Positions 1-64,000 of a stretch of 64,000 bases of DNA are shown here, one piece after another (position 1 is the first letter of the stretch; each line of letters begins with the position of its first letter). The notes under the pieces were generated by a model. It made no database searches, had not been told where the DNA came from, and was given only the letters and a program-made list of their open reading frames with translations. Origin of the DNA: Halobacteriovorax sp. GB3 (lineage in GTDB: Bacteria; Bdellovibrionota; Bacteriovoracia; Bacteriovoracales; Bacteriovoracaceae); NCBI RefSeq assembly GCF_028649655.1, contig NZ_JAQSLN010000003.1, positions 124,001 through 188,000 of the forward strand. Direction: 5' to 3'. The position numbers and the translations under genes were made by a program.

Positions 1-23
1 TATTCTTCTTCCTGTAGGATTGT

Positions 24-584
24 ATGAAAAAGAAAGATTGGTACCTTGTTGAAAATGGCAAATACGTTATTGAGATTAGAACCGATTCCCTCGAGCAGCT
101 CTTTGATAAAAGAGATCCAAACCCATTTAGAAGCCGTGACCTTGATGATGATGCGGCCGAGTATATCTTAAGTTGCGCTAGTGAGATAGGCCCTAAGAAA
201 GTTGGTAAGATTCGCATTCTCACCATGGAAGGGGCCGGGGAGCACAAGATTGATATTATCAGCAAGGGGCTCCATGAATTTTTTCTCTACCGCGAAGATA
301 TCACTCTTAAAAAGATTAGGGCCATTATTTATCTTGGTCTAAGAACACTTGTTATTGGACTTTTGGCCTTGAGTATTTCCATTTTTATTTCTTATCACTT
401 TAGTAAAATGATTGATGATGAGTATTTGAAAATTGTTTTAAAAGAGGGACTTTTACTTATTGGCTGGGTTTCTATGTGGAAGCCGATCAATATTTTTCTC
501 TACGAATGGTGGCCTATGGTAGATCAAAGAAATTTGTTTCAGATGCTCTCATCAGTTAAAATAGAGATCGTTGAATTAAAATAG
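24..584 (+). CDS. Hypothetical inner-membrane protein
   Basis: I do not recognise the family. The 186-residue product has a soluble N-terminal part (about residues 1-98) and two hydrophobic stretches at about 101-124 and 138-160 that look like membrane segments, followed by a short tail. There is no signal peptide or catalytic motif, so the likely form is an inner-membrane protein with both ends in the cytoplasm. An AGGA lies four bases before the ATG. The next gene begins 10 bases after the stop on the same strand, so the two are probably cotranscribed. The gene lies at the window edge, and its own promoter is outside or not visible. Confidence 0.75.
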   Translation: MKKKDWYLVENGKYVIEIRTDSLEQLFDKRDPNPFRSRDLDDDAAEYILSCASEIGPKKVGKIRILTMEGAGEHKIDIISKGLHEFFLYREDITLKKIRAIIYLGLRTLVIGLLALSISIFISYHFSKMIDDEYLKIVLKEGLLLIGWVSMWKPINIFLYEWWPMVDQRNLFQMLSSVKIEIVELK

Positions 585-594
585 GAGGGAAGCT

Positions 595-981
595 TTGAGT
601 TTAGATGCAATTGGGATTATTAGTGATGATATGGATAAGTCTATCGAATTCTACCAATGCTTTGGATTGGACTTCGAGTTATTTGGTGAAAATGAACATG
701 CAGAAGCACTTCTTCCTAGTGGTGTACGTCTAATGATCGATTCAAAAGAACTTATGAAAAAGCTTTATCCAGCTAAAGAGATTAAGCGCGGAAATTCAAT
801 GGTTCTTTGCTTTAAGTTTGAAACGAGCTCTGAGTTAGATGAGCGATTTCAATTTTTAAGTGAGAAAAAGTATTCGGTATTAAAAAGTCCTGAGGATATG
901 TTTTGGGGGCAGCGATATGCCAGTGTCGAAGATCCTGATGGAAATCAAATTGATCTTTTTTGTGCACTCAGAGAACAATAG
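595..981 (+). CDS. VOC (glyoxalase/bleomycin-resistance fold) family protein
   Basis: A single vicinal-oxygen-chelate module of 128 residues. It opens with the typical first strand and the pattern 'MDKSIEFYQCFGLDFE', and closes with 'EDPDGNQIDLF', the DPDGN-x-hydrophobic ending common in this superfamily. The usual first metal-ligand His near the N-terminus is an Asp here (SLDAIG), so metal binding and enzymatic activity are uncertain; substrate cannot be predicted. The start is a TTG at 595, chosen because AGGAGGGA sits four bases upstream and no ATG precedes the conserved first strand. The stop lies three bases from the stop of the convergent amidase gene. Confidence 0.8.
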   Translation: MSLDAIGIISDDMDKSIEFYQCFGLDFELFGENEHAEALLPSGVRLMIDSKELMKKLYPAKEIKRGNSMVLCFKFETSSELDERFQFLSEKKYSVLKSPEDMFWGQRYASVEDPDGNQIDLFCALREQ

Positions 982-984
982 CAA

Positions 985-1740
985 TTAGAAAAGAGGAATT
1001 TTCTTTTTCTTTTTTCCAAAATAGCGAACGATCCCGCGATAGACGGCCGAGGCGTACTCTTCTTGGAATTGGTCCGAGAGAACTTTTTGGACTTCTTTTT
1101 TATTGGAAAGAAATCCCGCTTCAAGAAGAACGCTCGGTCTTTTAGAAAGTGCGAGTACATAAAAAAGGGCCGGCTTAATTCCACGATCAGAAAGTTTGTA
1201 CTTTGGAACAACACGCTTTGAGATATTTGCATGGATGAAGTAGGCAAGCTTCTTTGATTTTGGAGCAGTTAGTCCAATAACGAGATCTGCGAGAATTTGA
1301 TTAATAATCAATTCTTCACCTTTGCTGTTTTTGTTTTCTACTTGCTCAATCTTTTTTACCGCAGCATCTTCGTGGTTATTCAGAAAATAGGTCTCAACAC
1401 CATTTGAGCTTCGAGAGTGAGATGAATTCAAGTGGATACTGACGAAAATATCGGCACCTATTTTATCTGCATATTCTGCTCTTTGCTCTAGTGTGAGAGT
1501 TCGATCAATTGTGCGAGTGAGGTAGGCCTTAATGTGATCCGTTTTATTGAGCTTCTTGTGAATTCTTTTCGCGATTTCAAGGGCCACTTCTTTTTCACAT
1601 AGTACGGATAATTTCTTTTTTTTCCAGATTTTTGCTTTCGCTCCACAGTCTTCTCCTCCATGACCTGGGTCAATGAGAACAACATTCGCATGAATGTTGA
1701 CAGTGAGAATGAATAGGAGAGTTGCAAAGATCAATTTCAT
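985..1740 (-). CDS. N-acetylmuramoyl-L-alanine amidase (AmiC/Amidase_3 type)
   Basis: A secreted zinc amidase that cleaves the bond between MurNAc and L-Ala in peptidoglycan. Residues 1-18 form a short signal peptide. The catalytic domain shows the family landmarks: 'LIDPGHGGEDCGA' with the first zinc His at 27, a Glu in the following 'KEVALEIAKR' helix, 'VSIHLNSS' with the second His, and 'LLEAGFLSN' with the catalytic Glu. At 251 residues it is essentially one Amidase_3 domain plus a Lys-rich tail, with no AMIN or SPOR targeting domain. It could act in cell separation or in remodelling of prey or own wall; the sequence does not decide. Convergent with the VOC gene. Confidence 0.9.
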   Translation of the reverse strand: MKLIFATLLFILTVNIHANVVLIDPGHGGEDCGAKAKIWKKKKLSVLCEKEVALEIAKRIHKKLNKTDHIKAYLTRTIDRTLTLEQRAEYADKIGADIFVSIHLNSSHSRSSNGVETYFLNNHEDAAVKKIEQVENKNSKGEELIINQILADLVIGLTAPKSKKLAYFIHANISKRVVPKYKLSDRGIKPALFYVLALSKRPSVLLEAGFLSNKKEVQKVLSDQFQEEYASAVYRGIVRYFGKKKKKIPLF

Positions 1741-1767
1741 TAAAAATATTCTAGCGTATTCTATGTG

Positions 1768-1795
1768 AAAAATAAAAGCTTACCTAAAGTAAGCT
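1768..1795 (-). terminator. Intrinsic terminator of the SH3-protein gene
   Basis: On the minus strand a 7-bp stem AGCTTAC/GTAAGCT with a five-base loop is followed by TTTTATTTTT. It lies just after the stop of the gene ending at 1797. Confidence 0.75.
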
Positions 1796-1796
1796 C

Positions 1797-2570
1797 TTAT
1801 TTTAGTTTTTTGATTAATTCGTACCAAAGCCAACCCGTGACTTTTTTATCAGAAATGAGATCGTGGTATTCCACTTTGTGCCAACCACCTTTTTGCTCAA
1901 TAAACTTAACTGATTGATTCGGTGATAGTGTTTGAATAAGCTCGCCCTTAGGAGATGCTTGATCTCTTAGATTGGCAAATTTTAGCGTAACAAATCTTGT
2001 TTCGATAACTTTTGGTGGAACCTTGGCCGGTATCTTTTTAACGATCTCTTTCACGATAACTTCAGGAGTTTTAGGAAAGAGAAAATTTCCCATGAAAGCA
2101 CCTACAATCAAACTAAGCCCCACTAGAGAGAGGATTTTTTTTATATCAAGATTTAGTCCATCTTTATGTGTGCTCGTTTCGATGATTCTTTCAACTGGCG
2201 CTGTCATTGGTGTTACTTCAATCATATTTTCTTTGATTGTTTCACTGATCTGTTGCATCGCACGTTTTTCAAAGTCTTCAAGTTTTTCTAAGCGATCTAG
2301 TTTATCGTTGATTGACTCGACGAGAGCTGAGAGTCTCTGATTCTCTTCTCGCTCAGACTTTAAAAGGTTTTGACTCTCTTCCATATCAGCTTCAAGCTGA
2401 TCATATTCACTGGCAAGACTTCCTTTGTCTTGAAGAACTTCTGTTTCGCTGGCCGCGAGGTTTTGCTTTAGAAGCTTAGAGAGCCCTATTGAGGGCCTTT
2501 CGATGGTATTTTTCTTTAAAATATCACCTAAGTTTTTCCCACCAAGAGGTGTTTGTTCGATCTGATCCAT
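1797..2570 (-). CDS. Membrane-anchored coiled-coil protein with C-terminal SH3b-like domain
   Basis: Three parts can be seen in the 257 residues: a cytoplasmic N-terminal region whose residues about 45-125 form a strong coiled coil, one membrane segment at about 147-167, and a periplasmic C-terminal domain of about 60 residues. The last part resembles a bacterial SH3 (SH3b) fold: 'FANLRDQAS', then 'GWHKVEY' and 'TGWLWYELI', patterns of domains that bind peptidoglycan peptides. There is no signal peptide, so the protein is bitopic type II. SD-like AGGGA lies six bases before the ATG. Its role may be to tie a cytoplasmic coiled-coil scaffold to the wall, but this is inference. Confidence 0.75.
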   Translation of the reverse strand: MDQIEQTPLGGKNLGDILKKNTIERPSIGLSKLLKQNLAASETEVLQDKGSLASEYDQLEADMEESQNLLKSEREENQRLSALVESINDKLDRLEKLEDFEKRAMQQISETIKENMIEVTPMTAPVERIIETSTHKDGLNLDIKKILSLVGLSLIVGAFMGNFLFPKTPEVIVKEIVKKIPAKVPPKVIETRFVTLKFANLRDQASPKGELIQTLSPNQSVKFIEQKGGWHKVEYHDLISDKKVTGWLWYELIKKLK

Positions 2571-2643
2571 AAACGTCCCTGTAAATTTAAATGTATAGAC
2601 CCTTATAGAATAGAAAAAGTGAGTAAAATCGACAAGTTTTATC

Positions 2644-3654
2644 TCATCTCTTTTTTACAAGAAGGCCAGCACGTTGTCCGTTGTTCACATCTTCGTTTGG
2701 AAAGACAATGCATAGACCTTCTTTTGGACAGAGAAATTCTTGTTCACCTTCTCTGTACAGTGGTTGTCCTTTTTTAAAGCTTGTAAAGTTTGGCGTTTCT
2801 TTTGGAAAGATAAATGAGAAACTATCGTCGTGTTTGATAATTTTCATTTCAATATCAAAGAGTGCGAGATCTTTTGGAAGTGGTGGGCCTGAAAATTGAA
2901 ATTCTCCCGCAGCAAGTGCTCTTAATGTCTCTTTGGCCTTGGTGAATTTTTCCATTGGATTATTTCCAAAGGAGTGAACTTTTCCCAGTTCAACTGTAAA
3001 GGCGTGGGCCTTGTATCTTTGTGTTGTATGGTGAGAAAAAGTTGTTGATGCTGACTTTGAGAATAAAATGGCATCGAGTCCAAGTTCTGAGAGAAAAAAG
3101 AGCTGCTCTTTGGAGTGCTCTCTATCTTTTAAATAGGGATAGATGGCGAATTTCTCATAGGCCGAAGGCTTTATGGCCGTGTGTAAATCGTAGTGAAGTT
3201 TAGAATTAAAATCAAAACTCTTATAGAAATAATCAACAGCTTCCTCTAGTCGCGCCGCACGCTGAGTCTCATAGCAAGGCTCTTTTTTCTTATGGGCACC
3301 AACAAAAAGTCTATTAAGGTTATAGTCGATAAAGCGTGTGGCCGTATTCATGGCCTTTGGGTTTCCAAAAATAAAGAGAAAAGGCGATTTAAGAGTGATC
3401 TTTCCAGCAAAAACATCGATGAGTATTTCATCTAATATTTCAATGGGAGCTGTCTCGTTACCGTGTATGGCACAGGAGAGAATGATGGCCTCTTCTTTAG
3501 TCATTACTTTAGGGGCCACAAGAATGATTCCTGTATCGATGATTTCAAAGTGGTGAAGTTGATCATCACTTTTTTCTGGTGAAAGAAATTGTTCGTTCTG
3601 GCGTGTAATATTTAAAAAGGACGCGCCTTCCTTTAGTTGTTCGATGATGTTCAT
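2644..3654 (-). CDS. Succinylglutamate desuccinylase/aspartoacylase family (AstE-like) zinc deacylase
   Basis: A member of the AstE/AspA carboxypeptidase-like family. The zinc site is visible as 'AIHGNETAP' (His64, Glu67) and 'YDLHTAI' (third ligand His), and the catalytic Glu as 'FTVELGK'. The conserved 'FGNPKAMNTATRFIDYNLNRLF' region contains the Asn-Arg substrate site. Length (336) is close to AstE of arginine succinyl-transferase pathways, and the C-terminal beta domain is present. None of the other ast genes is nearby, so either it works in a scattered pathway or on another N-acyl amino acid. Name it by family rather than as astE. Confidence 0.85.
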   Translation of the reverse strand: MNIIEQLKEGASFLNITRQNEQFLSPEKSDDQLHHFEIIDTGIILVAPKVMTKEEAIILSCAIHGNETAPIEILDEILIDVFAGKITLKSPFLFIFGNPKAMNTATRFIDYNLNRLFVGAHKKKEPCYETQRAARLEEAVDYFYKSFDFNSKLHYDLHTAIKPSAYEKFAIYPYLKDREHSKEQLFFLSELGLDAILFSKSASTTFSHHTTQRYKAHAFTVELGKVHSFGNNPMEKFTKAKETLRALAAGEFQFSGPPLPKDLALFDIEMKIIKHDDSFSFIFPKETPNFTSFKKGQPLYREGEQEFLCPKEGLCIVFPNEDVNNGQRAGLLVKKR

Positions 3655-3691
3655 TCTTTTATCTTAGAAGTGTTCAGACAACTTGTTAAGA

Positions 3692-4219
3692 CTATGCGCA
3701 GAGAGATTCTTCTTTCTTTTTAAGGCGTAACCAATCAAACCATTCTTTAGGGTCATCATTTTTAAGCTTGAGGCACATGGTGGGATGCCAATCTGGTTCG
3801 GAGGGAATTTTTTGAAGCTTTATTCCCATTTCACTTAAGAGTTTGTTGCCCTTTTTATTGTTACATCTTTGACAGCAGGTAACAATATTTTGCCAACTCG
3901 TTGGTCCACCTTTGCTTTGGGGGATAACGTGGTCAAAGGTTAACTGCTGATGGGGGAAGGGTTTAAAGCAATATTGGCATGTGTAATTGTCCCGAAGGAA
4001 AACATTTTGACGAGAGAATTTTACGGAGCGTGAGGTTTGATGGCGTGAGAAGAGACGTAAGATTTTGGGGCGAGGATAAGATGAGCTCACCGTTTGAATG
4101 TGGTGTTCCTCATATTCATCTACAACCTCGGCCCGACCAGTGAAAAGCAAGAGAATCGCTTTTTGCCAACTAACAATCTGAACCGGAAAGTAGGAGTTAT
4201 CTAAAAGTAAGGTTCGCAT
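3692..4219 (-). CDS. HNH endonuclease family protein
   Basis: The C-terminal half carries a clear HNH module: 'RDNYTCQYC' (first Cys pair), 'LTFDHVIPQSKGGP' (catalytic DH), 'NIVTCCQRCNNKKGNK' (second Cys pair and the N/K end). This is the standalone 170-180 residue type common in many bacteria, with an N-terminal 'LLLDNSYFPVQIVSWQKAI' region shared by that subfamily. No methyltransferase or toxin partner lies alongside, so it is probably a housekeeping or unknown-role nuclease rather than part of a restriction system. AGAGGA lies eight bases before the ATG. Confidence 0.88.
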   Translation of the reverse strand: MRTLLLDNSYFPVQIVSWQKAILLLFTGRAEVVDEYEEHHIQTVSSSYPRPKILRLFSRHQTSRSVKFSRQNVFLRDNYTCQYCFKPFPHQQLTFDHVIPQSKGGPTSWQNIVTCCQRCNNKKGNKLLSEMGIKLQKIPSEPDWHPTMCLKLKNDDPKEWFDWLRLKKKEESLCA

Positions 4220-4410
4220 TGCAACATCCTCTTAGTTCTTTCCTCTCTGTTATTTTATCATATATTAACGAGGATCAATAAGTTATGTTTGAAAATGTAA
4301 GATTTTGCCCAATTCCATCATCTAAATGTAAGAAATTGTTGAAGGATTATCGTTCATCTCCTGCACGAAACTCGATAAAATTAATGAAATATACTTCAAA
4401 AGGAGGACCA

Positions 4411-4953
4411 ATGAAGGCCTTGATTCTTATGACCATGCTTATGACAAGCTCATTTGCTCTTGAATTTCGCTCAGGTGATACTTTTACTTATCAACAACTA
4501 AGAGGAAGTGTTCGCGTTCAATGTCAGGACCAAAATAGACGCACTCAATTTCATACGGTTCAGTGTTACCAAAATATCTTATCTCCAACAGAGATGGATT
4601 ATGTTGTTAGTGAACAATTAGATGCAGATGAAATTAAAGTGACAAGTACCTGGGAAAGCGGAAAAGTTGTTAAAAAAGATGTGAAATACGACACGAAAAA
4701 GAACCGTTCTAAAAAGAGACTTAATCTTTGGATTAGAACTCTTTTTCAAAGACCCCTGTTAGCTCCAGGAACAAACGAAGTGACATTTGTTGCTTATAAA
4801 GATGGCCTTGAAGTTCAATCGAGAACTCAAAGTGTCGAGGTTAGAAATGGTGGTGGAAAGTACTGTCCTTACTACTCGATGTATATTGGAAGCTGTACTC
4901 AGCTAAGTTTTGTCTGTTCTGAGTACTTCCAACGCTTTAATTATTGTCAATAA
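4411..4953 (+). CDS. Secreted cysteine-containing protein of unknown function
   Basis: The frame is open from 4285, but the start is placed at 4411: AAAGGAGGA stands seven bases upstream and the product then begins with a clean signal peptide (MKALILMTMLMTSSFA). The mature part of about 165 residues is beta-rich, with Cys in 'VQCQDQNR', 'VQCYQN', and a C-terminal cluster 'YCPYYSMYIGSCTQ', 'FVCSEY', 'NYCQ', which suggests disulfides in the periplasm or outside. No known domain recognised. A strong hairpin follows the stop. Confidence 0.7.
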   Translation: MKALILMTMLMTSSFALEFRSGDTFTYQQLRGSVRVQCQDQNRRTQFHTVQCYQNILSPTEMDYVVSEQLDADEIKVTSTWESGKVVKKDVKYDTKKNRSKKRLNLWIRTLFQRPLLAPGTNEVTFVAYKDGLEVQSRTQSVEVRNGGGKYCPYYSMYIGSCTQLSFVCSEYFQRFNYCQ

Positions 4954-4958
4954 TTTAT

Positions 4959-4994
4959 CTTCCCTTGAGTACAGTTCGCTAAGCTCAAGGGAAG
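4959..4994. terminator. Long perfect stem-loop, possible terminator without U-tract
   Basis: CTTCCCTTGAG and CTCAAGGGAAG form an 11-bp perfect stem around a 14-base loop, six bases after the preceding stop codon. No run of T follows on either strand, so if it ends transcription it does so without the usual tail, or it protects the 3' end. Confidence 0.45.
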
Positions 4995-5047
4995 TCTACA
5001 CTGTCAAGAAAGGCCCACCTATTCCAACAATAGTCATTCATTGTTCA

Positions 5048-5056
5048 TGATATAAT
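5048..5056 (+). promoter_or_regulatory. Extended -10 promoter of the purE-like/ssb operon
   Basis: TGATATAAT is a perfect extended -10 (TG-n-TATAAT). There is no good -35 at 16-18 bases upstream. Transcription would start near 5063, leaving a leader of about 28 bases before the ATG at 5091, which is preceded by GAGG. Confidence 0.6.
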
Positions 5057-5090
5057 TTAAAAAATAACCCTCTTTGGATGTGAGGTTTTT

Positions 5091-5831
5091 ATGAACATCT
5101 TAGTACTTTTCGAATCAGACCGCGAAGGTTATTGCTTTAAACCTTTGGTCGAATCTCTAAAAGAAACTCATGAAGTTACACTTCATGTTGTCTCTGTCTA
5201 CAATGATTTAAGAAAAATAGAAAATATGCTCCATAAGCATAATTATGATCTCGTCGTTGCTGGCTCTGGTCTTGCCGCCTCACTTCCTGGTGTCGTTTCA
5301 AGTTTGACTAAGGTTCCCGTATTTGGCCTTCCTGTTGAAACCCATTTTGGAGGAATCGATGCCCTGCTTTCCATGTTGCAAATGCCTATGGGAAATCCCG
5401 TTTTGACGGCGAAAGTTGGTGGTCATAATGAGATCGTTCAATTTATTTCTCTCATCGATTCAAGTCTTAAAAAAATGGATACGGTTAATCTCATCGTCGA
5501 TGGTGGAGTCATGGAATATGAGTACATGAACAATGAGATCAACCGCACACGCGTACTTTGTGAGGATAAAGGGCTAGAGCTTCGATCGAGTGGAACAATT
5601 GATAAGGATTGCTTTAATATATGTCTTGTCACTGATCCCGATATGATTCATGCTAATGATATGTGCTTGCATGTTCCTGTTCTTGAAAATACAATGCGCG
5701 AAAAGCCAACAGAGGCCTTTATGATTTATGAATGGATCGATAAAGGTGGAATTTGGCTGGGTGTAGATAATGCAAGAAATGCAGTGCTATCTTTTTTAAG
5801 ACTTCGAACTATGGTTGAAAATAAGAGATAA
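5091..5831 (+). CDS. PurE (AIR carboxylase)-like protein lacking the catalytic histidines
   Basis: Residues about 1-130 match the PurE/N5-CAIR mutase fold: 'VLFESDREG' in place of the GSDSDW loop, 'VVAGSGLAASLPGVVSSLT' in place of the AGAGGAAHLPG loop, 'VPVFGLPVETHFGGIDALLS' and 'LQMPMGNPV'. Known PurE enzymes need the His of SAHRTP and use the His of AAHLPG; here these are 'SVYNDLRK' and 'AASLPG', so normal purine mutase activity is unlikely. About 100 extra C-terminal residues follow that are not part of class I PurE. ssb follows after six bases, which suggests one operon. LarB-type proteins share the fold but not this layout. Function unknown. Confidence 0.65.
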   Translation: MNILVLFESDREGYCFKPLVESLKETHEVTLHVVSVYNDLRKIENMLHKHNYDLVVAGSGLAASLPGVVSSLTKVPVFGLPVETHFGGIDALLSMLQMPMGNPVLTAKVGGHNEIVQFISLIDSSLKKMDTVNLIVDGGVMEYEYMNNEINRTRVLCEDKGLELRSSGTIDKDCFNICLVTDPDMIHANDMCLHVPVLENTMREKPTEAFMIYEWIDKGGIWLGVDNARNAVLSFLRLRTMVENKR

Positions 5832-5837
5832 TTTTCT

Positions 5838-6254
5838 ATGAATAAAGCGATACTAATAGGTCAGATCACTGATGATGTTCAGTTGCAGTATACAAAAGAG
5901 CAAAGGCCTTTTTGTCGCTTATCTCTTGCCACTAAAAGTATAAAGATCAATTCTAAGGGTGAGAAAACTGAGTATGCCACTTGGCATAGAGTCTTGTGTT
6001 TTAACGATCTCGCTCTTTCCTGTTACCAAAATATTAAGAAAGGTCAATTGATCTATGTTGAGGGGCCACTAAGATCTAGAGAGTATACAGATCAAAAACA
6101 GATTCATCGAAAGATTGTAGAAATCCACGCTCGTCATATCGACTTTTTAGAGGGGGATCAAAAAACTCCTAGTCTTAAAGACATAAGAGCACTTCTTGAG
6201 GATGAATCAGCAGATCCAAATGAAGTCATTACGACTGATGATATCCCTTTTTGA
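5838..6254 (+). CDS. ssb: Single-stranded DNA-binding protein
   Basis: An OB-fold SSB. The N-terminal pattern 'MNKAILIGQITDDVQLQYT' corresponds to the MNKVILIGNLG.DPE.RYT start of the family, 'WHRVLCFNDLA' and 'KGQLIYVEGPLRSREY' to the WHRVV.F and KG..VYVEG.L..R.. strands. The extreme C-terminus 'TTDDIPF' is the acidic tip that recruits repair and replication proteins. At 138 residues the disordered linker is short, and this may be a second, specialised SSB rather than the main replicative one. Six bases separate it from the PurE-like gene. Its last 26 bases overlap the end of the convergent methyltransferase gene. Confidence 0.88.
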   Translation: MNKAILIGQITDDVQLQYTKEQRPFCRLSLATKSIKINSKGEKTEYATWHRVLCFNDLALSCYQNIKKGQLIYVEGPLRSREYTDQKQIHRKIVEIHARHIDFLEGDQKTPSLKDIRALLEDESADPNEVITTDDIPF

Positions 6255-7161
6255 ATTCATAGCAGACGTGAATTTTTTTATTTCTAAAGTCCTCTGGGAT
6301 TGTTTTATGTGAGATCTCGCTTGGGGCGTATTTCGCTTCGATTTCACTATCCAATTTAAACCCTCTTTTATTATTAGAAAAATAGAGTGTCCCACCTTCA
6401 TTTAGAAGGTTCATACAGTGCTCGATAAGAAATACTTGATGATTTTCAACACTGAAGGTTTCTTGCATTTTTTTAGAATTACTAAAAGTAGGAGGATCTA
6501 AAAATATATAGTCGTACTTTGATCCTTCATAGTTTTTTAAATACTCTAAGATATCGGCATTTACAAAGTGATGATCATTAAGAGGGATTTCGTTGTGTTC
6601 ATAATTTCTCTTAGACCAGGCGAGGTAAGTTTTAGAGAGGTCCACATTGGTCGTCTTTGCACCACTATAAGCTGCGCTTAGTCCTATTGAGCTTGTATAG
6701 CTAAAAAGGTTTAAGAACTTTTTATTTGTTAAATTCATCGATTGAAAAAGTTGTCTCATAGGTCTGTGATCGAGAAAGATTCCCGTATCAAGATAATCGT
6801 GAATATTCACTTCAAGACGAATTGGACCTTCGTTAATAAAGAATGAGTTTTTGGAATCATCAATCTTTGTATGTTGCTCAAGCCCGTGGCGCTTCTTTCT
6901 CTCTTTGATGACAATATTCTCTTCCTGAAAATCAAGGCCTAGGGCAGCTTCTTTAGCTAGTTGAAGAAGTTCTTTTTGATTGTCTCTAGAATCACTTTGA
7001 TCATAAATAACAACATTGTTTGCGTAGATATCGAAAATGAGAGGAAACTCTGGAATATCGCGCTCATATAGACGATAGGCCTCGATTTTATTTTTCTTTG
7101 CCCACTTCTTTCTATGTTTGTAGATCTTTATAAGACGATTTTTTAAGATATTCTCAGACAC
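6229..7161 (-). CDS. 23S rRNA guanine methyltransferase, RlmK-type (C-terminal half of RlmKL)
   Basis: A class I SAM methyltransferase matching the RlmK half of E. coli RlmKL: 'EAYRLYERDIPEF' start, 'GIFLDHRPMRQLF', SAM motif 'FLNLFSYTSSIGLSAA', 'NVDLSKTYLAWSKRN', 'IFLDPPTFSNSKKM' catalytic loop and 'YFSNNKRGFKLD'. RlmK makes m7G2069 in 23S rRNA; whether this one does is inference. It stands alone, without the RlmL/THUMP half. The frame opens with TTG at 7191, but GGAG five bases before the GTG at 7161 makes that start more likely (310 residues). Confidence 0.85.
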   Translation of the reverse strand: MSENILKNRLIKIYKHRKKWAKKNKIEAYRLYERDIPEFPLIFDIYANNVVIYDQSDSRDNQKELLQLAKEAALGLDFQEENIVIKERKKRHGLEQHTKIDDSKNSFFINEGPIRLEVNIHDYLDTGIFLDHRPMRQLFQSMNLTNKKFLNLFSYTSSIGLSAAYSGAKTTNVDLSKTYLAWSKRNYEHNEIPLNDHHFVNADILEYLKNYEGSKYDYIFLDPPTFSNSKKMQETFSVENHQVFLIEHCMNLLNEGGTLYFSNNKRGFKLDSEIEAKYAPSEISHKTIPEDFRNKKIHVCYEFKKGYHQS

Positions 7162-7214
7162 GTTTTCTCCAATTTTACACAATCTGGCCAATTGGATCTT
7201 ACTTGATTCTGTTA

Positions 7215-7592
7215 CTAAAGGCTAGGGGCGCTTATATTCAAATCGCGAATATAGTCTAGAAGGTCTTGGGGAGAGTAGGGTTTATAGAGAATATTATTAG
7301 CTCCAAGTTCCATGGCCTCTTTTTTAGAAAGGCTTTTGTATGCTGTAATGAAGGCGAAGTGCTCGATTGGTACGCCATTCTTTTTAATGGCCTCTAATAG
7401 GTCTATTCCCGTAAGTTTTGGCATTCTTACATCACAGAAAATATGAGAGTAGTGATCGTTCATAATGCGTTCTAGTGCTTTTACGGGATTACTTTCGTAG
7501 TCGGCGTGAATCCCTCTTTTTTCGAGGAAGTATTCAACGATTTCTAAAAGATCAATTTCATCATCAATAAAGAGAATCTTCTTAGCGCCCAT
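7215..7592 (-). CDS. Single-domain response regulator
   Basis: A lone receiver domain: 'ILFIDDEIDLL' acidic pocket, phospho-acceptor Asp54 in 'IFCDVRMPKLTG', 'FITAYKS' with the switch Thr, and 'ILYKPYSP' with the conserved Lys. No output domain follows. The start at 7592 (125 residues) overlaps the upstream kinase-like gene by 11 bases and has GGGA about eight bases upstream; an ATG at 7628 would add 12 residues. The overlap implies translational coupling with the membrane protein encoded just upstream, likely its signalling partner. Confidence 0.88.
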   Translation of the reverse strand: MGAKKILFIDDEIDLLEIVEYFLEKRGIHADYESNPVKALERIMNDHYSHIFCDVRMPKLTGIDLLEAIKKNGVPIEHFAFITAYKSLSKKEAMELGANNILYKPYSPQDLLDYIRDLNISAPSL

Positions 7593-8442
7593 GATTTTTT
7601 CCCGTTGTTCGAATAATGACGTTTTCATGTTTTAAGCTAGACCAATCACCTTTAAGGCTACTTTTGAATGTCGAAATCTTATTAATATTTTCTTCCATCT
7701 CACTAAGAGCAGCTTTGACCTTTCCAAGTGTTTTCTCGTTTCTCTCATCTTCAAAACGTTCTAGATTCCCTTTTGCTTTAGTCATCGGGTTAGAGATCTC
7801 GTGGTGATACATCTTAATGAGCTCATCAATGGCCTTTCTCTTTTCAATACTCGAGATGTGATCAAGAAATAACTCTTTCTGTTCAAGAAGAAATTCAATG
7901 GATGTGAACGTCGCAGTAATACCGCTTAAAATGATAATCAACTTAAAATAGATATCGCGAAGCATGGGAACAGATTGAATATCAGCTTGTGGCCAAAAGA
8001 ATATAAGTGTCACAGTGATGAGTGTGAAAAAAGATAAGTAGCGATATAACTTTTCAAAGAGAAAACATGAACAAACCGGAAAGATCATATAGAAGAAAAG
8101 AAAATTAGAGTGAAAGCCATCATCCATATAGATGCGATAAGAGAGATAGGAAAAGATCAGCCCCGTTGTCACGAGAGAGCATAATTTGAATTGATCGATC
8201 ATTTTATGAACAAAGGCCAATAGAAGAATGACACCGCTAATAGTAAAGGCACCGGGAGCATAGTTATCAAATTCACTAAAGATCATCGCCTTGGTTAGTG
8301 TCATTCCTATAATAACGAGAAAGACAATAAACAGTATTGAGATGAGAAATGTCGACTGCTTTTCTCTATAGAGCTTTTCAATAGGGTTTAAGTTAAGCTC
8401 TTTTGGAATAGGGAGAAAGTAGTTGATGATAAAGTTTTTCAT
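7582..8442 (-). CDS. Six-TM sensor protein with histidine-kinase H-box but no ATPase domain
   Basis: The first 185 residues hold about six hydrophobic segments. They are followed by a helix and 'MYHHEISNPMTKAKGNLERF' (His214), an H-box like that of HisKA dimerisation domains, and a second helix ending at 286. The N, G1 and G2 boxes of a HATPase domain are absent; the reading frame ends where that domain would start, and the receiver gene begins in another frame. I see no ATPase remnant downstream, so this is not a simple frameshift. It may be a phosphotransfer or phosphatase partner for the receiver. The ATG is preceded by AAGG. Confidence 0.75.
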   Translation of the reverse strand: MKNFIINYFLPIPKELNLNPIEKLYREKQSTFLISILFIVFLVIIGMTLTKAMIFSEFDNYAPGAFTISGVILLLAFVHKMIDQFKLCSLVTTGLIFSYLSYRIYMDDGFHSNFLFFYMIFPVCSCFLFEKLYRYLSFFTLITVTLIFFWPQADIQSVPMLRDIYFKLIIILSGITATFTSIEFLLEQKELFLDHISSIEKRKAIDELIKMYHHEISNPMTKAKGNLERFEDERNEKTLGKVKAALSEMEENINKISTFKSSLKGDWSSLKHENVIIRTTGKNHGR

Positions 8443-8654
8443 TCCAGGCCTTTTAGATGGGTTTTGATCATTTTATCACGCTAGAGAGTCTTTAAATGGT
8501 CTAGAATGTGGGGAAATATTGTTAGTCTCAAGATTTTAATACTCTAGTAAAAAATCTTATTAACAATTACCTAAGGGTTTAATATTTATTGAGTTTGAAG
8601 ATCTTTTGAAAACCTAATCTTTTCAAGTTTTCATCCAAATTTTGGCAATTTTCA

Positions 8655-8692
8655 GGAAAAAATTGGCCCTCAATCCATGAAGAACAAGGGCC
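8655..8692 (-). terminator. prfC: Intrinsic terminator after prfC
   Basis: On the minus strand GGCCCT and AGGGCC pair around a 16-base loop and are followed by AATTTTTTCC, seven bases past the prfC stop. Confidence 0.65.
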
Positions 8693-8699
8693 TGGATAT

Positions 8700-10310
8700 T
8701 TAATTAAAATCTGATGTTTTAAAGAATTGAACTTCTGGGTTTTTCTCTTCAGCAAGCTTCAGATCCCACATCGTACGAATAGCAAAACATGCTCTCTCTT
8801 TGTTATCATAAACAATGTGAGCACTATTTTTATTAATGAAGCTATCTTTTTGCAGCTCATCTTTAAACTTAAGCCAACGAATTCCGACATATGGGTAGGC
8901 CTCATAGTCTCCACGAACATTGTATTCCGTTTCTAATCTGTGCTTAACAACTTCAAATTGAAGAACACCAACGGCACCTAGAATTTTATCAGTTGTTCCG
9001 TGACGCTTGAAAAGCTGAACCGTTCCCTCTTCTGAAAGTTGTTGAAGTCCCTTATCAAGTTGTTTGCCTTTCATTGGATCTTTAAGAAGAACCTTTCTAA
9101 AAATCTCTGGAGCAAAGCTTGGAATCCCTGTGAATTGAATCTTTTCTCCTTCAGAAAATGTATCTCCGATTTGATACTTTCCACTATCGTGAAGACCAAT
9201 GATATCGCCAGGGAGAGCGATCTCTGTAATCTCTCTGTCTTGTGCCTGAAACATGAGGGGAGTTGAGATCTTGATATCTTTACCCGTACGAGTGTGATGA
9301 ATCTTTTGACCTCTTTCAAATCGACCTGAGCAAACGCGAAGGAAGGCCACGCGGTCTCTGTGGTTTTTATCCATGTTTGCTTGAATCTTGAAAATAAAGC
9401 CTGTGAATTTATTTTCATTCGGAGCAACAGTTCTTTTTTCAGAGTCTTCATTAAAAGGAGCGATGATAACTTCTTTGGATAATGGACCTGGAGATTCTTT
9501 AGCAATCATATCGAGAGTCTCTTTAACCCCAAAATTATTGAGCGCGGATCCAAAGAAAACTGGAGTCTGAATTCCTGCTAAGAATTCCTCTTGATCAAAC
9601 TTAGGTAGAATCTCTTCAACCATCATTAGATCTTCTTTTAGCTTTTCTAAAAGAGTTTCGCCGATATAGTTTACAACCGCTGCAGAGTCGAGATCTGTAG
9701 CATCGATAACAGTAGGGCTTAATGGATCATTACTTTCTTTAAAACTTTGAATCGTTTTTGTTCTCAGGTCATAGACTCCTTTAAAGTCTACACCCGAACC
9801 AATTGGCCATGTCATTGGTGCACATGTGATTGAACAAGTCTTTTCAACATCATCAATGAGTTCAAATGGGTCCATTGTATCGCGGTCAAATTTATTCATG
9901 AAAGAGACGATTGGCGTATCTCGCATACGACAAACTTCCATAAGCTTTTTGGTCTGCTCCTCAACCCCTTTGGCCGAGTCAATCATCATAAGAACAGACT
10001 CAACGGCCGTTAATGTTCTATATGTATCCTCAGAGAAATCTTTGTGTCCTGGTGTATCGAGAAGGTGCATGGCCCTTTCACTGTATGGGAAACTCATGAC
10101 TGATGAAGTGATTGAGATACCTCTTTCTTGCTCCATTTCCATCCAGTCTGATTTTGCATAATTTCCTTGCTTCGATTTAACCATCCCTACATCACGAACG
10201 ACTCGACCAAACCAAAGAAGTTTTTCTGTCATTGTCGTCTTACCGGCATCCGGGTGGGAGATGATGGCAAATGTCGCGCGTTTTGCCTTTTCTGGTGAAA
10301 ATTCGGCCAT
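8700..10310 (-). CDS. prfC: Peptide chain release factor 3
   Basis: A translational GTPase that removes RF1/RF2 from the ribosome after termination. The G-domain motifs are all present: 'ISHPDAGKTTMTEK' (P-loop), 'ERGISITSSVM' (switch), 'LLDTPGHKDFSEDTYRTL' (G3) and 'SFMNKFDRD' (G4). RF3-specific traits are the 'MAEFSPEKAKRATFAIISHPDAG' opening and the C-terminal domain with 'GAVGVLQFEVVKHRLETEY'. Length 536 is close to the usual 525-530. AAGGA lies seven bases before the ATG. It is transcribed alone, with its own promoter upstream and terminator downstream. Confidence 0.97.
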   Translation of the reverse strand: MAEFSPEKAKRATFAIISHPDAGKTTMTEKLLWFGRVVRDVGMVKSKQGNYAKSDWMEMEQERGISITSSVMSFPYSERAMHLLDTPGHKDFSEDTYRTLTAVESVLMMIDSAKGVEEQTKKLMEVCRMRDTPIVSFMNKFDRDTMDPFELIDDVEKTCSITCAPMTWPIGSGVDFKGVYDLRTKTIQSFKESNDPLSPTVIDATDLDSAAVVNYIGETLLEKLKEDLMMVEEILPKFDQEEFLAGIQTPVFFGSALNNFGVKETLDMIAKESPGPLSKEVIIAPFNEDSEKRTVAPNENKFTGFIFKIQANMDKNHRDRVAFLRVCSGRFERGQKIHHTRTGKDIKISTPLMFQAQDREITEIALPGDIIGLHDSGKYQIGDTFSEGEKIQFTGIPSFAPEIFRKVLLKDPMKGKQLDKGLQQLSEEGTVQLFKRHGTTDKILGAVGVLQFEVVKHRLETEYNVRGDYEAYPYVGIRWLKFKDELQKDSFINKNSAHIVYDNKERACFAIRTMWDLKLAEEKNPEVQFFKTSDFN

Positions 10311-10359
10311 GATTTATCCTTAAATTATTTAATTAACATTATGAATTTATTTAAAAGGA

Positions 10360-10388
10360 ATTATATAACAATCTGACCACTATTGGTC
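10360..10388 (-). promoter_or_regulatory. prfC: prfC promoter region with inverted repeat
   Basis: On the minus strand TATAAT (10365-10360) stands about 50 bases before the prfC start. A GACCA-n4-TGGTC inverted repeat (10388-10375) covers the place of the -35 element, where no good TTGACA match exists. This could be an operator or activator site. Confidence 0.5.
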
Positions 10389-10580
10389 TATGTAATAGTT
10401 ACAAACAGTAAAGTTTTAAGGAGACAACTGGAAGGCTGGAGAGTAGATATGTTTTTACAAGTTTCGCAGGCGCATAGGCCACTTTATCTGATAGTTGTTG
10501 TTGGTGTTAAAGCTCAAATAAAGTTCCCATGTGATGTTCAAGTTCGTGTGATTCCCCGGTCTAGTGCCTGCGATTTGTTT

Positions 10581-11321
10581 CTAATCTAATTGATAATTCT
10601 TTTTAATTCTATCCATTTGTTTTTTTACTTTTTCTAGACCTCTATTAAACTTTTCTCTGTATTCTTTTGCATGTTCATCATTTTTATTAAAAGTTAAATA
10701 GAAAGGTTTATAGGCAAGAGGTTGAAGAATCGGTTTGATCTTAGGACAGTCTTTAAATCGCCCTTTTTTGTACAGGCTTTTAAAGACATACAAGTCAATG
10801 ACGATTAGATCAACTCGATTTCTGCAAAGTTTATTAATATTGTTAACGTCATCTAGTGCAAAGTCTTTCGTAAGATTATCGTTATTATCAATTGCTGCCG
10901 TGTTTGCGTATCCATTTACAAGTCCAAGGCGCAATGACTTGATATCTCCATTCAGACGTTCTATCTTACCTTGGTCTTCAGAGCGTGCGATATAGGTTAG
11001 AATGTTGTAATCAATAATGTCAGAATAAAGAAGGTCTTTTAATCTTTCTTTGGTCTTAAAAGTTGGAAAAACTCCTGTGAAAGTACCGTTTATTGTCCCT
11101 TTGAGACCACGTGCCCAGGGGCGAAATAAGATTGTGACGTCAATATTCTCTTCAGCAAATGATCTTTTTACTATATGGGCCACATAGCCATTGTCGATTT
11201 GATTGGAATCTACGTAGGGTGGATATTCAATCGTCGTTAAAAAGACTTCACGTGCTTTCTCTTGTGCTATAGACGTCGAACATGCAGTAAGTAATAGTAA
11301 TGTAAGTAGTATTTTTTTCAT
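10581..11321 (-). CDS. Periplasmic solute-binding-like (SBP_bac_3 fold) lipoprotein
   Basis: An exported protein of 246 residues. The N-terminus 'LLLLTACSTSIAQ' fits a lipobox (LTAC), so a lipoprotein is likely; cleavage after SIAQ is the alternative. The rest follows the amino-acid-binding protein family: 'EYPPYVDSNQIDNGYVAHIVKRSF' at the start, 'ILFRPWARGLKGTINGTFTGVFP', 'LRLGLVNGYANT', and the closing 'FNRGLEKVKKQMDRIKKN'. No ABC permease or ATPase lies next to it, so it is an orphan and could be a sensor-type or ligand-scavenging protein. No SD is visible before the ATG. Confidence 0.75.
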   Translation of the reverse strand: MKKILLTLLLLTACSTSIAQEKAREVFLTTIEYPPYVDSNQIDNGYVAHIVKRSFAEENIDVTILFRPWARGLKGTINGTFTGVFPTFKTKERLKDLLYSDIIDYNILTYIARSEDQGKIERLNGDIKSLRLGLVNGYANTAAIDNNDNLTKDFALDDVNNINKLCRNRVDLIVIDLYVFKSLYKKGRFKDCPKIKPILQPLAYKPFYLTFNKNDEHAKEYREKFNRGLEKVKKQMDRIKKNYQLD

Positions 11322-11361
11322 TACTATTATTTTAACTGTTTTAAGTAAAAATCGTTACGAT

Positions 11362-11395
11362 TAAAAGCGGAACTTAAGAAAGCTTAAGTTCCGCT
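11362..11395 (-). terminator. Intrinsic terminator after gcvP
   Basis: AGCGGAACTTAAG and CTTAAGTTCCGCT form a perfect 13-bp stem with a four-base loop; on the minus strand TTTTAAT follows. It lies ten bases after the glycine dehydrogenase stop. Confidence 0.85.
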
Positions 11396-11404
11396 ATAGA
11401 TACT

Positions 11405-14398
11405 CTAAGAATTGTGCGCTTGAAGGATCATTTCATAAACCTTCTTAACTCCAAGAGTAGAAAGTTCCTTAGGTGATACCTTGTTTTGAGGCAAGCTTGG
11501 TAGTGAAGTAATTGTTTCACTTAATATTAAGTTTTTGTTGGCATAGACTTCATCAACCTTAGAAACAGGTGTGAAGTGAGGGGCCGTTGTCAGTACTTCT
11601 GGATTCTCGTTAATCATCGTATGAATTGTTTCAACAACTTCTACAAAGTCATCGAGTTCCTTTTTCGAAAAACTCTCAGTCGGCTCAACCATAAGTCCAT
11701 ATACTTCTGGGAACGCCACTGTCGGAGCGTGTAATCCGAAATCTAAAAAGAGCTTTCCAACTTTTGCAATAGCATTAGCTTTTGGTGTTCCACCTTCTTG
11801 GATACGAGCAAAAGTTTGATCATTAAGAGTGAGGATGAATTCGTGCATTCTTGTTACTTCTTTATTTTGAGGAAGAACAGGATATGTCGATTGTAATTTT
11901 TTATACAGATATTGTGCAGAAAGAACAGCAACGGCCGACATCATCTTAACACCTTCACTCCCAAGTGCACGTAAGTAAGTGTAGCAACGAACTTTATGAG
12001 CAAAATTTCCGCAATGTCTGTGGAATGATCCGATAGTCTTTTCTGGAGTAAAGGTAGAGAAGCTTTCACCTTCTTTTTTAACCTGAATTCCGGGCATATA
12101 AGGAATAAGTTTTTCACTAACAGCAACAAATGCATCTCCAGGGCCTCCTCCTCCATGTGGAATTGTCCATGTCTTATGAATGTTGTTGTGTACAGCATCG
12201 ACTCCAAGCTCATTGAGATCAACCCATCCCGCAATGGCGTTCATATTGGCACCGTCCATGTAGACAAGACCATCAACTGAGTGAATCAGCTCGGCAACTT
12301 CTTTGAAGTCTGCTTCAAAAATTCCTGAAGTATTTGGGTTCGTAATCATGATCCCACTAATTCTCTCACCATAAGTTTGAACGAGAGACTTGAATTGATC
12401 CATATCGATTTGACCACAATCATTGGCTTCGATTGAGATGATTCCATAAACTTGATCACCAACTTTTTTCGATTCGTAACCGGCCATGGTTGCCGTGGCT
12501 GGGTTTGTTCCGTGTGCTGATCTTGGAATAAGAATAATATCTTTTTTCTCAGCATTCCCACGATCACGGTGATAGGCCTGAAACATTTTAATACCGACGA
12601 GTTCTCCCTGAGCTCCTGCCACAGGTTGTGTCGTTACGGCCGGTAGTCCAGTGATGGCCTTAAACATTTCTTGAAGCCCATAGATGATTTCTAGTGCTCC
12701 TTGTGAATCTTCAACATTTGATTGCGGGTGAAGATCTGTAAAACCTTTGAGTCCAGCGGCATAATCATTGATATACGGGTTGTATTTCATTGTGCACGAA
12801 CCAAGAGGGTAGATATTGTCATCAGGAGAAACATTGAGTTCTCCTAATTTATCGTAGAAGTCTTTTAATTCTTGTGATGAAAAGTTTGGAAGATCGACAT
12901 AGTCCATTCTCTTAAGCTCTGATGGTATGTCGATGACATCGGAATGATCTTTTTCCACTTCAAATTGACTCATGAAAAAATCAACAAGCTTATCGAGATC
13001 TTGTTGTTCATGGATATCAAAAAAGGACATCTTTAAAAGATTATTTTTTTCTGTTCTCTTGGAAACATTGATACCAATCTGGAGATCTTTCTCGTTGGCT
13101 AGCTCAATGAGCTGATCGACATCTCTGTCGAGTTGAATTGTAAATTCATTGTAAAATGGTTGCTCGTAAGCAAGCTCAATTCCTTTTAGACATTGAAGCT
13201 TTTCAAGTGTTTTAATGGCAGAAAGTCTTGCTTTTAAGATTGATTCTGTCAGACCTTTTTCACCTCTTTCTAGGATTGCGGCACCAGCAATTGTTGCAAT
13301 AAATGATTGGTTTGAACAAATATTACTTGTCGCTTTCTCTCTTCTAATGTGTTGCTCACGCGTTGAAAGAACCATGGCAAGACACTCTTGATTATTGCTA
13401 TCAATGGCCTTCCCAACAAATCTTCCCGCTGTTTGACGAATGGCCGTTTTATATTTGTCATTAAAACGAATACCGAAGATTCCAAGCCCTGGGCCTCCGT
13501 AATTAGGGCCAAGGCAAAGGTGTTGTCCCTCTCCAACGATCATGTCTGCACCTTGTTCATTCGAGCCGTACTTTGATGGAGAAAGAAGTCCCTCTGTAGC
13601 GAGAAGGATTGGATCGATGATGGCAATAGATTGAATTTTAGCTTCACTACATAGGTCTGTTAAAGCGTTAACATCTTCTAAAATACCAAGGTTGTTCACT
13701 TGGCAAAAGGCAAATGAGCCAACTCGACCTTTGTAAGTTTCAAGTTTTTCTTTGAGATCATTGAGATCCACAGTTCCTTGATCATTAACAGCAATTGTCA
13801 CAATGTTCATACTCGTTTCTTTTGAAAGAGTTTGAACAACTTCTAGATCTCCTGGATAAACACCTTCTGAAACAAAAACAGTATCTGTTTTTCTAACAAT
13901 TCGAAGACTCGTATTAAAGGCCTCAAAAAGGCAAGTTGAACGATCGTAGAGAGAAGCATTGATTGCTTCAAAACCTGTTAGCATTGAAAGAGCACTTGAA
14001 TAGAGCCAAAGAGTGTGAAGTGTCCCTTGGCTTCGCTCTGGTTGGTATGGAGTATAGGCCGTAGTTAGCCCGCGAATATTACATACATAGGGAACAATAC
14101 TTGGAACTTTATATTGAGCAAGTCCATCACCTAGAAACGATGTTTTAATTTTATTTTTATTGGCAATCGTTTCAACGTCATTGATGAGATCGATATACTC
14201 AAGTCTTTCGCACACGTTGGGTGTTTCTTTGAATTGAATATTTGAAGGAAGGTGAGAGAAGACATCCTCGATTTTTTCGTAACCTAAGTAGTCGAGCATC
14301 TGTGAGATTTCTTCTTCTGTTGCACTTATATAATATGGTTTTAATTCTCTTTCGAGTTTCTCTGGGTCGTAGCCTAATTTTTCAAATTCTTTTCTCAT
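11405..14398 (-). CDS. gcvP: Glycine dehydrogenase (decarboxylating), fused GcvPA-GcvPB
   Basis: P-protein of the glycine cleavage system, a PLP enzyme that decarboxylates glycine and passes the aminomethyl group to GcvH. Residues 1-500 resemble the GcvPA subunit: 'YYISATEEEISQMLDYLG' and 'HLPSNIQFK' near the start, and 'GPNYGGPGLGIFG'. Residues 500-997 resemble GcvPB: 'YPLGSCTMKYNPYIN', 'PRSAHGTNPATATMAGY', 'DGANMNAIAG', and the PLP Lys in 'NIHKTWTIPHGGGGPG' near residue 739. The KYNP variant is typical of two-subunit enzymes, so this is a GcvPA-GcvPB fusion rather than the E. coli type. gcvT and gcvH are not in the window. Start set at the ATG at 14398 with AGGGTG upstream; the GTG at 14407 lies in that site. 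Confidence 0.93.
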   Translation of the reverse strand: MRKEFEKLGYDPEKLERELKPYYISATEEEISQMLDYLGYEKIEDVFSHLPSNIQFKETPNVCERLEYIDLINDVETIANKNKIKTSFLGDGLAQYKVPSIVPYVCNIRGLTTAYTPYQPERSQGTLHTLWLYSSALSMLTGFEAINASLYDRSTCLFEAFNTSLRIVRKTDTVFVSEGVYPGDLEVVQTLSKETSMNIVTIAVNDQGTVDLNDLKEKLETYKGRVGSFAFCQVNNLGILEDVNALTDLCSEAKIQSIAIIDPILLATEGLLSPSKYGSNEQGADMIVGEGQHLCLGPNYGGPGLGIFGIRFNDKYKTAIRQTAGRFVGKAIDSNNQECLAMVLSTREQHIRREKATSNICSNQSFIATIAGAAILERGEKGLTESILKARLSAIKTLEKLQCLKGIELAYEQPFYNEFTIQLDRDVDQLIELANEKDLQIGINVSKRTEKNNLLKMSFFDIHEQQDLDKLVDFFMSQFEVEKDHSDVIDIPSELKRMDYVDLPNFSSQELKDFYDKLGELNVSPDDNIYPLGSCTMKYNPYINDYAAGLKGFTDLHPQSNVEDSQGALEIIYGLQEMFKAITGLPAVTTQPVAGAQGELVGIKMFQAYHRDRGNAEKKDIILIPRSAHGTNPATATMAGYESKKVGDQVYGIISIEANDCGQIDMDQFKSLVQTYGERISGIMITNPNTSGIFEADFKEVAELIHSVDGLVYMDGANMNAIAGWVDLNELGVDAVHNNIHKTWTIPHGGGGPGDAFVAVSEKLIPYMPGIQVKKEGESFSTFTPEKTIGSFHRHCGNFAHKVRCYTYLRALGSEGVKMMSAVAVLSAQYLYKKLQSTYPVLPQNKEVTRMHEFILTLNDQTFARIQEGGTPKANAIAKVGKLFLDFGLHAPTVAFPEVYGLMVEPTESFSKKELDDFVEVVETIHTMINENPEVLTTAPHFTPVSKVDEVYANKNLILSETITSLPSLPQNKVSPKELSTLGVKKVYEMILQAHNS

Positions 14399-14439
14399 TG
14401 ATATCACCCTTTAAAATAGATAAAATGCGCTATGTTTTA

Positions 14440-14454
14440 CCATGAATGTCATGG
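14440..14454. promoter_or_regulatory. Inverted repeat between gcvP and rsmJ
   Basis: CCATGA-ATG-TCATGG, a perfect 6-3-6 palindrome in the 75-base divergent gap, about 42 bases upstream of the gcvP start. It could bind a dimeric regulator; the protein is unknown. Confidence 0.35.
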
Positions 14455-14473
14455 CTTTTGCTAGTAACTTTCA

Positions 14474-15256
14474 ATGTTTAGTAGTCTTATGGATAATATA
14501 ACGCTCTTTGTTTCAAATGAGGATGAAATAGCCTCGTGTCAAAAATTTGTAGAATTATTAAAGCTTCCTTATGAAGTTGAGGTTACGCTTTGTGCCAATG
14601 AGATAACTTCTGGACTTTTTTATAAAGAACCTGAGTCGATCTCTTATTTGTCACAATCTGGGGACTCTATTGCCTTTGATTTCGTTAAACTTTGGAATTA
14701 TCACTCTAAGAAAAATTATACACTCAAAAAAGAGCCCTTAGCTAAGGCCATAGGTCGAACAAAGGAGCCGTGTCCTAAAATTATTGATGCAACTTGTGGT
14801 AGCGGTAAAGATAGTTTGTTGATGCTCTCTTTTGGCGCAAAAATTATCGCCTATGAAAGGGTTCCAACAATTCACTTACTCTTGCAGACAGCTCTTCATC
14901 TTGCCTATAAGGCCGATGGTCCATTGTCCATGGTTTTAAAAGAACGCTTTGAGCTTAGATATGGAGAGTTTCAAATTGGGGATGTGGAGAGTTCTGAATA
15001 TGGTCTTTATTACGATCCAATGTATCCAAGCGAGCCTAAAAAAAGGAAAGCCAAGCCTAGAAAAGAGATGGTGATCTTTCATGAAATCATGGAAGGTGAT
15101 CAAGATGTTGATGATAAGATTGATGGTTTTTTAAATTCAGAATTTAAGCGCGTCATTCTAAAAAGGCCCATTAAAGAAAAGAAGATTAAGAACCCTTCAA
15201 TGGATTTTGCTGGAAAGAGTACGCGCTATGACGTTTACTTAACTGGCAAGAAGTAA
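14474..15256 (+). CDS. rsmJ: 16S rRNA (guanine-1516-N2) methyltransferase RsmJ
   Basis: Matches the RsmJ (YhiQ) family, which makes m2G1516 in 16S rRNA. Visible landmarks: 'EPLAKAIGRTKEPCPKIIDATCGSGKDS' region with the SAM loop (the ATAGLGRD of E. coli appears as ATCGSGKD), 'YERVPTIHLLL', 'LYYDPMYP' for the catalytic D-P-M-F/Y-P motif, 'RKEMVIF' and 'KRVILKRP', and the closing 'STRYDVYL'. Length 260 agrees with the family (about 250). No SD is visible; the ATG at 14489 is an alternative start that would fit the family N-terminus better. Divergent from gcvP. Confidence 0.88.
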   Translation: MFSSLMDNITLFVSNEDEIASCQKFVELLKLPYEVEVTLCANEITSGLFYKEPESISYLSQSGDSIAFDFVKLWNYHSKKNYTLKKEPLAKAIGRTKEPCPKIIDATCGSGKDSLLMLSFGAKIIAYERVPTIHLLLQTALHLAYKADGPLSMVLKERFELRYGEFQIGDVESSEYGLYYDPMYPSEPKKRKAKPRKEMVIFHEIMEGDQDVDDKIDGFLNSEFKRVILKRPIKEKKIKNPSMDFAGKSTRYDVYLTGKK

Positions 15257-15586
15257 CTTCTTTATTTGCTTTTGCTCATTTTTTTCAAGATCCATGAAGT
15301 CTAAGAGAATTGTTTCTTTTTCTTCTAAATCTTTTTTGCAGTTGAGCTCAACTTTAGCTCTTTCTCCCACAAGTCGAATGACGACTTGATCGCTTTTTGA
15401 AATGAAATCTGCAGGTCTTTTGAGGTAGAGTTTTGCCCCGTTCATTTTAAGAACTTCAACATCCCATAGTGTCTCAAAATTATCATCGGAAAGGATGAGA
15501 TTGAGTGGGCTTCCATATTCGAGTTGTCCTAATGAGTGGGACCTGGAAATTGATTTCATTGTTTTAGCTAAAAGGTCAACAAGCAT
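15239..15586 (-). CDS. Small hypothetical protein, possibly PilZ-like
   Basis: A 115-residue beta-rich soluble protein without signal peptide. The order of short strands ('PLNLILSDDNFETLWDVEVLKMNGAK', then 'DQVVIRLVGERAKVELNCK') faintly recalls a PilZ-like barrel, but the RxxxR and D/NxSxxG motifs for c-di-GMP are missing, so I leave it unassigned. GGAGG lies eight bases before the ATG. Its 3' end overlaps the end of rsmJ by 18 bases in convergent orientation. Confidence 0.6.
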   Translation of the reverse strand: MLVDLLAKTMKSISRSHSLGQLEYGSPLNLILSDDNFETLWDVEVLKMNGAKLYLKRPADFISKSDQVVIRLVGERAKVELNCKKDLEEKETILLDFMDLEKNEQKQIKKLLLAS

Positions 15587-15730
15587 TGATGGGCCTCCAT
15601 GGAGAGTTTCACTGTCACTAGTTAATTTCTCTCAAAGCTCCGTTCCATTCAAGAGGTAGAAATCTCCTTTTGTTTAATTTCATCATAATTTAACCAAAAT
15701 TTACCATAAGTAACCAAGCGTTTACCTCTC

Positions 15731-15757
15731 TAAAGTGCCGGCAAAAATTTCCGTTAA
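15731..15757 (+). promoter_or_regulatory. Possible sigma-28 (FliA) type promoter
   Basis: TAAA, 15 bases, then TCCGTTAA, against the FliA consensus TAAA-N15-GCCGATAA (six of eight matches in the -10). It lies 31 bases upstream of the exported hydrolase gene. No sigma-70 element of similar quality was seen there. Confidence 0.35.
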
Positions 15758-15787
15758 GAACTAAAACGATTTAATTTGGGGATTTTT

Positions 15788-16999
15788 ATGTGTCGTCTAT
15801 TGTACGCCTTTTTCTTTCTCTACTTTGTTAGTTCTAGCTCTCACGCTTTTTGGTCTAAAGAAGTTTATGAGCATGCTGATCAATTTCCTATGCAATTACA
15901 GGGACAATTTGCAACAACTCTAACGGGGACCTGTATGGAGCCTAAAGGCCACTATAGAAGAATGGGTGGTCATGTTGAGAAAGTTGCTATTAAAAATTCA
16001 TTTCTTAAAGGTAAGAAGATGAATATTCGCCTAGCGAGTGTATATAAGAGACAAGATGTTATCGACAAAAGTGCTCCTTTTGTCTTTTTTATTCCAGGGG
16101 CCTTCAATAACCTTGATGACAATCAAGGAAGACACCTTATGGATCTCTTTCTACAAAAAGGCTATAACGTTGTGACAACTCCAAATCCATGGGGAACTGA
16201 CTTCATTAAATTAGGAGTTAAAGCACCAATAGGTAGTTTTGTTTACGAGGGTGAAGTTCTCTATGAGACGTTTTTAAATACTTTCAAAAAACTTAAGCGC
16301 GATGGCTACGCTGTTCCAAGCATACGATTAGTAGGTGTGAGTTATGGAAGTTTTCTCTCCGCCATGATCAGTGCTTTTAATGTAAAAGATAATTATCCTC
16401 TTCCTTTGAAAGACACGACGATCTTATCGCCTCCTTTCCATTTGGGAGAAACGATTTCTAGATTAGATTATTATGTTAATGAGTCTAGGCCTTATATAAA
16501 TGATAATTTGGTAAAGTCTCTGTATCGTTTGGTGTCCTTTTGTCGAAATGTTGACTATAGAGATCACGAAAAATTTTCTGAGAATAGGGCGATGAGTTTA
16601 GTTATTGGTGCTGGCTTTCATCGTGATCTCATTGCTTCTACAATACTTTACGATCGATTGAATAATCTTAATAAAATTCCTGGTCGTTTTTGGCGCACAC
16701 TTTCTAAAAAACATTTAAAGTGGAGAAAGAATTTAACGTTCAAAAAGTATTTTGATACTTACGCTAAAGAAGCTCGCATTGAGATGATGAGTAAAAAAGG
16801 TGATATTAACTATTGGTTAGATCTCGCTAGAGATGGGGGATACGACGATATTCGTATTTTAACTACTGATAACGACTTTTTAAATGAGCCAATATCAGCT
16901 TTTTCTCCAATCGAAAAAACCATCACGCTCCAATCTGGCGGTCACTACGGTTATCGTGGACTTTCATGGTATCGTGATTTAATCGATCTCTCATTTTAA
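15788..16999 (+). CDS. Exported alpha/beta-hydrolase
   Basis: 403 residues with an N-terminal signal peptide (about 1-20, ending SSSHA). The hydrolase fold is indicated by 'FVFFIPGAFNN' (oxyanion loop), 'LVGVSYGSFLSA' (nucleophile Ser in G-x-S-x-G), a late acidic 'LTTDNDFLNE' and the His in 'LQSGGHYGYRG'. Substrate unknown; a periplasmic or outer-surface esterase or lipase is plausible. The start is the ATG at 15788, with GGGGA five to ten bases upstream; an in-frame TTG at 15776 lies before that site and is unlikely. A hairpin follows before yaaA. Confidence 0.8.
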   Translation: MCRLLYAFFFLYFVSSSSHAFWSKEVYEHADQFPMQLQGQFATTLTGTCMEPKGHYRRMGGHVEKVAIKNSFLKGKKMNIRLASVYKRQDVIDKSAPFVFFIPGAFNNLDDNQGRHLMDLFLQKGYNVVTTPNPWGTDFIKLGVKAPIGSFVYEGEVLYETFLNTFKKLKRDGYAVPSIRLVGVSYGSFLSAMISAFNVKDNYPLPLKDTTILSPPFHLGETISRLDYYVNESRPYINDNLVKSLYRLVSFCRNVDYRDHEKFSENRAMSLVIGAGFHRDLIASTILYDRLNNLNKIPGRFWRTLSKKHLKWRKNLTFKKYFDTYAKEARIEMMSKKGDINYWLDLARDGGYDDIRILTTDNDFLNEPISAFSPIEKTITLQSGGHYGYRGLSWYRDLIDLSF

Positions 17000-17019
17000 A
17001 AATTAAATTCTTCGTGGTA

Positions 17020-17039
17020 GACTCCTTGAAAAAGGAGTC
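17020..17039 (+). promoter_or_regulatory. yaaA: Hairpin with GAAA tetraloop that buries the yaaA ribosome-binding site
   Basis: GACTCCTT-GAAA-AAGGAGTC: a perfect 8-bp stem closed by a GNRA tetraloop. The 3' arm contains AAGGAG (17032-17037), five bases before the yaaA ATG at 17043, so ribosome binding requires the stem to open. No T-run follows, so it is not a standard terminator of the preceding gene. Confidence 0.7.
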
Positions 17040-17042
17040 ACT

Positions 17043-17816
17043 ATGAAAATTATTGTTTCACCTGCTAAAAAGCTTGATTTTGATGAATTCGCTCCTGTGA
17101 GCAAATTCACCAGTCCAAAATATTTAGACGAGTCAAAAAGGCTTATCAATGTTCTTAGAAAATATACAGAATCTGATATCGCTAAACTGATGAAGCTTTC
17201 TGATAGCTTAGCTAAGCTTAACGTCGATCGTTACAAATCTTTCAATCCACCATTTGATCTAGAAAATGCTAAACAGGCCATGTATGCTTTTCAAGGTGAT
17301 ACTTACAAAGGTCTTCGAGCTGTTGATTTTTCAAAAGACGAGGCTAATTATGCTCAAAAGTCTCTTCGTATTCTCTCTGGTCTTTACGGCGTCCTTCGAC
17401 CGCTCGATCTTATTCAACCTTATCGCTTAGAGATGGGAACAAAACTACCTTGTGAAGGAAATAAGAACCTCTACGGTTTTTGGAAAGATACGCTAACTGA
17501 AGACCTCAATAAAGAGTTAAAAAAAGATAAAGATTGTGCTCTTATTAACCTCGCTTCTAAAGAGTACTTTAGTTCTCTCGACTTTTCTAAGTTAAGTGTA
17601 CCCGTTATCACATGCCACTTTATGGAAAAGAAAAATGATGGTTATAAAGTCGTTGGCCTCTTTGCTAAAAGAGCAAGGGGAATGATGAGTCGTTACATCA
17701 TTGAAAATCAAATTACAAAAGTATCTGGTCTTAAAGATTTCAACGAGCAGGGTTATCTCTATGATGCAAAGGCCTCTGATGATCTCAACTTAGTTTTCAA
17801 AAGAGATCAGTCTTAA
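17043..17816 (+). CDS. yaaA: Peroxide stress protein YaaA (UPF0246/DUF328)
   Basis: A full-length YaaA (257 residues, as in E. coli 258). The opening 'MKIIVSPAKKLDF' and the blocks 'AMYAFQGDTYKGL', 'RILSGLYGVLRPLDLIQPYRLEMGT', 'INLASKEYF' and 'KRARGMMSRYIIEN' are family signatures. In E. coli YaaA lowers intracellular free iron under hydrogen peroxide and so limits DNA damage; the same role here is inference. Translation is probably controlled by the hairpin over its ribosome site. An imperfect terminator follows. Confidence 0.95.
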   Translation: MKIIVSPAKKLDFDEFAPVSKFTSPKYLDESKRLINVLRKYTESDIAKLMKLSDSLAKLNVDRYKSFNPPFDLENAKQAMYAFQGDTYKGLRAVDFSKDEANYAQKSLRILSGLYGVLRPLDLIQPYRLEMGTKLPCEGNKNLYGFWKDTLTEDLNKELKKDKDCALINLASKEYFSSLDFSKLSVPVITCHFMEKKNDGYKVVGLFAKRARGMMSRYIIENQITKVSGLKDFNEQGYLYDAKASDDLNLVFKRDQS

Positions 17817-17829
17817 TTATTCTCAATTA

Positions 17830-17854
17830 AAATGGGCCTTTGAAAGGCCCATTT
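17830..17854 (+). terminator. Stem-loop after yaaA
   Basis: AAATGGGCC and GGCCCATTT pair around TTTGAAA, 13 bases past the yaaA stop. The T-run is short (ATTTGTCC), so termination may be weak. Confidence 0.65.
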
Positions 17855-17941
17855 GTCCATTAAACTTAATTTATTCGTTGTAAATAATTCATATTTTCTC
17901 TTTGGCATTGTTCTTGCTCCTAATTGTGTTAATTGAGCTAT

Positions 17942-17958
17942 AGAAGAAGGATTCTTCT
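17942..17958. repeat. Short inverted repeat upstream of the giant secreted protein
   Basis: AGAAGAA-GGA-TTCTTCT, a 7-3-7 palindrome about 100 bases before the GTG start at 18058. A TTGACA follows at 17963 but no matching -10 is found at 16-18 bases, so the promoter is not placed. Confidence 0.35.
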
Positions 17959-18057
17959 CAAGTTGACACTATTTTAAAGGGCAATTTGGCCCTGATGTCT
18001 TCTTATTGGTTTCAAAATGACACATTTTTAATTTCGATATATTCACGAGGGGGAATT

Positions 18058-21000
18058 GTGAAATCCAAATTGGTCTTACTATCTATAGGAACGATCTTGC
18101 TTTCATCTCCACTAGCTCAGGCTAGATGGCAAGATGATTTTATAGGGAATCCAAGTTTCAAATTAAATGAGGACTTAAATCTCTCTAATCTAACGAGAGA
18201 AGTTTCACGTTTAGAACGACTCTACAACAGCAAACAACAACTTACTGATCGTGAAGTTAAACGCTTAAACGAAGCCGTTAAATCGCTCTCTCTTATGGAG
18301 CGAGCTATCAGTCAAATCGAAACTGAAATAGCAAATCATGTAACTGAAATTTCAACTAATAGGGCGGAGATTGGAAAATTAAAAAATTCAAACAAGCAAT
18401 TTTCTACGGCGCTCAGTTCTAAAAAGGAAGAGATTACTAAGAAGAATAACCAAATTGAAGGTGTTAAAAAAGATATTAGTAATCTTCAGGCAAGCCTTAA
18501 AAAAGTACAAGCAGAGTGTCAGGCAGCACCAACTGATCAATGTACGCAAAAAATATCTAGCTTAAAACTAAATATTAAAAACAAAAGTACACTTAGAGAT
18601 CAATTGGTCGTTCAGTTAGCATCACTCATCAAAACCAGAGATAAGATTCAAAGTAACCTTACTAAAAATAGCGCTGTTATTAGTCGTCTTGAAAAGAGAA
18701 GTTCTTCCTTAGAGTTAGCGAATCAAAAGAAGGTTCAGCAAAATATAAAGAATAAAAAAGATCTCATTCCATTAAAGCGTGATGTTGAAAACCGCCACAG
18801 TATTGTTCAAAAAGCTGAGCGCGAATCAACTAGAGCAAAGAATACTTTAATTGGTGCACAAAAAGGACGTGATCAATATCGTCAAGACCTGATAAAGAGA
18901 GTGCTCATTGTGAACGATCAAGGGGCGCTAAGAGCTACTGAAGATGCTTATGATGATGGTTATGAACTTGCTTATCGTCTGGGTAAAAGTTACGGGGAAA
19001 GAGATGGCCGTGAGGATGGACTGAGCGAAGGGGCAAGTGACGCTAAGCGCAGAGATTATGATAAAGGTTATGCTGAGGGGCTAGTACTTGGAAAGGCCGA
19101 TGCACAAATTGAAGGAAGGCAAAATGGTGAGCGCGAGGGTCGAATTCAAGGAAATAAACTCGCTGCTATCGATCAAGCAAAAAAAGATGCCTTTGAAGCT
19201 GCTAAAATATCTGATGCAAAAGCAAAGGGACTTCGAGAAGGCTCAATCGCTGGTAATGAACTTGCGCTAAAAGAGGGAAATTTAGATGGTTCTGATCTTG
19301 GAATGAAAGAAGCGATCAAGGAGAAAGAGAGTCAGAAACTTAAAAAAGTCTCACTTCCTGGTCAATTCGCTGGAGCTTTTACAAAAGTTATTCCTAAGAT
19401 GCCTCTGAATTATAGAGGAAAGGCCTATAATCCTAATAAAGATTTTAAAAGAAAAGTGGTAGAGAAATCATATCGTGATGGTTATGAGTTCAAATATTCA
19501 GATGAGATTCAAAGATCTTATTATAAGAACGTTTCAAGCATCTATGAATCAGTCTATGAAGATGTGTATAATGAAAATTATCGATCAAAATTTGAACTAA
19601 CTTATCAAGAAGAAATTGCTAGAGGAAGATCGACTGGTCATAAAAAGGCCTACGGTGATCACTACACTGGGTACTATCAAAAGGCTTATAAAGATAAGTT
19701 GGAACACTATAGACGTTCACCGTTGAAAGATTCATCTGAATATCAACAGCAATATAAAGTAACTTTTAAAACTGCTTACGAAAAAGAGTACAATATTCTT
19801 AAGGATAAGGTTTTCGCTCAAGAGAAAAACCGTGTTTATCAATTAAAGTATCCTCTCTATCTTGAACAATCTCGAGTAAAGAGAAAAAATGATGTCCTTG
19901 ATATTTATCAAAAACATGCCGTTTTAAAGTATGAAAGTCATTCATTTGTCGATGGTGGGGTTAATAAAGTTGGGCAAAGAGATGGAATTGTCATGCCTAA
20001 TGAGGCCCTTTACATAAATATGACGATTTCAAACTTTGGGAAAGCTCCAGCGAAAAATGTTGAAGTTAAAGTTGGTTCAAATAAAACCTATACGATCAAT
20101 GAAATTCCTGGGGCATCTAGCGTTACGGTACAAGGCGCAGCAAAAGATATCGCACCCAACCGACTCGGGTCTTCTTTTGTTTCCAATGTGACGGTCCGTT
20201 ATCCGCTTACAGCTGAAACAAAAATCCAGGGTCTATATCACGAAAGAGGAGATATTCTAAATTCTAGTATTCGTGGTTCTTTCAATGTCCTTTATCCTTT
20301 AACAGTAGAAGATTTATCGATTAGTGGTGATCTAATTGTTGGTAAAGAAAATCAGGTTAAAGCTACTGTTTCAACGCGTGCCATTCGCTCGTACAAGGGG
20401 AAGATTGAAATCAAATTACAAGCTAGCTTAGATGGTATGGTTAGATCTTCTTTTAATGATCTTGAGTCCATCTCTAGGAGTGCTGCACTAAAGGGAGCTT
20501 CGATTTTGGTTTCCGATAAAAAAGATGCTTACCAAGATCTTTATCTTCAAGCAAAAATCTATAAAGATGGAATCCTACTAGGGCAAAATGAGCAACAGCT
20601 TAAAGTCGTGGCCAAAGAGGGATTCTCAATGAAAGATTCGGGAATTGTTGCACTCGTTAATGGAAGTGATAGAAATAATGACATTTATCATTTGATTGAA
20701 CAACTCGGTGGAGCTTCAAGAGTAGCTGTTTTAGATACTTCTCTTTCTGGTAATAAATCTGTTTTAGAAAAGGGTCTATCTAAGGCCAAGGTCTTTACAA
20801 ATAATAAAAATAGTCTTTCGTCACTCGATCAATTGATGTTAAAAGCAAAAGACTCGTCATTTGTGTATTTAAATGATGATAAAAACTTTAATGAATATTC
20901 TTCTAAGATGAGAGCGCTAAAGCATTCGAAGTCGCTTGGATTCAAGTATGGAAGTGAGAAAAAAGAAATTCAAACTATTCTATTAAACAATAGACTCAAT

Positions 21001-21591
21001 AGAGAGTTGAGTTCCTCGTCTGTTTTACTTGTTTCGGATTCTTCTGATATTGTTGATCTTAAGACATTATCTTCACTCTTTTCTAAAACGAATGATGAGT
21101 TGATTGAAGGGATTCGCAAGATCAGTGATGAAAGCTACTTTCATACAAATGATCAAATACAAAAAAGAATTCAGGTTGCAATGATTCGCTCTATTCATGA
21201 AAACCATAATATCAACCAAGCTTATCTTGCTAGTGGAAGTGTCGTATCAAGAGATAAGGATATTGCAAGAATTGTTCAAAGAGATAAGAATCTATTTCAC
21301 AATAAACTTGGAAAAATAGTAAAAAAGAGCGTTAAAGTTGCCAATATTGGACTTTATCTTTTTGCCTACAACTATTACTATGTAATGAAGAGTGCGACTT
21401 CTTCTTGGAAGCCAACTTCGAGAGATTTTACAATGGCAATTACAAATAGACTTTACGGTGCGCTATTTATTGATGGAGCTCTTGAAGACGTTAAAGATGG
21501 TCACAAAAAGCTTAAATCGCATTCACGTTCACTTTACAATAAAGTTGATAGTAACCAAGGTTTACATGCACCTTTTGACTTCTCTCTTTAA
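18058..21591 (+). CDS. Giant exported protein with coiled coil, Gly ladder and Tyr ladder
   Basis: Unknown family, 1177 residues. The start is GTG at 18058, with GAGGGGG five bases upstream and a signal peptide (KSKLVLLSIGTILLSSPLAQA) right after; the frame is open from 17986 but lacks these. In order: coiled coil (about 25-290), a segment with Gly every fourth residue such as 'YGERDGREDGLSEG' and 'EGRQNGEREGRIQG' (about 297-415), a Tyr-rich segment with Tyr every fourth residue such as 'YESVYEDVYNENY' (about 457-615), a beta-rich part resembling CARDB/Ig-like adhesion domains ('MTISNFGKAPAKNVEVKVG', about 630-850), and a mixed C-terminal part with a hydrophobic segment at about 1094-1112. 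Likely an envelope or surface structural protein; role unknown. Confidence 0.75.
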   Translation: MKSKLVLLSIGTILLSSPLAQARWQDDFIGNPSFKLNEDLNLSNLTREVSRLERLYNSKQQLTDREVKRLNEAVKSLSLMERAISQIETEIANHVTEISTNRAEIGKLKNSNKQFSTALSSKKEEITKKNNQIEGVKKDISNLQASLKKVQAECQAAPTDQCTQKISSLKLNIKNKSTLRDQLVVQLASLIKTRDKIQSNLTKNSAVISRLEKRSSSLELANQKKVQQNIKNKKDLIPLKRDVENRHSIVQKAERESTRAKNTLIGAQKGRDQYRQDLIKRVLIVNDQGALRATEDAYDDGYELAYRLGKSYGERDGREDGLSEGASDAKRRDYDKGYAEGLVLGKADAQIEGRQNGEREGRIQGNKLAAIDQAKKDAFEAAKISDAKAKGLREGSIAGNELALKEGNLDGSDLGMKEAIKEKESQKLKKVSLPGQFAGAFTKVIPKMPLNYRGKAYNPNKDFKRKVVEKSYRDGYEFKYSDEIQRSYYKNVSSIYESVYEDVYNENYRSKFELTYQEEIARGRSTGHKKAYGDHYTGYYQKAYKDKLEHYRRSPLKDSSEYQQQYKVTFKTAYEKEYNILKDKVFAQEKNRVYQLKYPLYLEQSRVKRKNDVLDIYQKHAVLKYESHSFVDGGVNKVGQRDGIVMPNEALYINMTISNFGKAPAKNVEVKVGSNKTYTINEIPGASSVTVQGAAKDIAPNRLGSSFVSNVTVRYPLTAETKIQGLYHERGDILNSSIRGSFNVLYPLTVEDLSISGDLIVGKENQVKATVSTRAIRSYKGKIEIKLQASLDGMVRSSFNDLESISRSAALKGASILVSDKKDAYQDLYLQAKIYKDGILLGQNEQQLKVVAKEGFSMKDSGIVALVNGSDRNNDIYHLIEQLGGASRVAVLDTSLSGNKSVLEKGLSKAKVFTNNKNSLSSLDQLMLKAKDSSFVYLNDDKNFNEYSSKMRALKHSKSLGFKYGSEKKEIQTILLNNRLNRELSSSSVLLVSDSSDIVDLKTLSSLFSKTNDELIEGIRKISDESYFHTNDQIQKRIQVAMIRSIHENHNINQAYLASGSVVSRDKDIARIVQRDKNLFHNKLGKIVKKSVKVANIGLYLFAYNYYYVMKSATSSWKPTSRDFTMAITNRLYGALFIDGALEDVKDGHKKLKSHSRSLYNKVDSNQGLHAPFDFSL

Positions 21592-22210
21592 TTTTTCATC
21601 TTATATGGCAAAGGGTCTCGTGATTGGGACCCTTTGTTTCTTTTCAATATCTTCTTTGGCAATTAAACAATATCATATCGCATTGGTGGATACCTTTTTT
21701 TGTCCAAGCGCCCTTGTATTACCAAGTGGAATTGAGTTGGACTTTGTAGAGACTACAATTGAGAACACTTGTCAAAAAGAAGATCTCAAAGGCCGTAAGT
21801 ATCATGGACATCAGGTCTTAGAGAAACTCTTGTATTACTATTCAAAAAAGAAGTTGGAAAAAAAGGCCAAATTGAAAATAACTCTTGTTACTGTTTTTCA
21901 TCAGTCGGGCAGGCAAGATCTAAAGGCCTGGCGAGATGTTTTTTCTTTGAAAAACCAAAAGAGATATGATGCCTATCTAATTTCTGTAGGAATTCCTTTT
22001 AAATCAAAAGAGCAGTATTCTTCAATGGATAATATTGTCTTTAAAAGGCCTGTCTATGTCGCAAGGCCAGCTTACCAAAAAGGTGTTTCAAAGCTCAATT
22101 TGGTTTGGCCTTCAACAGTAAAGGATAAGAATATTAAGATTGTCGATATTGTTGAGCCTGAGATAAGTTCTTCTTTATCTGTACCTTTGTACTTTCTCAA
22201 TCAAATTTAA
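21566..22210 (+). CDS. Small exported protein of unknown function
   Basis: The start is placed at 21566, where CAAGG precedes the ATG and the product overlaps the previous gene by 26 bases; an ATG at 21605 without SD is the alternative. Either start gives a signal peptide ending near 'SISSLA'. The mature part begins 'IKQYHIALVDTFFCPS' and later has 'YHGHQVLEKLL' and 'DAYLISVGIPF', an order that faintly recalls the Asp, His and core strands of subtilases, but no Ser motif is present, so this is not called a protease. Coupling to the giant secreted protein suggests a shared process. The end meets the convergent kinase gene (4-base overlap). Confidence 0.65.
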   Translation: MHLLTSLFNFSSYMAKGLVIGTLCFFSISSLAIKQYHIALVDTFFCPSALVLPSGIELDFVETTIENTCQKEDLKGRKYHGHQVLEKLLYYYSKKKLEKKAKLKITLVTVFHQSGRQDLKAWRDVFSLKNQKRYDAYLISVGIPFKSKEQYSSMDNIVFKRPVYVARPAYQKGVSKLNLVWPSTVKDKNIKIVDIVEPEISSSLSVPLYFLNQI

Positions 22211-24771
22211 CTGGCGTATTTAAAAATCTTTTTCATTAGGGATTTCTTCTTGATTGGCTTTGCTATGTACTCTGTACAACCGGCCTTAAGTCCTCTTTGA
22301 ATATCCTCGTCAAAGCTTTTGGCAGAAAGACCAATGATTGGAGTAAGGATATTTCTTTCTTTCTTAAGCTTCGTGATAAGTTTAGTGGCTTCATAGCCGT
22401 CCATGACGGGCATTTGCATGTCCATGATGATAAGGTCATATTCATTTAATTCAAAAAGCTCTACGGCCCTTTTTCCGTTCTCTGCAAATTGAATTTTAAA
22501 CTCGGTGTCTTTGAAATAGAAATCGAGGAGTTTTCTATTATCTTCAGTATCTTCAGCAATGAGAATGTTAAATTTATCGTTTTCACTTCTCTTTCTAAAC
22601 TTTATCTCTCTTGTTTTTTCGATCATTTCTTCTTCAATCATTTTATCTTTTTGAACACGATTGAGTTCAAATTTTACGACAATCGTTGTTCCTATTCCTA
22701 TTTCACTCGATGCATGTATTTCACCACCAAGGGCCTCTATAATTGATCGGGATACTTGAAGTCCCAGTCCATTTCTAACAACCTCTTGGATCGCTCGCTG
22801 CGAGAAGGGAAGAAAGAGAGAGTCGAGTTGCTTTTTAGGGATACCAATTCCTGTATCGGCTACAGTTAAAAGGAATCCTTCTTTGTTTGCATTTGTTGTA
22901 TTGTAACGCTTTAAAGAGATATGAATTTTCCCTTCATCTGTATACTTAATGGCATTGCTAATGAGATTGGTGAAGACCTGATTAATTCTCGTTTCATCAC
23001 CCATAACATCGAATTCTAAAAGAGGATCGATTTCAACATCATAAGTAAGATTTAGTTCTGAAGCGTGAATTCTCATGAGTGCATTTATTTCTTCGAAAGT
23101 TTTTCTAAGATTAAAGTAATGTTCCTCGAGTTTAATATTTGTAGAGTGATCGATCTTGGCAAGGTAGAGGATCTTGGCCACGACAGACTTTATATTTTCT
23201 CCAGAGTTTTTAATCATCTGAAAGTACTCAAGTTGCTCTTTGTTCATTTTATTTTCATGAACGAGCTCTATGGCGCCAAGAAGAATGTTGAGAGGGGTCC
23301 TTATTTCATGGCTAATATTGGCCAGGAAGTGGGCCTTAGATTTTGCTGAGTAGAGGAGTTCTTTTTCCGTGTCCTTTTGACGTTGAACTGTTTGCTCAAG
23401 TGAGCTTAGACTTTTCTTTAAATTAGCGTCTTTCTCTTGGAGAAGAGTAAGCAATTTATTATAGGAACTTGTAAACTCATGCAGCTCTCTTGCTAGGCCT
23501 TTGATTCTAATGGGCTCAACTTCATCGAGATTATCTTGTGATTTAATTTTACCGGCCATCATTGCCATCTTTTCTCTAATTTTATTCATCGGAGAGAAAA
23601 CAAGTTTCCTAAGTCCTGTAATGGCCAAAATCGTTAAGAGAATTGTTAGAATTAAAAAGATAGCTTGAATATTGTTCTTTGTTTCATAAGTTCTAGCAAA
23701 ACTTTCCTTTAAAGGAACAGTCCTAATTATCTTCCAATATGTATAGGGAACTAAGAAGGTAGTATAGAGGACTTTAGTTTCTTGGTTAGTTTCATTGTAG
23801 AGCTTGTAGTTATTTAATTGATGATTGTCATAAAAGATATTCAGTATGGATAGAGCATAGAAGAAAGCGGCCTTGTTATTCAAATTGTAAGTATTTTTTA
23901 AGAGCTTCTGCTTTATAGTTTCAGTCTCTTCTTTAGAATAATTATTATTATCTTTAATTGTCGTCTCTATTTTTGTTAATAGACGCTCGACTGTTTCTTC
24001 CTTCTTTTTGGCGAGTGGATTTTTGATAATTCGGTTGTCGTCTTTATCAAATAATTGCGTTTTAACATTTGACGAGTTAACTTCTGAAAGAAATAAGGTA
24101 AGCCATGATAAGCGAACATCTATTGTTGCAACTCCAATGAACTTATCATTTTCAATAATTGGAGCAGAAACTGTGACCATTGGCTCTAAGCTATGAGGGT
24201 CTGTGTAGGCATTGCTCCATATGGTTCTACTCGATCGTTTCAAAAAAGAAGCTGTCACATACCAGTTTTCATTATGGTATCCTGGAGAGTGAAGAAACTC
24301 TCTTCTATAGTCACGATCTTTTTCAAATCTTTCTTTATCAAAAATTGGTGAAGGAATATTATAATCATCTATAAATTGAAGATTCTCATCTTCATTTCTC
24401 GCTAAGAAAAAACTTTTTTGACGTTTCTTTGAATCATAGGCATAGGGTTCATACCAAATTCCTCCACCGGCAATAGATAGAGATTGATCGTAGTCTATTG
24501 TTTCAACAAGTAATTTCTTTAAGACTGTTTCATCTTGGATTTTTGATTTACCGATTTTTGCTAATGTTCTTGCAAGTGTTTCAAAGCGAATAATCTTTGC
24601 GTGAAGCTTGGAGACAACATTATTTCCAATTTCAATTTCCTGATTAACTTTATTGCTTAACATGGCCGGAATGACTTCTTTTTCTACGATCATAAAGAGC
24701 GCACAAGCGAAGACTAAGGCGTATATAAAGATGCCCAGTATTAATTTTTTGGTCAGGTTAAGCTTCAACAT
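22207..24771 (-). CDS. Hybrid sensor histidine kinase with receiver domain
   Basis: 854 residues. Membrane segment at about 10-28, a large periplasmic double-Cache-like sensor ('GGGIWYEPYAYD', 'VSAPIIENDKFIGVATIDVR', about 30-365), a second membrane segment (about 370-388), a HAMP-like region and coiled coil, HisKA with 'HFLANISHEIRTPLNI' (phospho-His near 489), HATPase with 'INQVFTNLISNAIKYT', 'VADTGIGIP' and 'NGLGLQVSRSIIEALGG', and a C-terminal receiver 'ILIAEDTEDNRKLL', 'LIIMDMQMPVMDGY' (Asp near 782). It probably senses a small molecule outside and passes phosphate to an unlinked HPt protein or regulator. No partner regulator adjoins. Confidence 0.92.
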   Translation of the reverse strand: MLKLNLTKKLILGIFIYALVFACALFMIVEKEVIPAMLSNKVNQEIEIGNNVVSKLHAKIIRFETLARTLAKIGKSKIQDETVLKKLLVETIDYDQSLSIAGGGIWYEPYAYDSKKRQKSFFLARNEDENLQFIDDYNIPSPIFDKERFEKDRDYRREFLHSPGYHNENWYVTASFLKRSSRTIWSNAYTDPHSLEPMVTVSAPIIENDKFIGVATIDVRLSWLTLFLSEVNSSNVKTQLFDKDDNRIIKNPLAKKKEETVERLLTKIETTIKDNNNYSKEETETIKQKLLKNTYNLNNKAAFFYALSILNIFYDNHQLNNYKLYNETNQETKVLYTTFLVPYTYWKIIRTVPLKESFARTYETKNNIQAIFLILTILLTILAITGLRKLVFSPMNKIREKMAMMAGKIKSQDNLDEVEPIRIKGLARELHEFTSSYNKLLTLLQEKDANLKKSLSSLEQTVQRQKDTEKELLYSAKSKAHFLANISHEIRTPLNILLGAIELVHENKMNKEQLEYFQMIKNSGENIKSVVAKILYLAKIDHSTNIKLEEHYFNLRKTFEEINALMRIHASELNLTYDVEIDPLLEFDVMGDETRINQVFTNLISNAIKYTDEGKIHISLKRYNTTNANKEGFLLTVADTGIGIPKKQLDSLFLPFSQRAIQEVVRNGLGLQVSRSIIEALGGEIHASSEIGIGTTIVVKFELNRVQKDKMIEEEMIEKTREIKFRKRSENDKFNILIAEDTEDNRKLLDFYFKDTEFKIQFAENGKRAVELFELNEYDLIIMDMQMPVMDGYEATKLITKLKKERNILTPIIGLSAKSFDEDIQRGLKAGCTEYIAKPIKKKSLMKKIFKYAS

Positions 24772-24885
24772 TAATAGGGGTTGCCTTTTTTAATCATTTA
24801 TAACTCTTGATTATTTTAATTGAAGTTATGGTTTGTTTAATAAAAATTGTTAAGATCTAAGGATAATTGTACTTTGTTCAAGTTT

Positions 24886-24901
24886 GGGGCCCTAAGGCCC
24901 C
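24886..24901 (-). terminator. GC-rich hairpin after the Lys-rich protein gene
   Basis: GGGGCC-CTAA-GGCCCC, a 6-bp all-GC stem 15 bases past the stop at 24917 (minus strand). No T-run follows, so terminator activity is uncertain. Confidence 0.45.
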
Positions 24902-24916
24902 GAGATATCTTTTAGA

Positions 24917-25576
24917 TCATTTTGTTTTTACTGTTTTCTTAGCTGTTTTTTTCTTGGCAACTTTCTTTTTTGTCACTTTACCAGACTTTTTAGCCGCCGT
25001 TGTTGTCTTCTTTTTTGTCTTTTTGGAACCCGTTTTTTTTGGAGCTTTTTTAGTTACTTTCTTTTTATCTACTTTTTTAGAGGCCGTTTTTTTCTTAGTG
25101 ACTTTCTTCTTATCAACTTTTTTAGAAGCTTTTTTCGAAGCGCTTTTCTTCTTCGCAGTGGAGCTTGCTGCTTTTTTTGAGATTTCCTCTTCGATTTCTT
25201 CTTTAATTTCTTTTGCTTTCGAGATGGCCCTTTTTGTTGTTTTCTTTACTTGTGAATAGACTTCTTTGGCCTTGGTTTTGTTAATGGATTTTTCAGCTCT
25301 TTGTTCAAATTCTTTAAAGACCTCTGCTGGTCTTTTTCCAATATCTTTCAATTCATCGCAAAGATCATCGTAGAACTTCTCTATCTTATGGATTTGTACG
25401 TTGAGATGGTCGTAGCGGAACATGAAAACTTTGAAGAGCTCTTCGTATTTATCGTGGCCTTCTTCTTGTAGTTTTGTCAGAAGTTGATGACACTTCTTTC
25501 GAAGTTCTTCCTGGCCGGTTTTGACTGATTTTCCAATTTTCTTATTATTTTTTTTCAAAAAATCCTGCAAGCTCAT
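24917..25576 (-). CDS. Histone-H1-like Lys/Ala-rich protein
   Basis: The N-terminal 120 residues form a helical domain resembling phasin-like or poly(hydroxyalkanoate)-granule-associated proteins ('GQEELRKKCHQLLTKLQEEG', 'FYDDLCDELKDIGKRPAEVF'). The C-terminal 95 residues are almost only Lys, Ala, Ser, Thr and Val, with the 11-residue unit 'KKVDKKKVTKK' occurring twice, like the tails of histone H1, AlgP and Hc proteins. Such tails bind and condense DNA or bind polyphosphate. DNA binding is inferred from composition. AAGGA stands seven bases before the ATG. Confidence 0.8.
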   Translation of the reverse strand: MSLQDFLKKNNKKIGKSVKTGQEELRKKCHQLLTKLQEEGHDKYEELFKVFMFRYDHLNVQIHKIEKFYDDLCDELKDIGKRPAEVFKEFEQRAEKSINKTKAKEVYSQVKKTTKRAISKAKEIKEEIEEEISKKAASSTAKKKSASKKASKKVDKKKVTKKKTASKKVDKKKVTKKAPKKTGSKKTKKKTTTAAKKSGKVTKKKVAKKKTAKKTVKTK

Positions 25577-25743
25577 ATCTCTATCCTTTTTGTATAGGGC
25601 ACTATTATTATCGACTAATGAATGCTTTTTGTTTAAAGTATCTCTCTTAATCTCGTAATTTCATGGGTTTATATGTTTTTTGAAGCTTCGTAGATTCCTT
25701 GATTTTGCGTTTCCCTTTATCAAAAATTGCCAAGTTCGAAACT

Positions 25744-25771
25744 TTGCAACTTGTGTTTCTGCCTGTAATAT
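25744..25771 (+). promoter_or_regulatory. Sigma-70 promoter of the PfkB kinase/asnS operon
   Basis: TTGCAA, 16 bases, TAATAT. Transcription would start about 36 bases before the ATG at 25814. Confidence 0.6.
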
Positions 25772-25813
25772 TAAGGCCTTGTTGAAACCGTCTCATTTTG
25801 AAAAGGAAAGATT

Positions 25814-26803
25814 ATGAGTCTTTATGATGTTTATGGAATTGGAAATGCACTCGTCGATATGGAGTTTGAAGTAACAAATGATTTTCTTCAAAAGATGAAT
25901 GTAGAAAAAGGACTTATGACTCTTGTAGAACAAGAACGTCAGAGTGAACTTCTTGAAAATTTAGATGGTAAACAACATAAGAGATCGTGTGGTGGTAGTG
26001 CTGCTAATACAATGATTGCAGTATCACAACTAGGTGGAAAGGCCTTTTATTCTTGTAAGGTTGCTAGTGATGAAACAGGTGATTTCTACTATCAAGACCT
26101 TGTTAAAGAGGGTGTCAGTTCAAATATTAATGAACAGCGTGAAAAAGGGACGACAGGAAAATGTATGGTTTTTGTTACTCCTGATGCTGATCGTACGATG
26201 AATACATATCTTGGAATTACGGCCACTTTTAGTGAAAGTGAATTAAGAGAAGAAGAAATTAAGAAGGCCAAATACCTTTATATGGAAGGTTACCTTGTCA
26301 CTGGACCAACTGGAAAAGCTGCTGCTATTAAGGCCAAAGAAATTGCCAAGGCAAATAACGTTAAAACGGCCCTTACTTTTTCTGATCCAGGAGTTGTTTC
26401 TTTTTTTAAAGAGGGATTTAACGAGATGATTGGTGAGGGTGTTGATCTTCTCTTTTGTAATGAAGCGGAAGCTCTCTCTTACACTGGTACTGAAACAATT
26501 GAGCAAGCGAGTGTTGAGCTTAAGAAAATTGCGAAAACATTTGCGATTACACTTGGTGAAAAAGGCGCTCATGTCTTTGATGGTCAAGAGACTATTGAAG
26601 TACTTACAAATAAGGTTGAAGCCGTTGATACAAATGGTGCGGGCGATCTTTTCGCAGGAGCTTTTCTCTACGGGATCACAAATGGACTATCGTATGCTCA
26701 GTCTGCAAGACTGGCCTGTAGTTTATCTAGCCAACTTGTAACTCAATTTGGGGCAAGACTAAAAAAATCACAAGTAGAACAAATTAAAAAAGAAACATTA
26801 TAA
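25814..26803 (+). CDS. PfkB-family sugar/adenosine kinase
   Basis: A ribokinase-fold kinase of 329 residues. It has the family's N-terminal 'YGIGNALVDMEFEV', the substrate-binding 'KRSCGGSAANTMIAVSQLGG', and the C-terminal signature 'AVDTNGAGDLFAGAFLYG', with the catalytic Asp in GAGD. The 'CGGSAANT' form and overall length are typical of the bacterial proteins annotated as adenosine kinase, so adenosine or another nucleoside is the best guess for substrate. AAGGA is placed seven bases before the ATG. asnS follows after 15 bases, so both are likely cotranscribed from the promoter at 25744. Confidence 0.9.
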   Translation: MSLYDVYGIGNALVDMEFEVTNDFLQKMNVEKGLMTLVEQERQSELLENLDGKQHKRSCGGSAANTMIAVSQLGGKAFYSCKVASDETGDFYYQDLVKEGVSSNINEQREKGTTGKCMVFVTPDADRTMNTYLGITATFSESELREEEIKKAKYLYMEGYLVTGPTGKAAAIKAKEIAKANNVKTALTFSDPGVVSFFKEGFNEMIGEGVDLLFCNEAEALSYTGTETIEQASVELKKIAKTFAITLGEKGAHVFDGQETIEVLTNKVEAVDTNGAGDLFAGAFLYGITNGLSYAQSARLACSLSSQLVTQFGARLKKSQVEQIKKETL

Positions 26804-26818
26804 ATTAAGTGGTGAAAC

Positions 26819-28219
26819 ATGACTGGTAGATTGTTAATTAAAAAAGTATTTGAAACTGAGCCTGTTGGACAAACAGTTACTGTGAAAGGATGGATTCGCT
26901 CTATCCGTAATTCAAAGAAATTTAGCTTCATGGTCTTAAATGACGGTTCCTATCAAGATAGCTTACAAATTGTAATCGATGCTGATCTTGAAAACTATGA
27001 AGAAGTAGCTTCTCTTCTAACAGGATCTTCTGTTTCTGTTACAGGGAAAGTTGTTGAGTCTGGTGGAAAAGGTCAAAGCGTTGAGATGCAGGCTGAATCG
27101 ATTCATATTTATGGAAAGACGGATGAGTCTTATCCATTGCAAAAAAAGGGTTCATCTCTTGAATTTTTAAGAGAGAAGGCCCACTTAAGAGCGAGAACAA
27201 ACCTCTTTGGAGCAGTGTTTAGAATTCGTCACGAACTAGCTCAGGCTACGCATAAATTCTTCTCTGATAGAGGATTTTATTATCTGAACTCACCAATCAT
27301 CACGGCAGTTGATGGTGAAGGTGCTGGAGAGATGTTTAAAGTTACAACTCTTGATCTTGAGAATTTGCCAAAAGACGATAAAGGAAATGTTGATTATTCA
27401 AAAGACTATTTTGGTAAAGATGTTTCTTTGTGTGTTACTGGACAATTAGAAGGGGAGTGTCACGCACTAGGGCTTGGAAGTGTTTATACTTTTGGACCAA
27501 CTTTCCGCTCTGAAAATTCGAACACAAAACGTCACCTTTCTGAGTTTTGGATGATCGAGCCAGAAGTGGCCTTTGCCGATTTGGATGAAGTGGCCGATCT
27601 TGCTGCTGATTATATCAAGTTTCTTGTCGCTTGGGCGCTTGAGAAATGTGAGAAAGAGTTGAACTTTATTTGGGGGATTCCTTTTTCTGATGTTGATAAA
27701 TCTCACCGCTCGGTACTTGAAAATGTAAGAGATAGTGAGTTTTTAAAGATCACATATACTGAAGCAGTTGAGATTTTAAGTAAAACAAATGTTAAATTTG
27801 AGTACCCTACTGAGTGGGGGAAAGAGCTTCAAACTGAGCACGAGAAATATCTTACAGAAGAGCATTTCAAGAAGCCTGTCATTGTAACGGATTATCCTGC
27901 AGATTGTAAGGCCTTCTATATGAAGCAAAACGAAGATGGTAAAACTGTTCGTGCTATGGATGTCCTTGTTCCTGGAATTGGTGAGATTATTGGTGGATCG
28001 CAAAGAGAAGAAGATCTTGATAAACTCATCAAAAAGATGGATGAAGATGGAATGGAAAAAGAGGGTTACTGGTGGTACCTAGAACTTAGAAAATTTGGTA
28101 CGGCTCCTCACTCAGGATTCGGATTAGGTTTTGAAAGGGCCATTATGTACATTACGGGAATGCCAAATATTCGTGATGTTATTGCTTTTCCAAGAACACC
28201 AAAAAGCTGTGATTTCTAA
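26819..28219 (+). CDS. asnS: Asparaginyl-tRNA synthetase
   Basis: A class IIb synthetase that charges tRNA-Asn. Residues 1-110 are the OB-fold anticodon domain ('VTVKGWIRSIRNSKKFSFMVLNDGS'-type start in separate short strands). Motif 2 appears as 'FGPTFRSENSNTKRHLSEF', motif 3 as 'GFGLGFERAIMYITGMPNIR'. The 'HLSEFWMIEPE' stretch and the length of 466 (E. coli 466) fit AsnS rather than AspS. It is preceded by the PfkB kinase and followed seven bases later by an exported hydrolase start. A strong terminator overlaps the start of that gene. Confidence 0.97.
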   Translation: MTGRLLIKKVFETEPVGQTVTVKGWIRSIRNSKKFSFMVLNDGSYQDSLQIVIDADLENYEEVASLLTGSSVSVTGKVVESGGKGQSVEMQAESIHIYGKTDESYPLQKKGSSLEFLREKAHLRARTNLFGAVFRIRHELAQATHKFFSDRGFYYLNSPIITAVDGEGAGEMFKVTTLDLENLPKDDKGNVDYSKDYFGKDVSLCVTGQLEGECHALGLGSVYTFGPTFRSENSNTKRHLSEFWMIEPEVAFADLDEVADLAADYIKFLVAWALEKCEKELNFIWGIPFSDVDKSHRSVLENVRDSEFLKITYTEAVEILSKTNVKFEYPTEWGKELQTEHEKYLTEEHFKKPVIVTDYPADCKAFYMKQNEDGKTVRAMDVLVPGIGEIIGGSQREEDLDKLIKKMDEDGMEKEGYWWYLELRKFGTAPHSGFGLGFERAIMYITGMPNIRDVIAFPRTPKSCDF

Positions 28220-28226
28220 TAAAATA

Positions 28227-28940
28227 ATGAGGGCCATTTTTGTGGCCCTTTTTTTATGCATGTCTTCTATTTCAATGGCCCTTGAAACAAGGTCGTTACC
28301 TGTTTTGATATTGGCCCCTGGCCTGAATTTAAATCCAAAAGCTCTTTCTGAATTAGCTCAAGAGTTCTCTACTCAATATGAAACTCATATTTTTTCTATA
28401 GACTACAATCAAGGCTCTTTAGCTGAGTGGCAGCAAAAAGTAATTGATTTCATCGATCATTATAAGAATCGGGATCTGTATTTTATCGGTCAATCTCTTG
28501 GAGGTCTCTTATTTCTTGATTATGAGAAAAGTTTTAAAAGTATGGCCTTTCTCTCATTTCCATTGGCCTTGAATCTTCCAGGTCGGCTTATGTGCTTAAT
28601 GAGTAAACTTCCTCTATGGAAAAGTGTTCCAAGCTTTAATTACCCAAATTACAGACTTCATTCATTTACTAATAAATCAGCCTATCAAGGCCTATGTCAT
28701 TTAGTGGATCATCTTCAATTTGAAAACCACTCGAAATATCTTTTTATCATTGATAAAGAAGATGAACTCGTAGATGTTAGCTCTTATGAAAAAAAGGGTC
28801 TTTCAGTCAGTTATTTTCAAAAATCTCCACATAATAAATATCATCACCTATTAGTTGATCGTTTCAGTCTGGGAGATGATAGGTTTCAAAGTCTTTTCAA
28901 TAAAATTTCACTTCATTTTAGGCAAGTTCTTCACCATTAA
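28227..28940 (+). CDS. Exported alpha/beta-hydrolase-like protein
   Basis: 237 residues beginning with a convincing signal peptide (MRAIFVALFLCMSSISMA) that starts only seven bases after the asnS stop. No SD is present, so translation likely depends on reinitiation by ribosomes leaving asnS. The hydrolase fold is shown by 'VLILAPGLNLNP', 'YFIGQSLGGLLFLDY' (nucleophile Ser) and 'HNKYHHLLVDR' for the late His, with 'IIDKEDELV' a possible acid. DNA encoding residues 2-10 of the signal peptide is also the asnS terminator hairpin and T-run. The ATG at 28260 would avoid the hairpin but loses the signal peptide. Confidence 0.72.
   Translation: MRAIFVALFLCMSSISMALETRSLPVLILAPGLNLNPKALSELAQEFSTQYETHIFSIDYNQGSLAEWQQKVIDFIDHYKNRDLYFIGQSLGGLLFLDYEKSFKSMAFLSFPLALNLPGRLMCLMSKLPLWKSVPSFNYPNYRLHSFTNKSAYQGLCHLVDHLQFENHSKYLFIIDKEDELVDVSSYEKKGLSVSYFQKSPHNKYHHLLVDRFSLGDDRFQSLFNKISLHFRQVLHH
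28230..28255 (+). terminator. asnS: Intrinsic terminator of asnS lying inside the next gene
   Basis: AGGGCCA and TGGCCCT form a 7-bp stem with a six-base loop, followed by seven T. It starts 11 bases after the asnS stop and lies within the signal-peptide codons of the hydrolase beginning at 28227. Confidence 0.85.
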
Positions 28941-28965
28941 GATTTCAGTTAATTCCCGATAGAAT
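28937..28965 (+). promoter_or_regulatory. Promoter of the coiled-coil gene (sigma-70 or sigma-28 reading)
   Basis: TTAAGA, 17 bases, TAGAAT fits sigma-70. The same DNA reads TTAA, 14 bases, CCCGATAG, near the FliA consensus. It lies about 20 bases before the ATG at 28986, which has GAGGA upstream. Confidence 0.45.
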
Positions 28966-28985
28966 AGATATGTGAGGATTTAACA

Positions 28986-29543
28986 ATGACAACAATCGAT
29001 CAAAATAGCCATTACTACAATCAGAAAATTCAAAAACTTGAAAGCAGAAGACGCGATCAAATCGATGAGATTCGTAAGAATAATGATGAGGTTCTCGATA
29101 CTAAAGAGGCCCAAAATCATAAAAAAATAGAGAATATTAAAACGGCCTATACTGAAGATCGAATTGATGCTCAGAAATCTTTTGATGCAAACGTTAGTGA
29201 AGTTTCAAAGGACATGAAAGATAAACTCGATAAAGTAAAAGAAGACGGAGCTAAAGAGCGTTCAGAAATATCAAAACGCTTTATGAAAGAGAGAAAAGAA
29301 ATGCAGGAGCAATTTCAAAATGAACTCTCTCAAATCACAAAATCATTTAAAAATGTTATTCAAGGTAAAGACAGAGAGCTTAGTGAGCTTAAAGAAAAAT
29401 ATGAAACGACCATTGAGAAGGCCAGAAATCGCTCTGATGAAAAATTAAAAGAGCAACGTGAAGATTTCGAAGAGAGGATGGTTGAAGTTAATGACAAGCA
29501 CCAAAAAGACATGAAGATGCTTGTTAAGCGTTTTAAAACATAG
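28986..29543 (+). CDS. All-coiled-coil cytoplasmic protein
   Basis: 185 residues predicted to be one long coiled coil from about residue 5 to the end, with heptad-like spacing and a very high Lys/Glu/Asp content and no signal peptide, membrane segment or Cys. One stretch 'QNELSQITKSFKNVIQGKDR' breaks the charge pattern near the middle. Such proteins can form filaments or scaffolds, as the coiled-coil-rich protein Ccrp does in Bdellovibrio, but I cannot show homology. It has its own promoter-like sequence and no operon partner. Confidence 0.7.
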   Translation: MTTIDQNSHYYNQKIQKLESRRRDQIDEIRKNNDEVLDTKEAQNHKKIENIKTAYTEDRIDAQKSFDANVSEVSKDMKDKLDKVKEDGAKERSEISKRFMKERKEMQEQFQNELSQITKSFKNVIQGKDRELSELKEKYETTIEKARNRSDEKLKEQREDFEERMVEVNDKHQKDMKMLVKRFKT

Positions 29544-29629
29544 TCCTTACAAACACCTTACAAACCAATCCTTGTCAAGTTCATGAGTCTGTGACCTAAT
29601 AGAATTAGAACGTTTATTAAGAGGACTCT

Positions 29630-30295
29630 ATGAAAAATCTTATTTTATTATTCTTTTTATCTTTAAATACGATGGCCTCTAGTGTTGTCGTCGATGGAAT
29701 ATCTCAAGTTTTTACAACATCAGATCTCGCCAGTTTATCTTTCAGTGTTGAGACGCAGAATAAAGATAGTCTCATTGCACAAGATGAAAATTCAAAAATT
29801 ATGAATAAGGCGCTTAAGGGGCTAAAAAATAAATTTAAAATTAAAGAAATTGATATTAAGACATCTCGCTATCAATTGAACCCTTATTACAGTTACCCTC
29901 GTGGCAAGGCCCCTGTTTTTGAAGGCATGAAAATTCACAATGAAATGACGGTCTCAATTAAGAAAATTGATGATATTTCAACAATCATTAATTTTCTAAC
30001 AAAGAAAGGTGTCACTAAAATTGGTGCTATCAACTTTTCTTCTTCAAAATCAGATCTCGTGCAAGTTCAGGCGTTAGAGATGGCGTTTGATAACGCTAAA
30101 GATAAAGCTGATCGTTTGGCCAAAAGAGCTCAATTAAAACTTGGCAAAGTGCTTAAGATTGAAGAGAGCTTTGAGCGCTCTGGTATGCCATCACCAGTTC
30201 GTTATGAGATGAAGGCAATGAGTTCAGCGCCTGCGATTGAGAAAGGTAGTGTTGGTGTTGTTGCAAAGGTTCGTGTTGAATTTGAAATGAAATAA
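29630..30295 (+). CDS. SIMPL/DUF541 domain periplasmic protein
   Basis: Signal peptide (about 1-16, ending in 'NTMAS'), then a SIMPL domain: 'VVVDGISQVFTTSDLASLSF' start, 'IKTSRYQLNPYYSY', 'NEMTVSIKKIDDISTIINFL', 'ALEMAFDNAKDKADRLAKRA' helix and 'GVVAKVRVEFEMK' end. Members include YggE of E. coli and BP26 of Brucella; they form periplasmic or outer-membrane assemblies and are linked to oxidative stress, with no firm mechanism. Length 221 is normal. AAGAGGA is placed five bases before the ATG. Confidence 0.88.
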   Translation: MKNLILLFFLSLNTMASSVVVDGISQVFTTSDLASLSFSVETQNKDSLIAQDENSKIMNKALKGLKNKFKIKEIDIKTSRYQLNPYYSYPRGKAPVFEGMKIHNEMTVSIKKIDDISTIINFLTKKGVTKIGAINFSSSKSDLVQVQALEMAFDNAKDKADRLAKRAQLKLGKVLKIEESFERSGMPSPVRYEMKAMSSAPAIEKGSVGVVAKVRVEFEMK

Positions 30296-30297
30296 AT

Positions 30298-31260
30298 TCA
30301 CTTGTCCTTTGATTCTACATTCATATAGAGCCGCTCATCAACTTTTGTCACAACAGTTGAAAGTGTATCTCCCTTGGATAGCTTACATGTTTGGTAGCTA
30401 TGAATATAGTTTTGTGTAATCTCTCTGTCTGATAAGGGATTGAAGTAGCTTGGGTTCCATAACTCGAGAAAGCTAACTTTGTATGCACAGCCATGTTTCC
30501 ATTTTTTTGTATCTTGAACAGTTGCTACTATTTGTGCTTCAGGTGCATCTTTCAATATAATGTAACCCGTTTCCATATTGGCCTCATTTGAATTGTACCA
30601 ACAAATCGGTCTCTCTTTATCAAGAGCTCCCTTGATGGCCGTTTCCTGTCTGCATACATTATCAGGATAGTCATTATATAGTGTAATAGAAGCATAGTGA
30701 GTCGAGCTGGTTAGTAGAGTCGTTGGATAGTCTAGACCTGCTTCTTTAAATGATAAGGACTCTGTTTTGATAGCATTGAGATGGCGAATACAGGCCTGGT
30801 CTTCTTCAGGGCAAAGTCTCTTTTCTTCAGGGGTTAAATTCATTTCGCTTTCTGTACTAGTTGATTTCATATACCTTTTGAAGCAAGTTTTATTTGCGAA
30901 GTAATCGGATTGCGCTTCAGATGAGTACTTTCTTGATGGCTGCACCATCGGAGCACCCCCAATAATATGACCAATTTCATGACAGAGAATAAGCGCAAGG
31001 GAATCAGTGCTCATATACTTTAGCCTTGCTAGTCCACCATGGACTGTTGCATGAACTTCTTTGTCGTTTTGTCCAATAGATGCTTGAGCTTTATCACTAT
31101 CCCAGTTTAGCTCAACTCTTAATGGTAGGTTTTTTTGCATCTCAACTTCATAAATAGAGAAGAGGTGATCCATGACTTTAAGGGTTTGGTTTCGATCTAA
31201 TTTGGCCATAGTGGCATTTGCAATACAGAGAGTGAATATTGAAATGAGGGCCTTTTTCAT
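30298..31260 (-). CDS. Exported M48-like zinc metalloprotease
   Basis: Signal peptide at 1-19, then a metalloprotease core: 'LALILCHEIGHIIGG' (HExxH at residues 94-98) and downstream 'SSEAQSDYFA' (Glu115 as likely third zinc ligand, in the ExxxD spacing of gluzincins such as M48). Beyond residue 125 there is a Cys-rich region ('KRLCPEEDQACIRHL', 'VCRQETA') without recognised domain, and no membrane segment, so it appears periplasmic or secreted rather than HtpX-like. Substrate unknown. Stop is two bases from that of the convergent SIMPL gene. Confidence 0.82.
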   Translation of the reverse strand: MKKALISIFTLCIANATMAKLDRNQTLKVMDHLFSIYEVEMQKNLPLRVELNWDSDKAQASIGQNDKEVHATVHGGLARLKYMSTDSLALILCHEIGHIIGGAPMVQPSRKYSSEAQSDYFANKTCFKRYMKSTSTESEMNLTPEEKRLCPEEDQACIRHLNAIKTESLSFKEAGLDYPTTLLTSSTHYASITLYNDYPDNVCRQETAIKGALDKERPICWYNSNEANMETGYIILKDAPEAQIVATVQDTKKWKHGCAYKVSFLELWNPSYFNPLSDREITQNYIHSYQTCKLSKGDTLSTVVTKVDERLYMNVESKDK

Positions 31261-31463
31261 GATCGTGTACCATCCATAAATTTCGTGATGGCCTATCTTA
31301 GGTCAGGCCCTATTATTTTCAATAAGTTCGGTAAAATTTATCGGTTTTTTCTATTCGTTTTATTTTGAAGAGGACTTGTAAGTATTTAGAGTTATTGCCT
31401 TTTATCGTTTTATGATCAAATTTTCTAATTTTTGAGACGATAAGTCGGATTAAGGAGTAAATT

Positions 31464-33974
31464 GTGCGCAAAATTTCTATCCTCTTTTTGGCCATCACCC
31501 TAGGGGTTGGTCACTTTTTTTATCAAAGAAATAAGGATCGACGCCCGGCATCCGTTGTTACGAGAACTTTTCCTGATTATTTTCCTGATCATATATATCT
31601 ATCCTTGGATGAACAGACAAAGCTAGAGGGGCCGATTGAGAGTGCTGATCGAAATGGAGAGTACATGAAGAGGATCTTTGGTCTTCTTGTGCAATCAGCA
31701 GATAGACATGCTCGTGATGACTGGTACTTTGAAAGTGATGGAATTTATCAAACCTACAATGCATTTCTACTTGCGACTCTTTTAGTTCCTTACCATGAAA
31801 GTCGCTATGTACATATGAGAAGAAGGGATCAGTCTCGATGTTCCTCTGTAACTAATGATAGTTACAAATTAAATAAAGATGAAATTCGTGAACTATTTAA
31901 AGAGAAGCGAATGACAATAGATGCACAAATCGCTTCAATACAGAATGAAATAAATGAGCTTAATATCGCTTATAAGAAAAAAATGACAGCAAGTGAAAAT
32001 GCTGAAAATAGAAGAGCTGTAAAGAATCTTAAAATTGACCAGAAAGCACTTGAGAAAGAGAAAAAAAATATTCTTTCTAATGAGGGGAAGGCATTCTCAG
32101 CTAAAAAAGCTCTTTCTAAATTTGATCAGTTAACTGGTGAAAATGAAATCGTTAAGTGTGATGAACTTGGAAGTGATGTAGATCAACTCCTTGTTAGTTA
32201 CGATTATAATGATATTGGTATTATGATGTTTAACATGAAGGCAAATCCAGATGCTTTTAGTTCTGGTCGAGTCTTTTCAACGAAGAAGTTCATTGATGAT
32301 GGAATCGATCACTTGTACTACTCATTTAATCGAAACGCAGGTGAGGGGAATGATAAATCGAAATTTCCTTGTCTCGATATAAAAGGGGCCCCGTACTACT
32401 ATAATCTTATTCGTTCTGCATGGTCGAATTATAATGGAGGACACTCTATTGAAAGGGCCTGTCGATTTCATGACAGTATGAATTGTTTAAAGAAAATTTA
32501 TAAGCGTTATCGAGATGGTCATGAGAAGACTTTTTTCGATTATAACTACGCTTTTCAAAAAAATAACCAAAGTTTAAAGAATGTTATTGAGAGATACGAG
32601 TACAATCAGCTCGATGGAAATATTGACTTGAATTCATTTTCTTGTCGCTTCCAAAAGAATGACTGGGACTTCATGGAAAACTTTGTATCATTTCTTTTTG
32701 AAGAGAAATCCTATCTTCATCTCTATCTTCCGGCCGCCTCTCTTGAGAGAAAGGCCTTACAGGAAATTGTCAATAACGTTAAGAATGGCTCGAATAAAAG
32801 AACATACATTGAGCAAGTTCTTAAAACTGATTACATGAATTATTTGGATCGTCCTTATACGGAAGGGGCCGCAAGTGATTATGTAGATGAAAGTGTGAGT
32901 AAGAGCTTAAAGAAGGCCCAGAGCAAATTAGAAAAACTTATTGATGACCTGACGGAGAAATCTAATAACGATATATATCGAGTTAAATTACCTGGACTCT
33001 ATAAGAGGTTGGAAGATTTAGAGAGTAAACAAAGTAAAGCAAGTGGAAGTAGTGAAGTCCTTAAGTCACTGTATGCTAAAAGAAAAGAATTGCAAGAGGC
33101 AAAGGCCGAATTAGAAAAAAGTGGTATTCAGGTTATTCTTGATCGAATTAATAAACAAGAACAGGAAATGAGTGAAATTATTTCGAAGTATCAAGATGCA
33201 TCAACTGTTTCTAAAACAAAAGAATTTTATCAAGAGCTAGAGCTTCGCATGCTTAAAAACTTTAACATTAAAAAGAGTGATTCTTTAAGAGTTATTAATG
33301 AAGAGCTTCTTGAAGTAGAATTCAAAATTTTAGAGCATTCAAATAATCAACACGATTATTCAAACGAAATTGAGTCAACTCTAAGTGAAATTAAAGAAAT
33401 TGAAAGAACGGCAAAAGATGCTGAACAGGAAAAAGAAAAGCTTCAAGAAGATTTACAGGCCTCTAAACAGACTGTCGATTATGAAGGGGAGTTACCAAAG
33501 GTTCACAATGAAACATTTGACCATTATATTTCAGGTCAGGGAATAAATATCCGATTTGCACCTAAATCAGGAGAGACTCTTTGTGGTAACACTAAAAGCC
33601 TTTCGGATTCTTCATTGATTCAAATCTCAATTGTCGAACCTAAGATTATAAACGGATATCAAAAAGTTTATTCACCTTCTTTTGAAGAATTTAAAGGGTC
33701 TAAGTGTGAATCAGGTGAAGCTTATGTGTATTCAACTTTTATTAAAAAAATCTTAAAGGGCGAACAGGGCAAAACTTATGGTATTGCTACTGGCGGTGTG
33801 CGTATTCGAACTGATTACAATCGTGGAAAAGATACTGGTCAGGTCCTGCATCCGGGAGAGCGCGTTGTTGTTCTAGAAGAGAAAGATTGGGGAGACCCTT
33901 GGTATCGAATTGTAACTGAGAGCGGTTTTGAAGGTTGGGTTTGGATGCGAATTCGTTATGTGGAGTCTTTATGA
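31464..33974 (+). CDS. Exported transglycosylase-like protein with coiled coils and SH3b domains
   Basis: 836 residues; GTG start with AAGGAG six bases upstream. An N-terminal anchor or signal (about 3-20) precedes 'LLVPYHESRY' (Glu112), a possible catalytic Glu of the lysozyme/SLT superfamily. A coiled coil (about 135-210) interrupts, followed by 'DIGIMMFNM', 'FIDDGIDHLYYSF' and 'WSNYNGGHS', which match in order the GLMQ, NI..G..YL and AYNAG parts of SLT domains. A second coiled coil spans about 490-670. The last 130 residues contain two SH3b-like units ('GQGINIRFAPK', 'TGGVRIRTDYN', 'GFEGWVWMRI'). Probably a peptidoglycan hydrolase or binding protein; catalytic status unproven. Confidence 0.65.
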   Translation: MRKISILFLAITLGVGHFFYQRNKDRRPASVVTRTFPDYFPDHIYLSLDEQTKLEGPIESADRNGEYMKRIFGLLVQSADRHARDDWYFESDGIYQTYNAFLLATLLVPYHESRYVHMRRRDQSRCSSVTNDSYKLNKDEIRELFKEKRMTIDAQIASIQNEINELNIAYKKKMTASENAENRRAVKNLKIDQKALEKEKKNILSNEGKAFSAKKALSKFDQLTGENEIVKCDELGSDVDQLLVSYDYNDIGIMMFNMKANPDAFSSGRVFSTKKFIDDGIDHLYYSFNRNAGEGNDKSKFPCLDIKGAPYYYNLIRSAWSNYNGGHSIERACRFHDSMNCLKKIYKRYRDGHEKTFFDYNYAFQKNNQSLKNVIERYEYNQLDGNIDLNSFSCRFQKNDWDFMENFVSFLFEEKSYLHLYLPAASLERKALQEIVNNVKNGSNKRTYIEQVLKTDYMNYLDRPYTEGAASDYVDESVSKSLKKAQSKLEKLIDDLTEKSNNDIYRVKLPGLYKRLEDLESKQSKASGSSEVLKSLYAKRKELQEAKAELEKSGIQVILDRINKQEQEMSEIISKYQDASTVSKTKEFYQELELRMLKNFNIKKSDSLRVINEELLEVEFKILEHSNNQHDYSNEIESTLSEIKEIERTAKDAEQEKEKLQEDLQASKQTVDYEGELPKVHNETFDHYISGQGINIRFAPKSGETLCGNTKSLSDSSLIQISIVEPKIINGYQKVYSPSFEEFKGSKCESGEAYVYSTFIKKILKGEQGKTYGIATGGVRIRTDYNRGKDTGQVLHPGERVVVLEEKDWGDPWYRIVTESGFEGWVWMRIRYVESL

Positions 33975-34828
33975 AGAAGATTGGAATAGTCGTTGTTATT
34001 GCGGCCTTTGTTTCACTATTTTATCTCAATAGAAAAGAGAGTCCGATTTTTGGAGAAAATGTTTTCAAATCTACGGAACTTGAAGACGTGAAGACGCAGA
34101 GTAAGAGAATTGTTGAACAGACAGTAAAAATAGAGAATAAAGAACTCATTGAAAAGATTGTAGACCCCAAAGGTGGAGACATCCGTAAAGAATATCGTGA
34201 TGAAGCATTGACTCTTGAAGATATTAGAGATGTAGAAGTGGTTATTAATGATTTATCTCGGTGTATAAAGTCTGATTCCTGTAAAGATTCTAAGTCTTTT
34301 GATCGCTACTATGATCCTAATGAGGGAACATATCATCGAGCGCTTTCAAAGAGTCTTGATTTGTTAACTGAGCAAATAAACGATGGCCTTTATACTGTTG
34401 AAAATAAGGAAGGAATTAAAAGAGCGCTAAAAATTAAAAATGCACGAGTTCAATTATCTGCAGCACTCTTAATCTCTTCTCTAAATGACGATGAGTTGAT
34501 TACATCGCTCTATGAATCTTGCGACTCAATTGTCGATAATTCACTCTCAAGTGTCCTTCATTTATTATCAAGTGCAGAGTTAATGAACTCAAAAAAACGT
34601 AAAGATATAAGAGATGAATGTATCGTGAAAAGTGTGAAACAAGGACAGAGTAATCGAAAAATAGCATCGATAAATTTTGCCATAAAACAAGATATTGGCA
34701 AAGACAAGGCCCTAGAACTTAGCAAAACACTATGTCCTTTGAAGAAATCAGAATCTGAGGTCCAAAAAAGAGTTTATGTGAAATTTATGGCGGTCATGGA
34801 CAAGTATAATATTTCTTGTCGAAATTAA
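33971..34828 (+). CDS. Hypothetical exported/membrane-anchored protein
   Basis: 285 residues beginning with a hydrophobic anchor or uncleaved signal (MKKIGIVVVIAAFVSLFYLN). The remainder is helical and charged, with Cys in 'SRCIKSDSCKDSK', 'ESCDSIV', 'DECIVKS', 'KTLCPLKK' and 'NISCRN' that could form periplasmic disulfides. No known domain. Its ATG overlaps the stop of the upstream SH3b gene in an ATGA, so the two are translationally coupled and probably act together at the cell wall. Confidence 0.7.
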   Translation: MKKIGIVVVIAAFVSLFYLNRKESPIFGENVFKSTELEDVKTQSKRIVEQTVKIENKELIEKIVDPKGGDIRKEYRDEALTLEDIRDVEVVINDLSRCIKSDSCKDSKSFDRYYDPNEGTYHRALSKSLDLLTEQINDGLYTVENKEGIKRALKIKNARVQLSAALLISSLNDDELITSLYESCDSIVDNSLSSVLHLLSSAELMNSKKRKDIRDECIVKSVKQGQSNRKIASINFAIKQDIGKDKALELSKTLCPLKKSESEVQKRVYVKFMAVMDKYNISCRN

Positions 34829-35520
34829 AAGTTTGAGCTCTTAGCACATATAGAAAGCAAGTTAATGAGCTCATCGTAGGCCTGGTTTTTCATGGCCTTA
34901 AAAATCACCGAAAGTGAAGGCTCCTTTGCGCTTCCTCTACTCGCATTTTTATCGTTATAGATAATAACTTGAAGATCTCCATTAGAACGAAAGTGATAAG
35001 TTATATCGAGATTGTAAGCGAGAAGGCGTATGAGGTTTTCATTGCTATTTGGTCGTCTGCCCATAAAAAGACGATATTCAACGAGTAAATCTTCTTTTTT
35101 CTTTGCTTCTTCTAGCGCGCGCTTTAATACTTCGAAGCTCACCCGAATCCATTCATGCGCCTTTGTTTCTCCTTCAAAATCAAGTACGTCTTTATTTCCC
35201 TCGTTTAGGCATTCCTTCTTTCTATCGATAAATGAACTAATACTCTCATTCAAGAACTGATCGAAATTAAACGTTACTTCGTTATCATGTGCTATCGTTA
35301 GGTTTTGATTGTCGAGTGTCAGCTTTAGTTCGCTGTTTATTTTTTTCAGTTCTATTGTGAATGATTTCTTTCCAATTAACTGGAATGTTTTCTTTTTCTC
35401 ATCTTGAAACTTGATTCCCTCGTTAATACTTAGAGATAACCATTGATACTCATCAAGAGAAAGTTTCGAGAGTTTTTCTTTTACTTCATCGATCGTTAAT
35501 TTTTTGAAGAGAGAAAACAT
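34825..35520 (-). CDS. Hypothetical cytoplasmic protein
   Basis: 231 residues, no signal peptide or membrane segment. It begins 'MFSLFKKLTIDEVKEKLSKL' and is mixed alpha/beta; a run of polar strand-like segments (about 35-75) is followed by long helices. I recognise no family. AAGGGTAG stands upstream of the ATG, and the stop of this gene overlaps the end of the convergent gene by four bases. The thioesterase gene ends two bases upstream of its start, so both are in one operon. Confidence 0.65.
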   Translation of the reverse strand: MFSLFKKLTIDEVKEKLSKLSLDEYQWLSLSINEGIKFQDEKKKTFQLIGKKSFTIELKKINSELKLTLDNQNLTIAHDNEVTFNFDQFLNESISSFIDRKKECLNEGNKDVLDFEGETKAHEWIRVSFEVLKRALEEAKKKEDLLVEYRLFMGRRPNSNENLIRLLAYNLDITYHFRSNGDLQVIIYNDKNASRGSAKEPSLSVIFKAMKNQAYDELINLLSICAKSSNF

Positions 35521-35522
35521 TT

Positions 35523-35951
35523 TTAGCTACCCTTATATTTGTCCACAAAGCCTTGTGGGCACGAAGCAATTTTCTTTGTTTCGTAGTTAAAAAAGACCAT
35601 GCCTGTTTTTACTACACAAATAGTGGCCTTGTCTCTAGATCGAATAAATTTATAAACGAATTCGAATCCATGTGTCGTAATCTCATCAATATAAAGTTCG
35701 CAATGAAGCTGATCAAAGAGAAAGCCTTCATTCTTATATTGGAGTGCAGCATCGGACATGATCAGCCCGCCACCGTAGAAGTTTAACTCGTCAAAAGACA
35801 GTTCATTTAAAAAGCGTAATCTGACTTCATGAGCAAATCTTAAAAGAGCATCATTACTCAAGTGATTTCCGTAGTTAATATCGTTAACTCGAACGCTCAA
35901 CTGAGTCTCATAAATTTTATTGGATGGAATAGATATTTTAACTCTTGCCAC
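35523..35951 (-). CDS. 4-hydroxybenzoyl-CoA thioesterase-like (hotdog) acyl-CoA thioesterase
   Basis: A single hotdog domain of 142 residues of the YbgC/4HBT type. The family pattern is 'VRVNDINYGNHLSNDALLRF', in which the Asp-x-x-x-x-x-x-H of D-x-D-x-x-G-H-V-N-N is kept as D-I-N-Y-G-N-H-L-S-N, and the central helix and strands follow ('SFDELNFYGGGLIMSDAALQY', 'RDKATICVVKTGMVFFN'). It hydrolyses acyl-CoA; chain length not predictable. Start is GTG at 35951 with GGAGAG five bases upstream. Confidence 0.85.
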   Translation of the reverse strand: MARVKISIPSNKIYETQLSVRVNDINYGNHLSNDALLRFAHEVRLRFLNELSFDELNFYGGGLIMSDAALQYKNEGFLFDQLHCELYIDEITTHGFEFVYKFIRSRDKATICVVKTGMVFFNYETKKIASCPQGFVDKYKGS

Positions 35952-36030
35952 ATTCTCTCCATTAACATCTTTAGTGAAAAGGTTTATGATATTTTAAACA
36001 TAACATAATTGATTATCTTTGGGGATTTGT

Positions 36031-36807
36031 TTGAAAGTTGGAATGTTTGATTCAGGAATTGGTGGTCTCAGTATTCTGTCTAGTTTACTGACAATTCGAC
36101 CTGATGCACAAGTATACTACTTCGCCGATGATGCTTTCGCACCCTATGGCAGTAAGAGTGATGAGGTCCTTTTAGAGCGATCAATTGTCATTGTTGATAA
36201 ATTTATTGAGCTTGGAATCGATCTCATTGTCCTTGCGTGCAATACCGCAACGGCCGTGTGTATTGATGACTTACGTACGCGCTATCCAGAGATTCAGTTT
36301 GTAGGAATTGAGCCCTATGTAAATATTGTGAATCAAATTCCTTGGGATGATAAGAAGAAGGCGGTTATTCTTACAACGCCACTTACAGGTAAGAGTAGTC
36401 GTTTTAATAAATTGAAAGAAAAACTCGATCCCAATAACTATCTCTCACACTATAGTTGTCCAGGCCTTGCTCAAATCGTAGAGACTGCTTATTGGGAAAA
36501 AAAAGAACAAGAGCGCCTTGAAAGCGAGATTCGCAATGAACTCTCTTCACTTCTTACAAAAGGCTACGAGTATTATATTTTAGGATGTACGCACTACCCA
36601 TTGGTCTCAAAGTATATTCAAAGAATAAGTGGCGCAAAGGTCTTGAGTCCCTGTCGCGCTGTGGCCAATCGTATTAGTGATTTGATGGGACAGGCCTCTA
36701 CCTCTGTAGATGGTACAATGATCGATTTCTATTTTTATTCTAGTGCCCGACATCAAGATTTCATTAAGCAGGAATTTCCAATCACTAGGCCGTGGCCAGA
36801 GCTTTGA
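36031..36807 (+). CDS. murI: Glutamate racemase
   Basis: Makes D-glutamate for peptidoglycan. Both catalytic cysteines are visible: 'LIVLACNTATAV' (about residue 70) and 'YILGCTHYPLVSKYI'. The N-terminal 'VGMFDSGIGGLSIL' carries the DSGIGG motif. Length 258 agrees with the family. The start is taken as TTG at 36031 because GGGGA stands six to ten bases upstream and the ATG at 36043 would cut into the first strand; an upstream in-frame TTG at 36019 lies before the SD. eno follows after about 50 bases. Confidence 0.95.
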   Translation: MKVGMFDSGIGGLSILSSLLTIRPDAQVYYFADDAFAPYGSKSDEVLLERSIVIVDKFIELGIDLIVLACNTATAVCIDDLRTRYPEIQFVGIEPYVNIVNQIPWDDKKKAVILTTPLTGKSSRFNKLKEKLDPNNYLSHYSCPGLAQIVETAYWEKKEQERLESEIRNELSSLLTKGYEYYILGCTHYPLVSKYIQRISGAKVLSPCRAVANRISDLMGQASTSVDGTMIDFYFYSSARHQDFIKQEFPITRPWPEL

Positions 36808-36858
36808 AGAAAGTTTATAGTTTAACGTAATAAATTCACTTTGAAAGGATGGAATCTC

Positions 36859-38139
36859 ATGTCAAAGATTACAAATATTATTGCCCGTCAAATTCTCGAT
36901 TCAAGAGGTAACCCAACAGTTGAGGCCGAAGTTCACACGGAACTTGGTAGTGTTGCCTTAGCAGCTGTTCCTTCTGGAGCTTCTACAGGAACTCGTGAAG
37001 CACTTGAGCTTCGTGATGGTGACAAGTCTTATTATGTAGGAAAGTCAGTTAGAAAAGCTGTTTCTAATGTTAACGACATCATCAAGCCTCAGGTTCTTGG
37101 TATGGAAGTTACTGAACAGAGAAATATCGATTATAAAATGATTGAGATTGATGGAACAGAGAATAAAGAAAAACTTGGAGCAAATGCTATTCTTGCCGTT
37201 TCAATGGCCGTTTGTCGTGCTGGAGCAATGGATAAGAAGATGCCACTATTCCGTTATATGAATGAGTTTTTGAAGATTCCTATGGATAGTGATTCTATGA
37301 ATCTACCGGCTCCTCTCATGAATATCATTAATGGTGGAGAGCACGCTTCTAATAATCTTGATATTCAGGAATTTATGATTGTCCCTCATATGCAAAAAAG
37401 TTTCTCCGAAAACTTTAGAGCAGGAGTTGAGACTTTCCATGCTCTTAAGAAAGTTCTTTCTGAACAGAATTACTCAACTAACGTAGGTGATGAGGGTGGT
37501 TTTGCTCCGAATTTACAAGGGCACGAAGAGGCCATTGAATGTATTTTAAAGGCCATTAAGAATGCTGGTTATGAGCCAGGTCGCGATATCTCTATTTCAC
37601 TTGATTCAGCCTCTAGTGAGTTCTACAGAGATGGTAAGTATCACATCGAAAACAAAGCTCTTTCCAGTGAAGAAATGGTGAAATATTACTCAGATCTTTG
37701 CGATAAATATCCGATCTATTCTATTGAGGATGGACTTGATGAGTCTGATTACGAGGGTTGGGAAAAACTGACTCGCGAACTCGGAGATAGGGTCGTTCTC
37801 GTTGGAGATGACGTTTTTGTAACAAATAAAAAGATTCTCCAAAAGGGAATTGATAGAAAAATGGCCAACTCAATTCTTGTAAAAGTGAATCAAATTGGTT
37901 CTTTAACAGAGACGTTTGAGACACTCGATCTTGCTTTTAAGAATAACTATAGTGCCATTATTTCACATCGCTCAGGTGAGACTGGTGATAGCTTCATTGC
38001 TGATCTTGCCGTTGCTTGTGCCGCTGGACATATTAAGACAGGTTCTGCCAGCCGCTCAGACAGAATGGAAAAATACAATCAGCTACTAAGAATCGAAGAG
38101 GCCCTTGGTAGTGATGCAAAATTTAATGTTATTAAATAA
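36859..38139 (+). CDS. eno: Enolase
   Basis: Glycolytic 2-phosphoglycerate dehydratase. Diagnostic stretches: '[15 protein letters not shown]', '[16 protein letters not shown]', '[12 protein letters not shown]' (catalytic Glu), '[11 protein letters not shown]' and '[10 protein letters not shown]' (Mg ligands), '[13 protein letters not shown]' (catalytic Lys) and '[18 protein letters not shown]'. Length 426 is normal. The ATG at 36859 follows AAAGGATGG; the frame is open upstream, but the protein starts with the family's MSKI. A strong terminator follows 11 bases after the stop. Confidence 0.98.
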
Positions 38140-38150
38140 GTATCAATAAT

Positions 38151-38177
38151 AAAGGCCTCTCTATTGAGGCCTTTTTT
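38151..38177 (+). terminator. eno: Intrinsic terminator of eno, abutting the next start codon
   Basis: AAAGGCCTC, loop TCTATT, GAGGCC and six T. The next gene's ATG begins at the base after the last T (38178). Confidence 0.9.
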
Positions 38178-39470
38178 ATGGTTCATAAATTAAGACAAAT
38201 AAGTTCAAAACTACACGTTTTTGATCTCTATTGCTTCTTTTCACTCGTTGTTTCAGCAACTCTTTGGTTGAGTTTTTATTTCAAAGATCGAACTTTTCTT
38301 CCAAACTCATTTATAGAAAGCACTCTTATTGTTGGAAGTTATCTCTTTTTCACAACAAATTACCATCATGCAAAAGAATATAAGGCCTTGAAAAATTACC
38401 CCTTATTTTTTCTTTTCCAGACGTTATGTTTTATTGGACTTACTTTTAAGTATCAGTCGTTGGCAGGGCTCTATTTGGGATTAATTCCCTGTGTGAGTGC
38501 AACGCTCTTTTTTCTCTATCGAGACGAACACGGAATCAGTGCTAATGAAAGAAAGGGCATGTTTCTCTTTCTCATTGGAGGATGTTCATTTTTAGCACTT
38601 GGGACTTTTAATGATGTTCAATTTATCTCTTATGTCGATGGAGCGCTCTTTCTTATTTTCTCATCGTGGGTTATGGGATTGATCTATACTTCGAATGAAT
38701 TTGTTCTAGCAGGACAGAAGTCCTTGGTTGATTTTCTCCTTCGACGTTCTAAGAAAACGATGCCTGTCAGTGAGCAAAGAAAAAACCGCCTCTTTTTTCA
38801 CGATCTCATCAATCACACACATGGGTTAAATCTATTCTTAGCGACTAAGGAAAACGGCGATGGGAGTTTAACAAAAGAGGACACTCTCATTCTCTATAAA
38901 GAGATTAAATTAATTCAATCTTTAGTAAAGGATCATTTCGGTTATCAACATAAAAATCTTGTGAATACATATGATGTTGTTAGTTTTGATTTTGCGCGCA
39001 TTGGGCTTTTAAATCTTGTCGATAATTTTTTACCTTCAGAGCAATTTAATTGTTTTTTCTTTTTTAAAGGCGCAGCGGCATCAGAGGCACCTCTTGAAAT
39101 TCGCTCGAGTGCAATGGTGCACTACCCATCTTTTTATAGAGTCGTAAATAATATCATTAAGAATATCGCAGAAGCTGGACCTTCAAGCGTAGAATTTAAT
39201 TTTGATTACACAGATGATGGCCTTCATTTAACAGTTAAAAATACAATATCAAAACTCTCAGAAAAGAGATCTTCTAGCCTGGCCGATGATTTAGGGAAAA
39301 TTATTATGATGGATCAGGTGAAAAATGAATCGGGTCTAGGGCTCGAGTCCGTTAATGAAATTCTTCGCTCTATCGGTGGTCATTTCGCCTTTAAAATAGA
39401 GAATGGCCAGTGGGTGAGTCAAATCTATTTTCCAAGGCCAGGACAATTTGAAGAGAAAAAATCGGCCTAG
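38178..39470 (+). CDS. Membrane sensor histidine kinase
   Basis: 430 residues: five or six hydrophobic segments between about 18 and 178, then 'NRLFFHDLINHTHGLNLFL' with the phospho-acceptor His, and a degenerate but readable ATPase domain ('FYRVVNNIIKNIAEAG' N-box, 'NESGLGLESVNEILRSIGG' G-box). The D-x-G-x-G (G1) motif is not obvious ('LHLTVKNTI'), so ATP binding may be altered. No regulator gene adjoins. The start is directly after the eno terminator; its only SD-like sequence (GAGG at 38166-38169) lies in the terminator stem. Confidence 0.8.
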   Translation: MVHKLRQISSKLHVFDLYCFFSLVVSATLWLSFYFKDRTFLPNSFIESTLIVGSYLFFTTNYHHAKEYKALKNYPLFFLFQTLCFIGLTFKYQSLAGLYLGLIPCVSATLFFLYRDEHGISANERKGMFLFLIGGCSFLALGTFNDVQFISYVDGALFLIFSSWVMGLIYTSNEFVLAGQKSLVDFLLRRSKKTMPVSEQRKNRLFFHDLINHTHGLNLFLATKENGDGSLTKEDTLILYKEIKLIQSLVKDHFGYQHKNLVNTYDVVSFDFARIGLLNLVDNFLPSEQFNCFFFFKGAAASEAPLEIRSSAMVHYPSFYRVVNNIIKNIAEAGPSSVEFNFDYTDDGLHLTVKNTISKLSEKRSSSLADDLGKIIMMDQVKNESGLGLESVNEILRSIGGHFAFKIENGQWVSQIYFPRPGQFEEKKSA

Positions 39471-39542
39471 GGCAAAAGCTTCGCTTTCTACAAGATAAAG
39501 AACTTTTTTAGTATCCTATAGTTGAATCAACTAAGGATGCAT

Positions 39543-40718
39543 ATGAATATTAAAAATTCTCTTCTCATTTCATGTCTGTCAATATCTTCTGTCTATGCTC
39601 ACGATATTGTCTATCGTCCAAAAGCTGAGATCCTCTATCAAAAACAATTTGAATTAAGTGTTTCAGCAACGCAATTTGAAACTCTTGCTCGATACGATGT
39701 TGATGGTAATGAAGTTAGTTACGACAATGAAGATGATGGTTTTATAAAAAGAGATATTGATACAAATTTGTATTATTCTTTCAATGATAGTTTCGAATTC
39801 AACCTCGGTGGTCGCTATCGTACATATGAAGACACCGTATCGGGAGAAGCTCAAACTGTTAGTGGTGGAGAGTCATATTGGCTAGGTGTTAAGTATCCCT
39901 TCTCTCCTGTTGGAAATATGCGCTATGCTCTAAACGCTCGCTTTAGAAAGACAATGTATACAAATACAGACTATGCAACTTCAGCAGCTGTCGATTCTGA
40001 AGATAAAGTTCTTGGTGACTCTGGATCGGAATTTCAGCTTGGTATGTATGCCAGCTGGCTTAGGTCTCAAACAAATGCATTCGATGCTTATTTGGCCTAC
40101 AACGCTCCTCCAAATGGTTTGAGTCCAGAGATTGTTTACGATCTTTCAACATCTTTTCACTACAATCGTTTTGGAATTGATTTAGGAGTGAAAGGTATTG
40201 AATCTCTCGGTGCTGATAGTGAAGATGAAAGACCATTTCAATCAACTCCAAGTTCTTCAGCTCTCTTTAATTCCGTAAATCGCGCCCATACGGCCGGTTA
40301 TATTCGTGGGGCCATGGCCTTTGGCAATTTTAAAATTGGTGGTGAGTTTGCTAATGTTTTTCGTGGGGTCTCCACTGACCAAGGTGCATCTCTTGGGATT
40401 CAACTAACTTATCAATCTAAGGGCAATAGCACATCTTCTCAAAAGAAAATTAATAAATTTAAGGAATACACAATAGAGGCCACTGTTTTAAAAGTTTCTG
40501 CGAGAGGTAAGTTCGTAAAAATTGATCATGGTTTAGCTCAAGATGTCGAAAAGGGAATGAAGTTCGATATTTATAAAACGGACTACTTCGGTGGAAACGT
40601 CTTGGTAGCTAGTGGGCATATCGTCGAGCTTGGAGCGAATTGGTCTATCGTTCGCCTGCAAAAGCTCTATAAAAAGATGCCCATTTTGAAAGGTTTTGTT
40701 GCTAGAGCAAGTAACTGA
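39543..40718 (+). CDS. Exported protein with beta-rich domain and FlgT-C-like C-terminus
   Basis: 391 residues with a signal peptide ('SLLISCLSISSVYA'). Residues about 20-300 are rich in Tyr, Asp and alternating hydrophobics ('NLYYSFNDSFEFNLGGRYRT', 'SYWLGVKYPFSPVGNMRYAL', 'AYIRGAM'-like strands), as in outer-membrane beta-barrels. The last 85 residues ('ATVLKVSARGKFVKIDHGLA', 'VEKGMKFDIYKTD', 'LVASGHIVE') look like the FlgT C-terminal domain found in outer-membrane and flagellar accessory proteins. AAGGA lies six bases before the ATG at 39543; an upstream in-frame TTG is too close to it. Confidence 0.68.
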   Translation: MNIKNSLLISCLSISSVYAHDIVYRPKAEILYQKQFELSVSATQFETLARYDVDGNEVSYDNEDDGFIKRDIDTNLYYSFNDSFEFNLGGRYRTYEDTVSGEAQTVSGGESYWLGVKYPFSPVGNMRYALNARFRKTMYTNTDYATSAAVDSEDKVLGDSGSEFQLGMYASWLRSQTNAFDAYLAYNAPPNGLSPEIVYDLSTSFHYNRFGIDLGVKGIESLGADSEDERPFQSTPSSSALFNSVNRAHTAGYIRGAMAFGNFKIGGEFANVFRGVSTDQGASLGIQLTYQSKGNSTSSQKKINKFKEYTIEATVLKVSARGKFVKIDHGLAQDVEKGMKFDIYKTDYFGGNVLVASGHIVELGANWSIVRLQKLYKKMPILKGFVARASN

Positions 40719-40803
40719 AATCAGGAAAAAATGACCAGTTGTTTGGGCCTAAGATTAAGTTAGAGTAAAATAAATTAACGCTTATATTTAAAAGGTTATT
40801 AAA

Positions 40804-41562
40804 ATGATGAAACGTTTTTTATTGGTTGCCATCGCACTTATCTCCTTTGGAGTTCACGCTAAAGTCTTTACCAGTCAGTTTACAGAGTTCCTCCTTCCTA
40901 ACGGTTGGGAGTGTGCAATGGAAGGCTCTGAATGGGTTTGTCAGTCGACAAATAATAATAGAAAGAAAGAGGCAATCATTATTCTTGCTGCCAAGCTTAA
41001 AGGTGGACAAGATAGTCTTTCTCACTACCAAACGTATTTAAAGAATACAAAAGAGTTCAAGATCCCTGGTGGAAAGAAGCAGGTGAGTGAGCCAAAGTAT
41101 ACAAATATCAAAGATATCAAAGGGCACAAGTGGGTTGATTCTCTTCATCTCGCTAGTGAGGTTCCTGGTTTTTATACTCGCTATCTTGCAACTGTTAAAG
41201 GTGACCTTGGGGTTTTGGTAACATTCTCTGTTTCTAAAGATCACTATAGTAGTTATTCAAAAGTTATTGACGGAATTGTTGAGTCGCTAAAAGTTTTCGC
41301 TCAAATGAAAAACTCGCCAACTAAGTTTGTTAGACAAGCAAGAGATGGCTCACTACCTGGTGAAGGTGAGTTTGTTGAAGATGGATCGGATGCTCTGGAT
41401 ATCGGTTTAGGAGCTAGAAAGAGACAGAAGTCCGGTGCAAGTGATGGTTCAAATGATATGATCATGTATATCATTGGTGCTGCAGTCGTTGCCTTTGTTC
41501 TTATGAGAATGAAAAAAGGTAAGAAGAAAACAAAGAAAAAGAAAAAGAAGTCTAAGAAATAA
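40804..41562 (+). CDS. Exported protein with C-terminal membrane anchor and poly-Lys tail
   Basis: Signal peptide (about 1-19), a mature domain of about 165 residues with two Cys ('GWECAMEGSEWVCQS'), a Gly/Asp-rich spacer, a C-terminal hydrophobic segment 'MIMYIIGAAVVAFVLM', and a tail of about 20 residues that is nearly all Lys. This makes a type I membrane protein with the domain outside the cytoplasm and the Lys tail inside. The core is reminiscent of bacterial lipoprotein or LpqN-like domains that bind lipids but I cannot assign it. It ends at a strong bidirectional terminator. Confidence 0.7.
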   Translation: MMKRFLLVAIALISFGVHAKVFTSQFTEFLLPNGWECAMEGSEWVCQSTNNNRKKEAIIILAAKLKGGQDSLSHYQTYLKNTKEFKIPGGKKQVSEPKYTNIKDIKGHKWVDSLHLASEVPGFYTRYLATVKGDLGVLVTFSVSKDHYSSYSKVIDGIVESLKVFAQMKNSPTKFVRQARDGSLPGEGEFVEDGSDALDIGLGARKRQKSGASDGSNDMIMYIIGAAVVAFVLMRMKKGKKKTKKKKKKSKK

Positions 41563-41594
41563 AAAAAGGGAAGCTTAATGCTTCCCTTTTTTTT
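41561..41594. terminator. Bidirectional intrinsic terminator
   Basis: GGGAAGC, loop TTAAT, GCTTCCC flanked by seven A on the left and eight T on the right, serving the genes ending at 41562 and 41593. Confidence 0.92.
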
Positions 41595-41904
41595 AATATA
41601 TGTTCAATTTTTTCAAGCTCTCTTCTTTGTAAATTTCCTGCGCTTTTTCCGCTCTGGATTTTGGTTCATTTCGCCACGAGGCCTCAAGGTCTGAATCTTG
41701 TCTGACGGAGGGGTCAAAGAACTCCCTGTCTTCAATATAGGGTGAACCCTTCGCTTGGTGAGGCTTTATTTGTTCTAATTTTAATTCTCTTTGCGTTTCG
41801 TAGATTCGCTTATTCGTTTCACGAAGTTCATCAACAAGCTTTTGAACAGGCTTGTCTGTTGATTTTCTATTGAGGGCATGAATGATTTTGTTGATCGTTG
41901 CCAT
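41593..41904 (-). CDS. Small hypothetical protein
   Basis: 103 residues, hydrophilic and helical with a short coiled coil ('RETNKRIYETQRELKLEQI'), no signal peptide or membrane segment and no recognised domain. Its charged C-terminal half contains 'WRNEPKSRAEKAQEIYKE'. The stop lies inside the bidirectional terminator. The upstream gene is the MenE-MenH fusion, 62 bases away on the same strand, so cotranscription is possible. Confidence rests on the SD-like AAGG before the ATG and clean spacing, not on homology. Confidence 0.6.
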   Translation of the reverse strand: MATINKIIHALNRKSTDKPVQKLVDELRETNKRIYETQRELKLEQIKPHQAKGSPYIEDREFFDPSVRQDSDLEASWRNEPKSRAEKAQEIYKEESLKKLNIY

Positions 41905-41965
41905 ACCTTACTTGTCGGTTATTTCGCGTTTAGGCCTTAGTTTAGGATCGTTTACGGATGTTATT

Positions 41966-43975
41966 TCAGAGAGTTAGAGCTCTCTTGAACGACTTTAGAA
42001 ATTCATCTTCTTTCATGTGGTGAACATTGTGAGAGGCACCTTCAATTTTATAGATTTTATGACCTACAAGACCCAAGCGCAGAGCGAAGCGAGCGTATTT
42101 TAAATCATCACTTCCGTAAATATAGTGAAGTGGCTTTAAGGCCCTTAGAGAATCCCAGTAATTTGGCTGTTCTGCTACTGATAGAAAATTTAGGCATTGT
42201 TTCCATCCATTTAAAGAATGGATTGATTTTTTTGGTGTATTCGTTATTCCTTTAAAGATCTCCATCGAATACCAGTGCTCTAGAAAAGAGTCGAGATCAG
42301 CTTGGGTTTGGATGCCATCAAAAAGAGTTTGATCAAATTCTCTACGCTTTTCTTTTTCATGATCATAGATGCCTAAATTAGAAGACTCGATGATTATTTT
42401 ATTAATGCGATCATCTATGTAGCTAAGGCCAATGGCAACTCGACCTCCTAGGGAATAGCCAAATAGATTGTATTTTTCAAAAGGGATTTGTGATTTAAGG
42501 TCAGCTAAAAAAATATCCCAACTTTTAAATGTCTTATGCGAATTTTGGCCGTGGCCAGGAAGATCAATGAGGCAGATAAAATAATTTTGCATCATATGAT
42601 TAACTATATTTAAGAAGTCACTTGATTGACCCATGAATCCATGAATCATCACAAGGGCAGGATTCTTAGCGTTACCATAGAAGCTAAAATGGTAAGAGTT
42701 TTGCTTCATGGTAAAGTTACTCGCTAGTGCCCTACTTTTTTTAATTCCCTTTTTTAGATAGCTCAAAGTCTTGTCTTGAATAAAGTATTTAGGGACTTTG
42801 TAAGTGGAAAGGGTATGTTTGAGGTGATCTCTTAAAGTTTGTTGATCGAGAGGTTGATTGACTTCAATGAAGGCCATTGGCGCAAGATCAAATTGATCGT
42901 GAGAAAAGGAGCACACAAGAGAGTCTTTAATCTCTTTATTTTGATTAAGGGCCATTTCAATTTCTTGTGGATTGATATTTTCACCACCACTTTGAAAAAT
43001 ATGATCACTTCTACCAAGTATCTCAATTCCATATTCACTCATTCTGGCCAAATCAGTCGTTTGAAAGATTTTAATATTCTTTGGTCCATCTCCAAGGTAG
43101 CGATGAAAGAGAATTTGATTGTCAGCTGTTCTTTCGAATTGAAGATGTCCTTCATTTATTGATATTTGTCGATAGGGCATTACAGAGCCTACTGTGCGTA
43201 GGATGTTTAAGTCTTGAGTCAGTGGCGTAGCAATGGCCTGAGCACACAGTTCGCTAGATCCATAGGAGTTTGAAAGAGAGAGGTCTAGTTGAATCGCTCT
43301 TTCAAGTAGAGATTCAGATGTTTTTGCTCCCCCAAGGATGATTCCCTTGAAGTTTGGACGCTTGAATTTTCCTTGTTCAATTGATTCTACTAAGCGTAAT
43401 AGTTGAGTGTGAACGAGGCTCAAGAAGGTAATCTCAGGATGGAAAAAAGTTGATAGATCATTATTTTTTGCAAGAACAACTTTAGCGCCAGTGAAGAACA
43501 TACGAAAAACAATCATCATTCCACCAATATGAAAAAGGGGAAGACTTAAGCCCCAAGCATCAGAGTGATCAATTGAATAATGAGAGATTGTTGACTTTGA
43601 GCTAAGTATTATACTTTCGAGGGAGTGAATAACGCCCTTAGGTTTTCCAGAGCTTCCAGAGGTAAAAATGACGAGGTCATCATGGTCATTAAAAGGCTCT
43701 TTTTCAACCTCTTCAATAAGAAGCTCTTTTGTTTTCTCTGGTAGATTTGAGTCAAGGGCAATATGAACTTTAGAATGAATTAAAGTGTAAAATAACAGAG
43801 TGATAAAGTCGATCGGATCACTATGATCGTTGTAAATAATCGAATTATGTTTTTGTGTCTCATGGTGAGCAAGTGATAATTGATAGATATCGTCATAGGT
43901 ATAAGAAGCATCACCTGAAATGATGAAGATTTCATTGGCCTGTTTTTCAAAGAGAGAGACTATCTCACGACTCAT
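41966..43975 (-). CDS. MenE-MenH fusion: O-succinylbenzoate-CoA ligase plus SHCHC-synthase-like hydrolase
   Basis: Residues about 1-420 are an ANL-family ligase: 'LVIFTSGSSGKPKG' P-loop (103-114), 'NSYGSSELC' and 'GRSDHIFQSGGENINPQEIE' hinge, and the short length typical of MenE. After about residue 430 an alpha/beta hydrolase follows: 'LVMIHGFMGQSSDF', 'LFGYSLGGRVAIGLS' (nucleophile Ser near 508), 'IIESSNLGI', 'LEHWYSMEIFKGI', and the His in 'EGASHNVHH'. The order of these motifs resembles MenH, which makes SHCHC. The two steps flank each other in menaquinone synthesis, so fusion is sensible. No other men gene is in the window. It lies 21 bases after dinB. Confidence 0.78.
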   Translation of the reverse strand: MSREIVSLFEKQANEIFIISGDASYTYDDIYQLSLAHHETQKHNSIIYNDHSDPIDFITLLFYTLIHSKVHIALDSNLPEKTKELLIEEVEKEPFNDHDDLVIFTSGSSGKPKGVIHSLESIILSSKSTISHYSIDHSDAWGLSLPLFHIGGMMIVFRMFFTGAKVVLAKNNDLSTFFHPEITFLSLVHTQLLRLVESIEQGKFKRPNFKGIILGGAKTSESLLERAIQLDLSLSNSYGSSELCAQAIATPLTQDLNILRTVGSVMPYRQISINEGHLQFERTADNQILFHRYLGDGPKNIKIFQTTDLARMSEYGIEILGRSDHIFQSGGENINPQEIEMALNQNKEIKDSLVCSFSHDQFDLAPMAFIEVNQPLDQQTLRDHLKHTLSTYKVPKYFIQDKTLSYLKKGIKKSRALASNFTMKQNSYHFSFYGNAKNPALVMIHGFMGQSSDFLNIVNHMMQNYFICLIDLPGHGQNSHKTFKSWDIFLADLKSQIPFEKYNLFGYSLGGRVAIGLSYIDDRINKIIIESSNLGIYDHEKEKRREFDQTLFDGIQTQADLDSFLEHWYSMEIFKGITNTPKKSIHSLNGWKQCLNFLSVAEQPNYWDSLRALKPLHYIYGSDDLKYARFALRLGLVGHKIYKIEGASHNVHHMKEDEFLKSFKRALTL

Positions 43976-43996
43976 ATGACGTATCCATTTGTTTGC

Positions 43997-45163
43997 CTAT
44001 GAATTGGCCTGACATAAGTTTAAAAAGTTGAGCTGTTTGAATTCATCTTTTTCTTTAAACCGAAAACCAAGACCGATGAGCCTAACGGGTCTATTTCCTT
44101 TGAAAAATGCCTGGGCCATCAGATCTTTGAAAAACTCAACATGCTCTATATGATACTTTCCATTCTCCCAAATTTCTTCAAAGAAGTCATCATATCGGCT
44201 TTTTTGTACACTTACACTTTTAAAGTCATTAAATTTCAACTTAACAATACCAAGTGAGATCTCACACTCTTCACCCTTTTGTTCTTTGAATTTCTTAAGT
44301 CTTACTATCACTTCTTCGAGAATTTCAACGACTTTAGATTGGCATTCTTCAAGATCAATGAGATCTACCATGAAGGTCTCTTCATGGGTGAGACTCTTTC
44401 TTACCCAATCTGTGACGACCTCGCGATTATCGATACCATGAGCATATTGCCAAAGAGTGGGGGCGTAATTTGAAAAGTGTCTGGATAGTTTTTCTTCTCC
44501 TTTTAAAAGGATATCTTGGCAGGTTTTGATTCCAAGCTTCTCTAATTTTGCTGCCGTAACCGGGCCAACACCACTTATCTTTTTTACGGGAAGACTTTTT
44601 ACAAAATCTCTAACCTCAGAAGGAGTGATGACGTAGAGGCCATTAGGTTTTTTCCAATCACTAGCAACTTTTGCTAGAAACTTATTAGGCGCAACACCTG
44701 CTGAAGCTGTGAGATTTGTCGCTTCATAGATTTTTTCTTTGATTTCTTTTGCTATAAGTGTCGCTGAGCCGTTGCATTTAGTGCAATTAGTGACATCGAG
44801 ATAGGCCTCATCTAGACTTAGAGGCTCAACAAGATCGGTGTACTCTTGAAAAATAAGGCGTATAACAGAGGAGACCTCTTTGTATTTACTAAAATTTGGC
44901 GCCATAAAAATAAGGTCTGGGCAGAGCTTTTGTGCCGTTGTACTTGGCATGGCCGCCCTTACTCCATATTTTCTAGCTACATAATTGGCCGTACACAGGA
45001 CTGATCGTCTACCTGGCGGGCCTCCTATGGCCAGTGGCTTTTCTCTTAGTGAGGGATCGTCTCTCATTTCTACTTGAGCATAGAAACAATCCATATCAAT
45101 ATGAATAATTTTTCTAGGAATTTGTTTTGGAAGAAAATTGTTATTATCTAGGTAATCATTCAT
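43997..45163 (-). CDS. dinB: DNA polymerase IV (Y-family)
   Basis: A translesion polymerase. Y-family marks: 'IIHIDMDCFYAQVEMRD' (first catalytic Asp), 'YSDLVEPLSLDEAYLDV'-type block with 'SLDEAYLDVT' (second acidic pair), 'TASAGVAPNKFLAKVASD' and 'ISGVGPVTAAKLEKLGI' helix-hairpin-helix. Length 388 and C-terminal little-finger domain are present; a C-terminal clamp-binding motif is not clear. The start is the ATG at 45163, overlapping the lexA stop by eight bases; SOS control through lexA is therefore built in. Confidence 0.94.
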   Translation of the reverse strand: MNDYLDNNNFLPKQIPRKIIHIDMDCFYAQVEMRDDPSLREKPLAIGGPPGRRSVLCTANYVARKYGVRAAMPSTTAQKLCPDLIFMAPNFSKYKEVSSVIRLIFQEYTDLVEPLSLDEAYLDVTNCTKCNGSATLIAKEIKEKIYEATNLTASAGVAPNKFLAKVASDWKKPNGLYVITPSEVRDFVKSLPVKKISGVGPVTAAKLEKLGIKTCQDILLKGEEKLSRHFSNYAPTLWQYAHGIDNREVVTDWVRKSLTHEETFMVDLIDLEECQSKVVEILEEVIVRLKKFKEQKGEECEISLGIVKLKFNDFKSVSVQKSRYDDFFEEIWENGKYHIEHVEFFKDLMAQAFFKGNRPVRLIGLGFRFKEKDEFKQLNFLNLCQANS

Positions 45164-45800
45164 AAGAGCGAATAAGACCAACTAAGACTCCGGCAAGTGA
45201 GACTTCTTGCTCTCTAGGATCAATTCGAAATGGTTTCATTGCTTTATTGGCCGGGTGAAGTTCGATGATATTCTTCGTTTTATAGAATCTCTTTACGGTG
45301 GCCTCACCATCAACGAGGGCCACAACTGTTTGTCCTTGATTGGCCGTTTGTTGATAGCGGCAGATAATAATATCTCCGTCTAAAATTCCATCATCAATCA
45401 TGGAATCTCCACAGACATTAAGAGCAAAGTGCTTTCCTGACTTATTAATAAGTCCTGGAGGAACTGAGATTGTATTGGTCGGATTTTCAATGGCCTCAAT
45501 TGGAATACCTGCTGCCACATCACCAAGAAGTGCTATTTCATTTTCTTCGAAAGAGTTAGCAGAAGATGTGTTAGTGCTATTTTGCTCTTTTTTGGTCTGC
45601 GGCTTTAATCCGCGGCGTGCATTCCAGTCCGTTTCGAGAAGACCTTCATCTTTGAGATATTTGATATAGCGCTGAACGGAGCCAAAAGATTTAAAAGAGA
45701 AGTGCTCTTTGATTTCTTTTTGGGTCGGTGCAACTCCATTTTTATCGAAGTATGAACAGATATAATCGTAAATTTCTTTTTGTTTCTTTGTTAGGGCCAT
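45156..45800 (-). CDS. lexA: LexA repressor
   Basis: SOS regulator. The N-terminal winged helix-turn-helix ('LTKKQKEIYDYICSYF', 'PTQKEIKEHFSFKSFGSVQRYI') binds the operator; the C-terminal S24 domain has the Ala97-Gly98 cleavage site in 'GDVAAGIPIEA', Ser133 in 'VCGDSMIDDGI' and Lys170 in 'EATVKRFY'. So it can undergo RecA-dependent self-cleavage. Length 214 is normal. It begins an operon with dinB and possibly the MenE-MenH fusion. The promoter touches the start codon, suggesting a leaderless mRNA. Confidence 0.96.
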   Translation of the reverse strand: MALTKKQKEIYDYICSYFDKNGVAPTQKEIKEHFSFKSFGSVQRYIKYLKDEGLLETDWNARRGLKPQTKKEQNSTNTSSANSFEENEIALLGDVAAGIPIEAIENPTNTISVPPGLINKSGKHFALNVCGDSMIDDGILDGDIIICRYQQTANQGQTVVALVDGEATVKRFYKTKNIIELHPANKAMKPFRIDPREQEVSLAGVLVGLIRSYE

Positions 45801-45806
45801 AAATCT

Positions 45807-45835
45807 ATTTTGCGCGTAAGTTTTGCGTAAGTCAA
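45807..45835 (-). promoter_or_regulatory. lexA: lexA promoter with direct repeats in the spacer, leaderless transcript
   Basis: On the minus strand TTGACT (45835-45830), a 17-base spacer and CAAAAT (45812-45807) end six bases before the ATG at 45800, so transcription would start at the A of the ATG. The spacer contains ACTTACGC twice (plus-strand GCGTAAGT at 45814-45821 and 45825-45832, 11-base period), a good place for LexA autorepression. Confidence 0.6.
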
Positions 45836-45937
45836 GCCTTAAAAAAAACTTCTATATCGAGGCTAAATTACCTATTATGTCAGCGTTTGCTATGAAAGGG
45901 CAAAATCAACAGTGATCAATACTGAGGGGTATTTCCA

Positions 45938-46387
45938 ATGAAAAATAAAGGTCTCGAAACTAAAATTATGACCATTTTCTCTGCGTTAGTTATGACAACG
46001 TTTTCAGCTTCATCATTTTCTAAAGAGATTACGTTAAAAGATGGAGAAAAAATCTTACGCATTGAAGTTGGAAAAGATAAGTATCAAAGTAATAAAGAGA
46101 TGATTAAGAGAATTCACCAGTTAGAAAGAGCGGTCTGGCATCTTCAAAATAGAGTCTATGAACTTGAAAGTGGAATTGAAGTTAAGACAGCGCTTGTAGA
46201 TACTAAAATTTATCATTGCACTTTATCTACGAGTTTCAATGGCGTATTTTCAGGGAATGGAGAAAGTGAGCTTGAAGCGAAGTCTGAAGTTCTTAAGCGC
46301 TGTGTTTCCAAAGTTGGAAAATCCACTATTTGGTGTGATCGTGATGAAGTAAAGTGTGATTCATCTATTCAAAAAATAAGAAAATAA
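45938..46387 (+). CDS. Exported Cys-containing protein with short coiled coil
   Basis: 149 residues with a signal peptide ('MTIFSALVMTTFSASSFS', about 11-28). A short helix 'KEMIKRIHQLERAVWHLQNRVYEL' in pieces forms a coiled coil, then a C-terminal domain with four Cys ('YHCTLSTSF', 'KRCVSKVG', 'IWCDRDEVKCDSS'). Similar Cys-rich endings are common in small periplasmic proteins here; function unknown. GAGGGG is about eight bases before the ATG. tldD follows after 13 bases, so it may be the first gene of that operon. Confidence 0.68.
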   Translation: MKNKGLETKIMTIFSALVMTTFSASSFSKEITLKDGEKILRIEVGKDKYQSNKEMIKRIHQLERAVWHLQNRVYELESGIEVKTALVDTKIYHCTLSTSFNGVFSGNGESELEAKSEVLKRCVSKVGKSTIWCDRDEVKCDSSIQKIRK

Positions 46388-46400
46388 AAAGGGCCTTTAT

Positions 46401-47861
46401 ATGAAAGAAATTTCTAGAGAAGTTATTAGTGAATTAATCAACATGGGTGCAAGCTATGCTGATATACGGCTTCATTTACGCGACGAGCAAGAACATATTT
46501 CAACTCTCAATGGCTCTCTTAAAAATTACTCGTTAGAGACAAAGAAAGGCCTTGGGATTCGCGTTCTTTTTGATGGAGCTTGGGGTTTTTCTAGCAGTGA
46601 GACCTTAACAAAGGAAGGTGTTTTAGAATGTGCTAAAAGGGCCATTGATAAGGCCAAGGCAAGTTCAAAGCTCATTCGTTACCCCATTGTTCAATCACCA
46701 AAGGAAATCGTAAAAACAACTTATAAATCGTCTTTTGAAATTGATCCTTTCTCAGTCTCTTTGGAAGAAAAGCTCAATTGCTTACTTGATGTCGATCGTA
46801 AACTCTCTCATGAGAGATTCGATTTTTGGGGCGCCTATTGTTCATTTTATAAAAGAGAGATCTTCTACTGCGATAGTGAAGGGACTGAATTTGTTCGCTC
46901 TCTTATGGAAATCGATGGAGGCCAATTTATCATGGCCAAAGATTGTGATGGTCTAAATCAAAGAAGAAGCCATGGCCTTTGGTTAGATAGTGAAGGAACA
47001 AGTGGTTTTGAGAACTTTAAAACAGAGAGATTCGACCAGGCCCAAAGAATCAAAGAAGAGTTACTGCAAATACTCGATGCTCCTCTTTTAGATAAAAGTA
47101 AAATGGATGTCGTTTTACTTAACGATATGATGGCCCTTCAAACGCATGAGACGATTGGCCACGCTTTAGAACTCGATAGAATTCTTGGTTATGAATTATC
47201 TTATGCTGGTGGTTCTCATATTTCCCTTGAAGATTTCGGCACTCTTAAATTTGGTAGCTCTAAATTAAATGCGAGGGCCGATGGTACGGTCAAAAATTCA
47301 CCAGGAAGCATCGGCCTCGATGATGATGGAGTGAAGGCAAAGAATGTCCTTATGATTGAAAAGGGAATTCTAAAAGATGCAATCACATCAAGACAAATGG
47401 TCGTTGAAGCAAATGCTCTTGCAAAGCGTGAGGTTTTTAAAGAATCTGGTGCTACTTGCCGTGCAGAAAGCTATAACCGCATGCCTATTGAGAGAATGAA
47501 TAATATTAATATCGACTTTGGCAGTGATGGAAATTTTGAAGAGCTTATTTCAAAAATTGATAACGGAGTTATTCTCGATACACCTCGATCATGGTCGATA
47601 GGTTCTAATCGCGAGAACTTTCACTTTGCCTGTGAAATAGGATGGCGTATTGAAAAGGGACAAGTAACAGGAGTGGTTAGAAATCCAAGTTATCGTGGAG
47701 AGAGCTTAGAGTTTTGGAATGCTCTTAAGTATGTTGGAGATCAGTCAACTTGGAAACTTATGCCAACATTTAACTGTGGAAAAGGGCAGCCGAATCAAAT
47801 CATGCGCCTTGGCCACGGAGTTCCCGTGTGTGTCTTTTCAAATGTTCAGGTTGGAGATTAA
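46401..47861 (+). CDS. tldD: Metalloprotease TldD
   Basis: Catalytic subunit of the TldD/TldE heterodimer, which processes peptides such as microcins and degrades unfolded peptides. The zinc motif 'QTHETIGHALELDRIL' (HExxH near residues 249-253) is present with the downstream Cys-containing 'GHGVPVCVFSNVQVGD' end. The N-terminal 'GASYADIRLHLRDEQ' and 'GLGIRVLFDGAWGFSSSE' blocks are family features. Length 486 fits. AGGG is close to the ATG. It is followed with one-base overlap by tldE. Confidence 0.93.
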   Translation: MKEISREVISELINMGASYADIRLHLRDEQEHISTLNGSLKNYSLETKKGLGIRVLFDGAWGFSSSETLTKEGVLECAKRAIDKAKASSKLIRYPIVQSPKEIVKTTYKSSFEIDPFSVSLEEKLNCLLDVDRKLSHERFDFWGAYCSFYKREIFYCDSEGTEFVRSLMEIDGGQFIMAKDCDGLNQRRSHGLWLDSEGTSGFENFKTERFDQAQRIKEELLQILDAPLLDKSKMDVVLLNDMMALQTHETIGHALELDRILGYELSYAGGSHISLEDFGTLKFGSSKLNARADGTVKNSPGSIGLDDDGVKAKNVLMIEKGILKDAITSRQMVVEANALAKREVFKESGATCRAESYNRMPIERMNNINIDFGSDGNFEELISKIDNGVILDTPRSWSIGSNRENFHFACEIGWRIEKGQVTGVVRNPSYRGESLEFWNALKYVGDQSTWKLMPTFNCGKGQPNQIMRLGHGVPVCVFSNVQVGD

Positions 47862-49282
47862 TGATGTTAGAATTAAATAAAGTAAAAACATATTTAGAAG
47901 AGTTGAATCAATTTTTAAAAGATAGTCATATTGAAGGTTCTCTAACATATAGAAGTGAAGTTTCTCATTTGGTGAGGGCCGGGCGATCTCAAATCTCACT
48001 CAATGTTGAAGAGTGTTCAACTCGCCTGTATATTGATTTATTTAAAGTTAAAAAGAAAATTTCTGCTGTTGTTTCAAATCAATTAGATCGTGAGCTTGAT
48101 GCTATTAAGACTTTCATCGTCGAGCTTTATAATAAGATTGATTTTATGAGCGAAGTAGAGCACTTAAGACCTATGAGGCCTATTGCTCAGGGGGAACTCA
48201 ATCAAAACAAATATGATCAAACGCTTGTTAACCTTGAAAGCGCTAAGCTCGTCGAACTTTTTTCCAAGGTTCGCTCCAATTTTGCAGAGGAAATCAATGC
48301 AGGTGAAGTAGACTTTTCTGGCGCCTTTAGTGCTGGAGTTCACGGATATTGCGTAATTAATACTCTTGTTGAAAAGGCCATTTATTACCAAGGTAGTGAT
48401 TGGAACGTAGAAGTTGTCTTACAGTTATTAAAAGACGATAAAAAAGAAATTCGTGAGGCCCGTGTTGGCGAGTTTTTCAATGAATTTAATTCTGATGAGA
48501 TCATCAACGGCCTTAAAAAAACTTATGAGATAAAGAAAGAAACAACACGTCTAGATCTTGAGCCAGGAGAGTATGATATTGTCTTTTCAAGTGATGCTTT
48601 CGCTGAAATTACAAATTATATGTCTTGGATGGCCCTTAGTGGCGAGAGATTTGAGTATCAGTCGGGAATGTTACAAAAAGATAAGCACGCCATTGGCACT
48701 AAAGTTTTTGGCGATAATGTTACGATTAGCGATGATCCAAATGATCCAGATATTCTCTATGCTAGACCTGTTGGATTAAATGGTGTTGAAAGAAAGTTTT
48801 TTCCTCTGATAACTGATGGTGTTCTATCAAATCTTTTCTATTCTGATAAAGATAGTTGTGACCGTTTTAGCTTAGATATAAATAATGACTTCTCTGTGGC
48901 CTCAATTAAAGTTCATCAAGGAGATGGCCCAGAGACATTTGATCAGGTAGTTAAGAATTCTAAAAAGAAAACCCTCTTTATTCCCTATATTCACTATATG
49001 AATATCACAAATGCTGCAAAAGGAGAGTTCACTGGAACTTCTCGCTTTGGAACACTTTTGATGGAAAATGGAAAAATAACATCGCACCTTTATAATCTTA
49101 GAATTAATGATTCCTACCACAGAATATTCAATAATATTGATTGGCTTTCTTCAAAATTAGCTCATGTAAATACTTCTGATACCTATGGGATGCGATCTAG
49201 CTCTAGCATCACGTGCCCAAGTTATGTTAAAGTATGCTCAGTGAATATAACCGGAAGCTCTAAGGTTAAAGAGCTGAAATAA
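47861..49282 (+). CDS. tldE: TldE/PmbA-family subunit of the TldD/TldE protease
   Basis: 473 residues homologous in layout to TldD but without the HExxH motif, as expected for TldE (PmbA). Family traits: 'GEYDIVFSSDAFAEITNYM', 'GTKVFGDNVTISDDPNDPD', 'PVGLNGVERKFFPLITDGVL' and 'FTGTSRFGTLLMENGKI'. It cannot cleave alone; it completes the heterodimer. The ATG at 47861 shares one base with the tldD stop; ATG 47864 is a possible start with better SD spacing (GGAG). The whole set tldD-tldE-mscS is likely one transcript. Confidence 0.85.
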   Translation: MMLELNKVKTYLEELNQFLKDSHIEGSLTYRSEVSHLVRAGRSQISLNVEECSTRLYIDLFKVKKKISAVVSNQLDRELDAIKTFIVELYNKIDFMSEVEHLRPMRPIAQGELNQNKYDQTLVNLESAKLVELFSKVRSNFAEEINAGEVDFSGAFSAGVHGYCVINTLVEKAIYYQGSDWNVEVVLQLLKDDKKEIREARVGEFFNEFNSDEIINGLKKTYEIKKETTRLDLEPGEYDIVFSSDAFAEITNYMSWMALSGERFEYQSGMLQKDKHAIGTKVFGDNVTISDDPNDPDILYARPVGLNGVERKFFPLITDGVLSNLFYSDKDSCDRFSLDINNDFSVASIKVHQGDGPETFDQVVKNSKKKTLFIPYIHYMNITNAAKGEFTGTSRFGTLLMENGKITSHLYNLRINDSYHRIFNNIDWLSSKLAHVNTSDTYGMRSSSSITCPSYVKVCSVNITGSSKVKELK

Positions 49283-49293
49283 ATAGAATTGTT

Positions 49294-50118
49294 ATGTTAG
49301 AAAAAATTCAAAGTTTATCTTTATCTAAATTTGAGTGGTCATTGGTTATCATACTTTTGGCCATTCTTTTTAAAAATATCTTCTCAGCAATCATTTTAAA
49401 AAATGAAAGTTATAATAGAGACAGAAAGAGAAAAACAGTTCTTAACTTTAATGCTCTCACTCTTTTTGTGACCGTTTTCTTTCTTATTAGTCTTTGGAAT
49501 GATGAACTTCGAAATTTAGCACTTTCTCTCGTTGCCATTGGGGTCGCTGTTGTCGTTGCGACAAAAGAGTTGATTCTATGCTTTCTTGGTGGAGTTTACC
49601 GAGCTACATCAGGAATGTTTCATCTAGGAGATAGAATCGAAGTCAATGGGATTAGGGGTGATGTTATTGATCGAGGACTTTTTTCTACTCGCTTATTAGA
49701 AATTGGTCCAGGGCAGAGAACACACCAATACACAGGTCGCTCCATTACAGTACCTAATTCACTTTTTCTTTCGCACAATGTTCAAAATGAATCGTTCACT
49801 AAAAACTATGTGCTTCATACATTTGTTGTTCCTTTAAATGTCAAGGCCAACTGGAGTAAGGCCAGTAAGATCTTGTTAGAACAGGCCCATCTCGCTTACA
49901 CACCTTATAAAGAAGAAGCTGAGCGTTATATTGATTATGTCCAAAAGAAGGCCCATCTTCAAACTCCAGGGCTTGAACCACGTGTTCATATACGTTTTTG
50001 TAAAGTTAATGAGTTAGAACTAAATGTGCGTGTGACAGTGCCTGCTCATGAAAAGGGAAAGATCGAACAGCAAATTGTTCGAGGCTTTTTAGAGAGCTTT
50101 CAAGATTGGGAGAGCTAG
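49294..50118 (+). CDS. Mechanosensitive ion channel (MscS family)
   Basis: 274 residues, three membrane segments near the N-terminus (about 16-35, 51-65, 72-92) and then the MscS beta domain with 'GVYRATSGMFHLGDRIEVNG', 'GDVIDRGLFSTRLLEI' and 'GRSITVPNSLFLSHNVQN'. This is the small-conductance safety-valve type that opens under hypo-osmotic stress; a marine or prey-cell lifestyle makes such channels useful (inference). It lies 11 bases downstream of tldE. No SD stands out, so translation may depend on coupling. Confidence 0.88.
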   Translation: MLEKIQSLSLSKFEWSLVIILLAILFKNIFSAIILKNESYNRDRKRKTVLNFNALTLFVTVFFLISLWNDELRNLALSLVAIGVAVVVATKELILCFLGGVYRATSGMFHLGDRIEVNGIRGDVIDRGLFSTRLLEIGPGQRTHQYTGRSITVPNSLFLSHNVQNESFTKNYVLHTFVVPLNVKANWSKASKILLEQAHLAYTPYKEEAERYIDYVQKKAHLQTPGLEPRVHIRFCKVNELELNVRVTVPAHEKGKIEQQIVRGFLESFQDWES

Positions 50119-50184
50119 TGTCATTATGACCTCTTTTTACCTTTAATATTAAGTATTTGTTAGATTAAAACATCAAATCCTCAA

Positions 50185-50213
50185 TTGACGGATTCCCCCG
50201 TTCTGTTTATTTT
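50185..50213 (+). promoter_or_regulatory. Sigma-70 promoter of the secreted protein at 50281
   Basis: TTGACG, 17 bases, TATTTT. The predicted start is near 50220, giving a leader of about 60 bases. Confidence 0.65.
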
Positions 50214-50243
50214 AAACGCACCAACACACATATCGATTATTCA

Positions 50244-50258
50244 AGATCATATTGATCT
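50244..50258 (+). promoter_or_regulatory. Inverted repeat in the 5' leader
   Basis: AGATCA-TAT-TGATCT, a perfect 6-3-6 palindrome between the promoter and the SD (AAGGAAGGGGG). It could be a small hairpin or a repressor site. Confidence 0.4.
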
Positions 50259-50280
50259 ATTAAGGAAGGGGGAATGACGA

Positions 50281-50994
50281 ATGAAATGGACTTTAACATT
50301 TGTTTTCGCACTCGTTTTATCGACAAGTGCATTCGCTAAAGATCTGCCATTTACGCAACAAGACCGTTTTGAGTCAAAAAATGATGATCCTTATTTTACG
50401 ATTTCAAAAATTGAAGTAGAACCAGTTGAAACGCCTAGTGAAATTTCACTAGTAGACAAAGGTTATGCCGATCAAATTGGAAGTGTTATCACTATCGTTG
50501 ATAAGCTTATCGCTCTAGGGAAGAAAGTTTGGCCTATCGTTGAAGCTGGTAAGCCTGTTGTTGATGTTAATATGAATACGCCAATTTCAGTTCTACCTTT
50601 TAGAAAAGAAGTTTCTCCAGATGTTACTTTCTATGAAATGACAAATTGGAAAGCGCCTAAGGCGAAGAGTTTCAAAGTTGTTTACAAAAACGGATTTGGA
50701 TCAAAGGTAATCAGCTTCGTTTATACTGTGATTATGCAAGGTGGTGGGCAATATGAAGGTAAGGGGAGCTATTTAACAGGTGTTCAAGTGATTGCCTCTA
50801 ATGTATCTGTTGCTTGGGGGTTTGATTTCAATGCTCTATCAGCACTTATTAATATCACAAACTCGGGATCATCAGAAAACCCAGTGGCAGGAGCATCGAT
50901 TCGCATTGATTATACTGCAAAGACTGTTTTAAAGTTTATCCAGTCGAGTGAATTGTTTTATGTAAATGGCAATGGTGAGATCTTTAAGTACTAA
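50281..50994 (+). CDS. Exported protein of unknown function
   Basis: 237 residues with a signal peptide (MKWTLTFVFALVLSTSAFA). The mature part is beta-rich with the pattern 'GKKVWPIVEAGKPVVDVNMN', 'FKVVYKNGFGSKVISFVYT', 'GSYLTGVQVIASNVSVAWGF', consistent with a secreted beta-sandwich. No recognised family. It is preceded by a strong promoter, a palindrome and a purine-rich SD, all of which suggest high expression, and is followed by a strong terminator. I cannot name it; an abundant surface or periplasmic protein is the best inference. Confidence 0.72.
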   Translation: MKWTLTFVFALVLSTSAFAKDLPFTQQDRFESKNDDPYFTISKIEVEPVETPSEISLVDKGYADQIGSVITIVDKLIALGKKVWPIVEAGKPVVDVNMNTPISVLPFRKEVSPDVTFYEMTNWKAPKAKSFKVVYKNGFGSKVISFVYTVIMQGGGQYEGKGSYLTGVQVIASNVSVAWGFDFNALSALINITNSGSSENPVAGASIRIDYTAKTVLKFIQSSELFYVNGNGEIFKY

Positions 50995-51018
50995 GATTAA
51001 ATGACAATTTAACGCAAG

Positions 51019-51045
51019 AAAAAGGCCCTCTTATGGGCCTTTTTT
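51019..51045. terminator. Bidirectional terminator overlapping the 3' end of the TPMT-like gene
   Basis: AAAAAGGCCC, loop TCTTAT, GGGCCTTTTTT. The stop codon of the TPMT-like gene (51031) lies in the loop, so the stem encodes its last Lys, Gly and Pro. It also ends the gene before it at 50994. Confidence 0.9.
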
Positions 51046-51702
51046 CATTTCTATAGAGTACACTGTTCTTTTTAATTTTTTGATGCCAGCATCTTTAAAA
51101 CGACCATTTGCTTTGTATTCATTGGTCTCCAATTCGCTAATTTGAAAATGTTCTCCATAGCCATTGAAAAGCTCTTCATTAGAAATCGAAAATGGAGGTC
51201 CAAAGCTTAGATCCACATCTTGGTAAAGTCCTACTAAGAAGATTTGACCTTCATCTGAGAGGAGCTTTTTCATATGTTCATAGTAAAGAGTTCTCATTTC
51301 AGGGGGAAGAGCTACATTGGATGCTCGATCGTAAATAAGATCGAATGGTTTTTGATTGGACTTTTCTAAAAAGGAAGAAAGTTCGAAGAAGTCGCCACAG
51401 AGTAATGTTAAATTATCAATTTGATAACATTCATAGGGCCCTCGAGTCGATCGGATGGCCTTTAGATTATTCTCATCTATAAAGTCTTGCATGGCCTTCT
51501 TCGATATTTCAACGCCAACAACCTCTTGGCAAATATCTTTTAGATAGAGAAGATCTAGGCTTTTCCCACAAAGTGGAACTAAAACTCTCTTTGCTCTTTT
51601 AAAATAATGTGTTTCATACTTTAGAAGTAAGGGATTTGTTTCACTCTGATGAAATCCAATGTTATTTTCTTCCCAGGCCTGAAGCCAGAATTCTTGTTTC
51701 AT
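51031..51702 (-). CDS. Thiopurine S-methyltransferase-like SAM methyltransferase
   Basis: A TPMT-family methyltransferase (Pfam TPMT), 223 residues. It begins 'FWLQAWEENNIGFHQSETNPLL', the family N-terminus, with SAM motif 'KRVLVPLCGKSLDLLYL' and 'VVGVEISKKAMQDF', then 'YDRASNVALPPEMRTLYYEHM'. Bacterial members detoxify selenite, tellurite or thiols or methylate other S/Se nucleophiles; here it is the last gene of the lipid-like cluster, sharing one base with the stop of the upstream phosphotransferase gene, and might methylate a product of that pathway. Function in that context is inference. Confidence 0.85.
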   Translation of the reverse strand: MKQEFWLQAWEENNIGFHQSETNPLLLKYETHYFKRAKRVLVPLCGKSLDLLYLKDICQEVVGVEISKKAMQDFIDENNLKAIRSTRGPYECYQIDNLTLLCGDFFELSSFLEKSNQKPFDLIYDRASNVALPPEMRTLYYEHMKKLLSDEGQIFLVGLYQDVDLSFGPPFSISNEELFNGYGEHFQISELETNEYKANGRFKDAGIKKLKRTVYSIEMKKGP

Positions 51703-54392
51703 TATTCATTCTCCTCGAGAATTTCGATGAGTCCTTTCTCTCCGTCAATACGAAGTTTCATTCCCGTTTTAATTTTCTTTGTTAGACCTTCTATACTAAC
51801 AATGGTTGGAAGTCCCATTTCTCTTGCGACAATCGCTGAGTGGGAGAGTAGACCACCTCTTTCAACAAGAAGTGCCGAAATTGAAGGGTAGAGTGGAATC
51901 CAGCCTGGGTCGGTTCTCTTTGTTATAAGAATTTCACCGTTAAGATTGAGATCATCATCAGGGCCATTAACAAGTCTTGCTGTACCCTCGATAATTCCTG
52001 GGCAACAACCAAGGCCTGCAAGTTCGTTTTCTTTGAGTCCTTCACGATCAATAACGATCTCTTCTTTGGCAAAGAATGTGTTATTCCAATAGACAGGCCC
52101 TCTCGTGTGAAAACGTGAGAGAGGATCATCTTCTTTTTCAAATTCTTGATACTCAGACTTTCTTGTTTCGATAATTGCTTTTAAGTTTGTAATGTTTAAC
52201 GTTCCCTCAAGTGCACCTTTAAGTTCAAAGAGTGCCAGATAGAAGATATCCTCAGGACATTTAATAACATTTCTTCTTGTGAAGTCTTCACCCATGGCAA
52301 AGAACATTCTTCTTACGATTCCATAAACTCGTGTACGACAAAAACGTGTGTTCTCTCTGTTCATTACTGCTTTTCGAGCATGCTTTAATGACCATCGGTA
52401 TATTTTTTCTTTGTAACCTTGAATATTGTTTTGTAGAAGTTCTTCGGCCTTGACTCGAATGGCCTTTTCTCTTTGTTCGAATTCTTCAAGATCTGTTTGG
52501 CCCGAGTTAATGATGTTTTTCAAAAAAGTAAAAAAGAGCCCAGGGTTTTGATACAGATCTTTTTGTTCGAGCTTCATTTCACTCATACAGCGAAATCCAT
52601 ATTTATCAATGTATGTGACAACTTCTTGATAGAAATCTTGAAAATCACTTTGTCTTAAGGCCTCAATGAGTGAGTCATTATCATAGGTCTTTAAAAAAAT
52701 TACAAGTCCTTCGGTCTTGCTAGCTACACCGGCAAGTCGGATAAGTTCTTTTGTTGGCAAGGCCGATTCAAGATTGCCATTACCTGCGAGGAGGTCATTA
52801 TGAAAATTATCACCAAGGTGACTTAGCCATTTATCGGTTAATTTTTTAAAGAGGCCAAAGTGAACCATGCAAAGAAAGTCATTGATAATGGGAGCATGCC
52901 ATTTCCAAAGCATCTTTTCTTCAAGTTCTTGATACTTTAAATAGATTTCATCGCTACTCATTGTCTCAAAATCTATGGCCTTGAAGTAATCGTATTCCTT
53001 GTAGAAGTAGCTAAGGAAATTGTCGACGATATTTTGGATGTTTAAATGGAAATAGAAAAACTTAAAACCTGTGAGTATTTTTCTAAGCTTTCCTGAAAAA
53101 GTATTTTGAAATGCTGGTGGTCTTGTCCTCTGTGCGATTTCATCTTCAAGTGCACTATTTGTACCCATCATCGTTTCCATAAAGGATCTGTTGTATTTAT
53201 ATCCTGGAAGAATAGATGTTAATTTATACCAGTTTAATAGATTGTAATAAACCCTTCCTCTCATATGTCCAAGCATGTTTTTAAGAAAGTAGTCCATCTT
53301 TTTAATCTGCGATTTTGGCACCATGAGAACTTCACAAAATTGCACATAAACTTGATGGTAGACATAGTGGGCAAATCCAAAAGTAAGAGGTTTCGTTATC
53401 CCCCCGTAACTTTCAACAATATTTGAATTGTCCCATATATAGAGGTGTCCCATTGGATTTTCTACCTCTGTCGTAATAGGTCTTGACTGAAGAATAAAGA
53501 TTTCATCTTTGTAGATGGCCCATTCGATATCTTGTGGGTACTTGTAAAAAAGTTCTATCTTTTTAATTAATTTTGATAATTCTTTAATGTGCTTGTCTTT
53601 CAAAGTTGGATTGTTTTGAGCATTTATTTCTACATCAACTTCTTTAGGACATTGGTTTTCAAAGTCTTGAACAAGCATCTTTTCTTTCGATGCTATTTCA
53701 CTAGAAATAACCGTGTTATCTTCTTTGTTAATAACAAAATTATCAGGTTCATAAAGTCCACTTACAAGGCCTTCTCCTACGCCATAAACGGCATTGATAA
53801 TTGATTCACTGGCCTTTTGGTTTATTGGGTTCGTGCTAAAAGCAACACCGCTAATATCGGGGTTTATCATTTCTTGAACGACTAGGGATATGGCGATATT
53901 TGTCGTGGAGAGTTTATTTTCACTTCTATAAGAGAGAGATCTTTCACTATAAGCGCTGGCCCAGCAATTTTTTATCGCCTTTAAAAAAAAATCATCATCT
54001 TTGATATAAAGAGCACTTTCTAACATCCCTGCAAAGCTGTGAGCGCCTCCATCTTCATCTAATGCTGAGGAGCGAACAGCAATGTATTCGCTTTTTAAAG
54101 CTTCTCTTCTTTTTAAGAGTTCTTTAGTCATTTCTAAAGAGTAGTTCGCACTTAGAATAGTATTTTTGATTGAAAGCTCTTTTGTCTTATTGTCTTCTTT
54201 ACTCTCTAGGATGAGGGCGATCTTTTGATCAATTTCATTTTCAATTTTATAGTTTTCAAAAAAATGTGGTGGGATGACAAACCACGAAGGAACGTTGAAT
54301 CCTTCGTTTGATAATTTGTAGAGATTATGTCCCTTTCCCCCACAGTAATTCTTTGCAAAGAATTTATCTGAATTCTTGTCTATTAAAAGCAT
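51702..54392 (-). CDS. Rifampicin-phosphotransferase/PEP-synthase-like enzyme
   Basis: 896 residues in the order ATP-grasp (PPDK_N), a long helical middle, swivelling phospho-His domain. ATP part: 'CGGKGHNLYKLSNEGFNVPS', 'IAVRSSALDEDGGAHSFAGM', 'DISGVAFSTNPI', 'DIEWAIYKDEIFILQSRPIT'. His domain at the end: 'LVERGGLLSHSAIVAREMG' (phospho-His851). The PEP-binding TIM barrel of PEP synthase is missing, and the middle 'WDNSNIVESYGGITKPLTF' is typical of uncharacterised Rph-like enzymes. It probably transfers the beta-phosphate of ATP to a hydroxyl on a small or lipid substrate. Overlaps: starts one base after the UbiA gene. Confidence 0.8.
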   Translation of the reverse strand: MLLIDKNSDKFFAKNYCGGKGHNLYKLSNEGFNVPSWFVIPPHFFENYKIENEIDQKIALILESKEDNKTKELSIKNTILSANYSLEMTKELLKRREALKSEYIAVRSSALDEDGGAHSFAGMLESALYIKDDDFFLKAIKNCWASAYSERSLSYRSENKLSTTNIAISLVVQEMINPDISGVAFSTNPINQKASESIINAVYGVGEGLVSGLYEPDNFVINKEDNTVISSEIASKEKMLVQDFENQCPKEVDVEINAQNNPTLKDKHIKELSKLIKKIELFYKYPQDIEWAIYKDEIFILQSRPITTEVENPMGHLYIWDNSNIVESYGGITKPLTFGFAHYVYHQVYVQFCEVLMVPKSQIKKMDYFLKNMLGHMRGRVYYNLLNWYKLTSILPGYKYNRSFMETMMGTNSALEDEIAQRTRPPAFQNTFSGKLRKILTGFKFFYFHLNIQNIVDNFLSYFYKEYDYFKAIDFETMSSDEIYLKYQELEEKMLWKWHAPIINDFLCMVHFGLFKKLTDKWLSHLGDNFHNDLLAGNGNLESALPTKELIRLAGVASKTEGLVIFLKTYDNDSLIEALRQSDFQDFYQEVVTYIDKYGFRCMSEMKLEQKDLYQNPGLFFTFLKNIINSGQTDLEEFEQREKAIRVKAEELLQNNIQGYKEKIYRWSLKHARKAVMNRENTRFCRTRVYGIVRRMFFAMGEDFTRRNVIKCPEDIFYLALFELKGALEGTLNITNLKAIIETRKSEYQEFEKEDDPLSRFHTRGPVYWNNTFFAKEEIVIDREGLKENELAGLGCCPGIIEGTARLVNGPDDDLNLNGEILITKRTDPGWIPLYPSISALLVERGGLLSHSAIVAREMGLPTIVSIEGLTKKIKTGMKLRIDGEKGLIEILEENE

Positions 54393-54393
54393 A

Positions 54394-55242
54394 TTAAGAT
54401 CCCATAGTGTTGAACGCGATTGTTGTTGTTAGAAAAATGATGATAAATAGATTACTCGTCATTCTAAAAAGCTTGGCCTGTTTTGGGCCATTCCATATTA
54501 AAAGTGGACTCATAAATAAAATGGCCATAAGATTAATTGCGACAGATGCAAAAATTAAGTCATGACTTAAAAAGAGAAGGCAAGTTGTTGCCATTAGCAC
54601 TTGAGAGAGTGTTAATAAAAAGGCCCCTTTAATTCCCCATACATTACTATACGTTGGAACTTCCTTTTCAAATTCTGAGCAATAGACCTTTCTTGCAAAT
54701 TCATAAACATTGAAGCATAGCCAGCAACTTAGAGCTAGTATAATTGTCGATGTCGTTTCTAATTCAATATCTAAGAACTCTTGAATAAAAAGAGAGTAAA
54801 TGAAAATGATGAACGTATGTGTTATGGCGTAAGTTGTAAGCTTTTTTGAAAGCCATTTTCCTATAAAGAACTCATTGTACATAAGAAGTGAATAGCCCCA
54901 AAGAGGGATCAATAGTTTTGAGAGATTATGATTATAAAAAAGTGTGGTCGCTTCTATAAAAAATGTTAGTAAAAGAACTCTCTTTGCACTACTGATGGTG
55001 AGTAATCCACGAGGAAGTGGGCGAGTTGGATTGTGAATTAGATCTGTTTGGTAATCTTTGATCTCATCATATATTCTAAGCTTCAAAAAAAATGAAAAGC
55101 TAAAAAGAAAGCAAAGTGCAATCTGGTCATAAGTGATGACTTTCACACTAAAGCTTTGGTGATAATAAATAAGAAGAGTGATCATCGCTGTATTTGATAA
55201 GGGATCAAATCTCTCTTTTAAAAAACTAATCCACGCTTTCAC
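54394..55242 (-). CDS. UbiA-family prenyltransferase-like protein
   Basis: 282 residues, seven to nine hydrophobic segments. The first Asp motif appears as 'LRIYDEIKDYQTD' (Asp59, Glu60, Asp63, Asp67) followed by 'NPTRPLPRGLLT', a conserved signature of the UbiA superfamily; the second is weaker ('EFARKVYCSEFEKEVPTYSN'). UbiA enzymes join a polyprenyl diphosphate to an acceptor inside the membrane. Here the N of the usual NDxxDxxxD is Tyr, as in a side branch whose acceptor I cannot name. Start GTG overlaps the end of the ligase gene by 17 bases. Confidence 0.8.
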   Translation of the reverse strand: MKAWISFLKERFDPLSNTAMITLLIYYHQSFSVKVITYDQIALCFLFSFSFFLKLRIYDEIKDYQTDLIHNPTRPLPRGLLTISSAKRVLLLTFFIEATTLFYNHNLSKLLIPLWGYSLLMYNEFFIGKWLSKKLTTYAITHTFIIFIYSLFIQEFLDIELETTSTIILALSCWLCFNVYEFARKVYCSEFEKEVPTYSNVWGIKGAFLLTLSQVLMATTCLLFLSHDLIFASVAINLMAILFMSPLLIWNGPKQAKLFRMTSNLFIIIFLTTTIAFNTMGS

Positions 55243-57631
55243 TTAATTCTCTTTTTAAAAGTAGTTCTTTTAGTTTTGCATACTCTACTTTTGAGTGGTG
55301 TCTAGGGTCCATGGGAATCTCATCGACTTGGACAATTTTATCAACAGGGATATCGTTTTTATCCATGACTGATTGGATTTGATTTTTCCATTGTTCAAAA
55401 TCCGATCCAACTTCATCTTTTGCACTGAAGACAGCGTATGTCGCTTCCCCAATGGTGTTATCTTTCATACCTAAAAACGCAACATTCTTTGTAAATGGCA
55501 TTCTCTTCAATATTACTTCAGCTCTTACTGGAAAGAGATATTGTCCATCTCGCTCTATTGCATTGTGTATTCTTCCAACAATCCATAGATTGTCGTTTGA
55601 ATCAAAACGTCCAAGGTCGCCTGTTCTATGCCAGATTGTTCCATCGATATCGACAATTTTACTCTTGTAAAAGGCCTCGTCATTATTGTAGTAGCGCTCG
55701 CATACGTGTTCACCACTAACGATGATCTCACCAACCTGTCCCTTGGGAACTTCCAGATAGCTCCAGTCTGTTTTTGATGTGACTGTGATTGGTCCTCTTT
55801 CAATTTTTAAAAATTTAACTTGAAGACCTTCGTCAAAACGTCCAACGTTGACGCCTTCATCTACCCATTGTGGGTCTTTTGAAAGTTTATCTTCTTTTAG
55901 CATATCAACATCGTTGATGTGGGCCATTGGTTCAACTTCAGTTGATCCATAGAGAATTAACACTTCTGCATGAGGCGCACATTGCTTGATATGTCTAACA
56001 TCATCTTTTGATACAGGAGCTCCTCCCGTGATGATTCTGCGGAGCTCATTTAAAATTATTTTATGTTCATTACAGTAGCTTGATAGTGCATTCATCAGAG
56101 ATGGACTTAGTGTTGTACATGAAACATTCATCGTTTTAATTTGTGCAACTAGCATGGGAGCATCAAGTGGATTAGGAGCTCCAACATCAATTGCTGGGAG
56201 CGTCGTTGTAACACCTGCTGCTAAATTATTTAAGCTAAAGATTGGGAATGCTGGAATATCAATGTCATCACTCTTATAGGGAATGTGACGATTGAGAGCG
56301 TAATGTTGACTGGCGAGAAATCGATGTGACCTATCTGCTCCTTTTGGCGTTCCAGAGCTTCCCGTTGTAAATGTGATCAAGGCGGTATGCTCTTTTTCTA
56401 CTGGTTCTATCTCTGACCATGTTTGCTCACTCATAAGTTTTTCAAAGCTCGTTGAATAAGCTTTTTCACAGGGGCCGACAGAGATTTTCAAATCAATTTT
56501 ATCAATGGATTCAATCCCCTCTAGAAATTGAAAGGCCTTCTCAAAGCTGATAATCGCTTTTGGATTAACAACTTCTGCACTAACATTTAGTTGGTCTCTT
56601 CTGGCCCAACTATCAAGGAAAACGGCAATGGCACCAATCTTTTGAAGTGCAAACATCATGGCATACATAGGAAAAGACATCGGAATAAAAACAATGACGC
56701 GATCACCTTTTTGAATGCCTTGTTTTTTGAGACCTCCTGCCAGTTTTCCAACTGTATAATGGAGTTGTTCCACATCAACTGAATCGTGTTCAATCTTGTC
56801 TGTTGGATTATTTGCCCATTTTAATCTATTCTCTGGCGAGACCCAGCAGAGAACTTCTTTTTTTGGGTTTTTTTCTAAGTGCTCCTCAAGAAAGCTACAC
56901 ACATTATTAAGTTTTGATTCTCCTTGGACGTAACCAAGCTTTTGAGTTCCCTTAATTGTATTAGATACTTCTTCAATGAAGCTTGCAACTTCACTTGTTG
57001 CTGTCCAAAGAAGAGCGTGCCCTTTATCTGCAAGTATAGCTTCTTGCTTGATTTTTAGAAATTCACGAATTTGATTTATTTGTTCTTCTCCATTACTGGT
57101 CTTATCTTCACTTCCACGTATAACGTAAATAGGAATGTCTAATTTTTTTACTTTCGAAAGTAATTCTTTAATTTCACTCTTCTTTACATCTTTTTCAAGA
57201 AGGCTTTCTCTAATAAGATCAGGGGAGGTATATTTTAAGGCCGCTTGTTTGTAGTTGTTAGGTACTTTGTCTGGATATGAACTATTAACGAGGTGTTGTT
57301 CAATCGATTTTGACGAGGCCTTATTAATAATAATGTCACCAACTTTTTTATTTTTAATAATGAGCTTCTTAAAGGCGCCCACTTTTGTTGGGAAAAGGTA
57401 AGGGGCAATGAGGATAATCGCACTTACATTATTTTTATGTTTAAGTGCATTTTTAAGAGCATAAAAACAACCCCAAGAATAGCCGACTTCTATAATAGGA
57501 CCATCGAGATTCATTTCGTCAAAGCGGCGTAATTTATAAGTGGTAAGTTTATCAAGCTTATCTGTAATAATATCAAAGTCCTCACTCGTTCCCGGTGAGC
57601 CGTGATGAAATAAGATCTTACAGTTGCTCAT
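55226..57631 (-). CDS. Alpha/beta-hydrolase fused to acyl-CoA ligase (OleBC-like architecture)
   Basis: 801 residues. Residues about 1-225 are an alpha/beta hydrolase: 'LFHHGSPGTSEDFD', nucleophile Ser52 in 'EVGYSWGCFYAL', acidic 'VIRGSEDKTS' and His in 'LADKGHALLW'. From about 250 to the end is an AMP-forming ligase: 'ALITFTTGSSGTPKGADRSH' P-loop (about 410-425), 'LILYGSTEVEPMAHI', 'TIWHRTGDLGRFD' and 'IVGRIHNAI'. The ligase resembles OleC/beta-lactone synthetase-type enzymes in its 'FPIFSLNNLAAG' stretch, but the hydrolase has Ser rather than the Asp of OleB. Likely activates a fatty acyl chain. Its ATGA start overlaps the formyltransferase stop. Confidence 0.82.
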   Translation of the reverse strand: MSNCKILFHHGSPGTSEDFDIITDKLDKLTTYKLRRFDEMNLDGPIIEVGYSWGCFYALKNALKHKNNVSAIILIAPYLFPTKVGAFKKLIIKNKKVGDIIINKASSKSIEQHLVNSSYPDKVPNNYKQAALKYTSPDLIRESLLEKDVKKSEIKELLSKVKKLDIPIYVIRGSEDKTSNGEEQINQIREFLKIKQEAILADKGHALLWTATSEVASFIEEVSNTIKGTQKLGYVQGESKLNNVCSFLEEHLEKNPKKEVLCWVSPENRLKWANNPTDKIEHDSVDVEQLHYTVGKLAGGLKKQGIQKGDRVIVFIPMSFPMYAMMFALQKIGAIAVFLDSWARRDQLNVSAEVVNPKAIISFEKAFQFLEGIESIDKIDLKISVGPCEKAYSTSFEKLMSEQTWSEIEPVEKEHTALITFTTGSSGTPKGADRSHRFLASQHYALNRHIPYKSDDIDIPAFPIFSLNNLAAGVTTTLPAIDVGAPNPLDAPMLVAQIKTMNVSCTTLSPSLMNALSSYCNEHKIILNELRRIITGGAPVSKDDVRHIKQCAPHAEVLILYGSTEVEPMAHINDVDMLKEDKLSKDPQWVDEGVNVGRFDEGLQVKFLKIERGPITVTSKTDWSYLEVPKGQVGEIIVSGEHVCERYYNNDEAFYKSKIVDIDGTIWHRTGDLGRFDSNDNLWIVGRIHNAIERDGQYLFPVRAEVILKRMPFTKNVAFLGMKDNTIGEATYAVFSAKDEVGSDFEQWKNQIQSVMDKNDIPVDKIVQVDEIPMDPRHHSKVEYAKLKELLLKRELSESVD

Positions 57632-58389
57632 ATTTTGATTCCTTTTTCCAGTAACGATCTAATCGTTTTTAAATTTGGTGTTTTATAGTAACGAATTTCT
57701 TCGTGTGTATTGTGATGTCCTGTTGGTAATGTCTTCAGCTCAATAGTTTCTTTAATGAGATTTATTAATTGGTTAGCTTCATCATGCATCGATTTAAGCT
57801 GGTATTGTTTAAAATCTTTATTCTCTGATTCAGCGCCTTGAACACAATATGTTTTTAGGATCTCTCCATCATCAAGTTTTTCGCTCATCTTATGAATGCT
57901 AAAGCCAGCATCTCTATTTTCCGCTATTTCGTAGAGATCACAAAGAGTTCCTCGGTCTTTTGGTAAAAGTCCATGATGAATGTTGATGGCACCAAGTGGG
58001 GCGATTTTTAAAAGCCTTTTTTTGAAGATTGTGCGAGTTCTCGCGTTCACGAGAAGATCGATCTTTTTTTCTCTAATATAGTTCAAAGTCATATCGGAGT
58101 TTAAGTTCGAAACTTTGATAAAAGAAATTTTTGATTGTTTAGCATATTGCTCTTTTGGACAACTTAAACGGGTTTGCAATTCATTTTTCATAAGCTCCAA
58201 ACCACAGTCTCTTGCTCCTGCAAGAAAGAGAAGCGCACCTTTTTTAACGTACTCCAAGGAGTTGTTTTGGGAGATGATTAAATGAACTTCAATGTCTAAT
58301 TTATTTAACTCATTAATGGCCTTAGTGATGAAGGGCATATAGTTGTTGGGTACAAATGTTACTTTCGAACATATAATCGCGATTTTCAT
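57628..58389 (-). CDS. Formyltransferase-family protein
   Basis: 253 residues of the formyl-THF-dependent transferase fold (as in Fmt, PurN, ArnA). The active-site set is visible: Asn136 and His138 in 'AINIHHGLLPKDRG', Asp173 or Asp174 in 'MSEKLDDGEILK', with 'NARTRTIFKKRLL' upstream. No C-terminal tRNA-binding domain is present. It may formylate an amino group of a sugar or amino-lipid; a role on a substrate of the adjacent cluster is inference. AGAGG is seven bases before the ATG. First gene of the minus operon; divergent from the DAG-kinase-like gene. Confidence 0.82.
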   Translation of the reverse strand: MKIAIICSKVTFVPNNYMPFITKAINELNKLDIEVHLIISQNNSLEYVKKGALLFLAGARDCGLELMKNELQTRLSCPKEQYAKQSKISFIKVSNLNSDMTLNYIREKKIDLLVNARTRTIFKKRLLKIAPLGAINIHHGLLPKDRGTLCDLYEIAENRDAGFSIHKMSEKLDDGEILKTYCVQGAESENKDFKQYQLKSMHDEANQLINLIKETIELKTLPTGHHNTHEEIRYYKTPNLKTIRSLLEKGIKI

Positions 58390-58524
58390 GCTAAACCTCT
58401 GATATCTTTGAATCTACTTTGTTTTGCTTTGTAAATGTATATCTAAGTAAAATTTATAGGGAGCGTAGTAGAAAATGCACTTTAACCCTAAGATATATCT
58501 ACTTGAATATTCATAGGAAAGAAG

Positions 58525-59496
58525 ATGAGTGCAATAAGTGTTTATATTAATAAAGCTTCGAGTAATGCAAGTCAGATCCGTTGGGAAGAGTCTTTGCGAC
58601 GTGTTCTTTTTCGCTCCGATCTAAACTTTAAATATACGAGAACTGTCTCAGAACTCATCTACGAAATTGAAAAAGATAAATTAAATGGTGTCGATACAAT
58701 CATCTCTGTTGGTGGCGATGGTACAGTTCACACACTCATTCAAAATCTCGTTTACTCCGATATTAATCTTCTTATCGCTCCAGGTGGGACTGCCAATGAT
58801 CTTGCGTGCGAGTTGAATGTTGGTAAAAAGATCAAGGAAATTACTTATCTTTTAAGAAATAAAAAGAAGAAGAAAATCGATCTAATCTCTGTGAATAGGC
58901 GCTTTATGGCCACGAATGGCGGAATTGGACTTGCAAGTCATGTCGTCTCTAAGATTAATGATCTTCGCGTTAGGTATCCTCTTTTTAAATCAATCATGGG
59001 AAAGACTGGACGAACGATCTATCCTTTCATGGCAACGACTGAGTTATTCTCAAGCTCTTTTCAACTTTATGATTTCTATATTGAATCGAGAGAATTCACT
59101 GGAAAAATTCAGGCACCACTTATTATGGTGAATAATCAAAAGAAGTTTGGTCAGTCTTTTGAAATTGCTCCTTATACAAAGAATGATGATGGACTATTTA
59201 ATATAACGATTTTTAAGCATAAGAATCGTTTACAATTTGCTCAAGCGATGCTGCGTTTTTCTCAGGGCCAAGACTCTGTTTTTGACTCAAATATAATTTC
59301 TTTTGAAACTTCTAGTGCCGTTATAACAAATCTCACTAAAGATAGAGACTTAAACTTCTTTGGTGATGGGGAAGTCTTTCATAAAGAATCGAGTGAACAG
59401 TACTGGGAGATCAACAATTTAAAGAAGGCCTTGACCGTCTATGGAGGCGAAGAGATTTGTCCCTATGCAACGGGGATGGAGGTTGATCTTTCATGA
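58525..59496 (+). CDS. Diacylglycerol kinase-like lipid kinase
   Basis: 323 residues of the DAGK-catalytic/NAD-kinase superfamily: 'IISVGGDGTVHTL' and 'LIAPGGTANDLACEL' (ATP site), 'FMATNGGIGLAS' and the late 'NFFGDGEVFHK'. It resembles DgkB/YegS lipid kinases and the bacterial ceramide/sphingoid kinases, so it should phosphorylate a lipid alcohol, but the lipid is not determined. AGGAAAG stands 7 bases before the ATG. It opens a plus-strand operon; the next ATG overlaps its stop (ATGA). Confidence 0.88.
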   Translation: MSAISVYINKASSNASQIRWEESLRRVLFRSDLNFKYTRTVSELIYEIEKDKLNGVDTIISVGGDGTVHTLIQNLVYSDINLLIAPGGTANDLACELNVGKKIKEITYLLRNKKKKKIDLISVNRRFMATNGGIGLASHVVSKINDLRVRYPLFKSIMGKTGRTIYPFMATTELFSSSFQLYDFYIESREFTGKIQAPLIMVNNQKKFGQSFEIAPYTKNDDGLFNITIFKHKNRLQFAQAMLRFSQGQDSVFDSNIISFETSSAVITNLTKDRDLNFFGDGEVFHKESSEQYWEINNLKKALTVYGGEEICPYATGMEVDLS

Positions 59497-60524
59497 AAAA
59501 AATCCTTGTTACAGGAGCAACAGGTTTCATTGGTAAAGAGTTTCTAAGGCAATTTTCTTCAAAAGATTATTCACTTATTTGTCTAACGCGTAGACCATAT
59601 CAAGCAAAAAATAAAAATGATTCAATTCAATGGCTCCACTGTCCTTTAAATGAGACGGATCTTCTTACAAAACTTGTTAATGAAATGGAAGATATTGAAC
59701 AAGTTATTCACTTAGCGGCGGCCTATGATTTTAATCTAAGTTATAAAGAGCTTTATTTGTCGAATGTTCAAGCAACAATAAGTGTAGTTAACTTTTCTAA
59801 TCGATTACCTAATTTAAAAAAGTTTCTCCACATTTCAACTGTTGCAGTCTTTGGTAGACAGAATTTTATGGCAGACGAAGTTGCTTTGAGCGAAGTTTAC
59901 GAAGGAAATAATTACGAGAAAACAAAGGCCATGGCCGAGATGTTTGTTCACGAACATATCAAAGACGGTGTTTCATTAACTGTCTTTAGACCTGGAATAG
60001 TTATCGCTTCTAATGATAGACCAACAATTTTCAAAAAAGATGGCCCTTATTTTCTTTTGGATCTTATCGCTAAGAATAAAAAAGTACTACGATCTCTCGC
60101 TGTTTTACCAATTCCATATTCTGAGAAATCAATTCTCCCTATTGTTGGGATTGATGTTATTACAAAGGCCATGGATAGTTGGATTTCCAAGGAAAGTTTA
60201 GGCAAGAAGAATTATTACCATCTCGTCTATAATAATCTTGTATCGAATAAAGAACTTATTAAGGCGATGCTAAAGTCTTATGCCATTAAAGGGTTAGTAA
60301 AGAGTGTACGAAATTTTCGTCTTGTAAAATTGATCGCTCCCATAGTTTTTGAAAAACTCCACATTCCAAAGGATCTCTATTCTTATTTTTATTACTCTAT
60401 GCAATTTTCTAATGACAATTTTAACCGCGATTTTGACGGGTTAAATCAATCATTCAAAGAAAGCATGCCTTCTTTTATAGATGGATATAAGAAATCACTT
60501 TTAAATAGTGAGGAAGTCTTATGA
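59493..60524 (+). CDS. Extended SDR (NAD-dependent epimerase/3beta-HSD type)
   Basis: 343 residues. The Rossmann 'ILVTGATGFIGKEF' (TGxxGxxG) is at the N-terminus, Ser115 in 'FLHISTVAVFG' and Tyr141-x-x-x-Lys145 in 'NNYEKTKAMAE' form the catalytic triad. Extended SDRs such as OleD, CerR and 3beta-hydroxysteroid dehydrogenases reduce or oxidise beta-hydroxy/keto lipid carbons, so a lipid substrate suits the context. The C-terminal 80 residues carry no membrane anchor that I can see. Translationally coupled by ATGA overlaps at both ends. Confidence 0.87.
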   Translation: MKKILVTGATGFIGKEFLRQFSSKDYSLICLTRRPYQAKNKNDSIQWLHCPLNETDLLTKLVNEMEDIEQVIHLAAAYDFNLSYKELYLSNVQATISVVNFSNRLPNLKKFLHISTVAVFGRQNFMADEVALSEVYEGNNYEKTKAMAEMFVHEHIKDGVSLTVFRPGIVIASNDRPTIFKKDGPYFLLDLIAKNKKVLRSLAVLPIPYSEKSILPIVGIDVITKAMDSWISKESLGKKNYYHLVYNNLVSNKELIKAMLKSYAIKGLVKSVRNFRLVKLIAPIVFEKLHIPKDLYSYFYYSMQFSNDNFNRDFDGLNQSFKESMPSFIDGYKKSLLNSEEVL

Positions 60525-62548
60525 AGCACCTGGTATCAATCGCATTTGGAATGGATACAAGCCATTTTGATCGTACCATTGAGTTTGAAGGTCAGACATA
60601 TAGAGTTAGTGAATATTCAACAAATTTTGATATGGAGTTAACAAAAGGGCTTGTTAAAAAATTTGATGGTGCGTGTGATGCAATATGTATTTCAGGTCTT
60701 CCAAATCGTATTGATCTTTCAAAAGGGGAGAGTTTCATTCATCCTCAAACGGCAACATTAAAATCACTTGCCTATGAGACGCCAATATTTACTGGGCAAG
60801 ATTTAAAAGATATCTTCATTCCTTATATTCTAAGAAGAGAGTGTCGCGCTCGTCCTCGCTTTTTCAATTCGAAGACCTTTTCAATCTATGCTGGTGGGGT
60901 AAATTTTAGAGAAGCAAGTGTTCTTGAAGAGATGAATTTTGATATTACGCTTGCTGATCCTTATTTCTTCTTTCGCATGCCTAGATTTTTAAAAACGACG
61001 AAGGCCGTAAAGCGCATTATTAAATTAATGGCACCTATTTTAAAAAGAAAGACTATCCGCCGCTCTAGGGTTTCACTTTTTCAAAAAGATAATCCTGTTT
61101 TAGCGCCTTTTTTTAAAGGTGACGTTTTTGTCGGAAATGAAGCTTCTTTTAATTACATTGATCTCTCACATTTAAATAGGAAAAGTATTATCGTTGATAT
61201 GCTTACGCCTAGTTTGAAAAAAAGACTTGTCGATGTTGGTGTTCACGAAGTCCTCTCTATTATGAGTGAAGATCTTGTTAGTAAGGGACTTTCATATACT
61301 ATTTTAGAAGGTCTGATTTTTCTTTCTAAAAATAAAGCAGACCTCGAACAAAGAGATCTCATAAAGTGGATTGAGAGCTCTTCACCTAAGGGGCATCTCC
61401 ATGAATTAATGAATGTTAACTCAAATGATCGTCAATCCATTGAAAAATTCGCCTTTATTATTCACCCTCTAAGTGGAGACTATCTGTTTAAACATCCACT
61501 ATTAAAGTTTCTGCCGAAAAATAAATTAGTTAAAGATAGCGCTGAAGAGATCATGGGGCATGCTCCAGGTTTTTATTATGGGAAAATTCCTGGCATTCGT
61601 AGTGTTAAAAGTGGGAAAACGGTTGATGGGCTTATTTATGCTGTGACTGAAACTCCTAAAAAACTTATGAGTAAAGATCCTGAGAAGGTTTACAAAAAAC
61701 TTATTCGCTTAAGTGAGCTCGCCAAGATTCAAGGGGCCAAGATTATTGGTCTTGGTGCTTATACTAAGATTGTTGGTGATGCAGGGGTAAGTGTTAATAA
61801 GAGAAGCCCTATTCCTGTCACAACGGGAAACTCTCTTTCTGCCTGTTCTACACTTTGGGCCGCTAAGTACGCTGTTGATAAAATGAATTTAGTAAAAAAA
61901 GAAGATGGGCGATATCTTGGAAAAGCTGTTGTGATTGGGGCAACGGGAAGTATTGGGGCGGTTTGTTCAAAATTTCTGGCCGATACGTGGAGTGAAGTCA
62001 CGATTATGGCGCCTCGTGCTTATAAATTGATCGAGTTAAAAGAAGAGATCACAAAAGAATTCCCAAATTCAAAGGTCTCTGTTTCTACAAAGGCCGATGA
62101 GGCCATCGTAAATGCAGACTTAATTATCACCTCAACCAGTGGCTTGGGGAAAAAGATCTTAGATATTAAGAGAGTTAAACCAGGTGCGATTATTTGTGAT
62201 GTATCGAGGCCATTTGATATTACTGAAAATGAGGCCATGAGTCGTCCCGATGTTATGGTCGTGGCCAGTGGGGAAGTTCTCTTGCCTGGTGTGAATGAAA
62301 TTAAGATTGACTTAGGTTTAGAAGGTGCCATGGTCTATGCTTGTCTTGCTGAAACGGCGCTACTTGCTTTAGAAGGTCGCTATGAGCCTTTCACGCTTTC
62401 ACGTCGTATTGACTATCACAAAGTCGTAGAAATCGATCGCATGGCCAAAGATCACGGCGTAAAATTGGCCACAATCATGGGCCATAATGGTATAATTACA
62501 GAAGAAGAATTTAATCTTTGTCGTAAACATGCACTAACGAAGGAATAA
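60521..62548 (+). CDS. Acyl-ACP-reductase-like protein with unknown N-terminal domain
   Basis: 675 residues in two parts. The C-terminal half (about 315-675) matches cyanobacterial long-chain acyl-ACP reductase (AAR): 'IIGLGAYTKIVGDAGV', 'TTGNSLSACSTLWAAKYA', NADPH loop 'AVVIGATGSIGAVCSKFL', and 'MVYACLAETALLALEGRY' with Cys608 at the position of the thioester Cys. AAR reduces a fatty acyl thioester to the aldehyde. The N-terminal half (about 1-310) has segments like 'IYAGGVNFREASVLEEM' and 'VFVGNEASFNYIDLSHL' that I cannot place; it may be a degenerate Rossmann or transferase domain. ATGA overlap with the SDR gene. Confidence 0.75.
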   Translation: MKHLVSIAFGMDTSHFDRTIEFEGQTYRVSEYSTNFDMELTKGLVKKFDGACDAICISGLPNRIDLSKGESFIHPQTATLKSLAYETPIFTGQDLKDIFIPYILRRECRARPRFFNSKTFSIYAGGVNFREASVLEEMNFDITLADPYFFFRMPRFLKTTKAVKRIIKLMAPILKRKTIRRSRVSLFQKDNPVLAPFFKGDVFVGNEASFNYIDLSHLNRKSIIVDMLTPSLKKRLVDVGVHEVLSIMSEDLVSKGLSYTILEGLIFLSKNKADLEQRDLIKWIESSSPKGHLHELMNVNSNDRQSIEKFAFIIHPLSGDYLFKHPLLKFLPKNKLVKDSAEEIMGHAPGFYYGKIPGIRSVKSGKTVDGLIYAVTETPKKLMSKDPEKVYKKLIRLSELAKIQGAKIIGLGAYTKIVGDAGVSVNKRSPIPVTTGNSLSACSTLWAAKYAVDKMNLVKKEDGRYLGKAVVIGATGSIGAVCSKFLADTWSEVTIMAPRAYKLIELKEEITKEFPNSKVSVSTKADEAIVNADLIITSTSGLGKKILDIKRVKPGAIICDVSRPFDITENEAMSRPDVMVVASGEVLLPGVNEIKIDLGLEGAMVYACLAETALLALEGRYEPFTLSRRIDYHKVVEIDRMAKDHGVKLATIMGHNGIITEEEFNLCRKHALTKE

Positions 62549-62550
62549 TT

Positions 62551-63642
62551 TTGGCGCAAAAATATTTTAATCAACTCAATTATACTCTTGGTAATGAAGA
62601 TACGACTTTAGAAGTTGAAATGGTGAAAAAACTCAAGCCTAAGAGTATTTTTGCCGTTGCGGGAAGTGGATCTCGCGCCTTGCCTCTTATGCAAGAGGGT
62701 GTTGAAAAACTCGTCTGCGCCGATGTTTCTTCTCATCAGCTCTATCTAACGATTCTTAGAATGGAGACAATTCGTCAATTTGATTTTCATGATTTTCTTC
62801 TCTTTTGGGGTTTTCCTCCTTATGGCGGATACGATTATGGTCATAAGAGACGTGAGCTATTTTATAATTTAGAACTCGATGATCAGGCCAAAGAGTTTTT
62901 CTTAGATGTCTATAAAGAACTTGGATGGCAATCGGTTCTCTATGAAGGTAAGTGGGAAAAGACTTTTAAAACGCTTGCTAAGATCAATAGGAAAATACTT
63001 GGTCGTGATTACGATAAAATCTTTCAATTCCATCACATTCAGGATCAGGCCCGCTACTTTGAAAATGATTTTCCTATGAAGAGATGGAAAACGGTCCTTT
63101 TTCTTTTAGGAAATAAGGCCATCTTTAATGCTTTACTCTACAAGGGTGATTTTATTAAAAAGAATGTTTCTCAGTCATACTTAGACTATTACACAGAAGC
63201 ATTTGATCACCTGATGAGCGAACAACTGGCAAGAAATAGCTATTTTATGCACCTTTGTTTTTATGGTGAAATTCGCCACGAAGATGGAAATCCTGTGGAG
63301 GCCAAGGAAGAGATTTTCTATGCTAATAAAAAGGCATTAGAATCTGCAAGTTTTCAAACGTATCAAGAAGACATGATTAGTTGTATTGAAAAAAGAGGGA
63401 AGTTTGATTTTCTCTCTTTAAGCGATGTTCCTAGTTATTTTAGTGGGGACCTCGAAGAGAGCTTTCTTCAGAAAATTAAAGTCGGCCTCAATCCTGGTGC
63501 TGTCATTGTTTTACGATCTTACTTAAGAGTACCTAAGTGCGATGAGACGGGGTTTGTTGATATCACTCCACAGTTTGGTCCTGAGATATTTGAAGAAAAA
63601 GTTCAAATGTATAAAGTAAAAGTTTTAAGATTTGATCCATAA
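62551..63642 (+). CDS. DUF3419 family, BtaA-like SAM 3-amino-3-carboxypropyl transferase
   Basis: 363 residues matching the DUF3419/BtaA family: 'FNQLNYTLGNEDTTLEVEMV' start, SAM loop 'SIFAVAGSGSRALPLMQEG', 'LVCADVSSHQLYLTILRMET' and the late 'KFDFLSLSDVPSYFSG'. BtaA moves the aminocarboxypropyl group of SAM to diacylglycerol in betaine-lipid synthesis; the acceptor here is unknown. Start is TTG at 62551 with AAGGA about six bases upstream. Last gene of the plus operon, followed directly by a strong terminator. Confidence 0.82.
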   Translation: MAQKYFNQLNYTLGNEDTTLEVEMVKKLKPKSIFAVAGSGSRALPLMQEGVEKLVCADVSSHQLYLTILRMETIRQFDFHDFLLFWGFPPYGGYDYGHKRRELFYNLELDDQAKEFFLDVYKELGWQSVLYEGKWEKTFKTLAKINRKILGRDYDKIFQFHHIQDQARYFENDFPMKRWKTVLFLLGNKAIFNALLYKGDFIKKNVSQSYLDYYTEAFDHLMSEQLARNSYFMHLCFYGEIRHEDGNPVEAKEEIFYANKKALESASFQTYQEDMISCIEKRGKFDFLSLSDVPSYFSGDLEESFLQKIKVGLNPGAVIVLRSYLRVPKCDETGFVDITPQFGPEIFEEKVQMYKVKVLRFDP

Positions 63643-63669
63643 AAAAAGGCCTCTTTCGAGGCCTTTTTT
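63642..63669. terminator. Bidirectional intrinsic terminator
   Basis: GGCCTC, loop TTTC, GAGGCC with six A before and six T after; it ends the BtaA-like operon and the partial gene at 63671. Confidence 0.93.
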
Positions 63670-63670
63670 A

Positions 63671-64000
63671 TTAATCATTCATAGAGCATTTAACGCTATT
63701 TACGAAGTATGTTCCACTTTCACCAGTAGATCTGTCATAACCATCAAGGTATGATGACTCAACTGTGATCGTGTATTTATCAAAGATATTCTGATCATAT
63801 CTTTGCTTTCCTGTTAGAACAGTTGTGTAGTAGTAATCTGTAATTCCCTGATCTACTTGGTCGATTTCTTCTTTTGTTGTAACGATTGTAAGATCTTTCA
63901 TTTCGTTACATTCATTTGTAATGGCCTCAACTAGGGCCTTGTTGTGAAGAGCTGCGTAGCTTGAGTTCTTTACTGTCGCAAATGCGCTTGTTGAAATTAA
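63671..64000 (-). CDS. Partial exported small protein, 5' end outside the window
   Basis: The frame is open to the window end; 109 residues are visible and the true start is beyond 64000. The first visible residues 'LISTSAFA' look like the end of a signal peptide, followed by 'TVKNSSYAALHNKALVEA'. Two Cys ('NECNEM', 'VKCSMND') may pair. No family recognised. An internal ATG at 63901 would remove the signal peptide and is not chosen. Confidence 0.6.
   Translation of the reverse strand, partial: LISTSAFATVKNSSYAALHNKALVEAITNECNEMKDLTIVTTKEEIDQVDQGITDYYYTTVLTGKQRYDQNIFDKYTITVESSYLDGYDRSTGESGTYFVNSVKCSMND

What the first reader, a model, noticed from the sequence alone, without database searches (positions are those of the whole stretch)
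17020..17042. Perfect hairpin hides the yaaA ribosome-binding site
An 8-bp stem with GAAA tetraloop has AAGGAG in its 3' arm five bases before the ATG. A heat- or stress-opened hairpin before a peroxide-stress gene would be a compact RNA switch (thermometer or protein-gated).
Basis: partly seen in the sequence, partly recalled or inferred. Interest (0 to 1): 0.6.

Follow-up and report, generated by a model that had tools for sequence, protein, structure and literature searches.

The report
Hairpin blocking translation of read-through mRNA
A very strong hairpin does hide the ribosome-binding site of the stress gene yaaA, but it is far too stable to be a temperature switch; it more likely stops ribosomes starting on transcripts that run in from the gene before, while yaaA's own transcript seems to begin inside the hairpin and stays free, and similar hairpins sit before other closely spaced genes of this bacterium.

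Summary
The hairpin is real: GACTCCTT-GAAA-AAGGAGTC at 17020-17039, SD in the 3' arm. It is larger than reported: 17011-17018 pairs with 17040-17047, giving 16 bp with one bulged A, -21.5 kcal/mol, z -5.25, covering SD and AUG. SD opening costs 15.5 kcal/mol, rank 4 of 1285 called genes on the contig. It is not a thermometer: the SD stays paired at 5-80 C. It is not a conserved yaaA element: none of 34 family orthologues has this stem. Two leads point elsewhere. (1) The best promoter-like site nearby (TTTAAA-17-TGG-TAGACT) predicts a start at 17030, in the loop 2 nt before the SD, so yaaA's own mRNA would lack the 5' arm. (2) SD-occluding hairpins form a genome-wide class in tandem gaps of 45-150 nt: 31/190, about 3 expected; 1/109 at divergent genes; 1/288 in operons. 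Most lack a U-tract and centre on the SD. Best reading: a translational insulator against read-through RNA, with the promoter inside the hairpin. Start sites and function are predicted, not measured.

The parts
17020..17039 (+). inner hairpin, 8-bp perfect stem GACTCCTT/AAGGAGTC with GAAA loop (17028-17031)
   Evidence: sequence
17011..17047 (+). whole predicted hairpin: outer helix UUCGUGGU (17011-17018) / ACUAUGAA (17040-17047), bulged A17019, plus inner stem; -21.5 kcal/mol
   Evidence: z -5.25
17032..17037 (+). Shine-Dalgarno AAGGAG, wholly inside the 3' arm
   Evidence: sequence; opening cost 15.5 kcal/mol
17043..17816 (+). yaaA (PF03883 peroxide stress protein YaaA), 257 aa
16995..17000 (+). 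predicted -35 TTTAAA (overlaps the upstream stop codon)
   Evidence: prediction with E. coli-type weights only
17015..17023 (+). predicted extended -10 TGG-TAGACT; overlaps the 5' arm; predicted start about 17030, in the loop
   Evidence: best promoter-like site in 16901-17060; 0 of 288 operon-internal genes reach the score at that position
15776..16999 (+). upstream tandem gene, 407 aa, no Pfam match; stop 43 nt before yaaA; no terminator-like site found in the gap
   Evidence: 58% identical homologue in same-genus genome, followed there by a terminator
17830..17854 (+). hairpin after yaaA (AAATGGGCCTTT/AAAGGCCCATTT), probable transcript end

Best explanation
The hairpin is a translational read-through insulator with the promoter built into it. 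RNA that runs in from the gene 43 nt upstream carries both arms, folds into the 16-bp hairpin and cannot be translated for yaaA. yaaA's own promoter (-35 at 16995-17000, extended -10 at 17015-17023) starts RNA at about 17030, in the loop, so the correct mRNA lacks the 5' arm and has a free SD two bases from its 5' end. Shown: the hairpin, its rarity, and the genome-wide class of SD-centred, mostly U-tract-free hairpins confined to tandem non-operon gene gaps. Inferred: the promoter and start site, the presence of read-through RNA, and the block of translation.
For: SD and AUG are buried, too stable to open thermally. The best promoter-like site within 160 bp predicts a start in the loop; 0/288 operon-internal genes reach that score at the same distance, and 1% reach it anywhere from -50 to -10. 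SD-occluding hairpins (>=8 kcal/mol): tandem gaps of 45-150 nt 23/121 (2.5 by shuffling) on C3 and 8/69 (0.75) on C1, which was examined after the pattern was seen on C3; divergent gaps 1/109; overlapping or <20 nt tandem pairs 1/288 (Fisher p 7e-6 and 2e-12). Non-U-tract hairpins in tandem gaps peak with the 3' arm at -15 to -5 (19 seen, about 3.3 by shuffling), whereas in divergent gaps they do not. -10-like boxes that start RNA inside these hairpins occur in 36% against 13% at operon-internal genes (0 of 300 resamples). Orthologous starts keep a hairpin while the sequence changes: pyk in the same-genus genome with ATATCC/GGATAT changed to GTATCC/GGATAC and TATAAT in the loop; the 1160179 gene with the same TAAAAT and a different stem, and the 380049 gene in another genus with a different 13-kcal stem. 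In the same-genus genome that lacks yaaA, the upstream gene ends in a U-tract terminator that this genome does not have.
Against: yaaA's gap is 43 nt, just below the 45-150 range of the enrichment; for gaps of 35-45 nt the excess on C3 is not significant (2 of 11 against 1.15). Internal -10 boxes are no commoner than in tandem genes without a hairpin. SD-hairpin genes are not short of separate terminators (4/40 against 15/150). Several tested orthologues lack the hairpin. Gene starts come from a simple caller, the classes and thresholds were chosen while looking at C3, and no RNA data exist here.
Confidence: 0.5

Rival explanations
1. A regulated switch: yaaA mRNA starts upstream, carries the whole hairpin and is off until a protein, small RNA or helicase opens it under stress.
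For: SD and AUG are both locked; YaaA is a peroxide-stress protein that in E. coli is induced by OxyR and shrinks the iron pool (PMC8115020).
Against: No yaaA-specific conservation; no Rfam family in the window; the best promoter-like site lies inside the hairpin, not before it; the same kind of hairpin precedes many unrelated genes.
Confidence: 0.15
2. An RNA thermometer that melts on warming.
For: Stem-loop over the SD.
Against: SD closed from 5 to 80 C; P(all SD open) about 1e-11 at 37 C and 3e-4 at 80 C with the full leader. No fourU pairing.
Confidence: 0.02
3. The 3' end of the upstream gene: a terminator-like or end-protecting hairpin that overlaps the next RBS because the gap is short.
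For: It lies 11-20 nt after the upstream stop; the same-genus homologue has a terminator there; five of the 43 SD hairpins do carry a U-tract.
Against: No U-tract after the yaaA stem (ACTATGAAAA); non-U hairpins peak at the SD rather than being spread through the gap.
Confidence: 0.17
4. A DNA palindrome bound by a regulator (MerR-like format 7+4+7) that overlaps the RBS by accident.
For: ACTCCTT-N4-AAGGAGT has MerR-type spacing (recalled); a MerR-type gene at C3:957760 carries a longer palindrome of that kind.
Against: No second copies above control; each hairpin of the class has its own sequence; SD overlap recurs.
Confidence: 0.1
5. Neutral chance complementarity.
For: Not conserved among yaaA genes.
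Against: z -5.25; no shuffle at >=15 kcal/mol; class enrichment replicated on a second contig.
Confidence: 0.06

Closest known systems
Phage T4 lysozyme gene e and similar two-transcript genes (from memory; no paper found in the library)
   Same: A long transcript hides the RBS in a hairpin; a short one starting within the hairpin is translatable
   Different: There it separates early from late phage transcripts; here it would separate own from neighbour transcripts, in a chromosome, at many genes; start site only predicted
IS10/IS50-type protection of transposase from outside transcription (from memory)
   Same: Read-through RNA folds so that the start region is closed, own RNA is open
   Different: No mobile element here; YaaA is a stress protein of the chromosome
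Type I toxin mRNAs with an inert primary transcript (described in PMC7858274)
   Same: Upstream anti-SD sequence sequesters the SD
   Different: There the same transcript is opened later, for example by processing (recalled); no toxin here
RNA thermometers (ROSE, fourU)
   Same: Hairpin over the SD
   Different: Far too stable, no fourU, not conserved

Membership tests
RNA thermometer | SD becomes accessible within the growth temperature range | tested here: not met
   closed 5-80 C
RNA thermometer | known family (ROSE, fourU, cspA type) | tested here: not met
   no Rfam family at gathering threshold; the SD pairs with CUCCUU, not four U
Two-transcript RBS occlusion (T4 gene e / IS10 type) | inverted repeat that includes the SD | tested here: met
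Two-transcript RBS occlusion (T4 gene e / IS10 type) | own promoter starts RNA downstream of the 5' arm | tested here: inconclusive
   best predicted promoter starts at 17030; not measured
Two-transcript RBS occlusion (T4 gene e / IS10 type) | long transcript from upstream crosses the hairpin and is not translated | not testable with these tools
   needs RNA and reporter data; no terminator seen in the gap
Intrinsic terminator | U-tract after the stem | tested here: not met
   sequence after 17039 is ACTATGAAAATT
Type I toxin-antitoxin mRNA | small toxic peptide with antisense RNA | tested here: not met
   257-aa YaaA protein; antisense RNA not tested
Riboswitch | conserved aptamer | tested here: not met
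   no Rfam match; stem not conserved in orthologues

The most novel reading that the evidence does not exclude
In this lineage (the closest named relative is a Halobacteriovoraceae genome) many tandem genes with their own short-leader promoter carry individually evolved hairpins that bury the SD only in read-through RNA: a genome-wide system of translational insulation at gene boundaries. E. coli K-12 regions show none (0 of 28 tandem gaps).
Probability: 0.4. Interest if true: 0.65.

Novelty: new variant of a known kind. Interest (0 to 1): 0.48.

Why it matters
If true, closely packed genes in this group are kept separate at translation and not only at transcription, and predictions that read RBS strength from sequence would be wrong for them unless the start site is known. 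It also warns that an SD-hiding hairpin in a genome sequence need not be a switch: the working mRNA may never contain the other arm. It is directly testable by 5'-end mapping.

Tried and rejected
Thermometer: rejected on melting calculation. Conserved yaaA switch: rejected, 34 orthologues compared (in some minus-strand or start choices were wrong and were redone in 13 and 70). Repeat family or operator copies: none above control. Rfam: none. Translational coupling from the upstream stop: judged unlikely, since a ribosome at the 16997-16999 stop should reach only about 17010, just short of the hairpin (inference). The first null (shuffling the SD too) was too easy and was replaced by SD-fixed shuffles. 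The family-wide pattern count was discarded because its control does not keep SD frequency. Hairpin genes having fewer separate terminators: no difference. Internal -10 boxes enriched over other tandem genes: no. Literature searches for this arrangement found nothing directly on it.

Full report
What is there. The stem GACTCCTT/AAGGAGTC with a GAAA loop is at 17020-17039, with AAGGAG five bases before the yaaA ATG. Folding shows that it continues: UUCGUGGU (17011-17018) pairs with ACUAUGAA (17040-17047) around one bulged A, so SD and AUG are both inside a 16-bp helix of -21.5 kcal/mol, 5.25 sd below shuffles. The gene is a full YaaA. Its start is fixed by the conserved N-terminal SPAKK motif a few residues after the start codon of its orthologues.

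Is it unusual. With a simple gene caller on the 1.48-Mb contig (1285 genes), yaaA ranks 4th for SD opening cost and 6th for AUG opening cost. Keeping the SD and shuffling only the upstream bases, 4 of 737 genes reach 15 kcal/mol and no shuffle set does. The palindrome is not a repeat or a multi-copy operator.

Is it a thermometer or a yaaA switch. Computed SD accessibility is negligible from 5 to 80 C, with the full leader or the inner stem alone. yaaA is patchy in the family (47 of 129 genomes, absent from the one same-genus genome searched). None of 34 orthologous leaders has this stem. A few have some other SD occlusion (L027 10.7, L039 8.6, L034 8.1 kcal/mol), and 6 of the 35 including our own are below 0.05 by shuffling, where about 1.8 are expected. 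So there is no yaaA-specific conserved switch.

What the context says. In the same-genus genome the homologues of the genes on either side of yaaA are neighbours with no yaaA between, and the upstream one ends in a typical U-tract terminator, GGACCTAGATTAGGTCCTTTTTT, directly after its stop codon. In the present genome the 43-nt gap has no terminator-like site and holds the SD hairpin instead. Whether yaaA was gained here or lost there is open.

A class of such hairpins. Strong SD occlusion (>=8 kcal/mol) is concentrated in tandem gaps of 45-150 nt: 23/121 on C3 and 8/69 on C1, against 2.5 and 0.75 by shuffling. It is near absent at divergent genes (1/109) and in operons (1/288) (Fisher tests). 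C1 was fetched after the pattern had been seen on C3 and serves as the replicate. Of 43 listed cases (tandem 35-150 nt, >=7 kcal/mol) five have a U-tract. Hairpins without a U-tract peak with the 3' arm at the SD, while U-tract hairpins lie mostly further up. In nine E. coli K-12 stretches (450 kb) with the same caller none of 28 tandem gaps shows it; that control is small. yaaA itself, with a 43-nt gap, falls just outside the enriched range.

Promoters inside hairpins. -10 boxes that would start RNA within these hairpins occur in 36% of cases, against 13% at operon-internal genes, and about as often as in tandem genes without hairpins. That is what short leaders would give: -10-like boxes peak 33-42 nt before first genes. 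For yaaA the single best promoter-like site in 160 bp is TTTAAA-17-TGG-TAGACT, which would start RNA at 17030, in the loop; none of 288 operon-internal genes scores as high at that distance. The scoring weights are E. coli-type and were written in the script from memory.

Conservation of the class. For four hairpin genes orthologues were read. pyk keeps the hairpin in the same genus with an A-T to G-C compensatory change and a TATAAT in the loop, and another genus has an unrelated 13-bp stem there. The 1160179 gene keeps TAAAAT and a differing stem in the same genus, and the 380049 gene has a different 13-kcal stem in another genus. The 750025 gene shows no clear counterpart, and several other orthologues lack a hairpin. 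This suggests recurrent selection but does not prove it.

Mechanism. The simplest reading that fits all this is insulation: read-through RNA folds shut, own RNA starts inside the hairpin and is open. Shown are the hairpin, its rarity and the class with its tandem-gap bias. Predicted are the promoter and start. Assumed are read-through transcription and the block of translation. The known parallels (T4 gene e, IS10) are from memory; the inert primary transcripts of type I toxins are described in PMC7858274.

Noticed in passing
contig C3 of the genome (loci L051-L124): 1230779+, 393170-, 1028913-: Terminators whose 3' arm is the next gene's SD and whose U-tract is the SD-to-ATG spacer (e.g. AGGAGGCTTTTTTATG): terminator and RBS fused.
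   Followed up: partly
contig C3:957760 (minus strand), in L098: MerR-type regulator gene preceded by ACTCCGTAC-CATA-GTACGGAGT between TTGACT and TATATT, with the ATG right after the -10: looks like an autoregulated, nearly leaderless MerR promoter.
   Followed up: no
window 15776-16999 and 18058-21591: Both neighbours of yaaA have no Pfam match; homologues exist in part of the family (24 of 125 genomes for the upstream one) and are adjacent without yaaA in the same-genus genome.
   Followed up: partly
contig C3:1160179 (minus strand), L108/L109: Second gene with almost the same inner hairpin as yaaA (CTCCTTGAAATAAGGAG) directly after a TAAAAT box.
   Followed up: yes
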